This document shows positions 1-64,000 of a stretch of 64,000 nucleotides of DNA, one piece after another. The notes under the pieces were generated by a model, which saw only the letters and a list, made by a program, of their open reading frames with translations, was not told the DNA's origin and searched no databases. This DNA is from Mycoplasma sp. 1578d. Its GTDB lineage: Bacteria > Bacillota_I > Bacilli_A > Mycoplasmatales > Metamycoplasmataceae. The stretch spans positions 496,001-560,000 of the forward strand of contig NZ_CP102081.1 in the NCBI RefSeq assembly GCF_024582695.1, read 5' to 3'. A program made the translations under genes and the position numbers. Positions within the stretch are counted from its first letter, which is position 1. Every line of letters begins with the position of its first letter.

Positions 1-483
1 ATTGATAAAAAGAAAAACAACATTGTTGCTCGTCCACAAATTATTACACGTGGTAGCTTTTTTGTTAAAACTTCTAAAGAATTAGTTGAAGAAGCAAAAC
101 GGATCGCACATGGGGCAATTTTATATATTATTAAAAATAATCCGAAATGAACCACTCAAGAACTTGAGCAAATTGTTATCGAACGTTTATCAGGCTTATT
201 TTACAAGGAAAAGAGAAGAAATCCAATTATTATTCCAACTATTCTTTACCTTGAAGAAAAAAGCGATCCTGAACTTAATAAGTTAAAAATTAAATTTCTT
301 TCTCCAAAAGAAAAGCGTAATTTACTAAATTTAAATTCTGAAAAAGAAAATCCTAACAACCAAGAATTAACCAAGAATAAGAAAACTCAAGCAAGAATTA
401 AAAAGCAATTAAATCAAATTAAAAAAATGCTCTTTGAAACTGTAGATGAACAATTAGATATTGATGAAGAAGATGAAAAATAA
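1..483 (+). CDS. rnj: Ribonuclease J, C-terminal part (5' end outside window)
   Basis: The reading frame is open from base 1 to a TAA at 481-483, giving the last 160 residues. The stretch near residues 10-45 (ARPQIITRGSFFVKTSKEL followed by an alpha-helical EEAKR segment) matches the C-terminal region of the metallo-beta-lactamase/beta-CASP exonuclease-endonuclease RNase J, which matures and degrades RNA. One in-frame TGA is read as Trp (NNPKWTTQ). The tail after residue ~110 is Lys/Glu/Asn-rich and ends in an acidic run, a mycoplasma-style extension. The catalytic domains are upstream of the window, so whether it is J1 or J2 cannot be decided. It converges on the coiled-coil gene with only 6 nt between stop codons. 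Confidence 0.8.
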
Positions 484-489
484 TTAATT

Positions 490-3228
490 TTATACTGCAA
501 TTGCCGATACAAACACAAGAGTAGAAGTAACCTTTCCTCCTGAAAAATTATAATCATTTTCACTTAAATTATGTGGGCCATAAGAACTTGAGCTACTTAA
601 TAACTCTCCAACCTTAATTTTTGCATCAAATTCGGTTCGAACTGTAATTACCCCATCATTTGAGAGCGAAACTGTAAATCAAGAATCGGCTTGTGTCGTT
701 TTGTAATCGTACTTTATTGTATAAAAGGTCACAATATCGCCAGTGGTGGCCGTGGTATAAGAATAACTGTCTCCTCTTAGAAAAGTTAAGTCACTTAAAA
801 AATAATCATTTCAGAGTTTTTTTGTCTTTTCTCTTCTTGTTAGAATGAAATTTTTCATTTTCTGATCGATAATATCGAAATAAAAAACTTTAATATCATG
901 GAATAGATCAATATAATATTTTTCCTCACTTGAAGCTGAAATTTTTATTCCATTATCTGCTTTTCTAAATGAGATTGCTTCTTCTTTTGGAATGATCAAT
1001 TCTTTTTTATAATCCTTATCCAAGGACGTATTTAACACTGTTTTTTTACGAACAGTTAAACCATTAATTTCACCCAATTTCTCAATACTGATTATTTTTT
1101 CGTTTAAATTAGTGATTTGATTTCTTGCTCTCTCTATCTCTTTTTCTAATTCTTCGGTTTTTAGGTTTTTTTCTATTTTTTCAAGTTCATATTGTTTAAT
1201 TTTTCCGTTAATTTGTTGAATATCGCTATCTTTGGTAGCGATTATTTTATCTTTATCTCCAAGCTTTTTATTAATCACTCGCTTATATAATAAAAGCATT
1301 TCGTCAAATACATTTGAATAATGAGCTAAATATTTCTTAAATAAACCATTCATTTGTTTATAATCTTGCGAATCCTTAGATTCAAAGCTTTTTCCAATTA
1401 AAGAACGTAATTTTTCAACGTTAATTTTATCTTTAATTGCTTCTTCAATAATACTATTTGCAGTTGTTTTTAATAAGTTTAATTTATTTTTTAAATTTTC
1501 AATTGTTGATGAAAGATCAGAGAGGGTTTTTGTTTTCTCATTTTTAACGCTAGTTAAAAATGTTCGAGTTTGCTCTAATTCTTTACTGATTTTTGTAAGT
1601 TGTATTTCTTTTTTATTAAGGTTTTCATTAGCCTGTTTTAGTTGTTCATTTACCAAAGTAAATTCATGAGTTTTGGATTGTAATAGATTTTTAGTCACAA
1701 TTAAATTCTTATTTGCTTCATTAAGCTGTTGCTTGGTTCTATTGTAATCTTGCTTGAGAACATTAAGAACATTATCCTTATATTCTTGAATAACTTGGTC
1801 AGCAGTTTTTAACGCTGATTCGACAAATGGCTCGTATTTATTGATAAAGTCCTCACTAGCATATTGATCTTTGAGTCTTTCTAAATTAGCTATTTGCTCA
1901 TTTAAACGTTGCGACAATTGAATTTTTTGAGAAGCGTCCGAAGCTTTTATTGCTATATCAATGTTTTTAAGCGAATTGATAATACTATTTAGCGAATTTT
2001 TAAATGATGTAGTAAGACTTTCTTTGAGTTTTTTTAAATTGGCTAAAACCTTAGTTTTATCACGTAGGGCTTGAGTCAGTTTATCATTTATCTCTTCTTT
2101 TTCGTGATTAAGTTGCTTGATTTCTTTATCATTTTGAGCGATAGTTTTTAAAGATTGTTCATAAAAATCTAAGTATATATTAATAGCTAATTCGCTATAG
2201 TTTGAACTAAGTTGAGTTCAATATTTGATTTTTGAAGAAAAAATATCAGTATCTAAAATCATTAAGGTTGAAAAATCATCGTTTTTAATTGCTTCTTGAA
2301 GTGAATTTCTTGCAAGTTGAACTTGTTCTTGTAAAAATGTTTGGTAATCACTCAATGATTTAGATAATCGCTCAAGATTATCCTTAAATTCTTCATTGGT
2401 TGTTTTAGAACCTAATTGGAGTGATTTTTCAATTAAGGTATCAGTAAAGTTTTTTAAAACAGTAACTGTTTCACTTAAATTCAGAGTTGTTTGAATGCTT
2501 TTTAGTATGCTTTCTTGTAGTTTTTTGGATGTATCTGAGATTTTTGAACTGAGTTGATTGATTCGATCTTTGTTTTGGTTGATTTCGTTGTTTAGATTAT
2601 CAACTAATTCTAAATTATAATCATGGTATCTTTTTTGATAATCGTTTAAAAATTGTGAATTTTCCTTAAAATTAGCTGTATTAGCCAAATCTAAAAGGTT
2701 AATATTTGCGATTAATTCATTTAGTTGATTGATTTTTGTGATTAAGAATTCATTTTTGAACTTATCTGAATTTAATTCATTTAAATTTTTGAGTTTATCT
2801 AGCAACACATTAATGCTAATCAGTAATGAGTTTTTTAATTTATTCAAATGTGTTTTTAAATATTCTTGATACTGTTTGTTTTTCAATAATTCTGATGATA
2901 CTCCTTCAGTAGAATTAATTAACTTGTTGAGTAAATCATTAGTTTCACCACTGAAAGTATCATTAGCAGCGTTAACAATTTTTAAAACGCCTTCAAGCGA
3001 AGAAACCTCATTTTTGAGTTTGGTATTCTCTTCTCGAAGCATTGTTATTTCGGTTTTAAGGACTGTAATTTCAGAATTTAAGGAAATAATTTCAGTTTCT
3101 TTACTTTTTAATTGCGAATTTTTATAGCTCAAAATTCCTAGAGCCGTTCCTAAAATTCCACCCCCAAACACTGATGTAGCACCAGTTGTAAGCAATGCTC
3201 TTTTTAATGTTCTTTTATTTTTAAACAT
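490..3228 (-). CDS. Membrane-anchored coiled-coil protein, 912 aa, unknown function
   Basis: Two TGA (Trp) codons and no TAA/TAG connect what look like separate pieces into one 912-codon frame. The start is preceded by a strong AAGGAGG. A basic N-terminus (MFKNKRTLKR) and one hydrophobic, Gly-rich segment at residues ~12-33 without a lipobox suggest an uncleaved anchor with the rest outside the cell. Residues ~40-330 and ~430-720 are heptad-like, Lys/Glu/Leu/Asn-rich coiled coil. The last ~180 residues are different: aromatic, Ser/Thr-rich and beta-like, with little charge, probably a globular domain. I do not recognise the family. Long anchored coiled coils in mycoplasmas can be cytoskeletal, adhesive or SMC-like; nothing here decides between these. 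Confidence 0.75.
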
Positions 3229-3343
3229 AATCCTCCTTACAAAAGAACAATAAAAAAACTGAAAATTTTGTTTAAAATAAAATTATTTCCCGATTTTTCT
3301 ATTTATAAAGTTTTTTAGAGTTCTTATTTTAGCTCTTTTAAAG

Positions 3344-3349
3344 TATAAT
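3344..3349 (+). promoter_or_regulatory. -10 box of degV (leaderless type)
   Basis: A perfect TATAAT ends 6 nt before the degV ATG. Transcription would begin at or next to the start codon, so no Shine-Dalgarno sequence fits. No clear -35 is visible, as is usual in mycoplasmas. Confidence 0.6.
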
Positions 3350-3355
3350 AATGCT

Positions 3356-4195
3356 ATGAAAAAATTAGGCATTATTATTGATTCATTTGCTTGTTTAACT
3401 TCAATTCAAGCAAAAGAATTAGAGTATCATTTATTGCCACTCCAGGTCGAAATTAACGGAGAATTGATCAAAGAAGAAACAATTAATAATATTAATTTAC
3501 TTGAGCAAATTAAACAATCGCAATCTTGTAAAACTTCTTTACCAAATTTAGCTTTAATTCAAGAAACTTTGGACTTTTGTTCACAAAATTATGATGACAC
3601 TATTTTTATTGGTGTGAGTGAACATTTATCGTCAACTCCAAAGTACATTAATTCACTTTCAAAAGATCACAATAATATTCATGTAATTAAAAACAATTTA
3701 GTCGGTTCACAAATTAGACGAGCGATCGAACTTGCTAAAGATATATATAATAAAACCCAAAGCATTATTCAAGTCAAAAAGAGCATTAAAAGTTTTGTTT
3801 CTAAATGTTCTACCTACATTTTACCGGCTAATTTAGAGCATCTAATTAAAGGTGGTCGTTTACAAGGTATTAAAAAATTACTGCTCACAACTATTAAAAT
3901 GGTTCCATTATTAAAATATGACTCTGACGGTACTGTTTCAGTGGCAAGCCTAAAACGCACTTCTAAAGGAGCTATTGATAAATTAATTGAAAAAGTAAGT
4001 GAAGAAGCTAAGAATCTTAAAAATCCTGCGTATCAAATTATTCGAGGAATCGATCGAGTGATTAACCAAAAATTTGATCAATCTACACAAAATTTACCAA
4101 TTTTAAATAAAGAAATTACTCCAGCTGCCATAGCAATTCATACTGGTCCAGATGCAATTTGTTTAACTTCAATGCCAAGTAAAGAGGAGATTTAA
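3356..4195 (+). CDS. DegV family fatty-acid-binding protein
   Basis: 279 aa, normal DegV length. The N-terminus MKKLGIIIDSFACL corresponds to the DegV opening (...I.tDSt.dl), and the central part has the family layout: the ISxGxSxxLSST-like loop appears as FIGVSEHLSSTPKY (~residues 81-94), and residues ~158-195 contain NLEHLIKGGRL, the conserved region near the ligand. DegV (FakB-type) proteins bind a fatty acid and present it to the kinase FakA; this is family knowledge. The gene lies 2 nt before a PTS IIA gene, and the ribosome binding site of that gene (GAGGAG) is inside the degV end, so the two are co-transcribed. Confidence 0.8.
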   Translation: MKKLGIIIDSFACLTSIQAKELEYHLLPLQVEINGELIKEETINNINLLEQIKQSQSCKTSLPNLALIQETLDFCSQNYDDTIFIGVSEHLSSTPKYINSLSKDHNNIHVIKNNLVGSQIRRAIELAKDIYNKTQSIIQVKKSIKSFVSKCSTYILPANLEHLIKGGRLQGIKKLLLTTIKMVPLLKYDSDGTVSVASLKRTSKGAIDKLIEKVSEEAKNLKNPAYQIIRGIDRVINQKFDQSTQNLPILNKEITPAAIAIHTGPDAICLTSMPSKEEI

Positions 4196-4197
4196 CC

Positions 4198-4674
4198 ATG
4201 CAATTACAAGTTAAAGATTTAATCTCAGAAGAAAACATTTTTCTAGATATTGTCGCTCAAGATCATGACCAAGCTTTATTTAAAGTGTCAGAATTATTGC
4301 AAAAAAACGGTTTTGTCAAAGAAGCTCAAAAGTTCTATGACGCTTTGTTATATCGCGAAAATTTAATGCCAACGGCATTAAATGGCGGAATTGCTGTGCC
4401 ACACGGAGTCTCTTCAACAGTCAATAAATCCTTTATTTCGATTGCACGCATTAAAGAAGGTGTTGATTGGCATGCAGCTGATAAACAGGATGTTAAATTA
4501 TTATTAATTTTAGGAACTCCAAGACAAGAAAGCGATTGTCAAATCGATGTACTTCAAATGATCAGTTTATGATCATTGGATGATGAATTAGTTAAATCGC
4601 TATACACTCAAAACGATCCTAAGTTAATCAAACAAATGATTGTGAAAAAGTTTGTAATTATTGAAACTGAATAA
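4198..4674 (+). CDS. PTS EIIA component, mannitol/fructose (EIIA-Ntr) type
   Basis: 158 aa with one internal TGA (Trp). The active-site histidine is in GGIAVPHGVS (~residue 66), the phosphorylated His of the fructose/mannitol EIIA family. Layout is typical: N-terminal strand and helix, ENLMPTALNGGIAVPHG, then an ALL..LGTP.. strand and a C-terminal helix. It follows degV by 2 nt and is closed by a strong terminator. No EIIB or EIIC is adjacent, so it is an orphan EIIA; its sugar or regulatory partner cannot be read from the context. Confidence 0.8.
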
Positions 4675-4705
4675 AAAACAACAAGAAAAATTCTTGTTGT
4701 TTTTT
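4675..4705 (+). terminator. Intrinsic terminator after the PTS IIA gene
   Basis: Inverted repeat AACAACAAGAA / TTCTTGTTGTT with a 3-nt loop followed by a T run. It starts directly behind the IIA stop codon and also faces the convergent RpiR gene. Confidence 0.85.
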
Positions 4706-4720
4706 GTGAGTAAAAATATT

Positions 4721-5482
4721 TTAACCACGATATGAACTTTTTGTCAGGTAATTTAAATTTTCAGGATTTTCTCTTAATTCATCTAATACTTTGTTGAAAA
4801 ATTTCAATGTCTTTTCTCTAGCATCGTTGGTAAAAATTCTTAATCCATCTTGGCGTTCTTTGCTTGAAATTTCAACAAATAATGCTAGTTTATTTAATAA
4901 ATGTTTAGGTGCTCATGAACTAATTAGGGCAACTTGAGCATGAGTATTTTCCATTAATTTGATCATTCAATTATGCTGGAGTGAAATACTATTAACAATA
5001 ATTAAGTCTTTTGATGTTAAAATTTTGCTCAAACCAAATTGTTCGTATTTATTAGCAACATAAATAGCGTTTTTATTCATGCGTAAAAGTTGAATATAAA
5101 AACCTTGATTCATTCATGAAGCTCCTGATACTCCAACGAGTAAAATTTTATGAGCTGTATTTATTAATTGAGCTAAATTATAAGCATTGTTTAGCTTGAT
5201 TTTTTTCGGTTTATGCTCACTATTTTCAATCATTGAGTTATGGATGTATAAAAGCTCTTTGACATTACTTAGGCCGATTCGGCGAGTAAAAAATGTAAAC
5301 GTACTGGGTGAAACTGCAATTTCGGTACAAAATTTTCTCGCTTGAGTAAGCAAAATTCCACGTTTATTTCGAATGAGTAATTCTGAAGCAATATATGAGT
5401 GAATATCATTAGAGCTATTTTTGACATTAATTAAACTTGAAACATATGCAGCCTCTTTTTTGCTGTTGACCGTACTTCTCAT
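4721..5482 (-). CDS. MurR/RpiR family transcriptional regulator
   Basis: 253 aa, with several TGA codons read as Trp. The N-terminal ~75 residues form a helix-turn-helix of the HTH_6 type (LTQARKFCTEIAVSPSTFTFFTRRIGL at residues ~45-71, compare IAxxxxVSxxTVxRFxxxLGxxG). The C-terminal half has the sugar-isomerase (SIS) fold that senses phosphosugars: ILLVGVSGAS near residue 115 is the first strand-loop. Relatives repress or activate genes for sugar-phosphate metabolism. The gene lies directly downstream of xfp on the same strand but has its own promoter and is separated by a terminator. Plausible targets are xfp or the ascorbate operon; this is inference. Confidence 0.8.
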
Positions 5483-5488
5483 AGTTTT

Positions 5489-5494
5489 ATTATA
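5489..5494 (-). promoter_or_regulatory. -10 box of the RpiR gene (leaderless type)
   Basis: TATAAT on the minus strand ending 6 nt before the ATG at 5482. The spacing places transcription start at the start codon. Confidence 0.6.
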
Positions 5495-5510
5495 TCAAAA
5501 CAAGATTATA

Positions 5511-5568
5511 AAAAAGTAAGGTCTATAAAACTATTCAGCCTGATGCTTTCTAGTTTATAAACCTTACT
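5511..5568 (-). terminator. Large stem-loop terminator after xfp
   Basis: Arms at 5551-5568 and 5515-5533 pair over about 17 positions (AGTAAGGT..TATAAA..CTA) with a 17-nt loop, and the minus-strand transcript then enters a run of six T. It ends the xfp transcript just upstream of the RpiR promoter. Confidence 0.75.
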
Positions 5569-5575
5569 AAATAAA

Positions 5576-7942
5576 TTATTTTTTGTTAATTCCTTTTCAT
5601 TTTCAGTTTCTTACCTCAGGCATATCTATTCCATGCTCATAAATATATTTTTTATGCTCTTTAATTTTGTTTTTCATACGGTTAACAAAATTAATTGATT
5701 GTGATTTAAGAGCGGCTTTAGCTCCAGTGATTGACATGTGGAAACGATCCATTTCAGACATTAAACGAATGTCAAATGATGTAGTAATATCTCCGTTTTC
5801 TCTATATCCATGTGGGTATAATTTTCGGTTTTTTCTAAGGAAGAAAATATCTCTTAAAATTCCTTCAAAGCCGTGGAAAGCAAATACAACTGGCTTGTCT
5901 TTGGTAAAGACAGCGTCAAATTCTGTATCTGAAAGTCCTCGAGGATCAATGCTTGGATGTCTTAATTTTAATAAATCAATAACATAAACAAATCTAATTT
6001 TTAAATTAGGGAATGCTTCGTGTAAGTATGAAATTGAAGCCAGTGCCTCAAGGTTTGGTTCAGTTCCTGAAGCAACAAAGACAAGATCTGGCTCTTCATT
6101 TCTTTTAGTTGTTGATGCTCACTCAATGACTTTGTATCCGTTTTTGAGCATTTGTTCAACTTCAAAAACTGAATATCATTGTTCTCTTGGTTGTTTTGAA
6201 GCAACAATTAAGTTAATGACATCTCTTTCTTTGAATGATTTATCTAATACAGCTAAAAGTGAGTTAGAATCAGCTGGTAAATATTCTCTAATTAATTCTG
6301 GTTTTTTATCAGCTAAGTGTCCTAAAATCCCTGGATCTTGGTGAGTGTATCCGTTATGATCTTGTTGAAATGCTGTTGAAGTAGCGATAATATTCAATGA
6401 TGGATAATCATTTCTTCAATGCACTTTTTTAGCTTTAGCAACTCATTTCATGTGTTGAGTAAGCATTGAATCCACCACTCTTAAGAATGATTCATAACTC
6501 GCAAAAAAACCATGTCTCCCAGTTAAAACATATCCTTCAAGCATTCCTTGAACTTGATGCTCTGAAAGTTGTGAATCAATAATTCTTCCGGCAGGTGAAA
6601 GCGATTCATCAAGGTCAGGCTCAATTCTTTCCATTCATTGTCGATTAGTGACTTTAAGCACATCAAATAAACGGTTAGATTTAGTTTCGTCAGGTCCAAA
6701 AACTCTAAAATTTTTAGGATTTTGTCTAATTACTTCAGCAAGATATGAACTTGCAGTAACCATATCTTGTGCTTTCATTTCTCCTGGTTTGAAATTAAGA
6801 ACAAATTTGGTTCAATCAGGAAGATTTAGCTCTTGTGGCTTCACCCCTCCATTTGTAATCGGGTGCATTGCCATTCGTTTAAGACCTTGAGGTGCAATTT
6901 GAGCAAATTCTTGCTTAAATGACCCATCATTATTAAATAATTCATGAGGCTTATATGAAAGCAATCATTCTTTTAATTCAGATAAGTATTTTGGTTTTTC
7001 AGCACTTACAGGAATTGGAACTTGGTGAGCTCTAAAACTTCCTTCAATAGTTAAATTGTCAAATTTATTTGGAGCTGTTCATCCTTTTGGAGTACGAACA
7101 ACTAAAGCAGGTCAAATTGGACGAGTCGCACTTTCAGCTGTTCCTTTTCTTGCTTTAGCTTGAATTTTCAGAATTTTTTTAATGGCTTTGTCAAATTTCG
7201 AGGCCATTATTCCGTGAATTTTCTCTTCATCCCCAACATTTGCTTCAACAAAAATAGCTTCTCATCCGAATCCAGCAAGAAGTTGAGAAATTTCTTTGTC
7301 ACTTTTTCTGCTTAAAATAGTAGGGTTTGAAATTTTTGCACCATTAAGATGCAAAATAGGCAATACTGCTCCATCATTAACTGGATTAATAAAACTTGAA
7401 GCATACCATCCTGCCATTAATGGTCCAGTTTCGGCCTCTCCATCTCCAATAACTGTAGCGGCAATGATATTTGGATTATCTAAAATCGCTCCTACTGCAT
7501 GGCTAATTGAGTAACCTAATTCTCCACCTTCGTGAATTGAACCAGGAGTTTCAGGAGCAGCGTGTGAAGCAGTTCCCCCTGGAAAACTAAAGTGTTTGAA
7601 CAATTTTTGCATTCCATTTAAATCTTGTGTAATTTCAGGGAATAATTCTGTATATGAACCATCAAGATATGAGTTTGAAATCATTACTTGTCCACCGTGC
7701 CCTGGGCCTTCAATATAAAACATATCTAGGTTATATTTGTTAATTACACGATTTAAATGAGCGTAAATTAAGTTTTGCCCTGGAATAGTTCCCCAGTGTC
7801 CAATTGGATATAACTTAATATCTTCAGGTTTTAATTCTTCGAGTAAAAGCGGATTATTTTTTAAGTACATTTGACCAAGGCTTAAATAATTAGCAGCTCT
7901 TCATCATGCATGAATTTTGTTTAAATAACTTTTTTTCTTCAT
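5576..7942 (-). CDS. xfp: Phosphoketolase (D-xylulose 5-phosphate / D-fructose 6-phosphate)
   Basis: 788 aa, full family length, assembled across many TGA (Trp) codons. Thiamine-diphosphate motif GDGEAETGP (~residue 160) plus hallmark stretches [35 protein letters not shown] and SNRLFDVL. It splits xylulose 5-phosphate (or fructose 6-phosphate) with phosphate into acetyl-phosphate and glyceraldehyde 3-phosphate (or erythrose 4-phosphate); acetate kinase can make ATP from acetyl-phosphate. The start has AAAGG 5-9 nt upstream and a -10 box at 7995-8000. It is probably monocistronic, with a strong terminator behind it. It would consume the xylulose 5-phosphate made by the ascorbate operon at 33.6-41.0 kb. 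Confidence 0.95.
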
Positions 7943-7994
7943 AAGACCTTTCTTTTTATATGTTTTTGGAAAAAATATTTACAAATATATTCAA

Positions 7995-8000
7995 ATTATA
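7995..8000 (-). promoter_or_regulatory. -10 box of xfp
   Basis: TATAAT on the minus strand 52 nt before the xfp ATG, giving a leader of about 45 nt with an AAAGG ribosome binding site. The rest of 7943-8090 is AT-rich; I see no clear operator. Confidence 0.5.
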
Positions 8001-8090
8001 ACAGAAAAAGAAAGTATAAATTGCTATTATAAACAAAAACAAACAATTTGTAAAACATTTTTTTAAAAATAAAAAGGAATTTAAAAATTG

Positions 8091-8876
8091 TTATTTTGTT
8101 GTTATATTGTAGAAAGGATTTCTTATTTCAGCGGTTAAAACATTAAGTTCAGGAAATGCTTTGGTAAGTAATTCAGACATGTGTCATATAAAAACTTGCT
8201 CGTCTAAATGCGGAATTTCTAGTATTTTAGCTTTGATTTGGTGAAAATTAATTCAATCGCTTCATTTAAAATCGCTACTAATAATCAGATCGTAATGACG
8301 AAAATGAAATTGATTAATATCGCCAATATATCCACTTCCACTTAAAATAGCAATTTTTCTAAGTGGTTGATGATAATTTTGGTGATCAAAATTAGTACGA
8401 AAATGCTCAAGATTTAGGTGTTTATATATTTTTTGGAGCACTTGAGCAAAAGTAAGATTGACACTTAAACAAGCACTATATTTAGGCGACCCATATTCAA
8501 AATAATTTTCAAGTCCTAAATATTTAACAATTTGATATGAAGTTCCGTATAAATGACCATCATAATTAGTATGGAGTGAATAAACAAAAATTTTAAGTTT
8601 TTTGAGTTGATTAAAAATGTCTTGTTTATACGGAGCTTTTATTCATTCTAATTGTTTAGTTTTTTCAAAGAAAAATGGATGATGGGTAATAATTAAATTA
8701 CAATTTTGATCAATAGCTTTTTGTAATACATCATAAGTTAAATCAATGGCTAATACTACTCCATTGATTTTGTTTCTTTGATTAAATTTAACAGCAAAGC
8801 CACTGGGATCTCATGGTTCTTTATTGATGTTAGGATATAATTCATTAAGATAATTAATCAATTGCTTAACTTGCAT
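8091..8876 (-). CDS. Nif3-like dinuclear metal centre protein (GTP cyclohydrolase I type 2 family)
   Basis: 261 aa, not visible as a long ORF unless TGA is read as Trp. Begins MQVKQLINYLNELYP and has the metal ligands LIITHHPFFF (~residues 63-72, family THHPLxF), HTNYDG (~residue 105) and a late H..E-type region (the family's second histidine cluster). Relatives form toroidal hexamers with two bound metals; the physiological reaction is unsettled. It starts 2 nt after the rpoD stop. The same neighbour follows sigA in Bacillus (yqfO), which supports both the identity and the operon. Confidence 0.85.
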
Positions 8877-8878
8877 AA

Positions 8879-10405
8879 TTAGTTTTTAAGAAAATCTTTA
8901 AGATTTTTACCATGTTTAGAATTGGATTTGATTTTGCGTAAAATTTTATTTTCAATTTGACGAATCCGTTCTTTAGAAACTCCGTTTCGTTCGCGAGCAA
9001 GTTCTTCAAGTGAATGAATACGATAACTTTCGCCATTGCCATTTTTTCCTACTCCAAACCGTTTGCAAATCAATTCTTTTTCATCTAATTCAAGAGTTTC
9101 ATCGATAATTTGTTGAAGCACTTCGGCTAGTTCTTCTTGGGCAACATAATCAACTGGATTAATGACATTTTCATCTTTAACAAAATCGCTAAAGCTTGAA
9201 TCGTTTTCTTTACCAACTTGCTTGTCTAGCGAAATTGGATCAATATTGATTTTACGGATATAACGAACTTTATCTGGGGTATATCCTTGGCCAAATTTAG
9301 CCGCGATTTGTTCATCACTAGGTTCAGTTCCTAATTCTTGTTGCAATTCACGTTCAATTTTAGAAATTTTATTAATTGTTTCAACCATGTGAACCGGAAT
9401 CCGAATGGTACGAGCTTGGTCAGCTACAGCCCGTGTAATAGCTTGACGAATTCATCAAGTAGCATAGGTTGAGAATTTAAAACCTTTATGAACATTATAT
9501 TTTTGAACAGCTTTTAAAATTCCAGCATTACCTTCTGAAATTAAATCAATAAATGAAAGTCCACGATTTTTATACTTTTTAGCATTATTAATCACTAAAC
9601 GTAAATTGCTTTGAATCAGTTTGTCACGGGCTTTTTTACCTCTAAAACCACCTTTTTCAATTAATGTAGCTAAACGTTTTTCTTCTTCAACAGATAATAA
9701 TTCACCATACTTACCAATTCAACGCATGTACCATTTAACAATATCATTGGTTTCGGTCAGTTTATTTTGAAGTGATTTACGTTTTTTTGTTAAATCATCT
9801 TCATTAAAGTCAATTTCAGCTTCAAAGTCACTCAAACTTAAATTACTTAAATCAATTTCTTCATCTTCAATGCTTTCAGAATCAAAATCAGCCTCAAGTT
9901 CACTCTCGCTTTCTTCATCATCCTCGTCTTCTTCGTCAAGATTATCATCACTTGAGTTAAAATCTTCATCTGTGTCTAGAGTTTCAAGATCTAAAAATTC
10001 ATCATCATCTAACACATCGTCAAAATCCTCATCATCATCTAATAAATCAGCCTCAAAATCATGTTTATCATCTAAGTGATCAACATTTGGATCACTTAAG
10101 TTTGATTTTGAATCTTTGTTTTTGTTTTTTAAAACTTTTTTGCTTGATTTTTTAGGGGTCTGATCACTTTGAATTTGAATTTTAATATCTTTTAACGAAG
10201 CAAAATCCTCATCTCCAAAATCGACTTGATCTCTAATGTATTCTTTTTCTCTTAGTAATTCAAATAATTCATCTGAACTTTCTTCATCGACCACAATATT
10301 CTTTTTAAGTAAAAAATCAAACACTTCCTCTTGGTTAAAGTGCTTCTTTTTCTTACTTTTGAGCTCTTTGTCTAAAATGTCTAAGACTAACTTATATTTT
10401 TCCAT
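8879..10405 (-). CDS. rpoD: Primary RNA polymerase sigma factor (RpoD/SigA)
   Basis: 508 aa over one TGA at 9719-9721. C-terminal part: region 2 ([33 protein letters not shown]), region 3 ([15 protein letters not shown]) and region 4 ([12 protein letters not shown], then [21 protein letters not shown]) are all standard. The N-terminal ~220 residues are unusual: a short folded start followed by a very acidic Asp/Glu/Ser-rich stretch of about 100 residues (~115-215), in place of the shorter region 1.1 of other bacteria. Start has GGAG 6-9 nt upstream. It lies 10 nt after dnaG and 2 nt before nif3, in the macromolecular synthesis operon order. Confidence 0.95.
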
Positions 10406-10415
10406 AATACTCCAA

Positions 10416-12323
10416 TTATTTCTTTCTTTGGTTTCTTTTTGATCAAGATTCTAATGCAAAAGTCGGAACATCACCATGCTCATTGCGACTTTTTTTAAGT
10501 AAGTGTTGATATTCATTGCTTCTTTTGAATTCTAGTTTATTAGTTAAAGATTTTAAATATAAATTTTTAGCAAAATTTTGTTCATTAATGCTATTGATTT
10601 GCTCAGCGTGATTAATTAAATATTGTTTGATCTCTTTAGTAACTTCATTTGGGTTTAACTTTTGATAAAAAGAGACAATTTGCTCTTTTAGTTTATTGAT
10701 AAATTGTTCTTTAATAGCTTCATTTTGTGATTGGTCTTGGATTTGATAGTTTAAATTTAGAGCTAAAATTTCTCGAAAAGTAGGCTCTAAATTAACTTCT
10801 TGATCATCTTGATAATACATTTCATTGGCAAAAATTGAAAATTGATTTAACACAGCGTTTAGATTCCCTTGATTTTGATTAGCAATATCGCGATTAATTA
10901 AATCACGTAGATGATAATTAGCTAAACAAGCAAGGAGCACTTCCATTTTAACGTTTCCATAAATAACTGATTTTTCCAGAGAAAAATTGGTTTTGTTGTG
11001 TTGTACAATGTTTGTGTTTTTAAGGACTTTTTTTGCCTGAGTAAATGGTACATCATTGCGCAATGATAATTGTACATTAAAATCATTCATCATACGCTCT
11101 TGAATAAGTAATTGCGTTTTAGCGGTTGCATTAGCAAAAATATTAATTAAGTTTTCTTTTAACAATCCAAAATTAACTGAAGTAATATCCACATTAGCTC
11201 GATTTAAGCGGTAAAGAATTTTGAAGTTATCATAAACAATATGAGCTCCATTTTTTCGTGAATTTTTTAATATATCAACGAGTACATCGGCGCCATGATT
11301 GTTTAAAATTTCATCCGGATCTTTATTAAAATTATTAATTACCACTTCAACTTCAAACTTATTTTCAATTAACTTAACCAATGATTTATTGGTAGCACTT
11401 TGACCAGCGGTATCATTATCTAAAAATAAAATTACTTTTAAATCTTTAAGCAAGCTTAAATGGGCATTTGTTAGTGCTGTTCCCATTAAGGCAATAACGT
11501 TATTTATTCCAGCTTGATAAAGAGCAATAACATCCATAAAACCTTCAACAATGATAATTTCTCGTTTATCAAAAGCTGAATCTTGAGCATTATTAAAGTT
11601 ATATAAAATCCGTGATTTTTTAAAAATTTGTGACTCGGGTGAGTTTAAATATTTAGCATATTTTTTATCATCACCAATTGAACGACCACTAAAACCAACG
11701 ATTTCGCCACGTTCATTTCTAATCCCAAAAATAATACGATTTTTAAAAATTAAATTTAAATTATCATTAATTAATCCAGCTTGATTTAAGTCTAAATCTG
11801 AATAAAGCTGATTGGTTTTTAAAATATCAGTGTAATTGTTTAATGGAGCAAATCCAATATCAAACTTTTCAAGAATATCAATTTGATTGATTTTTCGATA
11901 GTTAAGAAATTTTTGAGCAAGTTCATTATTAATATTAAGTTTAAAATATGAATTAACTGTATCTAGTAAATCATACATTTTTTGTTTAGCCGGATCGCGA
12001 GTGATTTTATTAACATTTTTAAACTGATCAAAGTTAATTGGCAAATTGGCTTGTTGTGCTAAAAATTCAAGTGCTTGAACATAAGAAATTTTTTTAAATT
12101 CTTTAACAAAATGCACCACATTCCCTGAATGTCCACAAGCAAAGCACTTATAAATATTTTTTGCAGGTGACACAGTTAAACTTGGTGATGTATCAGCGTG
12201 AAATGGGCAAATTCCCACATAATTATTTCCTTTTTTGTTTAGGGAAATAAATTGGGAAATTACATTAACAATATTAGAAGATCTAACAATCAAATCAATG
12301 GTGTTGGTTGAAATATTTTTCAT
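10416..12323 (-). CDS. dnaG: DNA primase
   Basis: 635 aa; the last 13 codons follow a TGA (Trp) at 10443-10445. CHC2-type zinc finger with C39, H42, C60 and C63 (CPFH...CFACGHSG), then the catalytic core with EGFMDVIALYQAG (~residue 260) and the TOPRIM acidic motif FLDNDTAG (~residue 300). The C-terminal third is the less conserved helicase-interaction domain. It makes RNA primers at the replication fork. Strong ribosome binding site GGAGG; 19 nt after glyS and 10 nt before rpoD. Confidence 0.95.
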
Positions 12324-12342
12324 TATTAGACCTCCGTATTTT

Positions 12343-13695
12343 TTATAAATAATCTTTTAATTGATCGATCGAAACACGAATTTGTTCCATAGTATCACGA
12401 TTTCTCAAGGTGACCATGTGATCGTTTAAAGTTTCATAATCAATAGTTACACACCAATAGGTTCCTATAGCGTCCTGACGACGATATCTTTTCCCTATTG
12501 AACCAGATTCATCATATGTTGTTGAAATTCCAAGGTTAATTAGCTCGTTATAAATTGCTTGGGCTTGGATGTCTAATTTTTTAACCAATGGAAGAATTGC
12601 AACTTGATAAGGAGTGATGTTTTTGTTCAATTTAAGAACTATTCGTGAATCATTGTCCAATTGCTCAATTTTATATGCATCAATTAAAATTGCTAACATC
12701 AAGCGATCAAGTCCAATTGATGGTTCAATAACATAAGGGATAATTTTACTATTGGTTTGCGGATCTAAGTATTCAAGTGTTTCACCACTTGCTTGCATGT
12801 GTGAAGATAAATCAAAATCACCACGATTTGCAATACCTAATAATTCACCTCAACCAAAAGGAAAATTAAACTCAATATCACTAGTTGCTTTAGAATAATG
12901 AGCTAATTCTTCACTTTCGTGAGCTCGAATTCGAATTGATTGCTCGTTAATTCCAAGTAATTTGACAAAATTATATGCCTTGTTTACATAGTATTTAAAT
13001 CAAGTGTCTGCTTCTTGTGGATGAGTAAAAAACTCTAATTCCATTTGTTCAAATTCTCTAGTACGGAACACAAAATTACCTGGAGTGACTTCATTTCGAA
13101 AACTTTTTCCAACTTGTCCAATTCCAAAAGGTAATTTAGCTCGCATACTTCTTTGAACATTTTTAAAATTAACAAAAATTCCTTGAGCAGTTTCAGGACG
13201 AAGGTAGAGTTTAGATTTGGAATCAACAATTACTCCTTGCGAAGTTTCAAACATAAGGTTAAATTGTCTAATTTGTGATCAGTTTGTTGGCGAACCTTCG
13301 TATGAAGTTAAATGTTCGTTAAGATATTGTTCCATTTGTTCAAAACTCATTTTTTCAGGAACTAAATTAGGATCAATTTGATTAATTAATTTATCAGCAC
13401 GATAACGTTTACCGTTCTTTTTATTCTCAATTAATGGGTCAGAAAAATTAGCCACATGACCAGATGTAACTCAAACTTGTGGGTTCATTAATATTTTTGA
13501 ATCAATTAGAAAATTATGTTTTTCTTTGAAAATGAATTCTTGTTTTCAAAGTTTTTCAATATTATCCTTAAGTAAAGATCCGATCGGTCCATAATCTCAA
13601 GTATTGGCTAATCCGCCATATATTTCACTTCCTTGATACACAAAACCTGTGTTTTTTAAATGATTGACCAATTCTTGCATCTTGTCTTTAAGCAT
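12343..13695 (-). CDS. glyS: Glycyl-tRNA synthetase, homodimeric class II
   Basis: 450 aa across several Trp-TGA codons. Class II motifs: motif 2 [21 protein letters not shown], here positions ~178-198 (key residues FRNE and R.REF), [12 protein letters not shown] just before it, and motif 3 [13 protein letters not shown] (~residue 310) followed by the anticodon-binding domain. It charges tRNA-Gly. The alpha2 (GlyQS) form is usual in Mollicutes. The first in-frame ATG is at 13693-13695; a second at 13678-13680 (MQELVNHLK) is also possible, and neither has a strong Shine-Dalgarno. First gene of glyS-dnaG-rpoD-nif3. Confidence 0.92.
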
Positions 13696-13746
13696 AACAT
13701 TAATTTTACCATTTTTTTAAGAAAAAATGATATGTTAAATCGTAAG

Positions 13747-13772
13747 AAAAAACACCATTTTTCAGGTGTTTT
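13747..13772 (-). terminator. Intrinsic terminator after the 453-aa anchored protein gene
   Basis: Minus-strand hairpin AAAACACC / GGTGTTTT with an 8-nt loop and following T run, 10 nt after the stop of the gene at 13782 and just before glyS. Confidence 0.75.
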
Positions 13773-13781
13773 GAGTCATTA

Positions 13782-15143
13782 TTATTGTGATACAACAACA
13801 GCAAGAATAACCAAGATAATAAATAAGGCAACATGTCCTAATAACATTAAAAGAAGTCCGAGTTTATTAACACTTCTTAATTGAGGACCGCTAGCTTTTT
13901 TAGGGTCTTTGAAACTTTCTAAAAGAACAAGTTCTTTGCTGTGTTCGTAACTTTCGTGCACAAGTATAGCGTGTTTGTATTCTTCTTTAGAAACAAAAAC
14001 TACTTGAAGGTTTTTGTATTCAACAAATGAAAGTGCTTGTTGTAAGGTAAGGTTAGTTTGTTCGTCAATATCATAAACATAAATAGCGTTTTCAAGCGAA
14101 TATTCAACATCTTTGCTTGGTTTAATGTTTCCAAGTAAAATGTCAATTTCTTTGTTGATGATTTGTGAAACAATTTTGTAAACTAATTTAGTATTACGTG
14201 ATTCATTGATTAATTTTTCTTCTAAATCTAAAGTAAAAGTAATTACTGGAATGTAGTTGCTTTTAATTTCGTAAAATTCATGTTCTGAAACTTTAACAGG
14301 TTCTTTAATTTGATCATTGATTAATTGTAATTTATGAGCATATAAACCAAGGGCTTCAACTTGTTTTCTTAATTCAAGCTCTTCAACATAAGCAAATCTC
14401 ACAGTTCTTTGTGATGAGCATTCACCTTCTTTTTCTTTGTAAATAATTTTTTCAACTTCAACTGGTACTTCTTTGATGATTTCCTTAATGATAACTTTTT
14501 CTTTTTCAACAACAGGAGCTTCAACTATTTCACTTCTACGTTTTAAATCTTGAATTTCTTTTAAAAGTTCTGATTTATCGGTTTTTTCGTCATTTAATCT
14601 AAGCATTAATGCTTCGATTTCACTTGAATATTTATCACTTGATCTTGAAATTTCAAGTAATAATTGTTCAATTTGTCTGGTTAATGATTCAATCATTAAA
14701 TCTTTTTTTGATTTTTTAGGAGCGACAAAATCATCATCTTTAGGGAAGTAAGGTTCAATGTTTTCCATGTCTTTGTAAACTGGTTTAAAATCAGTTAAGT
14801 ATCTAAGTTGAGCAGCTGCACTTCTTTTATCTCTAAATCCGGTATCAGTGAAAATATTTAATTCATCAGCTGTTTGTTGATAATCTAGTCCACCATCAAA
14901 TTTATCTACGTTAAGTTCGTACTCAAAAATATCACCAACTTTTTCAGCAAGAACTAATCCACCTCAAATTTTATCTTCAGTTTGAAATCAGGTTGCACAC
15001 TCTAATTCTTTTGATAAGAATCAATTCATTGCATCTTTACGAGTTTTAAAAAGAGCAAGTGGCTGTGATACTTTAGGGTGTTTTAATGCTCATGGATATT
15101 CTCTGTTGCTTTGTGGCTTATATAAACATTGTAATCTTTTCAT
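13782..15143 (-). CDS. Tail-anchored coiled-coil hypothetical protein, 453 aa
   Basis: Starts at an ATG with AAAGGAG 9 nt upstream; three TGA codons near the N-terminus are read as Trp (PWALKHP, NWFLSKE, TWFQTED). Residues ~20-70 form a small compact region, residues ~130-215 are charged coiled coil (RQIEQLLLEISRSSDKYSSE; EKVIIKEIIKEVPVEVEKII), residues ~230-400 look globular, and the last ~25 residues are one strong hydrophobic helix ending in VVVSQ. This is the layout of a C-tail-anchored protein with its bulk in the cytoplasm. I do not recognise the family. Own terminator behind it; it diverges from the S1-domain gene across 220 nt. Confidence 0.75.
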
Positions 15144-15351
15144 GTATTATTCTCCTTTACACTCCCGAAATTATTAGCAGTGTAATATTTATTAAATTGG
15201 TTAAATAAGTATAAATAAATTATAAATTATTTTTTAATTTTTATACTCATTTTATAATATAAAAAATATAAAATTTTAACTTGATTTTAAAGCTCAATAC
15301 AAAAATATGACTTTGCTTGAAATTTTAAAATTGGACAAGCTAAAAACAAAA

Positions 15352-15357
15352 TATAAT
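15352..15357 (+). promoter_or_regulatory. -10 box of the S1-domain gene (leaderless type)
   Basis: TATAAT ending 6 nt before ATG 15364, with a possible -35 TTGGAC at 15331-15336. The rest of 15144-15363 is AT-rich spacer serving the two divergent genes. Confidence 0.6.
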
Positions 15358-15363
15358 TAAAAT

Positions 15364-15702
15364 ATGAGTAAGAAAAAAACTGCAATAGGAATTGGTAAGG
15401 TGATTAAAATTACCGATTCTTTTATTAAAATATCAGCAAAAAATGGTGATATATTCACAATTCATGCTAAACAAATTAGTGATAAGCCTAATGTTAAAAT
15501 TAAAAACATTTTTAAAATAAATGATGTAGTTAATTTTTATATCAACTCATACGATACTAAAACTAAAAAAGGAATTGGTTCATTTATGATCAATCATCCT
15601 AATTTTTGTGCAGATCCGTTTCAATTTAAATTAGATGAGACGAAAAATGGCTTTGCTAATTTATTAGCATTAACACTAAAGGATATTAATGGAAATACCT
15701 AA
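15364..15702 (+). CDS. Small S1-domain RNA-binding protein
   Basis: 112 aa. Residues ~8-78 follow the S1 OB-fold pattern: GIGKVIKITDSFIKISAKNG, an IHAKQIS turn, FKINDVVNFYINSYD, and GSFMINHP. The remaining ~35 residues (PFQFKLDETKNGF) form the short tail seen in stand-alone S1 proteins of Firmicutes (general stress protein 13 type), thought to bind RNA or ribosomes. The gene overlaps the next one by 14 nt, implying translational coupling. Confidence 0.75.
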   Translation: MSKKKTAIGIGKVIKITDSFIKISAKNGDIFTIHAKQISDKPNVKIKNIFKINDVVNFYINSYDTKTKKGIGSFMINHPNFCADPFQFKLDETKNGFANLLALTLKDINGNT

Positions 15703-16945
15703 ACTAAGGCGTTCAAATGTACGTTTTGAAAGTAAAAACCAAGATTTAAGCACTTTATATAACCCAAAGCAGTATCAAAAGATTCTTAATCAATTAAATT
15801 CGCTTAAGTTTGAAAATTCTGAATATCTAGCGTTTTCGGATATAGCAGAAAATTTTTATCTCTCTGGTGTTGATAAAATAATTAAGCTAGTTAATTATTT
15901 TTACACAAAAGAATATTCTCATTTGCTCATTTTCACTAATGTCCAAATCAAACAAGAATTTAAAGCAATTAGAGACTTTGTTTTAAGTTCATTTGATCCA
16001 TATCAAGAGTATAAAATTAATTGCATTTTCATTGATGTTAATCAATGCAAAGAAACATTAATTCAAAAACTTAAGTATTTACAAAGAATTGATAATGCTA
16101 AAATAGCTTTTATTTATACAGATTATTTTGGAACATATGAGCAAATTAATAATTATTATCAATTTACAAAATCTTTTTTAAGTCAAACTAATGATGAGAA
16201 AATCTTAAACAATAATACTTTTTACTTAGGTAAACTCAACCCTACTTTAAATGATTTTTACGCTCAACTCGTGGAAACAAATCTTTTTTTTACTACTGAT
16301 GATATCCATGAACAATTTGTTGCTTTTTCAGATCTGGTTTTGTTTCTTGTTGCAAGTCAAGGGATTGATATTCGTAAATTCGTTCGAGGCTATTGTAAAA
16401 TTTTAAAACGCTTTAGTGATAAAGAACTTGACAATAATGATGCTTTTAAATTTGCTTGGTTTCTTCACATCAATCACTTTGATACAGTTACCTTTATTTC
16501 TAATACTAAGGAAACAGATCGACTTACAAAATTATTTGCTTACGAATTTAATACATTAACTAATGAGCTTATTTGTTGATATGATCATTTAAGTTTTACT
16601 CAAGAAAGTTCATTTGGAATTCAAACAATTATTAGCGGTAATATTCATAATTCTAAAGCTTTAATTAATTTTGAAATTAATTATCCTAATTACAATTTTC
16701 AGTTTACATCTGATATTAATAGCATTGATAATTTAAGTGATTTTGATCTCTTAACTTTAAACGATATTCAAAAAGCATCACAAAAATCTTTTTTAAATTA
16801 TTGTGACTCAATTAATCCTGATATTAAATGAATGAATATTACAATCGAAAACACGAAAGAAGAATCCTGCGGAATGGTGATTGCCTTTTTATATTGAGCT
16901 AAAATCTTTTTATCACTTTTAAAAAAACAAACCCCGTTCAATTAA
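15689..16945 (+). CDS. Degenerate glucose-6-phosphate isomerase-like protein (probable pseudoenzyme)
   Basis: 418 aa, close to the ~430 aa of bacterial Pgi. Order and spacing of several segments resemble Pgi: an N-terminal region, a Rossmann-like strand (HLLIFTN, ~residue 78), the segment AFSDLVLFLVASQGIDIRKF (~211-230, compare VLTAVGLLPIAVSGVNI), ITIENTKEESCGMVIAFLYW (~383-402, compare the strand and helix before LGVNPFDQPGVE), and a final TPFN where Pgi has NPFDQ. The catalytic signatures are absent: no GIGGS..GA loop, no SKSGTT, no E-S-x-GK or DLHS. It is intact, has normal codon use, and overlaps the S1 gene. A structural or regulatory role is inference. Confidence 0.5.
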
Positions 16946-16973
16946 AAATGATCAGAATTAACTGATCATTTTT
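16944..16973. terminator. Bidirectional terminator
   Basis: AAAAATGATCAG / CTGATCATTTTT with a 6-nt loop, perfect 12-bp stem with A and T runs on either side, between the convergent Pgi-like gene and lipoprotein gene. Confidence 0.85.
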
Positions 16974-16990
16974 AATTATTTTAAAGAAAA

Positions 16991-17587
16991 TTAATTATTG
17001 TTTTGTGGAGCTTTAGCAACTGGTGTGGGTAGTTCATATTTATCAACAGGTCAAGGAATTTGTGGGAATAAGTGTTCAAATCCAGGAATATGATATAACT
17101 CACCTTTTTTTAATTTTTCTTTTCTTTCTTGTTCTTCTTTTCCTAATTTCTCGGCAATGCCATTAGCTAATATTGGAAACCCTGGTAAACCTGCAGCACT
17201 ATTAATTGGTGTAAGAAGTTCTTTTGGAGTTGAAGGTTTTACTTGCTTAGCTGGAATAAAACTTGAAACTCCTGGAGCAAAGTTTTTTGATGAATCTGAT
17301 GGAGTTTTTAGGTCTGTTGAACTAGCTGATTTATCTGCTGTATCTGTAGGTTGTGGGGTTGGTGTAGGAGTTGTTGGTTTATCTCCTTGTGGTTGGGTTT
17401 GAGCTACTGGAGTTGATACAGTATCTTCTTTAGCAGTTGTTAAAACTTTTGTTTCAGTTTTGCTTTCTGAATAATTTGAAGAATTGCTTTTTTGTCCGTA
17501 TACACTTGAACATGAAACAGCAGTAGCTACTACACTAACAGGTGCTAATAAAAGAAATAGTTTTTTGATTAATCTGTTGTTTTTCAT
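16991..17587 (-). CDS. Prolipoprotein, Pro/Thr-rich, 198 aa
   Basis: Classic lipoprotein signal: MKNNRLIKK, hydrophobic core, lipobox VATAVSC with C26 as the lipidated residue. The mature part begins with a low-complexity Ser/Thr/Lys stretch and a PQGDKPTTPTPTPQPTD linker (~residues 68-84), then a short globular-looking region (LLTPINSAAGLPGFPILA) and ends in PQNNN. One TGA near the end is read as Trp. No enzyme domain is visible; probably an exposed surface lipoprotein. Confidence 0.8.
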
Positions 17588-17594
17588 ATACTAT

Positions 17595-17600
17595 ATTATA
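17595..17600 (-). promoter_or_regulatory. -10 box of the 198-aa lipoprotein gene (leaderless type)
   Basis: TATAAT on the minus strand, 7 nt before the ATG at 17587. Positions 17601-17740 hold no gene that I can see. Confidence 0.55.
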
Positions 17601-17740
17601 TCTTGAATTATTAAATTTGTATGTATTTTTTAAGTATATTATAAAACGTTTTCAGACGGTAAAATTATAAGCATAGGTTTTGAATGAGCTTATAATAAAA
17701 CATAAAAAAATAAAAAAATGCGTCCTATGACGCGTATGCA

Positions 17741-17760
17741 CTTTGAAAACTGAATAGTAA
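17741..17760 (-). repeat. 23S processing stem, 3' arm
   Basis: CTTTGAAAACTGAATAGTAA is the perfect 20-base reverse complement of 20831-20850. In the minus-strand transcript the two arms flank 23S and would form the long stem cut by RNase III. Confidence 0.8.
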
Positions 17761-17801
17761 TTTGGCATAATAACTTATTAAAATGACTTTGAATTCATCT
17801 T

Positions 17802-20698
<2,897 letters not shown>

Positions 20699-20830
20699 GT
20701 ATTTTCCTATTGTTGATGTATTCAAAGACATTTTAATAAATTATTATTGCTAATAATTCTCAACTCGGTATCACAAAACAAATTGACTAAAAAATGTTTT
20801 TTGATGTCGTTGTTATATTAATTAATATCT

Positions 20831-20850
20831 TTACTATTCAGTTTTCAAAG
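20831..20850 (-). repeat. 23S processing stem, 5' arm
   Basis: TTACTATTCAGTTTTCAAAG, perfect partner of 17741-17760. The minus-strand sense CTTTGAAAACTGAATA is the widespread Firmicutes element before 23S. The 16S-23S spacer (20699-20977) carries no tRNA gene. Confidence 0.8.
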
Positions 20851-20873
20851 AACATATGAGAGTAAGCTCTCTC

Positions 20874-20887
20874 AAAACTAGATATAT
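20874..20887 (-). repeat. 16S processing stem, 3' arm
   Basis: AAAACTAGATATAT is the exact reverse complement of 22508-22521. The arms flank 16S in the transcript and are extended by a few mismatched pairs outward. Confidence 0.7.
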
Positions 20888-20977
20888 CATTGGACTATTG
20901 ACAATGTACATAACGGTATTTAAAAATAGTCTTATTCAGGTAAATAATTCGTTGAACGAATTATCTTTGTACTCCGT

Positions 20978-22488
<1,511 letters not shown>

Positions 22489-22507
22489 TTGACTGTCATG
22501 TATTGTT

Positions 22508-22521
22508 ATATATCTAGTTTT
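22508..22521 (-). repeat. 16S processing stem, 5' arm
   Basis: ATATATCTAGTTTT, partner of 20874-20887. On the minus strand it lies in CTTTGAAAACTAGATATAT, related to but distinct from the 23S element. The rrn promoter should lie upstream between here and 22700; no clear consensus was identified. Confidence 0.7.
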
Positions 22522-22708
22522 CAAAGAACTTTTTTGCTATTGTAGCTTTCTAATTATACATATAAAAAATTTTTACAAAAACAAATTATTATTTTTTTAA
22601 TTGAATATGGTATCTTTGCTTTGAGCTTGTTGATTAAAATGAATGTGGATTTTAAAGTAAATTAGTTTGATTTCTTGCTTGAAGTGTTATAATTAATAAG
22701 CACATCAA

Positions 22709-22793
22709 GCCCGAGTGGTGAAATTGGCAGACACGCTAGACTAAGGATCTAGTGCAGCAATGCGTGCAGGTTCAAGTCCTGTCTTGGGCACCA
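22709..22793 (+). tRNA. tRNA-Leu (anticodon AAG)
   Basis: 85 nt including encoded CCA. Acceptor stem GCCCGAG/CTTGGGC, D-loop with GGCAG, anticodon stem CTAGA/TCTAG around loop CTAAGGA (anticodon AAG, codon CUU), long variable arm TGCAGCAATGCGTGC typical of tRNA-Leu, and T-arm AGGTTCAAGTCCT. An unmodified A34 leucine tRNA is not the usual UAG type for the CUN box in mycoplasmas. Confidence 0.93.
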
Positions 22794-22816
22794 TATCAAA
22801 ATATTATTGATCATTT

Positions 22817-22838
22817 AAAAAACGCTTAGGCGTTTTTT
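22817..22838 (+). terminator. Terminator after tRNA-Leu
   Basis: AAAACGC TTAG GCGTTTT with a T run; it directly precedes the promoter of the next gene. Confidence 0.8.
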
Positions 22839-22840
22839 AA

Positions 22841-22846
22841 TATAAT
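22841..22846 (+). promoter_or_regulatory. -10 box of the 292-aa membrane protein gene
   Basis: TATAAT 13 nt before ATG 22860, giving a leader of about 7 nt and no room for a ribosome binding site. Confidence 0.5.
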
Positions 22847-22859
22847 TTATATAACATAT

Positions 22860-23738
22860 ATGCACAAAAGTATTGAAGAGATTATTAAAAAATATCGAAA
22901 ATTTACCACCTTAGATTGGGTGATTTTTTGCATTGGCGTTGGGTTAATTTTAAATATTACTATTTTAACTTTGCTTGAATGACACTTTGTTTCCATTGAG
23001 AATGTTCAAGTCTTTAAAGCTCTTAAGCAAGTTCTTGATGCTAATAAAAACATTTTCACTCCTGAGCAACAGAATTTAATTTATCCTAATGCTATTAAAG
23101 ATTTTTGAGGTGGATCAACTTATTGATTTACATTTATGACCAATGTGTATTTAGCCATAACTTTAGCATTTTTTTCATTTTATAAACAGTCAAAAAAAGC
23201 TCAAGTCATGTTTTTTGCTTCAATTGTATATATAAGCATTACTTGTTCAATGTATTGATTAAGTGTGATTATTGATCCTGAACAATTTAATAAATTAAGT
23301 TTATTTAGCAAAATTAAATCGGTTATATACCATGCGGTTACTCCATTTATTGCTATAGTGTTAATTATTTTTATACGGAAAGAGCTTGAAATTGATAATA
23401 TTCATATTTGAGCTTTAATTATTTTTCCGTTATTTTATTATCTATTTACTCTTGCTATTTATTTTATTGGATATAAATATTATGCTAATTTTAAAGTCAC
23501 AGATTCAGAAATTGATCGTGGAATAGTAATTTATTCGCAAGTATCATTTTATCGTCCGTTAGGATACCAAGGGGATAGTAAATATTTAATTGTTATTTTT
23601 AACATTATCTTATGTGCAATGAGTTTATTTATTGCACCGATTATTGGGTTTATTTATCGAAAAATTTTACGAATTAAATCAGCAAATCAACAGACTCTAC
23701 CAAAACTTGTTTATCGTCGTGTGGTCAAAAATAAATAA
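22860..23738 (+). CDS. Multi-pass membrane protein, 292 aa, unknown function
   Basis: Six to seven hydrophobic helices (roughly residues 20-40, 92-110, 118-137, 155-172, 182-205, 242-262), with several Trp encoded by TGA. N-terminus basic/acidic and cytoplasmic, C-terminus basic (KLVYRRVVKNK). No transporter signature or catalytic motif is visible. Similar mycoplasma-specific integral membrane proteins are annotated only as hypothetical. No Shine-Dalgarno; the ATG is placed by the near-leaderless promoter. The stop codon lies inside the terminator stem. Confidence 0.7.
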
Positions 23739-23760
23739 CGCAAAAAGCGTTATTTATTTT
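23733..23760 (+). terminator. Terminator overlapping the stop codon of the membrane protein gene
   Basis: AAATAACGC AAAAA GCGTTATTT followed by a T-rich tract; the TAA stop (23736-23738) is part of the left arm. Confidence 0.8.
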
Positions 23761-23828
23761 ACTCTTTGAAATATTTAAAAAAGAAAACCACACTTTGCAA
23801 TGTGGTTGGTCATGTATTTATCATGGTA

Positions 23829-23905
23829 TGGCGCGCCCAGCAGGAGTCGAACCCGCAACCTTTAGGGCCGTAACCTAACACTCTGTCCAGTTGAGCTACG
23901 GGCGC
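23829..23905 (-). tRNA. tRNA-Arg (anticodon ACG)
   Basis: 77 nt with encoded CCA. Acceptor GCGCCCG/TGGGCGC, D-arm GCTCAACTGGACAGAGT, anticodon stem TTAGG/CCTAA with loop TTACGGC (ACG), T-arm GCGGGTTCGACTCCTGC. It reads CGN codons, normally through A34-to-inosine conversion. Confidence 0.95.
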
Positions 23906-23912
23906 ATAATAA

Positions 23913-23988
23913 TGGAGGCACCAACGGGACTCGAACCCGTAAATCAGAGTTTTGCAGACTCGTGCCTTGGCCTTTTGGCTATGGTGCC
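23913..23988 (-). tRNA. tRNA-Cys (anticodon GCA)
   Basis: 76 nt with encoded CCA. Acceptor GGCACCA/TGGTGCC, anticodon loop CTGCAAA (GCA), T-arm ACGGGTTCGAGTCCCGT. Seven bases separate it from tRNA-Arg; the two are transcribed together. Confidence 0.95.
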
Positions 23989-24067
23989 AATAACCAAATT
24001 TAACTTGCTTAATGTGCTTATTAATTATACTAGAAAATAAGCAAATTCAAATAGAAAAAATGAAAAT

Positions 24068-24096
24068 AAAAATCAGAGCTAAAAACTCTGATTTTT
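24068..24096 (-). terminator. Terminator after the 841-aa lipoprotein gene
   Basis: AAAAATCAGAG / CTCTGATTTTT with a 7-nt loop, 25 nt past the stop codon, T run on the minus transcript. Confidence 0.8.
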
Positions 24097-24120
24097 GCTT
24101 GTCTCTTATTCAAATAAGTA

Positions 24121-26646
24121 CTATCTTGTGGTAGTTGTTGGAGTACTTTCTTTGGCTTTAGCAGCATTAACTGCGTCCATATATGCTTTATAAACTTGCT
24201 CTCATCTTGTTCTTAATGATTCTGAGTAGAATCACACTTTATCAATATCAGTTTTTAAAGTAATAATGCGGTCATATCCTAAATTGTCTTGTGGTTTAAG
24301 CGGAGTTGATAATGCTGGTCCAACAAGATTAATGTAGGCTTGAGCTAATTCAAGTTGAGCTTTTCGATTATTTTGATCATCCTTATTAACATCTTTATCT
24401 ACATATAAAGCTGAAAGGGCAAACCTAATATTATTTGCTTGATTAAACGCTTTAGTAACTGCTGAGTCATTTGATGAAACGTTTTCTGAATATAAATCTA
24501 AGAAATCTTCACTTTCTTGTTCAAACGAAGCTTTATTATTCATAATAATTTGTTTTCTCACATTTTGTTCGGCGTTTTTAAGGTCTTCTAAAGCTTGATC
24601 ATAAACTTTTTTAACTTGAGCAAATCCATTAGTTTTGTCATTGAATTTATTTGCAAATTCAGTTAATTTCTCAATTGTATCAGCTTCTTTTAATTGTTTA
24701 TATAATTCTTGTGCTTTGGTATATAAAGCTTTAACATCTTTAAGATCTTTTTCTAATTTGGTTTTGTCAAAAGGAGATACAGTGAAATGGTTCCCAAATT
24801 CTTGATTTAAGAATGCTGCGTTTTGTTCACCGTTAATATCGCTAACAAATGGGAGAAGTTGATTAGCTTGACCTTTTAATCCATCTAATATAGTTTTGTT
24901 AGATCCTTCAAAAGTTTTAAATAATGCATCAAATCTTTCAAGGTTACTTAACATTAAGAATACTGTAGTTTTTTCTGCCCCTTCATTTTTGTAATATTCT
25001 GGGTCTGAAACACTTGAGAATAATTCTTCTACAGCTGAATCACTTGTGCTAGTTGAAGCATTATTTAATGTTACAAGTTGATCATAGTAAACATCTAATT
25101 TTGCTTTTTCGTTAGCAAGAGCTGTCATTCCTAAGTTGCTAAAGATATCTAAATGTCTGTATGTAGTATATTTGTCAATTCTTTCTTTAACTTTTTGCAT
25201 TAAATCACTTGATGTCTTTTTGTTTTCGTAAGCTGTTGAAAGTCTTTCGATATTGTAATCAAAATATAAATCATAAACTTTTTTAAGAACTTGAGTATAT
25301 TTAGTTACTTTATCGTTAAGTTCATTTAATTTTGCTGCTGTATATTCATCATTATTTTTTACATCAACTGCTGTTGCTTTTGAGTTAATGAATTTGTAGA
25401 ATTCAGCAACTTCTTGCATATCTTTATTTTCTTGGTTTAAAGGATATTTTTTATCTCTATCCTCATTTTCATTGAAAACTGCTGAAATTAAAAGTTTAAG
25501 CGAATTAATTTTCTTTGAACCATCTTGATCATTTTTAGTTAATTCTAAATAATGTTTTAATGATAAAACAGTGCTTCTTTGCTCTTCGGTTAAACCACTA
25601 TATTTAGTTTCATAAGCCGCTTGTTTTTTAGCTTCATTGTATTGATGTGCTGCTCTTACTAAAGCCATTACAAATTTATGTCTATTTTCAAATTTATCTT
25701 TATCAAGTTTTGCTGGGAGATGTGGACTTATATATTCAAAAGGGATAACTTTTTTTTGTGATCCACTATTGGTGGATACATCTCTCTTTTTTCTTGTTTT
25801 TTGTTTTGATTTTTTATTAGAGGTGGTTTGTTTTTGTTTCTTCTTTTCTTCTTCTATTTTCTTCTTTTCATCCTCAACTTCTTTGAGAAGTTCTTCAGCA
25901 GATTTTGCCTTTGGATATGTTGGATTTTCTAAATTTAGATAAACTTGATATTCAGAATCTGCTTTATTAGCAAGACCTTGAGCATCAGTTGAAAGATTAG
26001 TAAATTTATCTACTTCAGCTTTGAGAGCTTCTACTTCAGTCTTAATTTTATCTAGACTGCTAGCGCTAGCAACAAGAGGTGATGTTTCTGGAGAATCAAA
26101 TTCGGTAAGACCTGAAATTTCTTTAAGTGCTTTATTTAATTTTGCTTCTGATTGAACAAATAAATCAAGTCCATAAAACTGGTATTGTTCTTTAGTTTCA
26201 ATTTGTGCATTTTCATCTCTTGTTGAAAAAGATTCAAAAAAGTTTCTTATTGTATTAACGTTTGAAAAAAAATGGTTTTCATCTTCGGTAAAAGCTAAGT
26301 AGTATGACAATCTTTCTAAACGATCAAGTTCTGAATCGCTGTCACTACTTAGTTTTTTAGCCTCTTTAACAAGTTTTTTATATCTGTCCACTACTTTCTT
26401 TTGTTCTGCATCGATTTTATTAGCAGTAAGATTATCGGTAGGAGTTACAGTAGTTGCTTGGGTAGTGATTACTTGTTTTAATGTTTCTTGTTTTTTAGTG
26501 GTTGTTGTCTCGGTTGATGTAGAAGGTGTTTTTGTAGGAGAAGATGGATTCTCTTTATTGGTTTGAGTAGTGTTGCATGCAATTCCTAAAAAAGGTAAAA
26601 CCCCTAGTGAAAGCGATGCTACAAAAAGTCTCTTTTTTAATTTCAT
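24121..26646 (-). CDS. Large surface lipoprotein, 841 aa
   Basis: Signal MKLKKRLFVASLSLGVLPFL with lipobox LGIAC (C24 lipidated). After a Thr/Ser/Pro-rich linker (~residues 25-75), most of the protein is charged alpha-helix with repeated LxxLY/KxLyDLYF patterns. At ~residues 262-290 there is a strongly basic segment (EEKKKQKQTT, then KKSKQKTRKKRDVST), unlike the acidic surroundings. One TGA near the end is Trp; the last residues are TPTTTTR. Start has CGGAGA 9 nt upstream. No family recognised; probably an exposed adhesin or binding lipoprotein. The basic stretch could be a heparin-binding or protease-processing site (inference). Confidence 0.8.
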
Positions 26647-26913
26647 GTTGAATCTCCGATATTATTAATTCATAATTTGTACAATGTATTTTTTAAGTTT
26701 ATATATGCATAAAATTATATCACTATTTTGACGTAATCTTTTTGACTAAATAAAAGAATTGTATTTTTATTAAATTTAAGTTCTTCTTATATAATAAATG
26801 GTGAATAAATTATTTAAAATTATACTACTTAAATTAATTAAAAAAATTTCTATTTTATATAATTAATTTTAATTTAAAAAAATTCATAAAACTTTATCAG
26901 AAACGAGTAATAA
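26647..26913. other. AT-rich intergenic region before the restriction-modification locus
   Basis: About 270 nt without coding potential on either strand. It must hold the promoters of the divergent lipoprotein and mod genes; several A/T tracts and TATATA strings are present, with no single convincing TATAAT in position. Confidence 0.4.
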
Positions 26914-28696
26914 ATGGCAAATATATCACAACAGAAAAGACGAAAAATGATTAATTTTTTAGATAAGTTAAAACAAATTAACGAAGATGAAGAGAGTATA
27001 AAAATTATCAATGAAATAGAAAACTATTTAAATGATAAAAAATATGGTTTAATCTGAGAAAAACACACCGAAAAGTTAGAAGAAATGTTAGAAGACAATG
27101 TTCCGGTGTTTATGGATATAACTGATAAAAAAATAAGTTATCCCGAAAATGAAGATTATAACTTTTTGCTCGAGGGGGACAATCTTCACTCTTTAACGCT
27201 TCTTGAAAAAACACATAAGGATAGAATTGATGTTATTTATATTGATCCACCATATAACACAGGGAACAAAGACTTTATTTATAATGATTCTTTCGTTGAA
27301 AAAAGCGATGGATACTATCATAGCAAATGATTAAGTTTTATGAGCAGAAGAATTCAAATTGCTAAAAAGCTTTTAAAAGATGATGGAATCATATTTATCT
27401 CTATTGACGATAATGAACAAGCTCAGCTAAAATTACTTTGCGATGAAATTTTCGGAGAACAAAATTTAGTTTCTACTTTATGTGTTGAATTATCTAAAAC
27501 TCAGGGAATGAAAGTAAAATCTGCACAAGAGGGAAGAATAGTCAAAAACCACGAATATATTTATGTGTATTGTAAAGATATAAATAAGGCATACGATTCT
27601 AGAAAACCATTATTTGATAGTGCTGATATTTGAGATAATCATTATAGTAAAGTTCTAATTAAAAATGAAAGATCTTTTAATTTATTGACAATAAATGACT
27701 ATATAAAAGAACATCACAAAGATATATATAAAGAATTTGAAAATAGAAATTTATTAGATAAAAATCAAATAAATGAAAAGAGTATAAGAATTGCAATAAT
27801 GATTGATGAAAAAATAAAAGAATTCTTTTATAAAACAATTGCTGACAAAATCGTTCGTGAAATGGCTTGTTCGATATCGATTCCTAGAGAAATTAAGGAG
27901 AAATTAATAAATAATAAAATAGTTGAATATAAAAAGTATTTTTTAACTTATACAAGTAATGGAAAATTAAGACAATATAGAACTTTATCTGAAAACATTA
28001 ATAAAAGCGATGAATACAATAGTGTTTGAGGAAGAGTTACAATAAGAGGAGCATTGTGAAAGGGTTTTTATTCAGATATGATGAATATACAAAAAGAAGG
28101 AATGGTAGATTTTAAAAACGGTAAAAACCTGTTAGACTAATATTACAACTTAATAAATGATGTAACAGACCAAATTCAATAGTACTTGATTTTTTGGTGG
28201 CAGCGGAACGACAGCGCATGCAGTTATGCAACTCAATAAAGAAGATGGCGGAAATAGAAAATACATTCTTTGTGAAAGTAATGAAAATGACATTTGCAAA
28301 AATGTTACATACAAAAGATTGAAAAATATCCAAAACGAATTACCACACAACTTAAGGTATTATAAGACAAATTTCATCCGGAAATTTCATCCGGAAATTT
28401 CATCCGATCGAGATGATCGATTAATCTCACTTAAACTATTAAAAAATATTAAAGAACTAATTGAGCTCGAACATCATATTGAAATTGATAATAAAAAATT
28501 TATTATTTTAGAAAATGAGCAAGACCTTGATGATGTTATCAAAAGAATAGTTAATAATGGTAAATTATTTATTAATCAAGGAGTATTTTTATCCAGAACT
28601 CAACAAAGAATTCTAGACGAAAAAAACATTACTATCATAGATATCCCAGAATATTACTATAAGGATGAACTTAGAAAGTCGGGGGAATTATGATAG
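26914..28696 (+). pseudogene. Type III DNA methyltransferase (mod), broken by clustered frameshifts
   Basis: The first frame (26914-28140) encodes an intact start, the amino-methyltransferase motif IV IDPPYNTGN (~residue 110) and the target-recognition part; several Trp are TGA. Near 28120-28200 the frame breaks: pieces GK..., KPVRLI, NLINDVTDQ, NSIVLDF and FGGSGTTAHAVMQLN lie in changing frames, so the AdoMet-binding motif I (FxGxGTT) cannot be joined to the start. The simplest explanation is four 1-base indels, three of them in homopolymers (A5, A3, T6). The C-terminal part continues in one frame to TAG 28694-28696. Either a decayed gene or local sequence error; as it stands it cannot make a full Mod. 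Confidence 0.8.
28369..28406 (+). repeat. 13-bp tandem repeat inside mod (about 2.9 copies)
   Basis: Unit AAATTTCATCCGG, two full copies and a 12-base third, encoding NFIRKFHPEISS in the present frame. Because 13 is not a multiple of three, gain or loss of one unit shifts the reading frame of the Mod C-terminus. Confidence 0.9.
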
Positions 28697-30936
28697 GAAT
28701 AAGATTAAAAAATTTTCAAGAAAGAGCTGTGGACTTCCTTATAAATAAAACAAATAATTTAAATTCACGATCTAAAATTGTGGTTGAAAGTCCAACAGGA
28801 AGCGGAAAAACAATTATATTATTAGCTTTTATCGAAAAATATTTAGATTATAACCCAAATGATATTGTTTGTTGATTGTGTCCAGGTAAAGGGGATCTCG
28901 AGGAACAATCGAAAGAAAAAATGAATAAATTTGTTCCAAATATAAAAAATGGTTCTTTATTCGATATATTATCAAATGGCTTTAGAGATGGGACTACTTA
29001 TTTTATTAACTGGGAAACAATTACTAAAAAAGATAATAACGCTTTAAAAGAAAGTGAAAGAAAAAATCTTTTTGAACGAATCGCTGAAGCTCATAAACAA
29101 GGAAAAAAATTTATTATTATCATCGATGAAGAACATCAAAATGATACTTCAAAAGCTAATGACATTATTTCCAGTATAAATGCTAATTATGAAATTAGAG
29201 TTTCAGCTACTCCGAAAAAAAGAATTCTAGGTGAATTTCATCAAATATCTGAACTCGATGTTATTAATGAAGAATTAATCACAAGATTTATGTACATAAA
29301 TAAGGATCTAGATGCTGTTAGTGTATCTAATCCAGAACATGAGGCTGAAATACTGATTGAAAAAGCTGATCAAATTAGAAAACAAATTCAATTAGCTTAT
29401 ATTAAAGAAAACGAAAATGTAAGACCGCTTGTATTGATACAATTCCCAAATCTCAGCGATACATTAGTTGAATTTGTTGAAAATAAGTTAAATCAAATGG
29501 GATATAGTTATGAAAATAAAATGGTAGCTTCTTGATTTAGTATTGATGATAAGAAATTTAATTCCAAAAAAATAGGAAAAATAAACATAGGTACTACCAA
29601 ACAGGATAGCATTACTAATTTAGATGCAACTCCGGTATTTTTGCTTTTTAAACAGGCTTTATCAACCGGATGAGATTGTCCACGTGCAAAAATTTTAATT
29701 AAACTACGTGAAAATATGAGCGACACCTTCGAAGTACAAACTCTTGGACGTTTAAGAAGAATGCCTAGAGCTAAACATTATGGAAACGAACTTCTTGATT
29801 GTTCATATCTGTATACATTTGATGAAAAATATAAATTAGAAGTGTTGAAAAAAGGCGGGGCTTTTGAAACACAAAGGCTTTTCTTAAAAGAGGAAGTTAA
29901 ACCATTAAAGCTAAAAAAAGAATTTAGAAATAAAGATGGAACTTATGCTGATGAAAAAGAAATTAGAAATAAAATTTTTGATTTTTATATTAAAAAGTAT
30001 TCGTTGACAAAAGAATATGACAAAAATTTAGTGATTCTTGAAAATAATGGATTTATAATAAACGAAAATTTAAAAAGAAAATATTTAGAAGGTAAATTTT
30101 TAACACTAAACAATATAAGTGATGAACAATTTAATCACAAAGAATTTGATATTAAAATTAATACTGATCAGCATGGTAAGTATTTACGGCGTTATATTGA
30201 TTCGATTAAAAAAGTTATTGGGCTTAGTTATGAAAAAACTAGTGAATTATTAAAGACTTTATTTTTAGAAGTTTTTGGAAATGAAGAATATAAGATTTTG
30301 AATTTAAATAAATATTGGTTTTATGCATTTATAATAAATAATGAAGCTATTATCAGAGAAGATTTAAAAACTTTTGCTTCTATGAAACGTGAGCAAAAGT
30401 TTCCGTTAGAAAATAAAGTGGAAGATTTTTCCATCCCATTAGAGGAACATTTTAAATATTCATCAGATGAACCAAATAAAAGAATATTAAATACAAACGT
30501 TTATAAAGAATATAATACAGCTATGATAACTGATGATTTTAGATCTAGATCTGAAAGATTATTTGAGTATTATTGCGAAAAAAATAATAAGGTTAAATAT
30601 ATTTACAAAAACGGTGATAGTGGACAACAATATTTATCAATTGTTTATCAAGACAATTCGGAAAAACAAAGGCTATTCTACCCAGATTATGTGGTTATAT
30701 TAAATGATAATTCAATCTGATTAATTGAAACTAAAGGTGGAGAACTTAACGACCAAAGCAAAAATATTGATAATCAATCTGAAAACAAATTCGAAGCAAT
30801 TAAAAACTTTGCTCAAAAACATGGTTACAATTTCGGATTCGTCAGAGACAAAAATGATCAATTGTACCTTAACAACACCCAATATACTGAAAATATGAAA
30901 GACAAAAACTGAAAAAGCATAGAAAAAATATTTTAA
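28690..30936 (+). CDS. Type III restriction enzyme, Res subunit
   Basis: 748 aa, intact when TGA is read as Trp. DEAD-like helicase: Walker A ESPTGSGKT (~residue 42), Walker B IIIDEEH (~residue 140), motif III VSATP (~residue 173), motif VI QTLGRLRRMPRA (~residue 352). The C-terminal endonuclease PD-(D/E)XK motif is FYPDYVVILND...WLIETKGG (~residues 661-681). The start ATG overlaps the mod end by 7 nt. Res needs Mod to bind DNA, so with mod broken it should be inactive, yet it shows no damage. Terminator follows. Confidence 0.92.
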
Positions 30937-30979
30937 CTATAAAAAATCATAGTTATAATAACATAAACAAGTTGTTTAG

Positions 30980-31011
30980 AAACTCCTATCAAATCTATTA
31001 AGGAGTTTTTT
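30980..31011 (+). terminator. Terminator after res
   Basis: AAACTCCT / AGGAGTTT with a 13-nt loop and T6. A second weak hairpin (AACTAT/ATAGTT) sits directly at the res stop. Confidence 0.75.
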
Positions 31012-31502
31012 GTTTTTTATAACTAGTATGTTGTGATTTAAATTGTTTAAACAGTTGTTTTTAATATTTTTCAAAAATAATATGTAAAGAACATAGATTT
31101 AAGATAAAAAAAGAAATGAAGGAATTAAGTGAACAAAAAATTGATGTTAAGTTGAATTTATAGAAATATAAAAAAATATTTCAAATACTCTAATCATTAT
31201 TTGATTGAACAAATCACTTTTTAGAATTCGACTCAATTAATAAATTAATTTATTCGTTATAAAGTAAAATATTCATTAGAAATTCTAGGGACTAGAATTA
31301 AAACACCGCATTTTAAGTTGAAGAAAAACTAAAAAATCATCAATATGTTTTAAATGTGAAAAATGTTTTTTAATACATTAAAAATTATGGTTTAAATTTA
31401 AAATTTAAATATATTAATTGTTTATTTGTAAATAAAAAGCATAGTTGCTTTTTATTATATGAAAAAAATTATGGAAATATATCCTTTATTGCTATATAGT
31501 TA
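31012..31502. other. Non-coding or decayed stretch of ~490 nt
   Basis: Very AT-rich, with stops in all frames. Short coding-like fragments on the plus strand (e.g. KKEMKELSEQKIDVKL near 31110-31160 and KVKYSLEILGTRIKTP near 31260-31310) hint at a decayed gene but are too short to assign. A hairpin AATAAAAAGC / GCTTTTTATT occurs at 31431-31457. Confidence 0.4.
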
Positions 31503-31508
31503 TATAAT
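31503..31508 (+). promoter_or_regulatory. -10 box of the 425-aa lipoprotein gene (leaderless type)
   Basis: TATAAT ending 9 nt before ATG 31518. Confidence 0.55.
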
Positions 31509-31517
31509 TATAAAACT

Positions 31518-32795
31518 ATGAAGAAAAATAAGATATTAAAAAGTTTATTGCTCTTAGGGGCACCTATTGCTCTTAGCATTGCGACAGTGTCTTGTGGAAA
31601 TTCAAAGCAAAACACTGGATCAGAAAATACTCCAAAAGAATCAGGTAAAACTGAAATAAAAAATCCTGAAGCTTCAAAAGATAACAAAGATAAAAAGGAT
31701 GAAGGTCAAGGAATGAATAATTCAGGATCTTCTACTGAAAGTTCACCGAAAACTTCAGAAAAAGAAAATAAATCAACTGAAGAATCAAATAAAAAAGACG
31801 AAAGTTCAAATACTGATAATAAAACAAAAGAAGGTTCAGAATCTAAAACACCTGAAAATACTACTCAAAAAGATCAAAAACCTTCAGAATCTAAAACTGA
31901 TAAAACAGCAGGTTCTACTGAAACAAAAGAAAAAACTACAAGCGGAAGTGAAACTTCTTCAGGACAAAAAGAATCAATTTCTACTCCTGCAGGCGATCAA
32001 ACTAAAACTTCTGAAAAAATGGAAAACAAAGGTGTAATGCCTTCAGATGATTCAAAACACACTTCAGGTGAATCAATGGAGAAACAAGAACCAAAACAAA
32101 CACAAACAACAGATTCTACTTCTATGCAAGCAAGTGGAACAGATACACAAGGTTCTAAAGATACTTCTTCAATGGGAACTGGTTCATCTACAGAAAGTAC
32201 CGTAAGTAAATCTGGTAATAGCATGACAGCTAGTGGAACACAAAGTGCGGGTGATAAAATGACCACAGAATCTCAAGGTTCGAGTGATCAAATGAGCGGA
32301 CAAAATCAAACTTCAGGTCAAGACAATACCATGACTACTGAAAAAGGTTCAACAGATACTGCTACAAAACAAAGCGGAGATACAATGATGAAAACTACAG
32401 GTGAACAATCAGGTTCATCTGGTAGCGGTATGAACGATGCTTCAGCATCTTCAGGTGGTACTACAATGCAAGCCGGTTCAACAAATGGTCAAGCTTCAAG
32501 TGAAGGCACAACAGGTGCATCAGGAACAGAATCAACTGGCGGAAATAGTGGAACTGGTGTAAGTTCAACAAGTGGTTCAACCGATAATATGAGTGCTAGC
32601 GGAACACAAAGTGCTGGTGGTGCAATGATGACAACATCTTCTCAACCTACAGATCAAGGTGCAAGCATGAATAACGCAGGTTCAACTGGTGCTGGTGCTG
32701 ATACTTCTGGACAAGGCGGTAATGCAGCTATGGGCAACATTTCGTCAGGTTCGACAACTGATTCTTCAGCTGGTTCAGGAAGTATGACTTCTTAA
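31518..32795 (+). CDS. Low-complexity surface lipoprotein, 425 aa (paralogue A)
   Basis: Signal MKKNKILKSLLLLGAPIALS with lipobox TVSC (C26). The whole mature part is low complexity: first Lys/Glu/Ser/Thr/Asn-rich, then from ~residue 190 dominated by Ser, Gly, Thr, Met, Gln and Ala, with imperfect repeats such as ASGTQSAGDKMTT and ASGTQSAGGAMMTT. Almost no aromatic residues and no cysteine after the lipobox, so it should be disordered. The leader DNA and signal peptide are nearly identical to those of the gene at 32942. Ser/Thr-rich repeat lipoproteins are a typical variable surface coat in mycoplasmas; no specific binding function can be read. Confidence 0.8.
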   Translation: MKKNKILKSLLLLGAPIALSIATVSCGNSKQNTGSENTPKESGKTEIKNPEASKDNKDKKDEGQGMNNSGSSTESSPKTSEKENKSTEESNKKDESSNTDNKTKEGSESKTPENTTQKDQKPSESKTDKTAGSTETKEKTTSGSETSSGQKESISTPAGDQTKTSEKMENKGVMPSDDSKHTSGESMEKQEPKQTQTTDSTSMQASGTDTQGSKDTSSMGTGSSTESTVSKSGNSMTASGTQSAGDKMTTESQGSSDQMSGQNQTSGQDNTMTTEKGSTDTATKQSGDTMMKTTGEQSGSSGSGMNDASASSGGTTMQAGSTNGQASSEGTTGASGTESTGGNSGTGVSSTSGSTDNMSASGTQSAGGAMMTTSSQPTDQGASMNNAGSTGAGADTSGQGGNAAMGNISSGSTTDSSAGSGSMTS

Positions 32796-32814
32796 TTAAT
32801 TAAAAAATAAATAT

Positions 32815-32856
32815 AAAAAATCGTTTATATTCATCTTGTGAATAGACGATTTTTTA
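32815..32856 (+). terminator. Terminator after lipoprotein A
   Basis: AAAAAATCGT..TATTCA / TGAATAGACGATTTTTT, one bulge, followed by T run. Confidence 0.75.
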
Positions 32857-32927
32857 TTCGTAAAATTTACTATATATTTATAAATCTTAAAAAGTACAAT
32901 TGTGTTTTTAGTTTTTAATTACTGATA

Positions 32928-32933
32928 TATAAT
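32928..32933 (+). promoter_or_regulatory. -10 box of the 199-aa lipoprotein gene (leaderless type)
   Basis: TATAAT ending 8 nt before ATG 32942, same arrangement as paralogue A. Confidence 0.55.
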
Positions 32934-32941
32934 TTACTTCT

Positions 32942-33541
32942 ATGAAGAAAAACAAGATATTGAAAAGTTTATTGCTCTTAGGAGCACCTATTACTTTTTC
33001 GATTGCGTCAGTATCATGCAGTAATTCGCAATCAAATACCAACTCAGAAAATAAACCAACTAAAAACACAAGCGAGAAAAACGAAACTCCAAAAGATAAC
33101 AATCAAAATAATAATTCTGAAAAAGATCAAAACGATCAAGAAAAAATATCAACACCAGAATCCACAAAAGATCCTGATAAAACAAATAAAAGCTCTGAAG
33201 AAACAACAGGTTCAACTGAAACAAAAGAAGTCGAAAAGAAAGCTGGTTCTAATTTAGTTAGCTTAGTTCCAGCAACTCCTGTTAAAAGCGAATCAAAAGA
33301 AGAGAATAAAGATCAAGTTAAAAAAACACAAGCAAATTCCGGAACATCTAGTAGTAGTGATTTAAATCAATCTTCAAGTACACAGAATAGTGAGCAATCT
33401 GGAGAAAAACAAACATCAGAAAGCTCTGCAAAAACTTCTGACCAATCAGCTCAAAGCCAAAACACAGAATCATCAATGAATTCAACAAATTCGACAAGTT
33501 CAACAGAATCAGGATCAACAACAATAAATACACAAGCTTAA
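32942..33541 (+). CDS. Low-complexity surface lipoprotein, 199 aa (paralogue B)
   Basis: Signal MKKNKILKSLLLLGAPITFS with lipobox SVSC (C26), almost the same as paralogue A. The mature chain is Lys/Glu/Asn/Ser/Thr-rich and ends in a Ser/Thr/Gln/Asn-rich tail. One short hydrophobic patch (SNLVSLVPATPVKS, ~residues 102-115) is the only non-repetitive segment. Lacks the Met/Gly-rich half of A. Probably a second member of the same variable family, created by duplication. Confidence 0.8.
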   Translation: MKKNKILKSLLLLGAPITFSIASVSCSNSQSNTNSENKPTKNTSEKNETPKDNNQNNNSEKDQNDQEKISTPESTKDPDKTNKSSEETTGSTETKEVEKKAGSNLVSLVPATPVKSESKEENKDQVKKTQANSGTSSSSDLNQSSSTQNSEQSGEKQTSESSAKTSDQSAQSQNTESSMNSTNSTSSTESGSTTINTQA

Positions 33542-33547
33542 AATTAA

Positions 33548-33590
33548 TAATATTAAAAACAGAGTTATCAAAACTCTGTTTTTAATATTA
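33548..33590. terminator. Bidirectional terminator
   Basis: Near-perfect 19-bp stem TAATATTAAAAACAGAGTT / AACTCTGTTTTTAATATTA with a short loop, between lipoprotein B and the end of the ascorbate operon. Confidence 0.9.
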
Positions 33591-33602
33591 ACTATTTTAT
33601 GG

Positions 33603-34067
33603 TTAAATTGCATGAAATCCGAATCGAGTTCATTCTAAAACAACTTTATCGTCTTTTTGTTTATGTTTGGTATATAAATACTCAAAGTGTTTGATTCTAA
33701 AAAAGAAGATGTAACCTGAATAAATAGTTTTAATGGTTTTAAAATTAAAACGAATCGTTAAATTAGAAATGACTTCTCAATCAATATATTGATTGTCGTT
33801 CATTTGTTTGATTTTGTTTAATGGTAATTCAAAATCATATCCACGGTATTGTAATAATGAATTAAAGATTTGAAATTGAGGATCTCCGTTGAAAGAAAAA
33901 ATAATATCTTCATCCTCAAAACCGTTTTTTTCAATTAAATCAAACAGCGTTCATGCGTGTTTGATGGCAAAATTTCTGGATTTGGGGGTAAAAACTTGTT
34001 GGATTGATGGTACCAATCAAAAACCATTATCCATATTATTGATTTTAACTCTTCTAACGTGTCTCAT
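33603..34067 (-). CDS. Hypothetical protein, last gene of the ascorbate operon, 154 aa
   Basis: Starts MRHVRRVKINN with ribosome binding site TAGGAG 5-10 nt upstream, overlapping the HAD gene end by 14 nt. Three TGA codons read as Trp. Soluble, rich in aromatic residues and isoleucine, with alternating beta-like segments (DEDIIFSFNGDPQFQIFNSLL; TIKTIYSGYIFFFRIKHFEYL). No family recognised and no signal peptide. Its place at the end of a sugar-acid operon suggests, but does not prove, a related role. Confidence 0.65.
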
Positions 34068-34932
34068 TTTCTCCTATCTGTGTTAAAAAATTATAGATTC
34101 CATCATTATCGTTTGAATCAGTGATAAATTGAGCATGTTGCTTAACAAAATCTTTAGATTGTCCCATGGCTACTGAATATTTAGCCACCTTAAACATAGC
34201 AACATCGTTTTCTTCATCACCAAAAACAATCGTTTTATTAAGATCAATATTGTATAGTTGAGCCAATTTTTGTAGAGCTTGTCCTTTAGAAATATTACTT
34301 GGCATAATATCAAAGACACGTTCTTGTGAATTAATCATGTAAATATGGTTAACCTCTTTTAATTGAGTTGCTGCATGAACGTGATCTTTTGGTTCACTAT
34401 CAGATTTAATCACTAAAAACTTAACAATTTCATGCTCATTGATGTTAAATTGCTCTTGGTTTCATTGAGCATAAGTTTTTTGTTCAAAATGAAATTGATT
34501 TTGCGGTTTACGTGCATTATTTGTGCTAATAATTCATTCAAACCACTTTGGTAAAGAATTGCGATTATGAAATCCAAGCATCATTTTAGTAGTGTAAATT
34601 AAAAAGGTGACATTATTATTGATTAAAATATCAAATACAGCTTGAGCAGATTGAACATTAATTGGATTTTTGTCAATGATTTGATTATTTTTAAAATCAT
34701 AAATCAATGCCCCATTACAGCAAATGACTGGATAGTGTAAATCTAATGTCAAAAATTCTTCTTTAGCTAAATAAGGGGGGCGCCCGGTGATAATTGACAT
34801 TTTTTTATTGAGTTTTTTTTGAGACTCAATAATTTGTTGAGAACTAGGTAAAATTTGTTTTTTTGAATTTAGTAAGGTCCCGTCTAAATCAAAAAAGAGG
34901 TAATCATAATCACTATTTTTTAATTTGACCAT
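34054..34932 (-). CDS. HAD-superfamily hydrolase, Cof type
   Basis: 292 aa, joined over a TGA near 34534. HAD motif I FFDLDGTLLNS (~residue 13), motif II SIITGRPP (~residue 46), C-terminal motif with Lys SKGQALQKLA (~residue 209) and motif III VFGDEENDVAMF (~residue 230), with the type IIB cap between. Such enzymes dephosphorylate sugar phosphates or other small phosphoesters. The chosen ATG (34930-34932) overlaps the epimerase gene end by 20 nt; longer upstream frames would run deep into that gene. Position in the ascorbate operon suggests a detoxifying sugar-phosphate phosphatase. Confidence 0.85.
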
Positions 34933-35629
34933 AATATGCGTTGGGACCGTGTTTTCTAAAGTGATGTTTATCTTGTAAGGTTTTATTAGCCTGTTCTTTG
35001 TGCGGATCGATAATAAGAGTGTTAATTGCCATTTTGGCAACTTCTTCTAAGGTGAGAGCTAAATTCACAGCATCAATAGGATTTTTAATCGATCACACAA
35101 ATGGACCGTGTTCTTTAACTAGAGTAGCACTAGTTGATTCAAAACTAAGATTGTTTTTTTGATAATGTTCAATAATGACTAACCCAGTGTTGTGTTCATA
35201 TGCTCCGTTAATTTCTTCATCAGTAAGTTCACGAGTACATGGCACCGAACCATAAAAATTATCTGCATGGGTAGTTCCAAAGCATTTAATTTCTTTCCCG
35301 GCTTGAGCAAATCCTACCGCATAAGGAGAGTGAGTGTGTACTATTCCTTGAATATTAGAATTAGCTTTGTAAAGTAAGGTATGAGTCGGAGTATCGCTTG
35401 ATGGATTTAATTTGGAATCAATGACATTATTATCCATGTCCACAACCACCATATCTTCTGGTGTCATACTTTCATAGCTCACTCCAGAAGGTTTAATCAC
35501 CATTAATTTACGATCCTTGGTAATTCCTGAAACATTTCCTCAAGTATGAATGGCTAGTTTATATTTGTATAAAAGCATATTTGCTTCATATACTTGTTGT
35601 TTTAATTGTTCAATTTCGCTTTTATTCAC
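34913..35629 (-). CDS. ulaF: L-ribulose-5-phosphate 4-epimerase
   Basis: 238 aa. Class II aldolase family: TWGNVSGITKDR (~residue 29), VIKPSGVSYESM (~residue 45), the zinc ligands in GIVHTHSPYAVGFAQAG (HTH, ~residue 96) and a late H in the C-terminal helix. It converts L-ribulose 5-phosphate to D-xylulose 5-phosphate, the final step of the ascorbate pathway. The start is a GTG at 35627-35629 (reads [13 protein letters not shown]), overlapping the ulaE stop by 8 nt with AGAGAG upstream; no ATG gives the conserved N-terminus. Confidence 0.9.
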
Positions 35630-36500
35630 CTTTAGCTCTCTTTCATTGGGTTTGGTAAAATTCTTTAGCTTGTTTAAGCAATTGTATATTGTGCTCAGGT
35701 GTTTCATCATCCTGATTTTTTGATCACATTTCAATTAAAATGGGAACATTTAAATTATTGTGTTTGATTTGTTTAAGCGAGTGCACAAAATCAACAGTTC
35801 CTTGTCCTCAAGGGACTTCTTTGAATTTATCTGGAAGGGTATCTTTAAAGTGAAAAGCAACAATTTTATCACTTCCTAGAAAGATTTCGTTTTCAATATC
35901 TTTGGTAAATTGATTTAAGTTTCCTAAATCTGGATAAATGTAAAACATTGGTGAGTCGATTTGTTTTAAAAATGATAAACATTTACTAATAGTTCCAGCA
36001 AAAGGAGTATCCATAGTTTCAAAGGCTAAAGTAATACTGTATTTTTGAGCTAGCTGAGCTGCTAGTTTCATTCCTTTGATAAAGTTTTCTTTAGTAGTTT
36101 GGCTTGAAGGCTCATAATATACATCATAAGCAGCAAGCTGAATAATTCTAATTCCCAGTTTTTTAGCTAGAATTAAGGCTTGTTCCATAATTTCTAGTGC
36201 TTTAGCCCGTGTTTGTGGATTTGTTGAACCAAATGGATAACGACGATGTGCACTCAAACACATTGAATTGAAATAAAAGTTTTTAGCAATTAATAATTCT
36301 CTCAGTTCATTAATTTGCTCATTGCTTCAATTTAATCTTTCAAGACGAAAATCTGATTCATCGACACTAAATTCAATAAAATCAAAACCAGCTGCTTTGG
36401 CAATATCAATTTTAGTGGCTCAATCAAATTTATTATTAATGGCCTTTTCGTAAATTCCTAAAAAACGAGTTGGATTATGATCAGTATTTTTTAAATTCAT
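35622..36500 (-). CDS. ulaE: L-ribulose-5-phosphate (L-xylulose-5-phosphate) 3-epimerase
   Basis: 292 aa, several TGA codons as Trp. AP-endonuclease 2 / xylose-isomerase-like TIM barrel: [10 protein letters not shown] (N-terminus), [11 protein letters not shown] (~residue 39), [14 protein letters not shown] (~residue 80), LAFETMD (~residue 157) and FYIYPDLGN (~residue 185), then VAFHFKD (~residue 221) and PILIEMW. These match UlaE/SgaU, which turns L-xylulose 5-phosphate into L-ribulose 5-phosphate. Start ATG with AAGGAA upstream, overlapping the ulaD end by 26 nt. Confidence 0.9.
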
Positions 36501-37131
36501 CTTTAAATTCCTTAGCTGCAGCCTCAGGGTCTTGAGCATCGCGAATTGAACGACCAGCAATAAAAATGTAAATTGGGATATCTTTAAATAATTTAATATC
36601 TTCAACTGATACTCCACCAGTTACAGTGACCTTGAATCCCATTTGTGCTAATCTACGCACAGTTTCAATGTCTTTTTCTCCTCATTTAACTCCAGCCGCT
36701 TGAGCATCGCGAGCACGGTGTCACACGACTTGAGGAACTTGGGCTTGTTTCCAACTCTCAACTTGTTCTCAACTAAAGTTTGTGGTCATTTCCACTTGAA
36801 CTTCTTTGTTTCCATCGAAAGTTTTTGAATACTTGACCAAATCATCCATGGTTGCGTTTTCAGCAGCACAAATGGCAGTGATATAATCAGCTCCATTTTC
36901 GTAAAACATTTTGGCAAATACTTTTCCTGCGTCAGCAATTTTCCCATCAGCAACAATAATTTTGTCTGGGAACGCTTTTTTCAGATCAGCAATTGCTTGT
37001 TTTCCTTCCGAAGCAAGTAGAATAGTTCCTACCTCAATAACATCAATATATTTAGCAGCTTTTCGAGCCGATTCAATTGCATCTTGAGTGGTTAAATTAT
37101 CAAGAGCAATTTGCAATAAAGGTAAAGCCAT
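36475..37131 (-). CDS. ulaD: 3-keto-L-gulonate-6-phosphate decarboxylase
   Basis: 218 aa, family length. OMP-decarboxylase-suprafamily barrel: LQIALDNL (~residue 6), [15 protein letters not shown] (~residue 29), [12 protein letters not shown] (the D-x-K-x-x-D metal/substrate motif, ~residue 58), [15 protein letters not shown] (~residue 134) and VTVTGGV (~residue 168), IFIAGRSI (~residue 188). It decarboxylates 3-keto-L-gulonate 6-phosphate to L-xylulose 5-phosphate. Strong ribosome binding site GAGAGGAAG before the ATG. Confidence 0.92.
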
Positions 37132-37154
37132 ATATTTTCTTCCTCTCTTATTTT

Positions 37155-37634
37155 TTATAAATCTGATGCTTGTTGATCGATTTTAGTAATTAATTCTACT
37201 ACTTGTTCTTTGCTTGTGGCCTTAATAATCGCTTCAACATTAGCAGGGTCACCAAAAATTTTCACAATTTGTGGTAAAGCTTCAGAAGTGTGCACTTCAG
37301 CACTAGTAGCCGCAAGAGCAACTAATAATTTAACTGGGCGCTCGTCATTTTCAAAGTAAACTGGTTCAGATAGTGTCACTAATGAGAATGAATTTTTAAG
37401 CACTCCAGCCTCACTTTGAGCGTGCGGCATAGCAAAATAATCAGCCACAATGTAATATGGTCCATATTTAATGGTATTTTCTACAACAGCATCATAATAT
37501 CTACTTTCAACTAAACCTTTATCAATTAAAGGTTGAACTGAATGTTTAACAGCTTCTTTTCAATCTTTAGCTTTTAGTTGTACATTAACTGTGTCGTATT
37601 TTTTTAAAATTTCAACTAAATTAATTTTTTCCAT
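37155..37634 (-). CDS. ulaC: PTS L-ascorbate EIIA component
   Basis: 159 aa. The phosphorylated histidine lies in VADYFAMPHAQSEAGV (~residue 70), and LVALAATSAEVHTSEALPQI (~residue 104-123) is the second conserved block of the ascorbate/galactitol-type EIIA family. The true N-terminus (MEKINLVEILKKYD) starts at 37634, one stop-codon length from ulaB. It passes phosphate from HPr to UlaB. Confidence 0.9.
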
Positions 37635-37636
37635 AA

Positions 37637-37936
37637 TTAAAAACCTAATTCTTTAAGTGCAACTTTAAGAGCTTCTTTAATTTCGTTTTTGTCCATTAAA
37701 TTGGTTACTCCCACGATTTTAGCTTTTTGGTTGTGGTTAAATTCACTTGATAAGTGTTTTGAAGAAATGATAATATCAACTGAATTGGTCATTCCGGTTG
37801 ATTGTCCCATTGAAAGAGCATCAACTTCAGCATCAATTCCTAATTCTTTCATAATGTTTTGTACTGATAGTTTAATAAGCATGCTGGTTCCCATTCCGTT
37901 TCCGCATGCTGCGATAATTTTTAATTTTTTATCCAT
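37637..37936 (-). CDS. ulaB: PTS L-ascorbate EIIB component
   Basis: 99 aa. P-loop phosphocysteine motif ACGNGMGTSMLIK (~residues 10-22, active Cys10-11 region) of the lactose/ascorbate-type EIIB fold, followed by DIIISSKHL and VGVTNLMDKNEI. It takes phosphate from UlaC and donates it to the sugar carried by UlaA. AAAGGA ribosome binding site. Confidence 0.92.
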   Translation of the reverse strand: MDKKLKIIAACGNGMGTSMLIKLSVQNIMKELGIDAEVDALSMGQSTGMTNSVDIIISSKHLSSEFNHNQKAKIVGVTNLMDKNEIKEALKVALKELGF

Positions 37937-37986
37937 GATGTTTGTCCTTTGTTTGAGTTTGATTTGATTATTTAAATTATAAAGAA

Positions 37987-38012
37987 AAAAGATTAGCTTA
38001 AGCTAATCTTTT
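37987..38012 (-). terminator. Intra-operon stem-loop between ulaA and ulaB
   Basis: Perfect palindrome AGATTAGCTT/AAGCTAATCT with A and T runs, directly after the ulaA stop (38018). A TATAAT on the minus strand follows at about 37975. It may lower expression or stabilise the upstream message, or separate a second promoter for ulaB. Confidence 0.65.
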
Positions 38013-38017
38013 ACCAA

Positions 38018-39910
38018 TTAGCTATTAACTAATTTTGGTTTAATTCTAAGAACTTTTTGTAAGAATGTTGGTTTGGTTTGTGAACCATTGTCTGAAATTA
38101 ATCCAAGTACAATCATTCCGATAATTGCTAGTGGAACTAAAATTCAACCAACAATAGAATTGTATGATGAAATTCACATTAATAAACCAAAGAATATATT
38201 TCAATCGGCCATACCGATGAATCCAGTTTGTACTGGCGAAATAATTCCTTTAAAAATTTCGGCACCACGCATTACTTGAATACTAGCCGCTGTATTAGAG
38301 ATTGCTCTTGATGCAAATGAAATGATGATAATTTCTAAGAATCCAATTAATCCTGGTAGGATTAATGCAGCTTTTCACCCACCGCTAGCATTTGCGTAAA
38401 CTCCAAGCGAACCAGAGTTAAAGAACAAGGTAATAAATAATGGAATTGCAATATAGGTAAAGTGTTGATTTTCAATATTTGTTGATAATCCAATTACAAC
38501 TCCTACCCCAAGAAATTGTCCAGCAACCCCAGAAATAAATCCAAAAGTTACTGAGTTAATCGCGAATCCATAAACAGCAGCTACATCAACAGCTACAACA
38601 GCCCCTGGAATTATTTTTTCGCTAATTCCATGGAATGATTGTTGAAGTTCGGTAATGAACATTCTAACCCCAGTGATAATTGCAAGTAATGCTGCAACAA
38701 TTTTAAGCGATCCGCCAATAATGTTAACAACAAAGTTTGCGCTAGATCCAAATGCACCGTTTCAAATAGTAAAGTTTAAATCAGATTTTAATCTTGGGTC
38801 TGTTAAACCATCGAGTAGTTCTTTTGATGCTACTGAATCTTTAATAGTATTAGGGTTTACGAAACTATTTCATTGTTTGTCAATTACAGTTCCAGTAGGT
38901 GCTACTAATAATAAAACAGTAAATAAGACTAAGAACAAGGTTAAAATGATAATTGTTTGAGTGAAAATGTTGTCTTCAAAGATTTTTAAGTATGAAGGTA
39001 ATTTTTTAGTTTCAGCTGAATCTTCCTTGTTTCCGAAGAATTTTCCTAATTTATATGTAGTAGTAATTGCTAACATTTGTTGGTGTCCAATTGAAAAACC
39101 AGCATTCTGAGTAACTGCATTAGTTCCTTTAATAGTGGCAGTCGAAGCAGTTGCTCAGTACACTCCAAGCACAAGACCTGAAATAACAATGGTTCCAATT
39201 TGGTGTCCAACAGGAATTGAATCAGTGAGAATTCCTAAATTTCCGAATAAAACAACATAAAGAATTGTAGTAACAACAGCACTTTGTTGAATCATAACGT
39301 GCCCAGTAATCATTAAACTGTTTGTATTGGTTCATTTTTTAAGAGCTACCATTACAATATTAATTGCATAACCTAAAATAAAGGCAAATGAAATAATTGA
39401 AGTGTAATCGTTTCCTGTGACAACACCTTTAAAGAATGTATTAGCACTTGAAAGAGCGAAATATGGATCAAGGGGAACGATTCCTGTATTCCCTTTACCA
39501 ATTGCTTGAATTCCAAGGAAAACAGGTTTAGCTAAACCAACTAAGGCTCCTGAACCAATATTTAAAAGTAAGAATCCAACAATTGTCTTAAGAGCACCAA
39601 TAATTGATTGTCTTAAACCTCTTCCCATGGTAAGGTACCCAATAAAGGTAAGGAAACCAAGTAGAACAGCCGGTAACCTAAAGAAGTTGCTTAAGTAAAC
39701 TTTATTAAATAAGAACAAAAAAGCTCTACTAAAAGCATCACTCGACCAAGCAACAATAGTTGTTATTTCTTTTCCATCTTTATCATAATAAGTTGGAACT
39801 CCTGCTTTAACTAAAACAGTAACCAAAATAATGATAAGGTTGATAATAACAAATGCTGACCAACCAATGATTAGACCTTTTTTCTTCTTGTTGTCTAATT
39901 TATTAATCAT
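38018..39910 (-). CDS. ulaA: PTS L-ascorbate EIIC permease
   Basis: 630 aa with roughly 11-12 membrane helices, joined over four or more TGA codons. Characteristic UlaA/SgaT blocks: FRLPAVLLGFLTFIGYLTMG, VGFLLLNIGSGALVG, SIPVGHQIGTIVISG, AGFSIGHQQML, PGAVVAVDVAAVYGFAIN, and FGFISGVAGQFLGV. It transports ascorbate and gives ascorbate 6-phosphate together with UlaB and UlaC. Longer than E. coli UlaA (465 aa) because of an extended loop around residues 280-370 (NKEDSAETKKLPSYLK..), as in other mycoplasmas. Second gene of the operon. Confidence 0.93.
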
Positions 39911-39958
39911 CTAATTTTTCCTTTTAAAGATTTTTTAAATGGATGTTAGTTAAAATGA

Positions 39959-41017
39959 TTAACTAACTTTTAAAAGTTTTTTTAATTCTAAAACTCTTGG
40001 GTTAACTTTTGAAGGATCAAAAGTTCTTTTTTCATCAAATGTCAAGATTTCTCTTGGATTGTTTACTAAAATGTCTTGAATTGCTTGTTCACTAACTCCA
40101 ACTTGTTTAAGTAAAGGAATAAATCTGTCGAATAAGTATCCTAAACCAAAGGTTTGTTTTCCTTTTGTTAACCCATAGTGTCTTTGGTAAAGAATTCTAC
40201 CTGCATCAAGTGATAAAGTAATGTGTTTTTGATATCCTTTATCAACTAAATATTTAATGTTTTCTGCTAAAGTAGCATCTGTGTAGTATTTAACACGATC
40301 AGGTCCATCAAAACATAATGAAACACCTAGCTCGCTAATAATTTTTTCATAGTAATACTTATCTGGATTTTTATTTAAGTGTGATAATTGAATTTTTCTT
40401 GGATTTGCTCCAAAATCAATTAAGTGTTGAGCTGCTTCATAAGCCATAGTTCCAAGTTGGGTGTGCACTAAAATTGGTGCTCCAGTTTCAATACTTGAAC
40501 GAGCAGCTACTTCAAGTGATTTTAATTCAAGTCGATCAATAGCAGCATATCCAGTTCCGGCTTTAATAATTCCAGCTTTAGATTTAGATCTTTTCACTAC
40601 AGGTCCACTGTAGTTAAGTTCATCCATCCCTTCTTCAATTTCAGCTTTAACCATTTTGACAATTTCATCAATTGGAGCTAAAGCAAGTCATGAAGCTCCT
40701 TTGTCATAAAAGGCAGCTTTATGGAAACCTGTGGCCATAATAATGTGTGCTTTACCGTTAAGTTTTTCAGCGATTTCTAACATTTTATGTACATCTCTAC
40801 CCACATTAGGCGGATCCATTGTAACCATGGTTTTTCCGCCTTTAGCAATGTATTCTTCCATTTCTTGTACTGCTGCATCAATTGAAAGCATAACAAAATC
40901 TGGATGTTCATGTGCTTCAGGACCATAGTTTTTAATTAAGTGATCATGACAATCCACAACACCTAATTCTTTTGGATCAATGTCTCCTAATACAGTTCTT
41001 GCAAATTTTTTCATCAT
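39959..41017 (-). CDS. Phosphotriesterase-family lactonase of the ascorbate operon
   Basis: 352 aa. Amidohydrolase barrel with HDH-type metal motif VVDCHDHLIKN (~residues 20-30), MATGFHKAAFY (~residue 94), ILVHTQLGT (~residue 185), QLSHLNKNPD (~residue 215) and LSLDAGR (~residue 262). Relatives from Mycoplasma synoviae and M. agalactiae were described as lactonases acting on phosphorylated furanose lactones. In this operon it most likely opens ascorbate 6-phosphate, the step done in E. coli by the unrelated UlaG. First gene; GGAGG lies directly before two consecutive ATGs, so the second ATG (41012-41014) may be used. Confidence 0.85.
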
Positions 41018-41115
41018 CCTCCTTTTTTATATCTTTTTTTAATTAAAAAATAAAAAAATTTGTTTTATTGTATTTAATTAATTCATCTACTATACAAATA
41101 AGCTTAAAAAGCTAA

Positions 41116-41121
41116 ATTATA
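41116..41121 (-). promoter_or_regulatory. Candidate -10 box of the ascorbate operon
   Basis: TATAAT on the minus strand 98 nt before the lactonase start. A second copy is at 41132-41137. Which one is used cannot be told. Confidence 0.4.
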
Positions 41122-41205
41122 TAAAGATATAATTATATGATATTTTATTTGTACGAAATTTAAATGCAAATAATTTAAAAAAGCACAAAAAATGGTTTAA
41201 AATAA

Positions 41206-41245
41206 TCCAAATATGGAAAAAATTCAAAAAATTTCCATATTTGGA
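41206..41245. promoter_or_regulatory. Inverted repeat, candidate operator of the ascorbate operon
   Basis: Perfect 14-bp arms TCCAAATATGGAAA (41206-41219) and TTTCCATATTTGGA (41232-41245) around a 12-nt spacer, with further partial symmetry outside. No T run follows on either strand in the position of a terminator. It lies between the divergent lactonase and msrA genes, about 70-125 bp upstream of the candidate -10 boxes, which fits an activator site or a distal repressor site. A dimeric RpiR/MurR-type regulator is plausible. Confidence 0.5.
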
Positions 41246-41397
41246 ATTATTAATTCTATCTAAGCAACTTTGAGTGGATTACTTTAGTAAAGTATTTTAT
41301 AATATATGTATAAATATTTCAAAAAATAATATTTTCAAAAATTATTTGTTTGAGAAATATTCTAGTTAATTCATAACAAGAGAAAGTATAGGTTATC

Positions 41398-41907
41398 ATG
41401 CAAAAAGAAATTTATTTAGCTGGAGGGTGTTTTTGAGGTGTCCAAGCTTATTTTCAAAAAATAAACGGAGTCTTAAAAACTAGTGTCCATTACCTTAATG
41501 GTGGTTTTGAGGGCGTTTCATACAAGCAAGTATGCAACAATTCTTCGCATGTTGAAGCAGTAAAAGTAGTTTACGATAGTACTAAATTGAGCGAAAAAGA
41601 TATTTTTGAACTCTTTTTACGCATTATTGATCCATATTCATACCACAAGCAAGGAAATGATAAAGGAGCTCAATATCGAATCGGAATTTATAGTAAAGAT
41701 CCAGCCATGAGACATACATTTAATTTATTAAATAATGAATTTAAAGCTCAAGAGAAAAAAGATAATTATATTGAAATTTTAAATGTACTTGATGATACTC
41801 TTGCTGAGGAATATCATCAAGATTATCTTAATAAAAATCCATTTGGATATTGCCATATTAATCTAAATTCAATTCCAAATAAATATAAGAAAGAGTCGAT
41901 TAAATAA
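41398..41907 (+). CDS. msrA: Peptide methionine sulfoxide reductase A
   Basis: 169 aa. Active-site motif LAGGCFWGVQAYF (Cys at ~residue 11; the Trp is a TGA codon, so the motif is invisible under the standard code). Also NGGFEGVSYKQVC, HVEAVKVVYD, DPYSYHKQGNDKGAQYR (family DP...NRQGND.G.QYRS) and EEYHQDYL. It reduces methionine-S-sulfoxide in proteins. No strong ribosome binding site (AAGAGAAAG); TATAAT at 41298-41303. Single gene with its own terminator. Confidence 0.93.
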
Positions 41908-41965
41908 ACAAAAGGTTTATTTAGTTTTGTGTAATAAAACGTCTAAAGTTAGACCAAGATTTATC

Positions 41966-42006
41966 AAAGAACTTAGTCTTGTGTTCAACAAAACTAAGTT
42001 CTTTTT
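41966..42006 (+). terminator. Terminator after msrA
   Basis: AAAGAACTTAGT / ACTAAGTTCTTT, 12-bp perfect stem, 15-nt loop, T5. Confidence 0.85.
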
Positions 42007-42187
42007 ATTTAGTTTTTAAAATCCATTTTTCCTGTTTTTTCTAGAAATTTAGAAAGTTTGGAACTTTTTTATACTTGTGATCAAAATGTGGTAATTTATG
42101 GAAAACTTCTTAAGTGGTTAGAATTTTCTATATAATAAAGATGATTTTATATTAATAATCTAGAACTTGGTTAAGGAGTTTTTACAT

Positions 42188-43513
42188 ATGTCATTAAAGA
42201 ATAAATTATTAAAAATGATTTTAATTGGTGTGCCAGCATTAACAGTGTTCACTACATCTTGTTCAATTAGTATTTTTCGAAAGAAAAATAAAGATTATTT
42301 AGAAAGTTTGGTAGGCAAAACACCTTATTTTATCGATTTAATTAGATTAAAACAACATGATCAAGGAATCAAAATGAACAATAGCATTATCTTTGATCAA
42401 TTTGTTGAAAGTTGATATCATGAGAGAAAATATTTTTACAATGTTTTAGAAGAGGGAAAACTATTAATAAGCTCAATTGATGATTTTTCAAATCATATTA
42501 TTAGCAAAATTAATTCGTTATATAAAGAATTTAAACTTCCTAAAACTCTTTCTGACGGACAAATTAAAAAAATCTTTGAAACTGATTTCTTGAATGGTCA
42601 AAGTATTGAGAACGTTTTAAAAAACAACAATATTCTAGTTTTAGAATCAAACGAGGACCGCTCTCCTATTGGTTTAAATTACGCTCTCAAAGAAGAAAAA
42701 CAAAATCATGTAAATATTTTACGAATCAATGCATTTAGAATTACTCAAAAAGAGGGGTACCCTAGAGCACAGAATATTATGCCTAATCAAAGTGTTTTTA
42801 ACGTTATTTTACTTCCAAAAGATAGAAAATTTAAGTTTAAATATACAACCAAATCAGAAAACAATCAATTATTAAGTGATTTATATCACGAATATAATTA
42901 CAAAGCAGATCAGTTTTATGACTGATATTATTCTGGCATTTCGGGAAAAATAGATATCATACAAAACAAACAAGGAATTTTATATAAGGAAAATTTACTC
43001 TTAAATAATTTAACTGATGAATCTTTAAGTGGTTTACCGTTAAATTCTAAGGTACATACTATAAAAGCCACTAATGATTTTGATGAATTTATTACTAGTC
43101 CAATTCAACAAGTTGCTCAAAAACTCAAAACCCCTTTAACTAAAGAACAAGTAATTGATGATTTTGAAAAAAATTATTTAAATGGTCAAAAATTAGAAAA
43201 CGTACTAAAAGGTTCTGATATTATCGTGCAACGAGCAATTGAAAAACCAAGCATGTTGTCATTAAACGATCCCGATCAATTGGTTAAATTAGCTAGTTCT
43301 AATTCATCAAAAATACAATTAGCTTTTATTAATGAAAGAGAATTTAATTTTAATTTTACAAGGAAATCTCAATCACCTGATAAAAAACCACAGATTTTTT
43401 ATCAGGTTCTAACAGTGCCAAAAGGTACTCAAGTAGAGATTAAAGATAAATTAAACTTTAAAGAAACAAATGACTTTTTATTGATAAACAAAAATTATTA
43501 TCTAAATAAATAG
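42188..43513 (+). CDS. Lipoprotein with two homologous repeats, 441 aa
   Basis: Start with AAGGAG 10 nt upstream and TATAAT at 42131-42136. Signal [20 protein letters not shown], lipobox TTSC. Two TGA codons are Trp. Two halves repeat each other: GQIKKIFETDFLNGQSIENV (~residues 120-139) and EQVIDDFEKNYLNGQKLENV (~320-339), each followed by a hydrophobic I.V strand and a beta-rich section with NVILLPKDRKFKFKYTTKS or QVLTVPKGTQVEIKDKLNF. I do not recognise the domain; it looks like a duplicated surface domain of ~200 residues. Confidence 0.75.
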
Positions 43514-43546
43514 TCAACTAGATACATACTTACTTTAAAAATTATT

Positions 43547-43590
43547 AAACAATCTTAATTCTGTATTACACGGAAATAAGATTGTTTTTT
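43547..43590 (+). terminator. Terminator after the 441-aa lipoprotein gene
   Basis: AAACAATCTTA / TAAGATTGTTT with an intervening loop of about 20 nt and T6. Confidence 0.8.
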
Positions 43591-43645
43591 ATTTCATTTT
43601 TATGAGTTTATTAAAAAATCAACCTAAAATCAAAAAGGGATAATT

Positions 43646-43667
43646 AAAACCTGCATTTGCAGGTTTT
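43646..43667 (-). terminator. Terminator after the ZIP transporter gene
   Basis: AACCTGCA / TGCAGGTT with a 2-nt loop (plus strand), just past the stop codon at 43675-43677; flanked by A and T runs so it may also work from the other side. Confidence 0.7.
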
Positions 43668-43674
43668 TGCTTGT

Positions 43675-44715
43675 TTAGGATATTTGATGTGTATGAATTG
43701 AAAGTAATAGCACAGCACAAATGACTCCGATAAAAAGAGTTGCAATTACTTTAAATCAACGTTTTTTTTCCATGTTGTAATGGTAAAATTCTGGAAAAAA
43801 TTCAACCAAGGAAGTAAATAAAAAGATCCCTCCAATGGCCGCAAAAATAAGCGATTTAAGTTCTCAAGCCGAATTAATAAAATTCCCTGAGTACACTCCA
43901 ATGAGCATAAATGGCAGAAATAAAAATAAACCCAATAGTGAAATAAAAAGTGAAGTTCATTTAGCAAATCCACTATCTCTCAGACGATAATAAAAGACCA
44001 TTTCTTCAGGAATTAAATGCAAAATTAAGCTAAAAATGAACACAAACGATAGCGAATTGTTTTGACCTTGTAACAAGAGATTAATATTATAACCAAGTAA
44101 CAATCCTTCAGGAATCCTGTGAGTTAGCAATAAAACTAAAGCAATGATTTTGAATTTAGCTTCAACTTTATCGGTTAGTGTATCCTGAATCACTTCGCTA
44201 CGATCTTGATTATTAAAAATATAACTTGGGTGTTGGTGAGTGTGGACATGCCCGTGTTCATCTGAATGTTCATGGACAAAAACTTGGAGTTTTTGAATTT
44301 GCATTAACTTTTGATTGATTCGGTATGAAATCACAAATTTAATAAAATAAGCTGATAAAACTCCAATAAAAACTCCACCACCAACAAGTAAAATATTATA
44401 AAGATAAATGTATAAACTACGGTTTGTCTTATTTTCAGAAAGCAAGGCATCTGAAAAAACTGAAGAAATTTCAAGCGATTCACGCATAAATCCAAATGTG
44501 GACATAATCAGGAAGAATCCGGTAGTAAAAGCATATAAATAAACTTTAGAACTTTTATTAAGTTGTTTTTTTAGTAAAGGAAATAAAAATGAGATAACAA
44601 TAGGAATAAACAGTAATATACTTAAAAAAATGAGTACAATAATAAATTTAGCTGTACCACTACTTGAAGTTAAAATTCATAAGCTTTCATAAAGATCTTT
44701 TAAAAAATGAATCAT
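43675..44715 (-). CDS. ZIP family metal (zinc) transporter
   Basis: 346 aa, eight hydrophobic helices. ZIP signature helices: LLLTHRIPEGLLLGYNIN (~residue 200-217; H-x-x-P-E-G) and FSLILHLIPEEMVFYYRL (~residue 235; H-x-x-x-E). The cytoplasmic loop between helices 3 and 4 is histidine-rich (HEHSDEHGHVHTHQHPS, ~residues 138-154), typical for zinc binding. The N-terminal extension begins MIHFLKDLYESLW; the gene starts 2 nt after the yebC stop, so they are co-transcribed. Zinc is likely; manganese or iron cannot be excluded. Confidence 0.88.
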
Positions 44716-44717
44716 TA

Positions 44718-45449
44718 TTAAGTGAGTCCAATGTTGTGATAAACTTCTTGGACATCATCATCTTCTTTAAGTTTATCGACAAATTCAAGCAATTTTGCTT
44801 GCTTTTCAGGTTCGTATTCAACATACATATTTGGTAAATATGTCACTTCACATTGAATAAAATCGCTAATTGATAAATTTTCTTCAAGTGCATTTTTTAA
44901 GTTAGTAAATTCTTCCGGTAAAGAAGTAATTACAAAACTTTGCTCAGTAGTTTCAATGTTTTCAGCACCAGATTCAAGGGCAATAAGCATTAAAGTTTCT
45001 TCGTCAACTAAAGATTTATCAATTTCAATAATTCCTTTTTTATCAAAAGCAAAAGGTACTTGTCCGGTTTTTCCTAAAGTAGCGTTTTGTTTATTAAAAT
45101 ATGATTGAATATTTGACTTTACCCGATTTAAATTATCTGATAGAGTTACTACAATAAAAGTAGCTCCGCCAGTAACAGTAGCATTAAATACTGTTTCCAC
45201 AAACGAAGAAGCTCCTTTATCCCCGCGAGCTTTAGCAATTGCACGTTCAATGTTATCTTTGGGCATGTTTTTACTTCGTGCTTTAGAAATTGCTAACTTA
45301 AGAGCTGGATTTTTTTCTGGATCAGGTCCGCCTGCTCCAGAAGCGGCTACAAAAATTTCTTTAGAAAGTTTTTGAAAAATTTTTCCCCGTGCGGCATCTT
45401 GAGCGTTTTTACGGTGTGCAATATTTGCTGAGTGTGAATGTCCGGCCAT
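44718..45449 (-). CDS. yebC: YebC/PmpR family protein
   Basis: 243 aa. Family opening MAGHSHSANIAHRKNAQDAARGK..., FQKLSKEIFVAA, NPALKLAISKARSKNMPKDN and NATVTGGATFIVVTLSDN, ending EVYHNIGLT. The usual first motif H-S-K-W appears as HSHSANI, and the family glycine-rich GGPDPEKN is present. Long annotated as transcriptional regulators; recent work links YebC proteins to translation of proline-rich stretches. Ribosome binding site AGGAG upstream, just after nadE. Confidence 0.93.
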   Translation of the reverse strand: MAGHSHSANIAHRKNAQDAARGKIFQKLSKEIFVAASGAGGPDPEKNPALKLAISKARSKNMPKDNIERAIAKARGDKGASSFVETVFNATVTGGATFIVVTLSDNLNRVKSNIQSYFNKQNATLGKTGQVPFAFDKKGIIEIDKSLVDEETLMLIALESGAENIETTEQSFVITSLPEEFTNLKNALEENLSISDFIQCEVTYLPNMYVEYEPEKQAKLLEFVDKLKEDDDVQEVYHNIGLT

Positions 45450-45461
45450 CTTTTTTATCTC

Positions 45462-46253
45462 CTATTTAACGTTTTTTGGTGTATAAACTTTATCTCGTTT
45501 ATGTTGTGAATTCTTGTGTAATTTTTGAATTTTATCAACAATTTTGGGTTCAATATGTTTTTGAATACTTTGAGAATCGTTTAAATGGTTAATGTAAAAA
45601 TCTAATTGATCATACGAAAATCCAAGTTCATTTTCATCACTTTGTCCTTCTCAAAGTCCAGCTGAAGGAGCTTTATCTAAAATACTTTGTGGAACATTAA
45701 GCAATGAAGCTAAAAATTTCACTTCTCCTTTAGTTAATTTACTAATTGGTAATAAATCAGCTCCTCCATCTCCGTATTTAGTAAAGTATCCAACAAAGAC
45801 TTCATCTGCATTATCAGTTCCCAAAACCAATGAGTTATTTTCTTGCGCAATTGCGTATAATGTGGTCATACGTAATCGAGGTTTAATATTAGCAATGGCT
45901 AAATGATTACTTAAATTAAGTTGATTTAAAAAAATTTCAAAAGTTTGAGTAAGATCTTTGATTAAAAAAGTACTATTAGTGGCTTGTTCTAATTCCTTAA
46001 TGTGTTTTAAATCATTTTCCGTCATGTTGATAATAGGCATGACAACACCAATGGTTGAATTTGGAAAGGTTTGTTTTGCAATGGTATATACCAACGAAGA
46101 ATCGATCCCTCCACTAATTCCAACTACAACCCCTTTAGCATTGGCTTTTTTAACCTTGTTTTTAAGAAATAGCTTGATGGTGTTTAAATAATTTAAAGCT
46201 TTTTCTTTATCGTAAATTGCTTGATTGTTTTTGTATGAAGTTATTTTGCTCAT
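45462..46253 (-). CDS. nadE: NH3-dependent NAD+ synthetase
   Basis: 263 aa. ATP pyrophosphatase P-loop VVGISGGIDSSLVYTI (~residue 42), PRLRMTTLYAIAQ (~residue 128), LVLGTDNADEVFVGYFTKYGDGGAD (~residues 143-167; key D and E residues) and [25 protein letters not shown] (~residue 196). It amidates nicotinate adenine dinucleotide to NAD with ammonia. C-terminus is basic. The nicotinamidase-like gene at 57.3 kb would supply nicotinate to the same pathway. Confidence 0.93.
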
Positions 46254-46306
46254 AGTTGCATCACTTTTGATTAGTTATAAATTTATCTTTATTTTATCAT
46301 AAAAAT

Positions 46307-46330
46307 ATATATTCCTTTTTAGGAATATAT
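46307..46330. terminator. Stem-loop upstream of nadE / downstream intergenic
   Basis: ATATATTCCT TTTT AGGAATATAT. AT-rich 10-bp stem between nadE start and the end of the first permease gene; may terminate the permease transcript. Confidence 0.5.
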
Positions 46331-46385
46331 TATATAAGGAATCAAAAATGCAAATAAGTGCATTTTTGATTTAAACATTGAATGA

Positions 46386-47969
46386 TTAAGGGTTTTGATT
46401 AATATCCTGTTTAAATTCATTATGGGAATTAAAAACAAAAAATTGGTACTTTCTCTTATATGCATGAGTTCGAGAATTTTGAATTGAAGTTAAATTAATT
46501 CGAGTGTTCTTTTTAGCATTATGTTCAGCGATGAAAAACATAATATAACCAAGTAGTAAAACCGCTGGATAAAGAGTGATATTAAGTGTATTTTGAATGG
46601 TTCAATTTAAGAACACAATTGATTTTCCTTGGACAATTTTTGTGTCAATTGGGAAAAAGAAGATAAATAAAATAATTAAAATCAAAACAAGAGAAACTAT
46701 TTGAATAATCAATGAAGTTATATTTCTTCAATTGGTTTTATCTTTAATTTTTCCTTTATGATAATAAACAAAAAAGGTGATAAATCCAAGTACATATTGG
46801 AATAATCCGCTTGCTCCGCTAATTCCGGCTGCTCTTGTAACAGCTAAATCAAAATCAGTTTTGTCATTGATTAATGATCCGAAAAAGATAAGTATCATTA
46901 AACCTAATGATAAAGCTAAAGTTAAATAAATAATTCTTGAAAACTTGTTTTTGCTGTTTTTGACAAGGAAATATTTAGGTAAATAGCCATCTTCTGACAA
47001 GGGAACAAGTTTGTATGAAGCTGTTAATGATCCTGATATGCGTGAAGCGATTGAATTTGAAAGTGATCCAATGGCGAAAAATGAAAGCGCTACAATTCCA
47101 CCAACAGCTCGATATACATCTGAATAATTTTTAATTCTAATTGATGCTCGGGATGAGCCATCACCAACTGGCAAGCCACTAAAAATAACAATCCCAAATG
47201 CATAAATAATGAAAACAATAATAAAAATGATGTTTAAATCCTTTTTAAAAGATTTTGTTTTGACTTCAGGTGACATACACGCAAGATCTTCAAACCCACC
47301 ATATGCATAGAAAAAGGCAGTTGATATGGCAACAATTTTAGGTAAACTAATCTCTCGTGGTTTGTTATTATAGGTTAATAAATAATTTTCAGAAAACCCA
47401 ATTCCTGCTGTTTGAGCAATTAACACTATAGCAAAAATTAATGAACTAAAAAGAATTAATCATTTAACAAAGGCAAAAGTAAAAATTAACCCTTTGCTTA
47501 ATTGATAACCTAAAGTCGAAATAAAAATTAAAAAGACAAAAATAAATAATCCGCCGAGAATTAATCCTCATTTTGCAGTGGTATTATTTTTATCAATAAA
47601 CGAGGCAAAAACTGAAACTAAAAATAAAGGGACTGTTGCTGAAGCAATTAAAGGACCAACATAATTGTTTCATCCAGTCAGAAAAACAAACATTCTAGCA
47701 CCTAGTGTTTTTCTCCCGAATGCTTCACTGGCATAAATATACGGTCCTCCAAAACGTTCAGGTGATGATTCGGACATTTTTGAGAATGAAAGCATAACAG
47801 CTAAAGCAATTAATGAACAAATTGCAAAGACTAAAATTCACAATGGTCCAATTGAAAATAACGATAAGACGATTGCAACAAATGCAAATCCGGCAATAAA
47901 ATTGATCCCGAACCCAATAAATTGTTTAGAACTAAAAGGTTTTTTATTAATATTAATATCTGTAATCAT
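46386..47969 (-). CDS. APC-type amino acid permease (copy 1)
   Basis: 527 aa, about 12 membrane helices with Trp-TGA codons. N-terminal FGINFIAGFAFVAI, then [14 protein letters not shown] (the GGxYxY-like substrate motif, ~residue 72-85) and FFYAYGGFEDLACMSPEVK (~residue 232-250), features of the amino acid-polyamine-organocation superfamily. C-terminal cytoplasmic tail ~45 residues, basic. Substrate unknown. Arranged in tandem with a close paralogue 104 nt upstream on the same strand. Confidence 0.85.
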
Positions 47970-48072
47970 ATAATAGACTCTAATTAACGATATAAGTTGT
48001 TTAATAATTTTACCATTTTTAAATATAGATTGTATATTTACAGGCGTTGAAATTTAGGTTTTAATTAATATT

Positions 48073-49644
48073 TTATTGGTTTTCTTGATCAAGATTGCTT
48101 GATGAATTAGTACTAAAAAATTGATATTTTCTCTTTATAGCATGAGTTCGAGAAGTTTGAATTAAAGTTAAATTAATTTGATTTTCTCTTTTTCAAGTGT
48201 GTTCAGCAATGAAAAATAAAACATAACCAAGTAATAAAACCAATGGATAAAGGGTGATATTAAGTGTATTTTGAATGGTTCAATTTAAGAAGACAATTGT
48301 TTTGCCATCGACAATTTTTGTGTCAATTGGGAAAAAGAATAAAAACAAAATCATCAAAATTAAAATTAAGGAAATTGATTGAATAATCAAGGAAGCGATA
48401 TTTTTTCAATTATTTTTATCTTTTAACTTTCCTTTATAGTGATAGACAAAAAAGGTAATAAAAGCAAGGAAATATTGAACAAGAGCACTTGCTCCACCAA
48501 TTGAAGCAGATTTTGAAACTGCTGAGTTAAAATCTCTCGATCCACTAGCTAGCGAGACAAAAAAGATTAAAAACATTAAAGTTAATGTAAGAATTAAGGT
48601 TAAATAAATAATTCTTGAAAATTTATTTTTGCTGTTTTTGACAAGGAAATATTTAGGTAAATAGCCATCTTCTGACAAGGGAACAAGTTTAAATGAATTT
48701 GCTAAAGTAATCGAGATTCTTGAAGCAATTGAGTTTGAAAATGAACCAATCGCAAAAAATGAAAGTGCAGTGATTCCACCAACAGCTCTATAGATATCTG
48801 AATAACTTTTAATTCTTGTTTGTGTTTCTGATCCTTGGTTATTTCCAATTGGTAAGCCACTAAAAATTAATAGTCCAACTGCATAAATGATAAAAACAAC
48901 AATAAAAATTAAATTTAAAATTTTTTTAAATGATTTGGTTTTGACTTCGGGTGACATGGTTGAAATGTCTTCAAGTCCAACATACGAAAAGAAAAAAGCA
49001 GTGATTATTGTGATGAATTTAGATAAGTTTATTTCATTTGGTGTATTTTTATATGATAGTAGATAATTCTCTGAAAACCCAATTCCTGCTGTTTGAGCAA
49101 TTAACACTATAGCAAAAACCATTGAAGTTGCAATAATTAATCACTTAATAGTGGCAAAAAATAAGACTAAACCTTTACTTAGTTTATAACCTAAAGTCGA
49201 GATAAAAACTATTAAAACAAAAATAACTAATCCAGCAATAATTAAACCTCATTTTGCTCCAGGGTTATTTGTATCAATAAAATCAGCAAAAACTGAAATA
49301 AGAAACAATGGAGCAGCGGCAGAATACATTAATGGTCCAAGATAATTATTCCAACCTGTGAGAAAAACAAACATTCTTGAAGCTAAGCTTTTTCGACCGA
49401 ATGCTTCACTGGCATAAATATAAGGTCCTCCAAAACGATCACTTGAAGTTTCTGACATCTTTGAAAAAGAAAGCATGACAGCAAAAGCAATTAAAGAACA
49501 AATTGCAAAGACTAAAATTCACAATGATCCTAATGAAAATAAAGACATTGCAGTAGCGATAAAACCAAAACCAGCAATATAATTAATTCCAAAAGAAAGA
49601 AATGATTTTGAGCTAAATGGCTTTTGAACATTACTTGTACTCAT
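48073..49644 (-). CDS. APC-type amino acid permease (copy 2)
   Basis: 523 aa, closely similar to copy 1 along its whole length (shared blocks [50 protein letters not shown]). Ribosome binding site AAAAGGA. Differences cluster in helices facing the presumed pore and in loop residues, e.g. [19 protein letters not shown] against FFYAYGGFEDLACMSPEVK. The two probably arose by tandem duplication and may carry different amino acids. Confidence 0.85.
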
Positions 49645-49830
49645 ATTAAAATCCTTTTCATCAATTATTTAATAACATAAAACTTGTAAATATATAGTGA
49701 ATTTTACAATGTAAAACCATTTATCCACATTTAAAGCATATTAAAGTTTGTATAATTTCTGTAATTTAATACACAGAATTTATTAATAATTTTATCATAA
49801 AAATACTCTTTAAATTAGTAATATATTCTT

Positions 49831-49863
49831 AAAAAATAAAAATGCAGAACTATTCTGCATTTT
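49831..49863 (-). terminator. Terminator that contains the lon stop codon
   Basis: AAAATGCAGAA / TTCTGCATTTT with the TAG stop of lon (49850-49852) in the loop, followed by a T-rich run on the minus transcript. Confidence 0.85.
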
Positions 49864-52567
49864 CACAAGTGATGATTTGTTGTTTTGGTTCTTGCCCAAG
49901 GAAAAGGACATTATAAATATCATCATAAGTTTCAACTGGAATATAAACAATTTTACTTTTAATTTCATTTGAAACTTTAAGTAAATTTCTTTGATTGTCA
50001 GTTGGGATGAAAACATATTTTATTTTCCGTTGGTATGCGGCAAATGATTTTTCCCTTAAACCACCAATTTCAAGAACTCTTCCACGCAAGGTAATTTCAC
50101 CAGTCATTGCATAACTTGTAGGAATTGGATAATTTTTTATCGCTGATAAAATTGCTGTAGTAAAGGTAACTCCAGCACTTGGTCCGTCTTTAGGAGTAGC
50201 TCCTTCAGGGACATGAATGTGAATAATGTTTTCGTCAAAGTTAAATTTTTGGACTCCGAATTTTTCAGCATTAGCTCGTACATATGAAAGTGAAATCATA
50301 GCTGATTCTTGCATTACTTCTTTAAGTGACCCAGTTAGTTTAAGCTCACTTTTTCCTGGGAAAATATTCACTTCAATTTGAAGTAATGAACCACCATAAG
50401 AAGTGTAAGCAAGTCCATTAACCACTCCAGAACCATATTCAGGTTCAGATTTTTCGGTATTATAAATAATTGGTCCTAAAAATTCGTCTAATACTTTAGG
50501 TTCAATTTCAAAGTGAGTAATACTTTTATCAAATTCAGTTTGTTTACTAATTTTCCGAGCAATTTTATCAAGCACTTTTTTCAATCCACGAACTCCGCTT
50601 TCACGGGTATAATGATTAATAATATATCTAAGCATATCGTCAGAAATATTGTATAAATCTTGATTGATATATGCTTGTTCAATTACTTTTGGGAGTAAGT
50701 GTTTGCGTGCAATTTGCATTTTTTCACTAAGTGTATATGCTGGAACTTCAATTAATTCTACCCGATCTAAAAGAGCTTCAGGAATTCCTTCGTAATAATT
50801 GGCTGTAGCAATGAAAATAACTTTTGAAAGGTCGTATTCATGCTCAAGGTAATGGTCTTGGAATTTAGTGTTTTGCTCAGGATCAAGCACCTCAAGCATA
50901 GCACTGGCAGGATCACCTTTAATAGCATCTGAAGACATTTTATCAATTTCATCAAGCAAAATAACTGGGTTAGAAATTTTGGCTTTTTGAATTGCTTTAA
51001 TAATTTTCCCAGGCATAGCTCCAACGTAAGTTTTTCTATGTCCACGAATTTCGGCTTCATCACGAACTCCACCAAGCGAAACTTTAACCATTTTTCTTCC
51101 TAAAGCTTCAGCAATAGCCTTACATAATGAAGTTTTTCCTGTTCCTGGAGGCCCGATTAAAGTCAAAATTGGAACATTATTAAATGAAACAAGTTCATTT
51201 TCATTTTCTTTAAATAAAGATAAATCAATTTCAGTGTTTTTGTCAACACTAATCCGTTTTTTAGCGGTTTCATTTGAAACTCGCTTAGCTTTCATTAACA
51301 CAGCAATGTGTTCAATAATCCGATCTTTAACTTCACCAAGTCCATAGTGATATTTATCTAAGGTTTCTTGCACTTTATTAATATCCAGCTTTTCTTTTTG
51401 AGTAATTCTTCAAGGAAGCTTTTTCATTAAATCAATATAAGTTTTAGTGATATTAACTTCAGGTGAAGTAATCATCATTTCTGAAATCCGATTAGTTTCT
51501 TTTTCGATGGATTTTTGAATTCACAGTGGATAACGTTTTGATAATTTTGCGTTTTTAAGAGTTTCTTGATATTCATCCAATTCAGCTTCTTTAACGACCA
51601 TATCTTTAAGAGTTTTATATCTTTCTCTTAACATGTAATCATCTTGTTGCTCATTAAGTTTAGTGGCAATTTTACGGTTAATTTTGTTTTCAATTGAAGC
51701 TAAAAAGTAAATGTTTTTTTGAACTGTTTTACTAAATTCATCAAAGGAATCTCAGTGAAATTCGTATAAAAGCTTATATTTTAAAATATTTGGAGCCACA
51801 AGTTTGCTTAAAAAACTAAAGATAGTAAATTCAATATCAAAATTATAGTTAATCTCATCACTTGCATTGAATGCAGGATGAGATTTATAAAATTTGACAA
51901 TGTTTTTAATTGTTGTTGTTTGTGCTTTGTCATTTGGGAGTTCTTGGAACATTGAATTAGTAAAATCAGCTTTGTTAATTGCCGGTTTTTCAACAAAATC
52001 ACCTAATAAAATGCTAAAATTTTGACTTTTTAATTCTTTATAATGTTCTTTAATATCCGAAGCTAAAAGAAGTTCATAATCAGCTTTCCCGTCAAGTAAA
52101 TTTTTATTAATTGCTTCTTTAGTTGGATTATCTTGATCTGCAATTAAAGTAATTGCAGATTTAATTTTGCTTATTTCAAATTGAGCAAGTGCTTTGTAAA
52201 TGAGTACATATTCATTATTTTTTTGTTCAATTGTAATCACTTTAACAAGTAAGCCAGTAGAATATAAATCTAATTTAGTGTCTTCGTCGGTGCCAATTGC
52301 AAATTCTTGCATAGTTTGATTGGCTTCAGGATAACTATCAAAACGACCAGCACGATAAACAATTACTAAATTTTCAGTAAATTCGTTTAATAGTTGCGAA
52401 TCAGTATCTGAATAAAGTTTTTTAAATAATTCCAAACGAGCTTTATTAGCTGGTTCGTTTTTCAAATCAATATTAATTGAGTGAATTGCCCCTGGAAAAG
52501 CTACATTATCCATGTCAGTGGTAATGTAGTGAACTTTTTTATCTTTTTTTGTTTGTTTAGTTTGCAT
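49850..52567 (-). CDS. lon: ATP-dependent protease Lon
   Basis: 905 aa, joined over Trp-TGA codons. N-terminal substrate domain (~1-320, divergent), then AAA+ module with Walker [16 protein letters not shown] (~residue 468), Walker [10 protein letters not shown] (~residue 540) and sensor region [18 protein letters not shown], and the protease domain with catalytic Ser in [17 protein letters not shown] (~residue 800) and Lys in [12 protein letters not shown] (~residue 845). It is the main cytosolic quality-control protease of mycoplasmas, which lack ClpP. Start ATG with AAAGAGA upstream, 18 nt after leuS. Confidence 0.95.
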
Positions 52568-52585
52568 TGGTTTTCTCTTTCGTTT

Positions 52586-54922
<2,337 letters not shown>

Positions 54923-54939
54923 AAATCTCCTGATCAAAA

Positions 54940-55767
54940 TTAATAAAAAATATTGTGCTTATGTTTTAAATTAGTAATCACACGAGTTTTTCAATCTAAA
55001 GCTCAAATCAATGTAATAATAACTAAATTAAGGGAAAGGTTCATAATATTGAAAATAATATATAAAGTATACGATCCAGCAAAATAATTATTAATATTTA
55101 AAAATAAAAATTTAAAGTCTGGATACTTTTGAATTGTACTTTGTAGTGAAAAAGGAATTTTAAAGAAGAGTTTAAAGTAAACTAAATTAATAAAAAAGGT
55201 ATTAGCTGTACTTAAAAACAGTGTGGTAAAAATAACAGTAAAACTAATTGAAAGAGAATAAACAATTAATAGTCTGAACAATTTTGCTCTGTTATTTTGC
55301 GGTGCATTAAATTGATAATTAACAAATTTTAAAATGTATTTGAATGAGTAAATCTGGACAAAAACAAAGACTAAATGTAAAATTAATAAGTTAAATTGTC
55401 CAATATAGCGAATATCAAAACTTTGGGCTGATGAACTAAAAAGGGGAGAGATTAAAAAGTTAATAAAAATAATGGCTAATCCATATTTCCAGCCTACTAC
55501 ATAAAATCCAAAAAGTATTGGAATTAATGAAAAGTTAAATTGTAAAAAGCTAAAAACGTTAGGGGTAAATTTGCTAATAGCGCTAAAAATTAAGGCTAAA
55601 GCTAAGATTAAGCCGCAAGTAACAATTTTGGAAATATCACGATAATCATTAATTCCATATCTAATATACGATTGAGAGTTGGTTTTCTTTTCAAAGTCTT
55701 TAGTTTGATTAGAACAAACAAATCGATATTCGATTTGTTTGTTTTTTTGGTTGAATTTAAATTTCAT
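54940..55767 (-). CDS. Multi-pass membrane protein, possible ECF transporter S component
   Basis: 275 aa. A 45-residue cytoplasmic N-terminus, then about six helices. The segment from ~residue 50 (VTCGLILALALIFSAISKF) through IPILFGFYVVGWKYGLAII (~residue 84-102) follows the S-component pattern: hydrophobic helix 1, then a small-residue G.......GP/WKYG loop. This is a resemblance, not a firm match. Located 2 nt after upp, so co-transcribed with it, suggesting nucleobase or vitamin uptake. Other genes for an ECF energy module are not in the window. Confidence 0.55.
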
Positions 55768-55769
55768 TC

Positions 55770-56396
55770 TTATTTGGTACCAAAGATACGATCTCCAGCA
55801 TCACCAAGACCAGGCACAATGTAACCATTTTCATTAAGCTTTTCATCAAGTGCAGCTAGATAAATTTTAAAATCTTTACCAAAATGTTTCTCAACATTAT
55901 CAACACCAGCTTGCACACCAACTAAGCAAACTAATTGGACATTAGTAAATCCATCCTTATAAAGGGTTTGAATTGCATCTACAGCTGAATTTCCAGTTGC
56001 AAGCATAGGGTCAACAACAATAACGTGTGAATCTTTACTTACTTCAGGCATTTTATAAAAATATTCAACCGGTTGAAGGGTTTCTTCATTACGATAAATT
56101 CCAATGTGTCCAACTTTTGCTTGTGGCATAAGTTGGATTAAGCCATCAACCATTCCTAATCCAGCACGTAAAATTGGCACGATAATAATTTCCTTGTCAA
56201 AATCTTTTCCAACAAAATTTTTAACCAAGGGTGTTGCGACCTCTTTATTTTTGGTAACGTAATCACGCATGACTTCATAAACCATTAATGATGCAATCTC
56301 GTTTAGATTGTTTTTAAACCCTAAATGATCAGTGGTAACTGAACGCATTTTAGTTAACTTGATATCGATCAAAGGGTGTGAAATAACTTTTAACAT
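55770..56396 (-). CDS. upp: Uracil phosphoribosyltransferase
   Basis: 208 aa, exact family length. SHPLIDIKLTKMR at the start, PILRAGLGMVDG (~residue 74), PRPP-binding loop VIVVDPMLATGNSAVDAI (~residue 124-141) and the uracil-binding C-terminus YIVPGLGDAGDRIFGTK. It salvages uracil to UMP, essential in mycoplasmas lacking pyrimidine synthesis. Ribosome binding site AAGGAG. Confidence 0.96.
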   Translation of the reverse strand: MLKVISHPLIDIKLTKMRSVTTDHLGFKNNLNEIASLMVYEVMRDYVTKNKEVATPLVKNFVGKDFDKEIIIVPILRAGLGMVDGLIQLMPQAKVGHIGIYRNEETLQPVEYFYKMPEVSKDSHVIVVDPMLATGNSAVDAIQTLYKDGFTNVQLVCLVGVQAGVDNVEKHFGKDFKIYLAALDEKLNENGYIVPGLGDAGDRIFGTK

Positions 56397-56444
56397 AACT
56401 CTCCTTAAATTTTAATAATATACATTTTTAAATTATAACTTTTT

Positions 56445-56475
56445 CAGTTAAAAAAGCTATAGCTTTTTTTAACTG
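56445..56475. terminator. Palindromic stem-loop between mscL and upp
   Basis: CAGTTAAAAAAGCTAT / AGCTTTTTTTAACTG, near-perfect 15-bp arms. It could terminate from either side or form a leader structure for upp. Confidence 0.6.
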
Positions 56476-56492
56476 TAGAATGTGCAAATCAG

Positions 56493-56517
56493 AAAAAAAG
56501 ACCTCAGTATGGGTCTT
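56493..56517 (-). terminator. Terminator after mscL
   Basis: AAGACC / GGTCTT with an 8-nt loop and T7 on the minus transcript; it overlaps the mscL stop codon. Confidence 0.75.
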
Positions 56518-56938
56518 ATTCTTTGCTGAGTTTGGTATTAATATTTTTTAATTCTTCAAGGATTAATTGTTCAGTAGTTGGTTCAGGTTTTTTCTCTGGT
56601 TTTGGTTCGTTTTTACCATCAGTTATATAACGATTTTTAATTCGAATCACAGTGAAATAAACTGATAAAAAAACAAACACAAACAGTGAAACAACAATAA
56701 AATAAATTAAAGCTCCTAAAAATTTTCCATACTTAATAGCTTTATAACTTAATTTATCTAAATCGTTTTCGCCAACTATTGAAGTAATCATTCCCATTAA
56801 AATATCATTAGCAAAAGAAGAAACTAATGCACCAAAAACATTTCCTAAAATAAATGCAGTGGCTAACATAAAAATGTTACCCTTTTTAAGTTGTCCTTTT
56901 GCGTCTTTTATTGCTAATTTAAACAAACTTTTTTTCAT
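56516..56938 (-). CDS. mscL: Large-conductance mechanosensitive channel
   Basis: 140 aa. Two membrane helices (~residues 20-45 and 75-97). Helix 1 FMLATAFILGNVFGALVSSF corresponds to the pore-lining NxVDLAVGVIIGxAFGxIVSSL of MscL; the ILGNVFG part keeps the small-residue packing. C-terminal helix is acidic/Pro-rich linker plus EQLILEELKNINTKL, the cytoplasmic bundle. Opens under membrane tension to protect against osmotic shock. Confidence 0.85.
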   Translation of the reverse strand: MKKSLFKLAIKDAKGQLKKGNIFMLATAFILGNVFGALVSSFANDILMGMITSIVGENDLDKLSYKAIKYGKFLGALIYFIVVSLFVFVFLSVYFTVIRIKNRYITDGKNEPKPEKKPEPTTEQLILEELKNINTKLSKE

Positions 56939-56952
56939 AAAATTATTATAGC

Positions 56953-57297
56953 TTATTTTAGTTTTTTAAACTCATTTAAAGAGACATTAAAAATTTCTTC
57001 GAGTTCAGCTTGGTCTAGTCTGGAATTAGTTTGATAATGATTCCAAAATGCTCAATTATCTCTTGAATTGTGGATATAAGCTAAAACAGCTCCGTTATTA
57101 TTAACTAATTCTCATGTAATTAAATGATCATCAAGTAGTTTGGTAGTTTGAGTAATTAATGCTCCAGTACCTTTGCCAGTGATGAATAATACTTTATCAA
57201 CTTTGAACTTTTTTAAATCATCAATTAAGAGCAAAATTTTATTTTGAGCTTCAATTCACTCATAACCATGGAGATCAATTTCCAACTTTTTGAACAT
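56953..57297 (-). CDS. Small stand-alone Smr-domain protein
   Basis: 114 aa, visible only with TGA as Trp. Smr motifs: LEIDLHGYEWIEA (~residue 5-17; family D-L-H-G) and VDKVLFITGKGTGAL (~residue 34-48; T/H-G-K-G-x-G), followed by a strand. The C-terminal ~35 residues are extra. Smr domains are nucleases acting on DNA or RNA, in MutS2 on stalled ribosomes. It starts one nucleotide before the end of the nicotinamidase-like gene, so the two are coupled. Confidence 0.8.
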
Positions 57298-57298
57298 A

Positions 57299-57832
57299 TT
57301 AAATAATTTTAACTCCTGCTTGGGCCATTAATTTTAGTGCAAATTGATGAAATTCTTGGGCATTATGTTCATTTGAATCATAAGTTGCAACAAGTGATGA
57401 ATCAACAATGATTTCTTTGTCCATATTAATTTTGTTAAAATAAGTACGAATTGATAATGCTAGTTGCAAAATACAAATATCAGTACAACATCCTACAATT
57501 AAAAATTGATCATATTCATTCCAAATATTTAATGCAAGCAATTCTCAAAAAGCATTAGTTGTATTTTTGTAATAAACATTGGTTGGTGTTATAAAATTCT
57601 TTAATTCTGAAACTATTTGTGCTTGAGTACTATCTTTTTGACAATGTAATGGATATTGTTTCATTTCTAAATCGCTATCATTATGAGCATCACAAACAAA
57701 AATTACATCATCACCCTTTGAGAGTTCACGAGCAATTGGTTGAATAATTTTTGTTATGTTTTCACTAGCTAATGGCCCAGAATGAGCAAATCCGTTCAAC
57801 ATATCAACGACAATGATAAGTTTATTATTCAT
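57299..57832 (-). CDS. Isochorismatase-family cysteine hydrolase, probable nicotinamidase
   Basis: 177 aa. Catalytic triad visible: D10 in IIVVDMLNGFA, Lys of the conserved loop near residue ~83-89 (YYKNTTNAF), and nucleophile Cys in VGCCTDICILQ (~residue 114-124, family GxxTDxCV). Isochorismatase-like hydrolase fold. Nicotinamide-to-nicotinate activity is the best guess, linking to NadE; pyrazinamidase or another amidase is possible. Overlaps mutM by 8 nt. Confidence 0.75.
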
Positions 57833-58682
57833 AAGGGTCTTTCTGACAAACAGGGCAATAACTTGTTCCTCTCCCGTTGGGTTTAAAATCTAATTTTACT
57901 TTAACAATTTCTGAACGCTTACATTTCATACATACACTCTTGGCTTTTCCGTATACCTTGAGTTCATTTTGAAAGGTTCCAATTACTCCATTAACTGATT
58001 GATATGAATGCACTGAGCTTCCGCCAGCAACAATACTTTGATCCATTATTTCTTGAGCTGTGTTAAGTAAATTTTTTAATTGTTCTTTTGAAAGATCTTT
58101 AGCTTTAGTCATTGGGAAAATATTGCAATGATACAATGATTCGTCAGCATAAATATTACCAATTCCTAAAATTAATGATTGGTCAAGCAAAATAGTTTTT
58201 ATTGACTTATTTGATTTTTGGAGTTTATTATAAAGTTGGTCAACATCCACAAAAGCTGGTAATTGAGCTAAATTTTTAAGTTCATGAATACTTACATCAT
58301 TCTCAGAAGGATCTAAGATTTCAAAGCTTCCAAATTTACGAGTATCATTATAAGCTAAAACACCCTTATTTTCTAGGTAAAAGTATAAATAATCATGCTT
58401 AAAATGATAATTTTCTAAAACTTGTTCATCTCGAATATAATATTTACCTTCCATCCGAAGATGAGAAAGAAAACGTTTATTATTACTTAAATGAAAGACT
58501 AAAAATTTCCCAACGTTTGAGATATCTTCAATTATTTCACCCTTAACAAAATTAATAAAATCTTTGGCCGATGCATTCTTAATAAATTTAGGATCAAAAA
58601 TTTTAACATTAAGTATTTTGTGCCCTTTAACTTCATTTTGTAGGGTTTTTCTAACGACGGTTACTTCTGGATATTCTGGCAT
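57825..58682 (-). CDS. mutM: Formamidopyrimidine-DNA glycosylase
   Basis: 285 aa. N-terminal PEYPEVTVVRKTL supplies the catalytic N-terminal proline after Met removal; HLRMEGKYY (~residue 73), LGIGNIYADESL (~residue 170), and a C-terminal zinc finger CMKCKRSEI...YCPVCQ (~residue 249-280). It removes oxidised purines such as 8-oxoguanine from DNA. The promoter -10 sits 7 nt before ATG, so the message is leaderless. First gene of mutM-nicotinamidase-smr. Confidence 0.95.
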   Translation of the reverse strand: MPEYPEVTVVRKTLQNEVKGHKILNVKIFDPKFIKNASAKDFINFVKGEIIEDISNVGKFLVFHLSNNKRFLSHLRMEGKYYIRDEQVLENYHFKHDYLYFYLENKGVLAYNDTRKFGSFEILDPSENDVSIHELKNLAQLPAFVDVDQLYNKLQKSNKSIKTILLDQSLILGIGNIYADESLYHCNIFPMTKAKDLSKEQLKNLLNTAQEIMDQSIVAGGSSVHSYQSVNGVIGTFQNELKVYGKAKSVCMKCKRSEIVKVKLDFKPNGRGTSYCPVCQKDPYE

Positions 58683-58689
58683 AATTTAT

Positions 58690-58695
58690 ATTATA
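58690..58695 (-). promoter_or_regulatory. -10 box of mutM (leaderless type)
   Basis: TATAAT on the minus strand, 7 nt before the mutM ATG. Confidence 0.55.
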
Positions 58696-58848
58696 ATACC
58701 TTTATTTATATTTAAAAAGCAATTGATTTTTACAATTTAAGATAGTTTTTATCAGTTATAATTTATAAAAATAGCTTGCACTCTTTTGCAAGCTATAAAG
58801 TTAATTATTAAATACCTTAAATTTTAATTAGCTAATTAGAGAGATGAA

Positions 58849-59271
58849 ATGAAAAAAATATTAAATTATCTAATACATCGTTTTATATACGAAATAAAAA
58901 CAGTAAAATTTTATCTAATAATTCTTTTTCATTCTGTTTTAGTGGGAATTATTATTCTCATATCTCGTTCAAAATATGATTTTTCAAACCAACAACAACT
59001 TATAGATGCTTTAATTATTGCTTTTGCAATTTCTTTTTTTGTCAATTTAGTTATTGTTGTTGGTAAAAATAGCTTCTTAAAAAATGTAGGTAAACACAAA
59101 GAAAGACAAGCAAAGTTAAAAAATCTAAGTCCAAATGATGCTAAAATTCGCAATATTATGCTTGAACAAAAACAAGAAGTTCACAGACATAATAGTTTAT
59201 ATTCATTTTTATTTGTTGCTTTTAGTACTACTTTATCGATTTTGATTTGCTATTTAAATTATCCAAATTAA
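58849..59271 (+). CDS. Small membrane protein with three hydrophobic segments, 140 aa
   Basis: Basic N-terminus, helices at ~residues 20-38, 50-70 and 117-136, with a lysine/arginine-rich cytoplasmic loop between (KHKERQAKLKNLSPNDAK). AGAGAG precedes the ATG. Ends 4 nt inside the convergent tsaC gene. No family recognised. Confidence 0.65.
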   Translation: MKKILNYLIHRFIYEIKTVKFYLIILFHSVLVGIIILISRSKYDFSNQQQLIDALIIAFAISFFVNLVIVVGKNSFLKNVGKHKERQAKLKNLSPNDAKIRNIMLEQKQEVHRHNSLYSFLFVAFSTTLSILICYLNYPN

Positions 59272-59738
59272 TCTCTTTTGATAATTTGAAAATTTTTATC
59301 TAAATTAATTAATGTGCTTGGTTTACCTGAAGATTCTCCAAAATTATGTACATTTTTTACTTGAGGAAAAATATTGTGAGCTTGATCAATGCTAATTGGT
59401 TTGCTTCCTGATAAATTTGCACTAGTCACATACATTGGGCCATTTTGTTCTAAAAAATTTAATAACAATTGATTATTAGGCATCCTAAAACCTTGGTCAT
59501 TAATAATGATACTATATGCTCCGGGCCAATATTTTTCGGCAACTTGAGTTGCCATATCATTTCATTGTTTAAACTTTTGAGCTTGTTGAATTGAGGAAAC
59601 TAAAATCATAATTTTTTTATCACGTGGTCGATTTTTAAGCTCGTATAATAATTCAAGAGTTTGTTCGCTAATTGGTCCACCAATTCCAGTGACTGTATCT
59701 GTACTAAAAATGTGGATTTTTGAATACTTATCTTCCAT
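59268..59738 (-). CDS. tsaC: Threonylcarbamoyl-AMP synthase, short form
   Basis: 156 aa, YrdC domain only. STDTVTGIGG (~residue 12), LKNRPRDKKIMILVSS (~residue 35-50) with the conserved K-x-R, YWPGAYSIII (~residue 71) and VTSANLSGSKP (~residue 104). First enzyme of the universal tRNA t6A37 modification; uses Thr, bicarbonate and ATP. The tandem Sua5 domain is absent, as in many minimal genomes. Confidence 0.88.
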
Positions 59739-59753
59739 TGGATTCCTTATTTT

Positions 59754-60362
59754 TTAATAATTATTTTTCTGAAATTGCTGAATTTTAAAATTGATTGAAC
59801 GAATAAACTTATTCTTTTGATAAGTTGTGTAAAGGTCAGTTACAGAAGTTTCGCGATTCAATTGACTGATTAAAAATTTATACTCTGAATCTGAAGAAAT
59901 AGATTTAAGAAAATCTAAATTATAGATTCCAGATTCATCATGATTTGAATTATTTAAATCATAACTGTGAATAATTCCTTTTAAATTATTGATATTATTA
60001 GCTATTTTTTCTTCAAAATCAAATTGACGATTATTGATTTTATTAATATAGTTAATCATTTTTAATTTAATTGTATATCAAAAATACGCTTCAAAAGGCA
60101 TATGAAGAAAATTCTTCCAATATTCAATAATTTCAAGCAGAATTGAATAAATATAATTTTGAATTTCTTCTTCACAAATACCATTATTAAATGAGTGTAA
60201 ACGTAAAATTTTACGTGCTAATGAACGAATTTTATATTTAATAAATTCGTAAATTAAACTTAATAAATGCGATGATCGAATTCTTATAAAATTATGAAGT
60301 TCGAAATAATTAATAATTTCATCTCTTAAATCTTTACGATAAATATAGCATTTATTCTTCAT
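59754..60362 (-). CDS. Divergent SigH-like alternative sigma factor (probable)
   Basis: 202 aa, joined over one TGA. Residues ~35-110 fit sigma region 2 of the SigH/ECF type: IKYKIRSLARKILRL, an EEEIQNYIYSILLEIIEYW helix, and FEAYFWYTIKLKMINYIN, in the same spacing as Bacillus SigH. The C-terminal ~40 residues (ISQLNRETSVTDLYTTYQ, then RSINFKIQQFQ) fit a weakened region 4 helix-turn-helix. Position supports it: Bacillus carries cysS-mrnC-rlmB-yacP-sigH, and here the order is cysS-rlmB-this gene. Its ATG lies inside the rlmB end (11-nt overlap) with AAGG upstream. In M. genitalium the sigma-like MG428 controls recombination genes. Confidence 0.6.
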
Positions 60363-61056
60363 TAACCTTGTTAGCAAAATCAAAGAGAATGATTCCAGTT
60401 GCTACCGATGCGTTTAATGATTGAACACTTCCATATTGTTTAATATAAACACTCTGATCAGCAACTGAAAGAACACTTTTTGAAATACCGTTACCTTCAT
60501 TACCGATAATTAAAAGTGAAGGTGTATTGTAATTAACTTGAGAATGGTTTACTGAATTTGAATTAAGTGTGGTTGCATAAGCTCAAAAACCTGCTTTTTT
60601 AAGCTTAGTAATAGTGGCACTAATTGAATTGACTCGATAAAAATTCATATTAACAAAACCACCACTTGCAACTTTTAAAACAGTTGGAGTAATATCACAA
60701 GAATTTTCCTTAGGATAAATAATATCCTTAATCCCAGCTGCGTTAGCAGTTCGAATGATTGCTCCAAAATTATGGGGATCTTGAATTTTGTCAAGGACTA
60801 AAACCCCTTTTGGTTTAGTCTTAATCAAGTGATTAGTATCTTTATAGTTAATCTCTTGTAAATAAGCTATAAAACCTTGGTGATTTTCTTTGCTAATTTG
60901 ATTGAGTTTTTGAGAATCAACAATCTGGATCATTGTTTTTTTAGAATCAAAAAGACTCGCATGTTCTTTTTTAGATACTAAGATTTTTAAAATGGGTAAA
61001 TTATTTTTATAAGCTTCAAGCACAGAGTTTTTGCCGCTGATTATGAATTTATGCAT
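60352..61056 (-). CDS. rlmB: 23S rRNA 2'-O-ribose methyltransferase (SpoU family)
   Basis: 234 aa. N-terminal substrate-binding domain (SGKNSVLEAYK), then SPOUT motifs: VLVLDKIQDPHNFGAIIRTANAAG (motif 1, key residues DxxDPxNxGAIxR), LLIIGNEGNGIS (motif 2) and YGSVQSLNASVATGI (motif 3, SLNxSxA). It binds AdoMet in a knot fold and methylates 23S rRNA (E. coli G2251). ATG directly adjacent to the cysS stop; the two are coupled. Confidence 0.93.
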
Positions 61057-62277
61057 TTAAAAAATTCCCTTCTTAATTAGAAGACTTCGAATCTGGTCAC
61101 TTTGTTCATATTTTTTTTGTGAATTAAGTACTTCTCATTGTTTATATAAAATTAAGTATTCTTGATAATTAATATTTTGAAAATTAAAGTCCATTGAGTT
61201 AAAGATTTTAATTAATGTGATTGCATAAACAGGATTATTATTAGCTTTTTTAATGAGATCGTGTATAAGATTCATGAATTTAGAAAAATTAAGCTCTAAA
61301 ATAAAACCCATAGCTTGTTTAAATATTTCTTGGTCATATAATATATTTGAAATTTGTGATTTAAATATTTTGAAATAAATTTTTGTAATCTTGTTAATGA
61401 GTTTATTTGCGTTATTAATCGCATTATCATCTAGATTAATAATTCCAGTAATTGAGTTCATAAGTAAAATAAATTTATAAACATCAGCTCCATGAATATT
61501 AACAAAATCCTTAGCTAAAATAACATTGTTTAATGATTTAGACATTTTAATTCCATTTAAGTTAAGGGTCCCTGTACGAAGTCATTTTTTTGTTATTTTA
61601 TTTCCGGTTAAAGATTGAAATTGAATATTTTCATTTTCATGATGCGGAAAAATAAGGTCAGTCCCACCTCCATGAACATCAACACCTTGTGAACCAAAAT
61701 TTTTGTAAATGATCACGCAACATTCAGTATGTCATCCTGGTCTTCCATTTCCAAAAGATGAAGGATATTGCACACCGGGTGTTTTAGTTTTCCATAAAGC
61801 AAAATCAGCTGGATGTCTTTTTTGATATTGAGTATCTTCAAAAATCATATTATCAAGTTTTTGATTTGAAACAGAACCATATTGCTCTTGGTTCTTACCA
61901 ACATCAAACCATACATTTTTATCTGTATCTATGTATGCATTTTTACTAATAATTAAATTTTTAATAAACTTATCAATGTGTTGTAAGTTTTCAGTTACAT
62001 ATTCAATTTTTGAAATAGTGTTTACATTTAATTGTTCAAGTAAGCTAAGGTACTCTTGAGCATACTTTTGAGCAATTTGTTTTTCAGAGACATTTTCTTG
62101 AATTGCTCGATTAATAATTTTGTCGTCAATATCGGTAATATTGTGAACAAAATAAAATTTTTTTCCTAAATTTCGAGCTGCTTTTAAAATTAGATCCATT
62201 GATAAAATGGGTCTAATGTTTCCAATATGCACACTATTATAAACCGTTGGACCACATACATAGATTTTGTAAAACAT
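61057..62277 (-). CDS. cysS: Cysteinyl-tRNA synthetase
   Basis: 406 aa, joined over TGA codons. Zinc Cys and HIGH region [18 protein letters not shown] (~residue 6-23), WHTECCVII (second zinc site, ~residue 182), HENENIQ and [12 protein letters not shown] (KMSKS, ~residue 245). Standard length for minimal genomes. The first ATG is used; the -10 box at 62284-62289 leaves no leader. Heads the cysS-rlmB-sigma operon, divergent from argS. Confidence 0.95.
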
Positions 62278-62283
62278 AAATAA

Positions 62284-62289
62284 ATTATA
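62284..62289 (-). promoter_or_regulatory. -10 box of cysS (leaderless type)
   Basis: TATAAT on the minus strand, 6 nt before the cysS ATG. Confidence 0.55.
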
Positions 62290-62313
62290 TATGTTTTAAT
62301 CACTTTTTTCTTA

Positions 62314-62319
62314 TATAAT
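62314..62319 (+). promoter_or_regulatory. -10 box of argS
   Basis: TATAAT 21 nt before argS; the transcript would have a short leader holding the AAGGAG ribosome binding site (62331-62336). Confidence 0.6.
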
Positions 62320-62340
62320 TAAAAGACTATAAGGAGAAAT

Positions 62341-63987
62341 ATGAGCTTATTTTTGGAAATAAAAGAAAAAATTAATAACGTTTTAGCACAATTAAAAGAG
62401 CAAAAGGTTTTAAGCGATCAATTGCAAATTAATTCACTTAATTACAACCTTTCTACACCTAATGTTCCAGATGATTTAAATAGTCAAGGAACAAATTATC
62501 ATTTTGCTACTAATGTTGCTTTTATAACTAAAAAATATTTCAATGAATCTCCTTTAACACTAGCAAATGTCATTCAAACTCAATTACAAAATGATCCATT
62601 TTTTGCTCAAATTGATGTTGCTAAGCCTGGATTTATTAATCTTGTCATTAATGATCAACAATTAATTAAAAAGGTTGAACAAATTGCTCAATTAAATGAA
62701 AATTATGGTAAGAATCAAGTTGCAAGCGAAAAAATTAATTTAGAATTTGTTTCAGCAAATCCAACTGGATTTTTACACGTTGGGCACGCTCGTGGTGCGG
62801 CTGTTGGAGATTCGCTGGCTCGTATTTTAACTCACGCAGGGCATCATGTTGAAAAAGAATATTACATTAACGATGCTGGAAATCAAATTAATATCCTAAC
62901 CGAATCAACATCAGTAAGATATCATGATCTTTTCGGAATTAAAATGCAATTTCCTGAAACATCATATCGGGGCGAAGATATTGTTTGACTTGCTAACAAA
63001 ATCAAAGAAAAATATAATGACAAATTCATAGATAAAACAGATACAAAAGAGTTTAAACAAATTTGTATTAATATTCTTTTAAACAAGATTAAAAGTGATT
63101 TAGCTAATTTTAATGTCACCTTTGATACATTCTTTAGTGAACAATCTTTATATGATCAGAATGCAATTGAAGTAGTTTTAGATAATCTTAAACAACATAC
63201 TTACACTAAAGATCGTGCTCTATTTCTTCAAACAGAAAAATTTGGAGATGATAAGGATCGTGTCCTTATTAAACAGGACGGCACTTATACATATTTACTT
63301 CCAGATATTGCTTATCACCTAATTAAAGCAAATAAAGCTCAAAAACTTCTTAATGTTTGAGGAGCAGATCATTCAGGTTATATCAATCGAATGAAAATTG
63401 CTTTAACTTGTTTAGGATATTCGCAAGATAAGGTTGAAATTTTAGTAGTTCAATTGGTTCGTTTACTTAAAAACGGACAAGAATATAAAATGTCTAAGCG
63501 TGCAGGAACTAGTGTTTTTTTAAGTGATTTACTTGCTGAAAGTTCAACAGATGCAGTGCGTTTTAGTATGCTTAGTCGAGAAGTTAATAGTAAATTTGAT
63601 TTTGATATTAACTTATCAAATCAAAAAGATCAGAAAAATCCAGTTTTTATCGTCCAATACGCACACTCAAGGGCATTTGCTTTATTAAACAAACTTACTT
63701 TGAATGATATAAATTATCATTTTATAACATCAGAAAAATTGCAAAAATTAATTTTAGAATTAGATAAATTTCCTGAATTAATTAAAACAATTGCAAATAC
63801 TTTAAAAGTTAATTTAATGGTGCAATACTTAATTGATTTAGCAAAAGCTTTTAATAGTTTTTATTCTGAAAGTAAGATTATTGGTTCAGAAAACCAAAAT
63901 ACTTTAGCTTATGTTGTTTTAGCAACTAAGAATACTTTAAAACTAGGACTTAATTTAATTGGTGTCTCTGCTCCTAATAAAATGTAA
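62341..63987 (+). CDS. argS: Arginyl-tRNA synthetase
   Basis: 548 aa, joined over TGA codons. N-terminal additional domain (tRNA D-loop recognition), class I signature FVSANPTGFLHVGHARGAAVGD (~residue 138-159 with HVGH), YYINDAGNQI, VWGADHSGYI (~residue 340) and the KMSKR loop EYKMSKRAGT (~residue 382), then the DALR anticodon-binding domain (VQYAHSR and C-terminal helices). It charges tRNA-Arg. The stop codon lies 13 nt before the window end; nothing further is visible. Confidence 0.95.
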
Positions 63988-64000
63988 AAGTCTTGAATTT

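Follow-up and report, generated by a model that had tools for sequence, protein, structure and literature searches.

A diverged SigH-lineage sigma factor gene behind cysS-rlmB in Mycoplasma sp. 1578d and its genus, with a probable role in DNA uptake and recombination

Background

The usual picture of mycoplasmas is of bacteria with a single sigma factor and almost no control of transcription, and how genes pass between them is an old question. The ComX/SigX protein of streptococci, discussed in PMC3364868, is a SigH-like factor dedicated to the late competence genes. It recognises a short box different from the element described below. Overexpression of SigH in Lactobacillus sakei strongly induces the com operons and dprA, together with a 2.7-fold induction of recA (PMC3364868). 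In Mycoplasma genitalium, sigma-20 (MG428) controls recA, ruvA and ruvB (PMC9262362). Phytoplasmas, which are also mollicutes, have a FliA-like protein as second sigma factor (PMC3831623). In the Bacilli, the ancestral gene cluster has been reconstructed as cysS-rnc-rlmB-orf1-sigH with the secE operon after it (PMC8046335).

The DNA analysed here, called the window, is a stretch of 64,000 nucleotides of Mycoplasma sp. 1578d (contig NZ_CP102081.1, positions 496,001 to 560,000). A preliminary description of it had pointed to a divergent SigH-type sigma factor next to rlmB, an assignment that the slot, a full-length match to the SigH profile and a sigma fold now bear out. Our literature search found no paper describing this sigma gene in the genus. 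The gene resembles SigH of Bacillus and other Bacilli in its slot after rlmB and before nusG, in profile similarity over the full length, in the best structural match and in probably controlling competence genes, as SigH does in L. sakei (PMC3364868). It differs in an identity of about 13% over aligned columns, below the curated cut-offs, in that region 4 of the genus is without the first helix of the helix-turn-helix, and, compared with Bacillus, in standing outside any sporulation context. With sigma-20 it shares the condition of an alternative sigma factor in a mycoplasma, and the regulon of sigma-20, which includes recA and ruvAB, has its counterpart here in recA and ruvA genes that carry the com/rec element; in the text read no link of sigma-20 to comEA, comEC or dprA was found (PMC9262362). 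Considering the window protein an analogue of MG428 would be an argument by analogy. ComX/SigX is alike in being SigH-like but is encoded at a different genomic location, and the phytoplasma factor, of the sigma-28 type and present in several copies on mobile units, contrasts with a gene that sits in the SigH slot.

The gene and its reading frame

The features of the locus, together with the housekeeping sigma factor found in the same window, are the following.

59757..60362, minus strand: SigH-type sigma factor gene, 202 codons in code 4 translation, with the stop codon at 59754-59756
60078..60080, minus strand: in-frame TGA (Trp95 in code 4 translation), inside region 2.3
60352..61056, minus strand: rlmB, same operon, overlapping the start of the sigma gene by 11 nt
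61057..62277, minus strand: cysS, first gene of the operon, abutting rlmB
59268..59738, minus strand: presumed tsaC/Sua5-like gene (assigned from the sequence by eye), downstream of the sigma gene in the window clade
9407..9619, minus strand (505407-505619 of the genome): region 2 of RpoD, the housekeeping sigma factor, matching Sigma70_r2

The ATG lies at 60362, the last sense codon ends at 59757 and the single TGA is codon 95, confirming the earlier claim of a 202-aa frame cut in two by a TGA read as tryptophan; a code 11 reading would break the ORF into about 94 and 107 aa. The interval 59754-60362 given previously is correct, while its plus-strand orientation is not, as the frame runs on the minus strand and the opposite strand there has stops throughout. 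Against the nearest relative (70% amino acid identity) dN was 0.18 and dS 0.94, and against the second-nearest 0.28 and 1.37 (NG86, code 4 in both cases). Because of this low dN of 0.18 relative to a dS of 0.94, the ORF is a real protein under purifying selection. Automatic annotation is likely to miss the gene in dozens of genomes, and the present reading would give it a name.

Conservation of the slot

To survey the slot, rlmB was located in each of the genus's 61 genomes and the surrounding sequence was read. An intact ORF follows cysS-rlmB in 58 of the 61 species, immediately or shortly after it, with a length of about 180-250 codons and usually touching or overlapping rlmB. In one genome (G063, locus L085) the slot gene is broken by a TAA and its close relative G064 has it intact; in two others (G021 and G011) the cysS-rlmB slot holds no sigma gene. 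Downstream, the first gene recognised in most of the genus is nusG. The window clade (G000, G016, G067 and G069) keeps cysS-rlmB followed by the sigma gene and has tsaC where the others have nusG.

The two genomes with an empty slot contain a match to the family elsewhere (L131 and L132, 236-250 aa), directly upstream of genes that on reading we take to be rplK-rplA. It may be either a relocated copy or a second paralogue.

Used directly as query, the window protein picked up relatives in 12 of the 60 related genomes, and the family profile matched 102 of 135 genomes of the taxonomic family, which represent 13 of its 14 genera. Most of the loci read from these other genera have the same order, cysS-rlmB, the sigma-like gene and nusG, and in Bacilli with a recognisable SigH the SigH gene comes directly after rlmB, with nusG mostly downstream. 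The gene therefore holds the SigH-lineage position of the cysS-rlmB-sigH-secE-nusG cluster. The preliminary description had placed it in the sigH slot of the Bacillus order, a placement that holds within the genus, in other genera and in Bacilli; the order is conserved in relatives, where a lack of conservation had been named as grounds for rejecting the assignment. A search for related loci with the window sigma protein found nothing, and with RlmB the relatives named included Mycoplasmopsis cricetuli and M. sturni. A SigH-like gene directly after cysS-rlmB is present in further families of the order as well (L143, L144 and L145, in G058, G165 and G045), here with a complete helix-turn-helix.

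Similarity to sigma factors

Taken alone, the window protein is missed by the curated models, so that the link to sigma factors needed a comparison between profiles. Its residues 37-135 matched the NCBIfam model sigma70-ECF (TIGR02937, sigma-70 superfamily) with E=0.006 and 16.2 bits, below the cut-off of 42.9, and it had no match to TIGR02859, the spore_sigH equivalog with a cut-off of 294.8 bits. The latter cut-off is reached by none of 120 sampled genomes of the class and by one control genome. A tally of TIGR02859 over the order was rejected as evidence for SigH, as it mostly finds region 2 of RpoD again. A Pfam search with the single window protein returned chance matches (Fijivirus_P9-2 and STE), and a sequence-profile search of PDB chains returned no sigma chain. 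Its identity to most family members is 11-28%, reflecting fast divergence.

The family as a whole and the orthologues in other genera gave a different result. Aligned with 30 SigH proteins of Bacilli by hhalign, the genus family matched with a probability of 97.5% and E=5.8e-12, and the 175 aligned columns include regions 2 and 4. The reversed SigH alignment gave 0.4%, rlmB 0.06% and RpoD 18.6% (47 columns). Same-slot orthologues of other genera scored 47.2 (L114), 52.1 (L117) and 43.0 bits (L129) with sigma70-ECF, whose cut-off is 42.9, and L117 also exceeded the Pfam cut-offs for region 4. Among the 57 aligned members of the genus, sigma70-ECF was the commonest NCBIfam match (19 of 57), other sigma models including SigH came next, and Sigma70_r2 matched eight with weak scores. 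Furthermore, a stretch of the type K-x-x-x-LN-x-x-x-x-(L/F)(D/E) between regions 2 and 4 is found in the other-genus orthologues and in several SigH proteins. The profile check against Sigma70_r2/r4 proposed earlier thus fails for the single protein, below the curated cut-offs, and succeeds for the family profile and the orthologues.

The chance Pfam matches and the PDB search without a sigma chain are what would be expected from an unrelated all-helical protein occupying the slot, its sigma matches arising from low-complexity, A/T-driven composition. The full-length SigH match with its clean reversed control, the orthologues passing the curated sigma cut-offs and the first rank of B. subtilis SigH in both structure searches (below) speak against such a protein, to which we give hardly any credence.

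Predicted structure and the reduced region 4

The AlphaFold2 model of the window protein, built with the genus alignment, has a mean pLDDT of 85 and places the two sigma regions as follows.

60033..60254, minus strand: sigma region 2 (the part for core binding, -10 recognition and melting), residues ~37-110, from the sigma70-ECF match, the SigH alignment and the AlphaFold2 helices
59760..59918, minus strand: reduced sigma region 4, residues ~149-201, from the AlphaFold2 helices and the alignment
59760..59825, minus strand: retained equivalent of the recognition helix, residues 180-201, without the helix that comes before it in relatives (kEIAk.lG)

Region 2 is modelled as helices 30-56, 64-73, 75-84 and 90-110 and region 4 as helices 149-155, 158-168 and 180-201. 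In Foldseek the best PDB match was 9a4r, SigH of B. subtilis (E=0.12, probability 0.80, not significant singly), and sigma factors made up most of the next 50 matches, at E > 0.1. For the model of the L117 orthologue (pLDDT 84) B. subtilis SigH again ranked first, at E=2.3e-5; the 50 matches listed consisted of sigma factors or of complexes of sigma with RNA polymerase. The structure prediction that had been suggested as a check therefore yielded a sigma fold and not a different one. Region 2 is recognised by the hhalign comparison with SigH, by the sigma70-ECF and Sigma70_r2 matches and by AlphaFold2 and Foldseek, and the region-2-like arrangement of helices noticed previously is intact both in the SigH alignment and in the model.

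The helix-turn-helix-like end described at the same time is half there. L117 has region 4 helices at 134-145, 150-157 and 161-179, and in place of the middle one the window protein has a loop, between its helices 158-168 and 180-201. In the alignment the (K/E)-x-I-x-K-x-x-G helix is deleted across the genus, and the recognition helix is kept as (S/T)(S/T)-x-x-K-x-N-x-I-x-x-x-I-x-x-K. The other-genus orthologues have the complete helix-turn-helix; in the genus of the window the second of the two helices stands without the first. Being below the SigH and sigma-70 cut-offs and without a complete region 4 helix-turn-helix, the protein is classified as a diverged SigH-lineage factor, outside the curated SigH equivalog.

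This genus-wide loss in region 4.2 could also mean that sigma function itself was lost and that a decayed SigH, no longer choosing promoters, persists as a core-binding competitor or co-factor. The fast divergence of the sequence, the broken slot copy in G063 and the two species where it is missing would agree. However, purifying selection and maintenance in 58 of 61 species, the conservation of the C-terminal helix and of positions in region 2, and the availability of a separate class of promoters to be read make a decayed protein quite improbable. A diverged sigma factor that still selects promoters remains our preferred reading.

A candidate promoter element at competence and recombination genes

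Genes for DNA uptake and recombination are nearly universal in the genus (comEC in 59, dprA in 60 and recA in 61 of the 61 genomes). Upstream of comEA-comEC, dprA, recA and ruvA there is a common element composed of a T-rich part, TYCN, T5-6 and WGTTCAcTT, which is dissimilar to the consensus of Bacillus sigma-H. At comEA, first gene of the comEA-comEC operon, it appears as a T-rich stretch with an internal C, often with AGTTCA, mostly about 42-55 nt before the ATG, and the same type of element was found upstream of dprA and recA. Motifs were learned by EM from one gene and scored on the remaining ones, with 201 other intergenic upstreams as controls. Every cross-gene test gave p of about 1e-8 to 1e-16, and ruvA, fully held out, gave p=5e-10 versus the controls and 7e-8 versus cysS, 15 of its 20 sites scoring higher than the 95% control level; these p-values are optimistic, as the genomes are related and near-duplicates were removed by hand only. 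A TATAAT no more than 60 nt from the start is present in one of 149 com/rec upstreams, compared with 42 of 61 for cysS and 91 of 201 for the general controls. The earlier suggestion of a link to DNA uptake or recombination is supported by this common non-TATAAT element, with the sigma protein as its presumed reader.

Terminator T-tracts of upstream genes were considered as the sole source of the element. Some copies do follow hairpins, but the narrow range of distances to the ATG, the internal C and GTTC recur separately in four gene families and speak against such an origin alone.

In the window species itself comEA has a clear copy of the element (score 5.67, with a threshold of 4.87) and dprA a marginal one (4.58), none was found upstream of recA (1.90), and a PWM scan of the 64-kb window found no convincing promoter sites. 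The fixed string YCTTTTTTAGT was too unspecific in this genome (28 matches, versus 19 for the reversed control); when located 10-75 nt before an ORF of at least 90 aa it is found at comEA only.

The T-rich, weakly conserved form of the element in the window species would fit a situation in which the SigH-lineage factor serves other genes and RpoD with an activator, or some other regulator, reads the com/rec element. We think this unlikely. Four gene sets nearly without TATAAT would be unusual even for activator-assisted RpoD promoters. RpoD is the sole Sigma70_r2 match in the genome, so that the sigma protein, the sole sigma factor found besides it, is the only known candidate reader. Moreover, SigH of L. 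sakei (PMC3364868) and sigma-20 of M. genitalium (PMC9262362) govern the same genes and functions.

Proposed role

Orthology by slot and profile, the sigma fold, selection, the common element and the scarcity of TATAAT are observations; recognition of the element by the sigma protein, and the timing of that protein's activity, are inferred. All together, the gene probably encodes a diverged sigma factor of the SigH lineage, vertically inherited in its ancestral slot, that reads non-TATAAT com/rec promoters for DNA uptake and recombination. The intact region 2 would bind the RNA polymerase core and open the promoter, the GTTCAC-like part of the element may be the equivalent of a -10 box, and the T-rich part just upstream might make contact with the helix left in region 4 or with the core. 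With the first helix of region 4 lost, promoter choice would depend mainly on region 2 and the recognition helix, which fits the compactness of the element. The distance from the element to the ATG would accommodate a short leader carrying a GGAGG-type ribosome site, of the kind seen at many dprA, recA and ruvA genes, unlike the cysS promoter, whose TATAAT is often just a few nt from the ATG. Once active, the factor would switch on comEA-comEC, dprA, recA and ruvA and hence DNA uptake and homologous recombination. In its most specific form, the proposal is that a reduced SigH with half a helix-turn-helix reads a compact promoter (T-rich plus GTTCAC-like, with no -35 element 17 nt upstream) and runs a competence regulon of the genus leading to regulated natural transformation; this we put forward tentatively, as somewhat short of an even chance.

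If true, a conserved second sigma factor tied to comEA-comEC, dprA, recA and ruvA would provide both a regulator and an inducible programme testable in culture-collection strains, wall-less bacteria of a genus sampled in 61 species would have regulated natural transformation, and competence, as a core function of SigH, would have outlived the loss of the cell wall and of sporulation.

Exact sites of the element and other upstream regions

An exact search for YCNTTTTTWGTTCACTT in the 61 genomes gave 13 sites, versus one for the reversed pattern. Seven lie before com/rec genes (three recA, two comEA, one dprA and one ruvA), two before mnmE, two before a small protein upstream of a presumed rplU, and two are without a convincing long ORF; mnmE, ruvA and rplU at these sites are what we take the genes to be from reading their translations. 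At mnmE (L321 and L322, in G003 and G014) the exact com-type element stands alongside TATATTATTG, a TATAAT-like box, a combination that may be due to chance or to dual control. The small protein (L328 and L330, in G021 and G061), of about 75-90 aa, is under the com-type element directly upstream of the rplU-like gene and has a KTKEAxYKW motif and a glycine/hydrophobic middle; it is possibly a new member of the competence regulon. In the cysS upstreams (L044-L103) TATAAT is often situated about 7-12 nt before the ATG, so short a distance suggesting that cysS transcripts may be leaderless in the genus.
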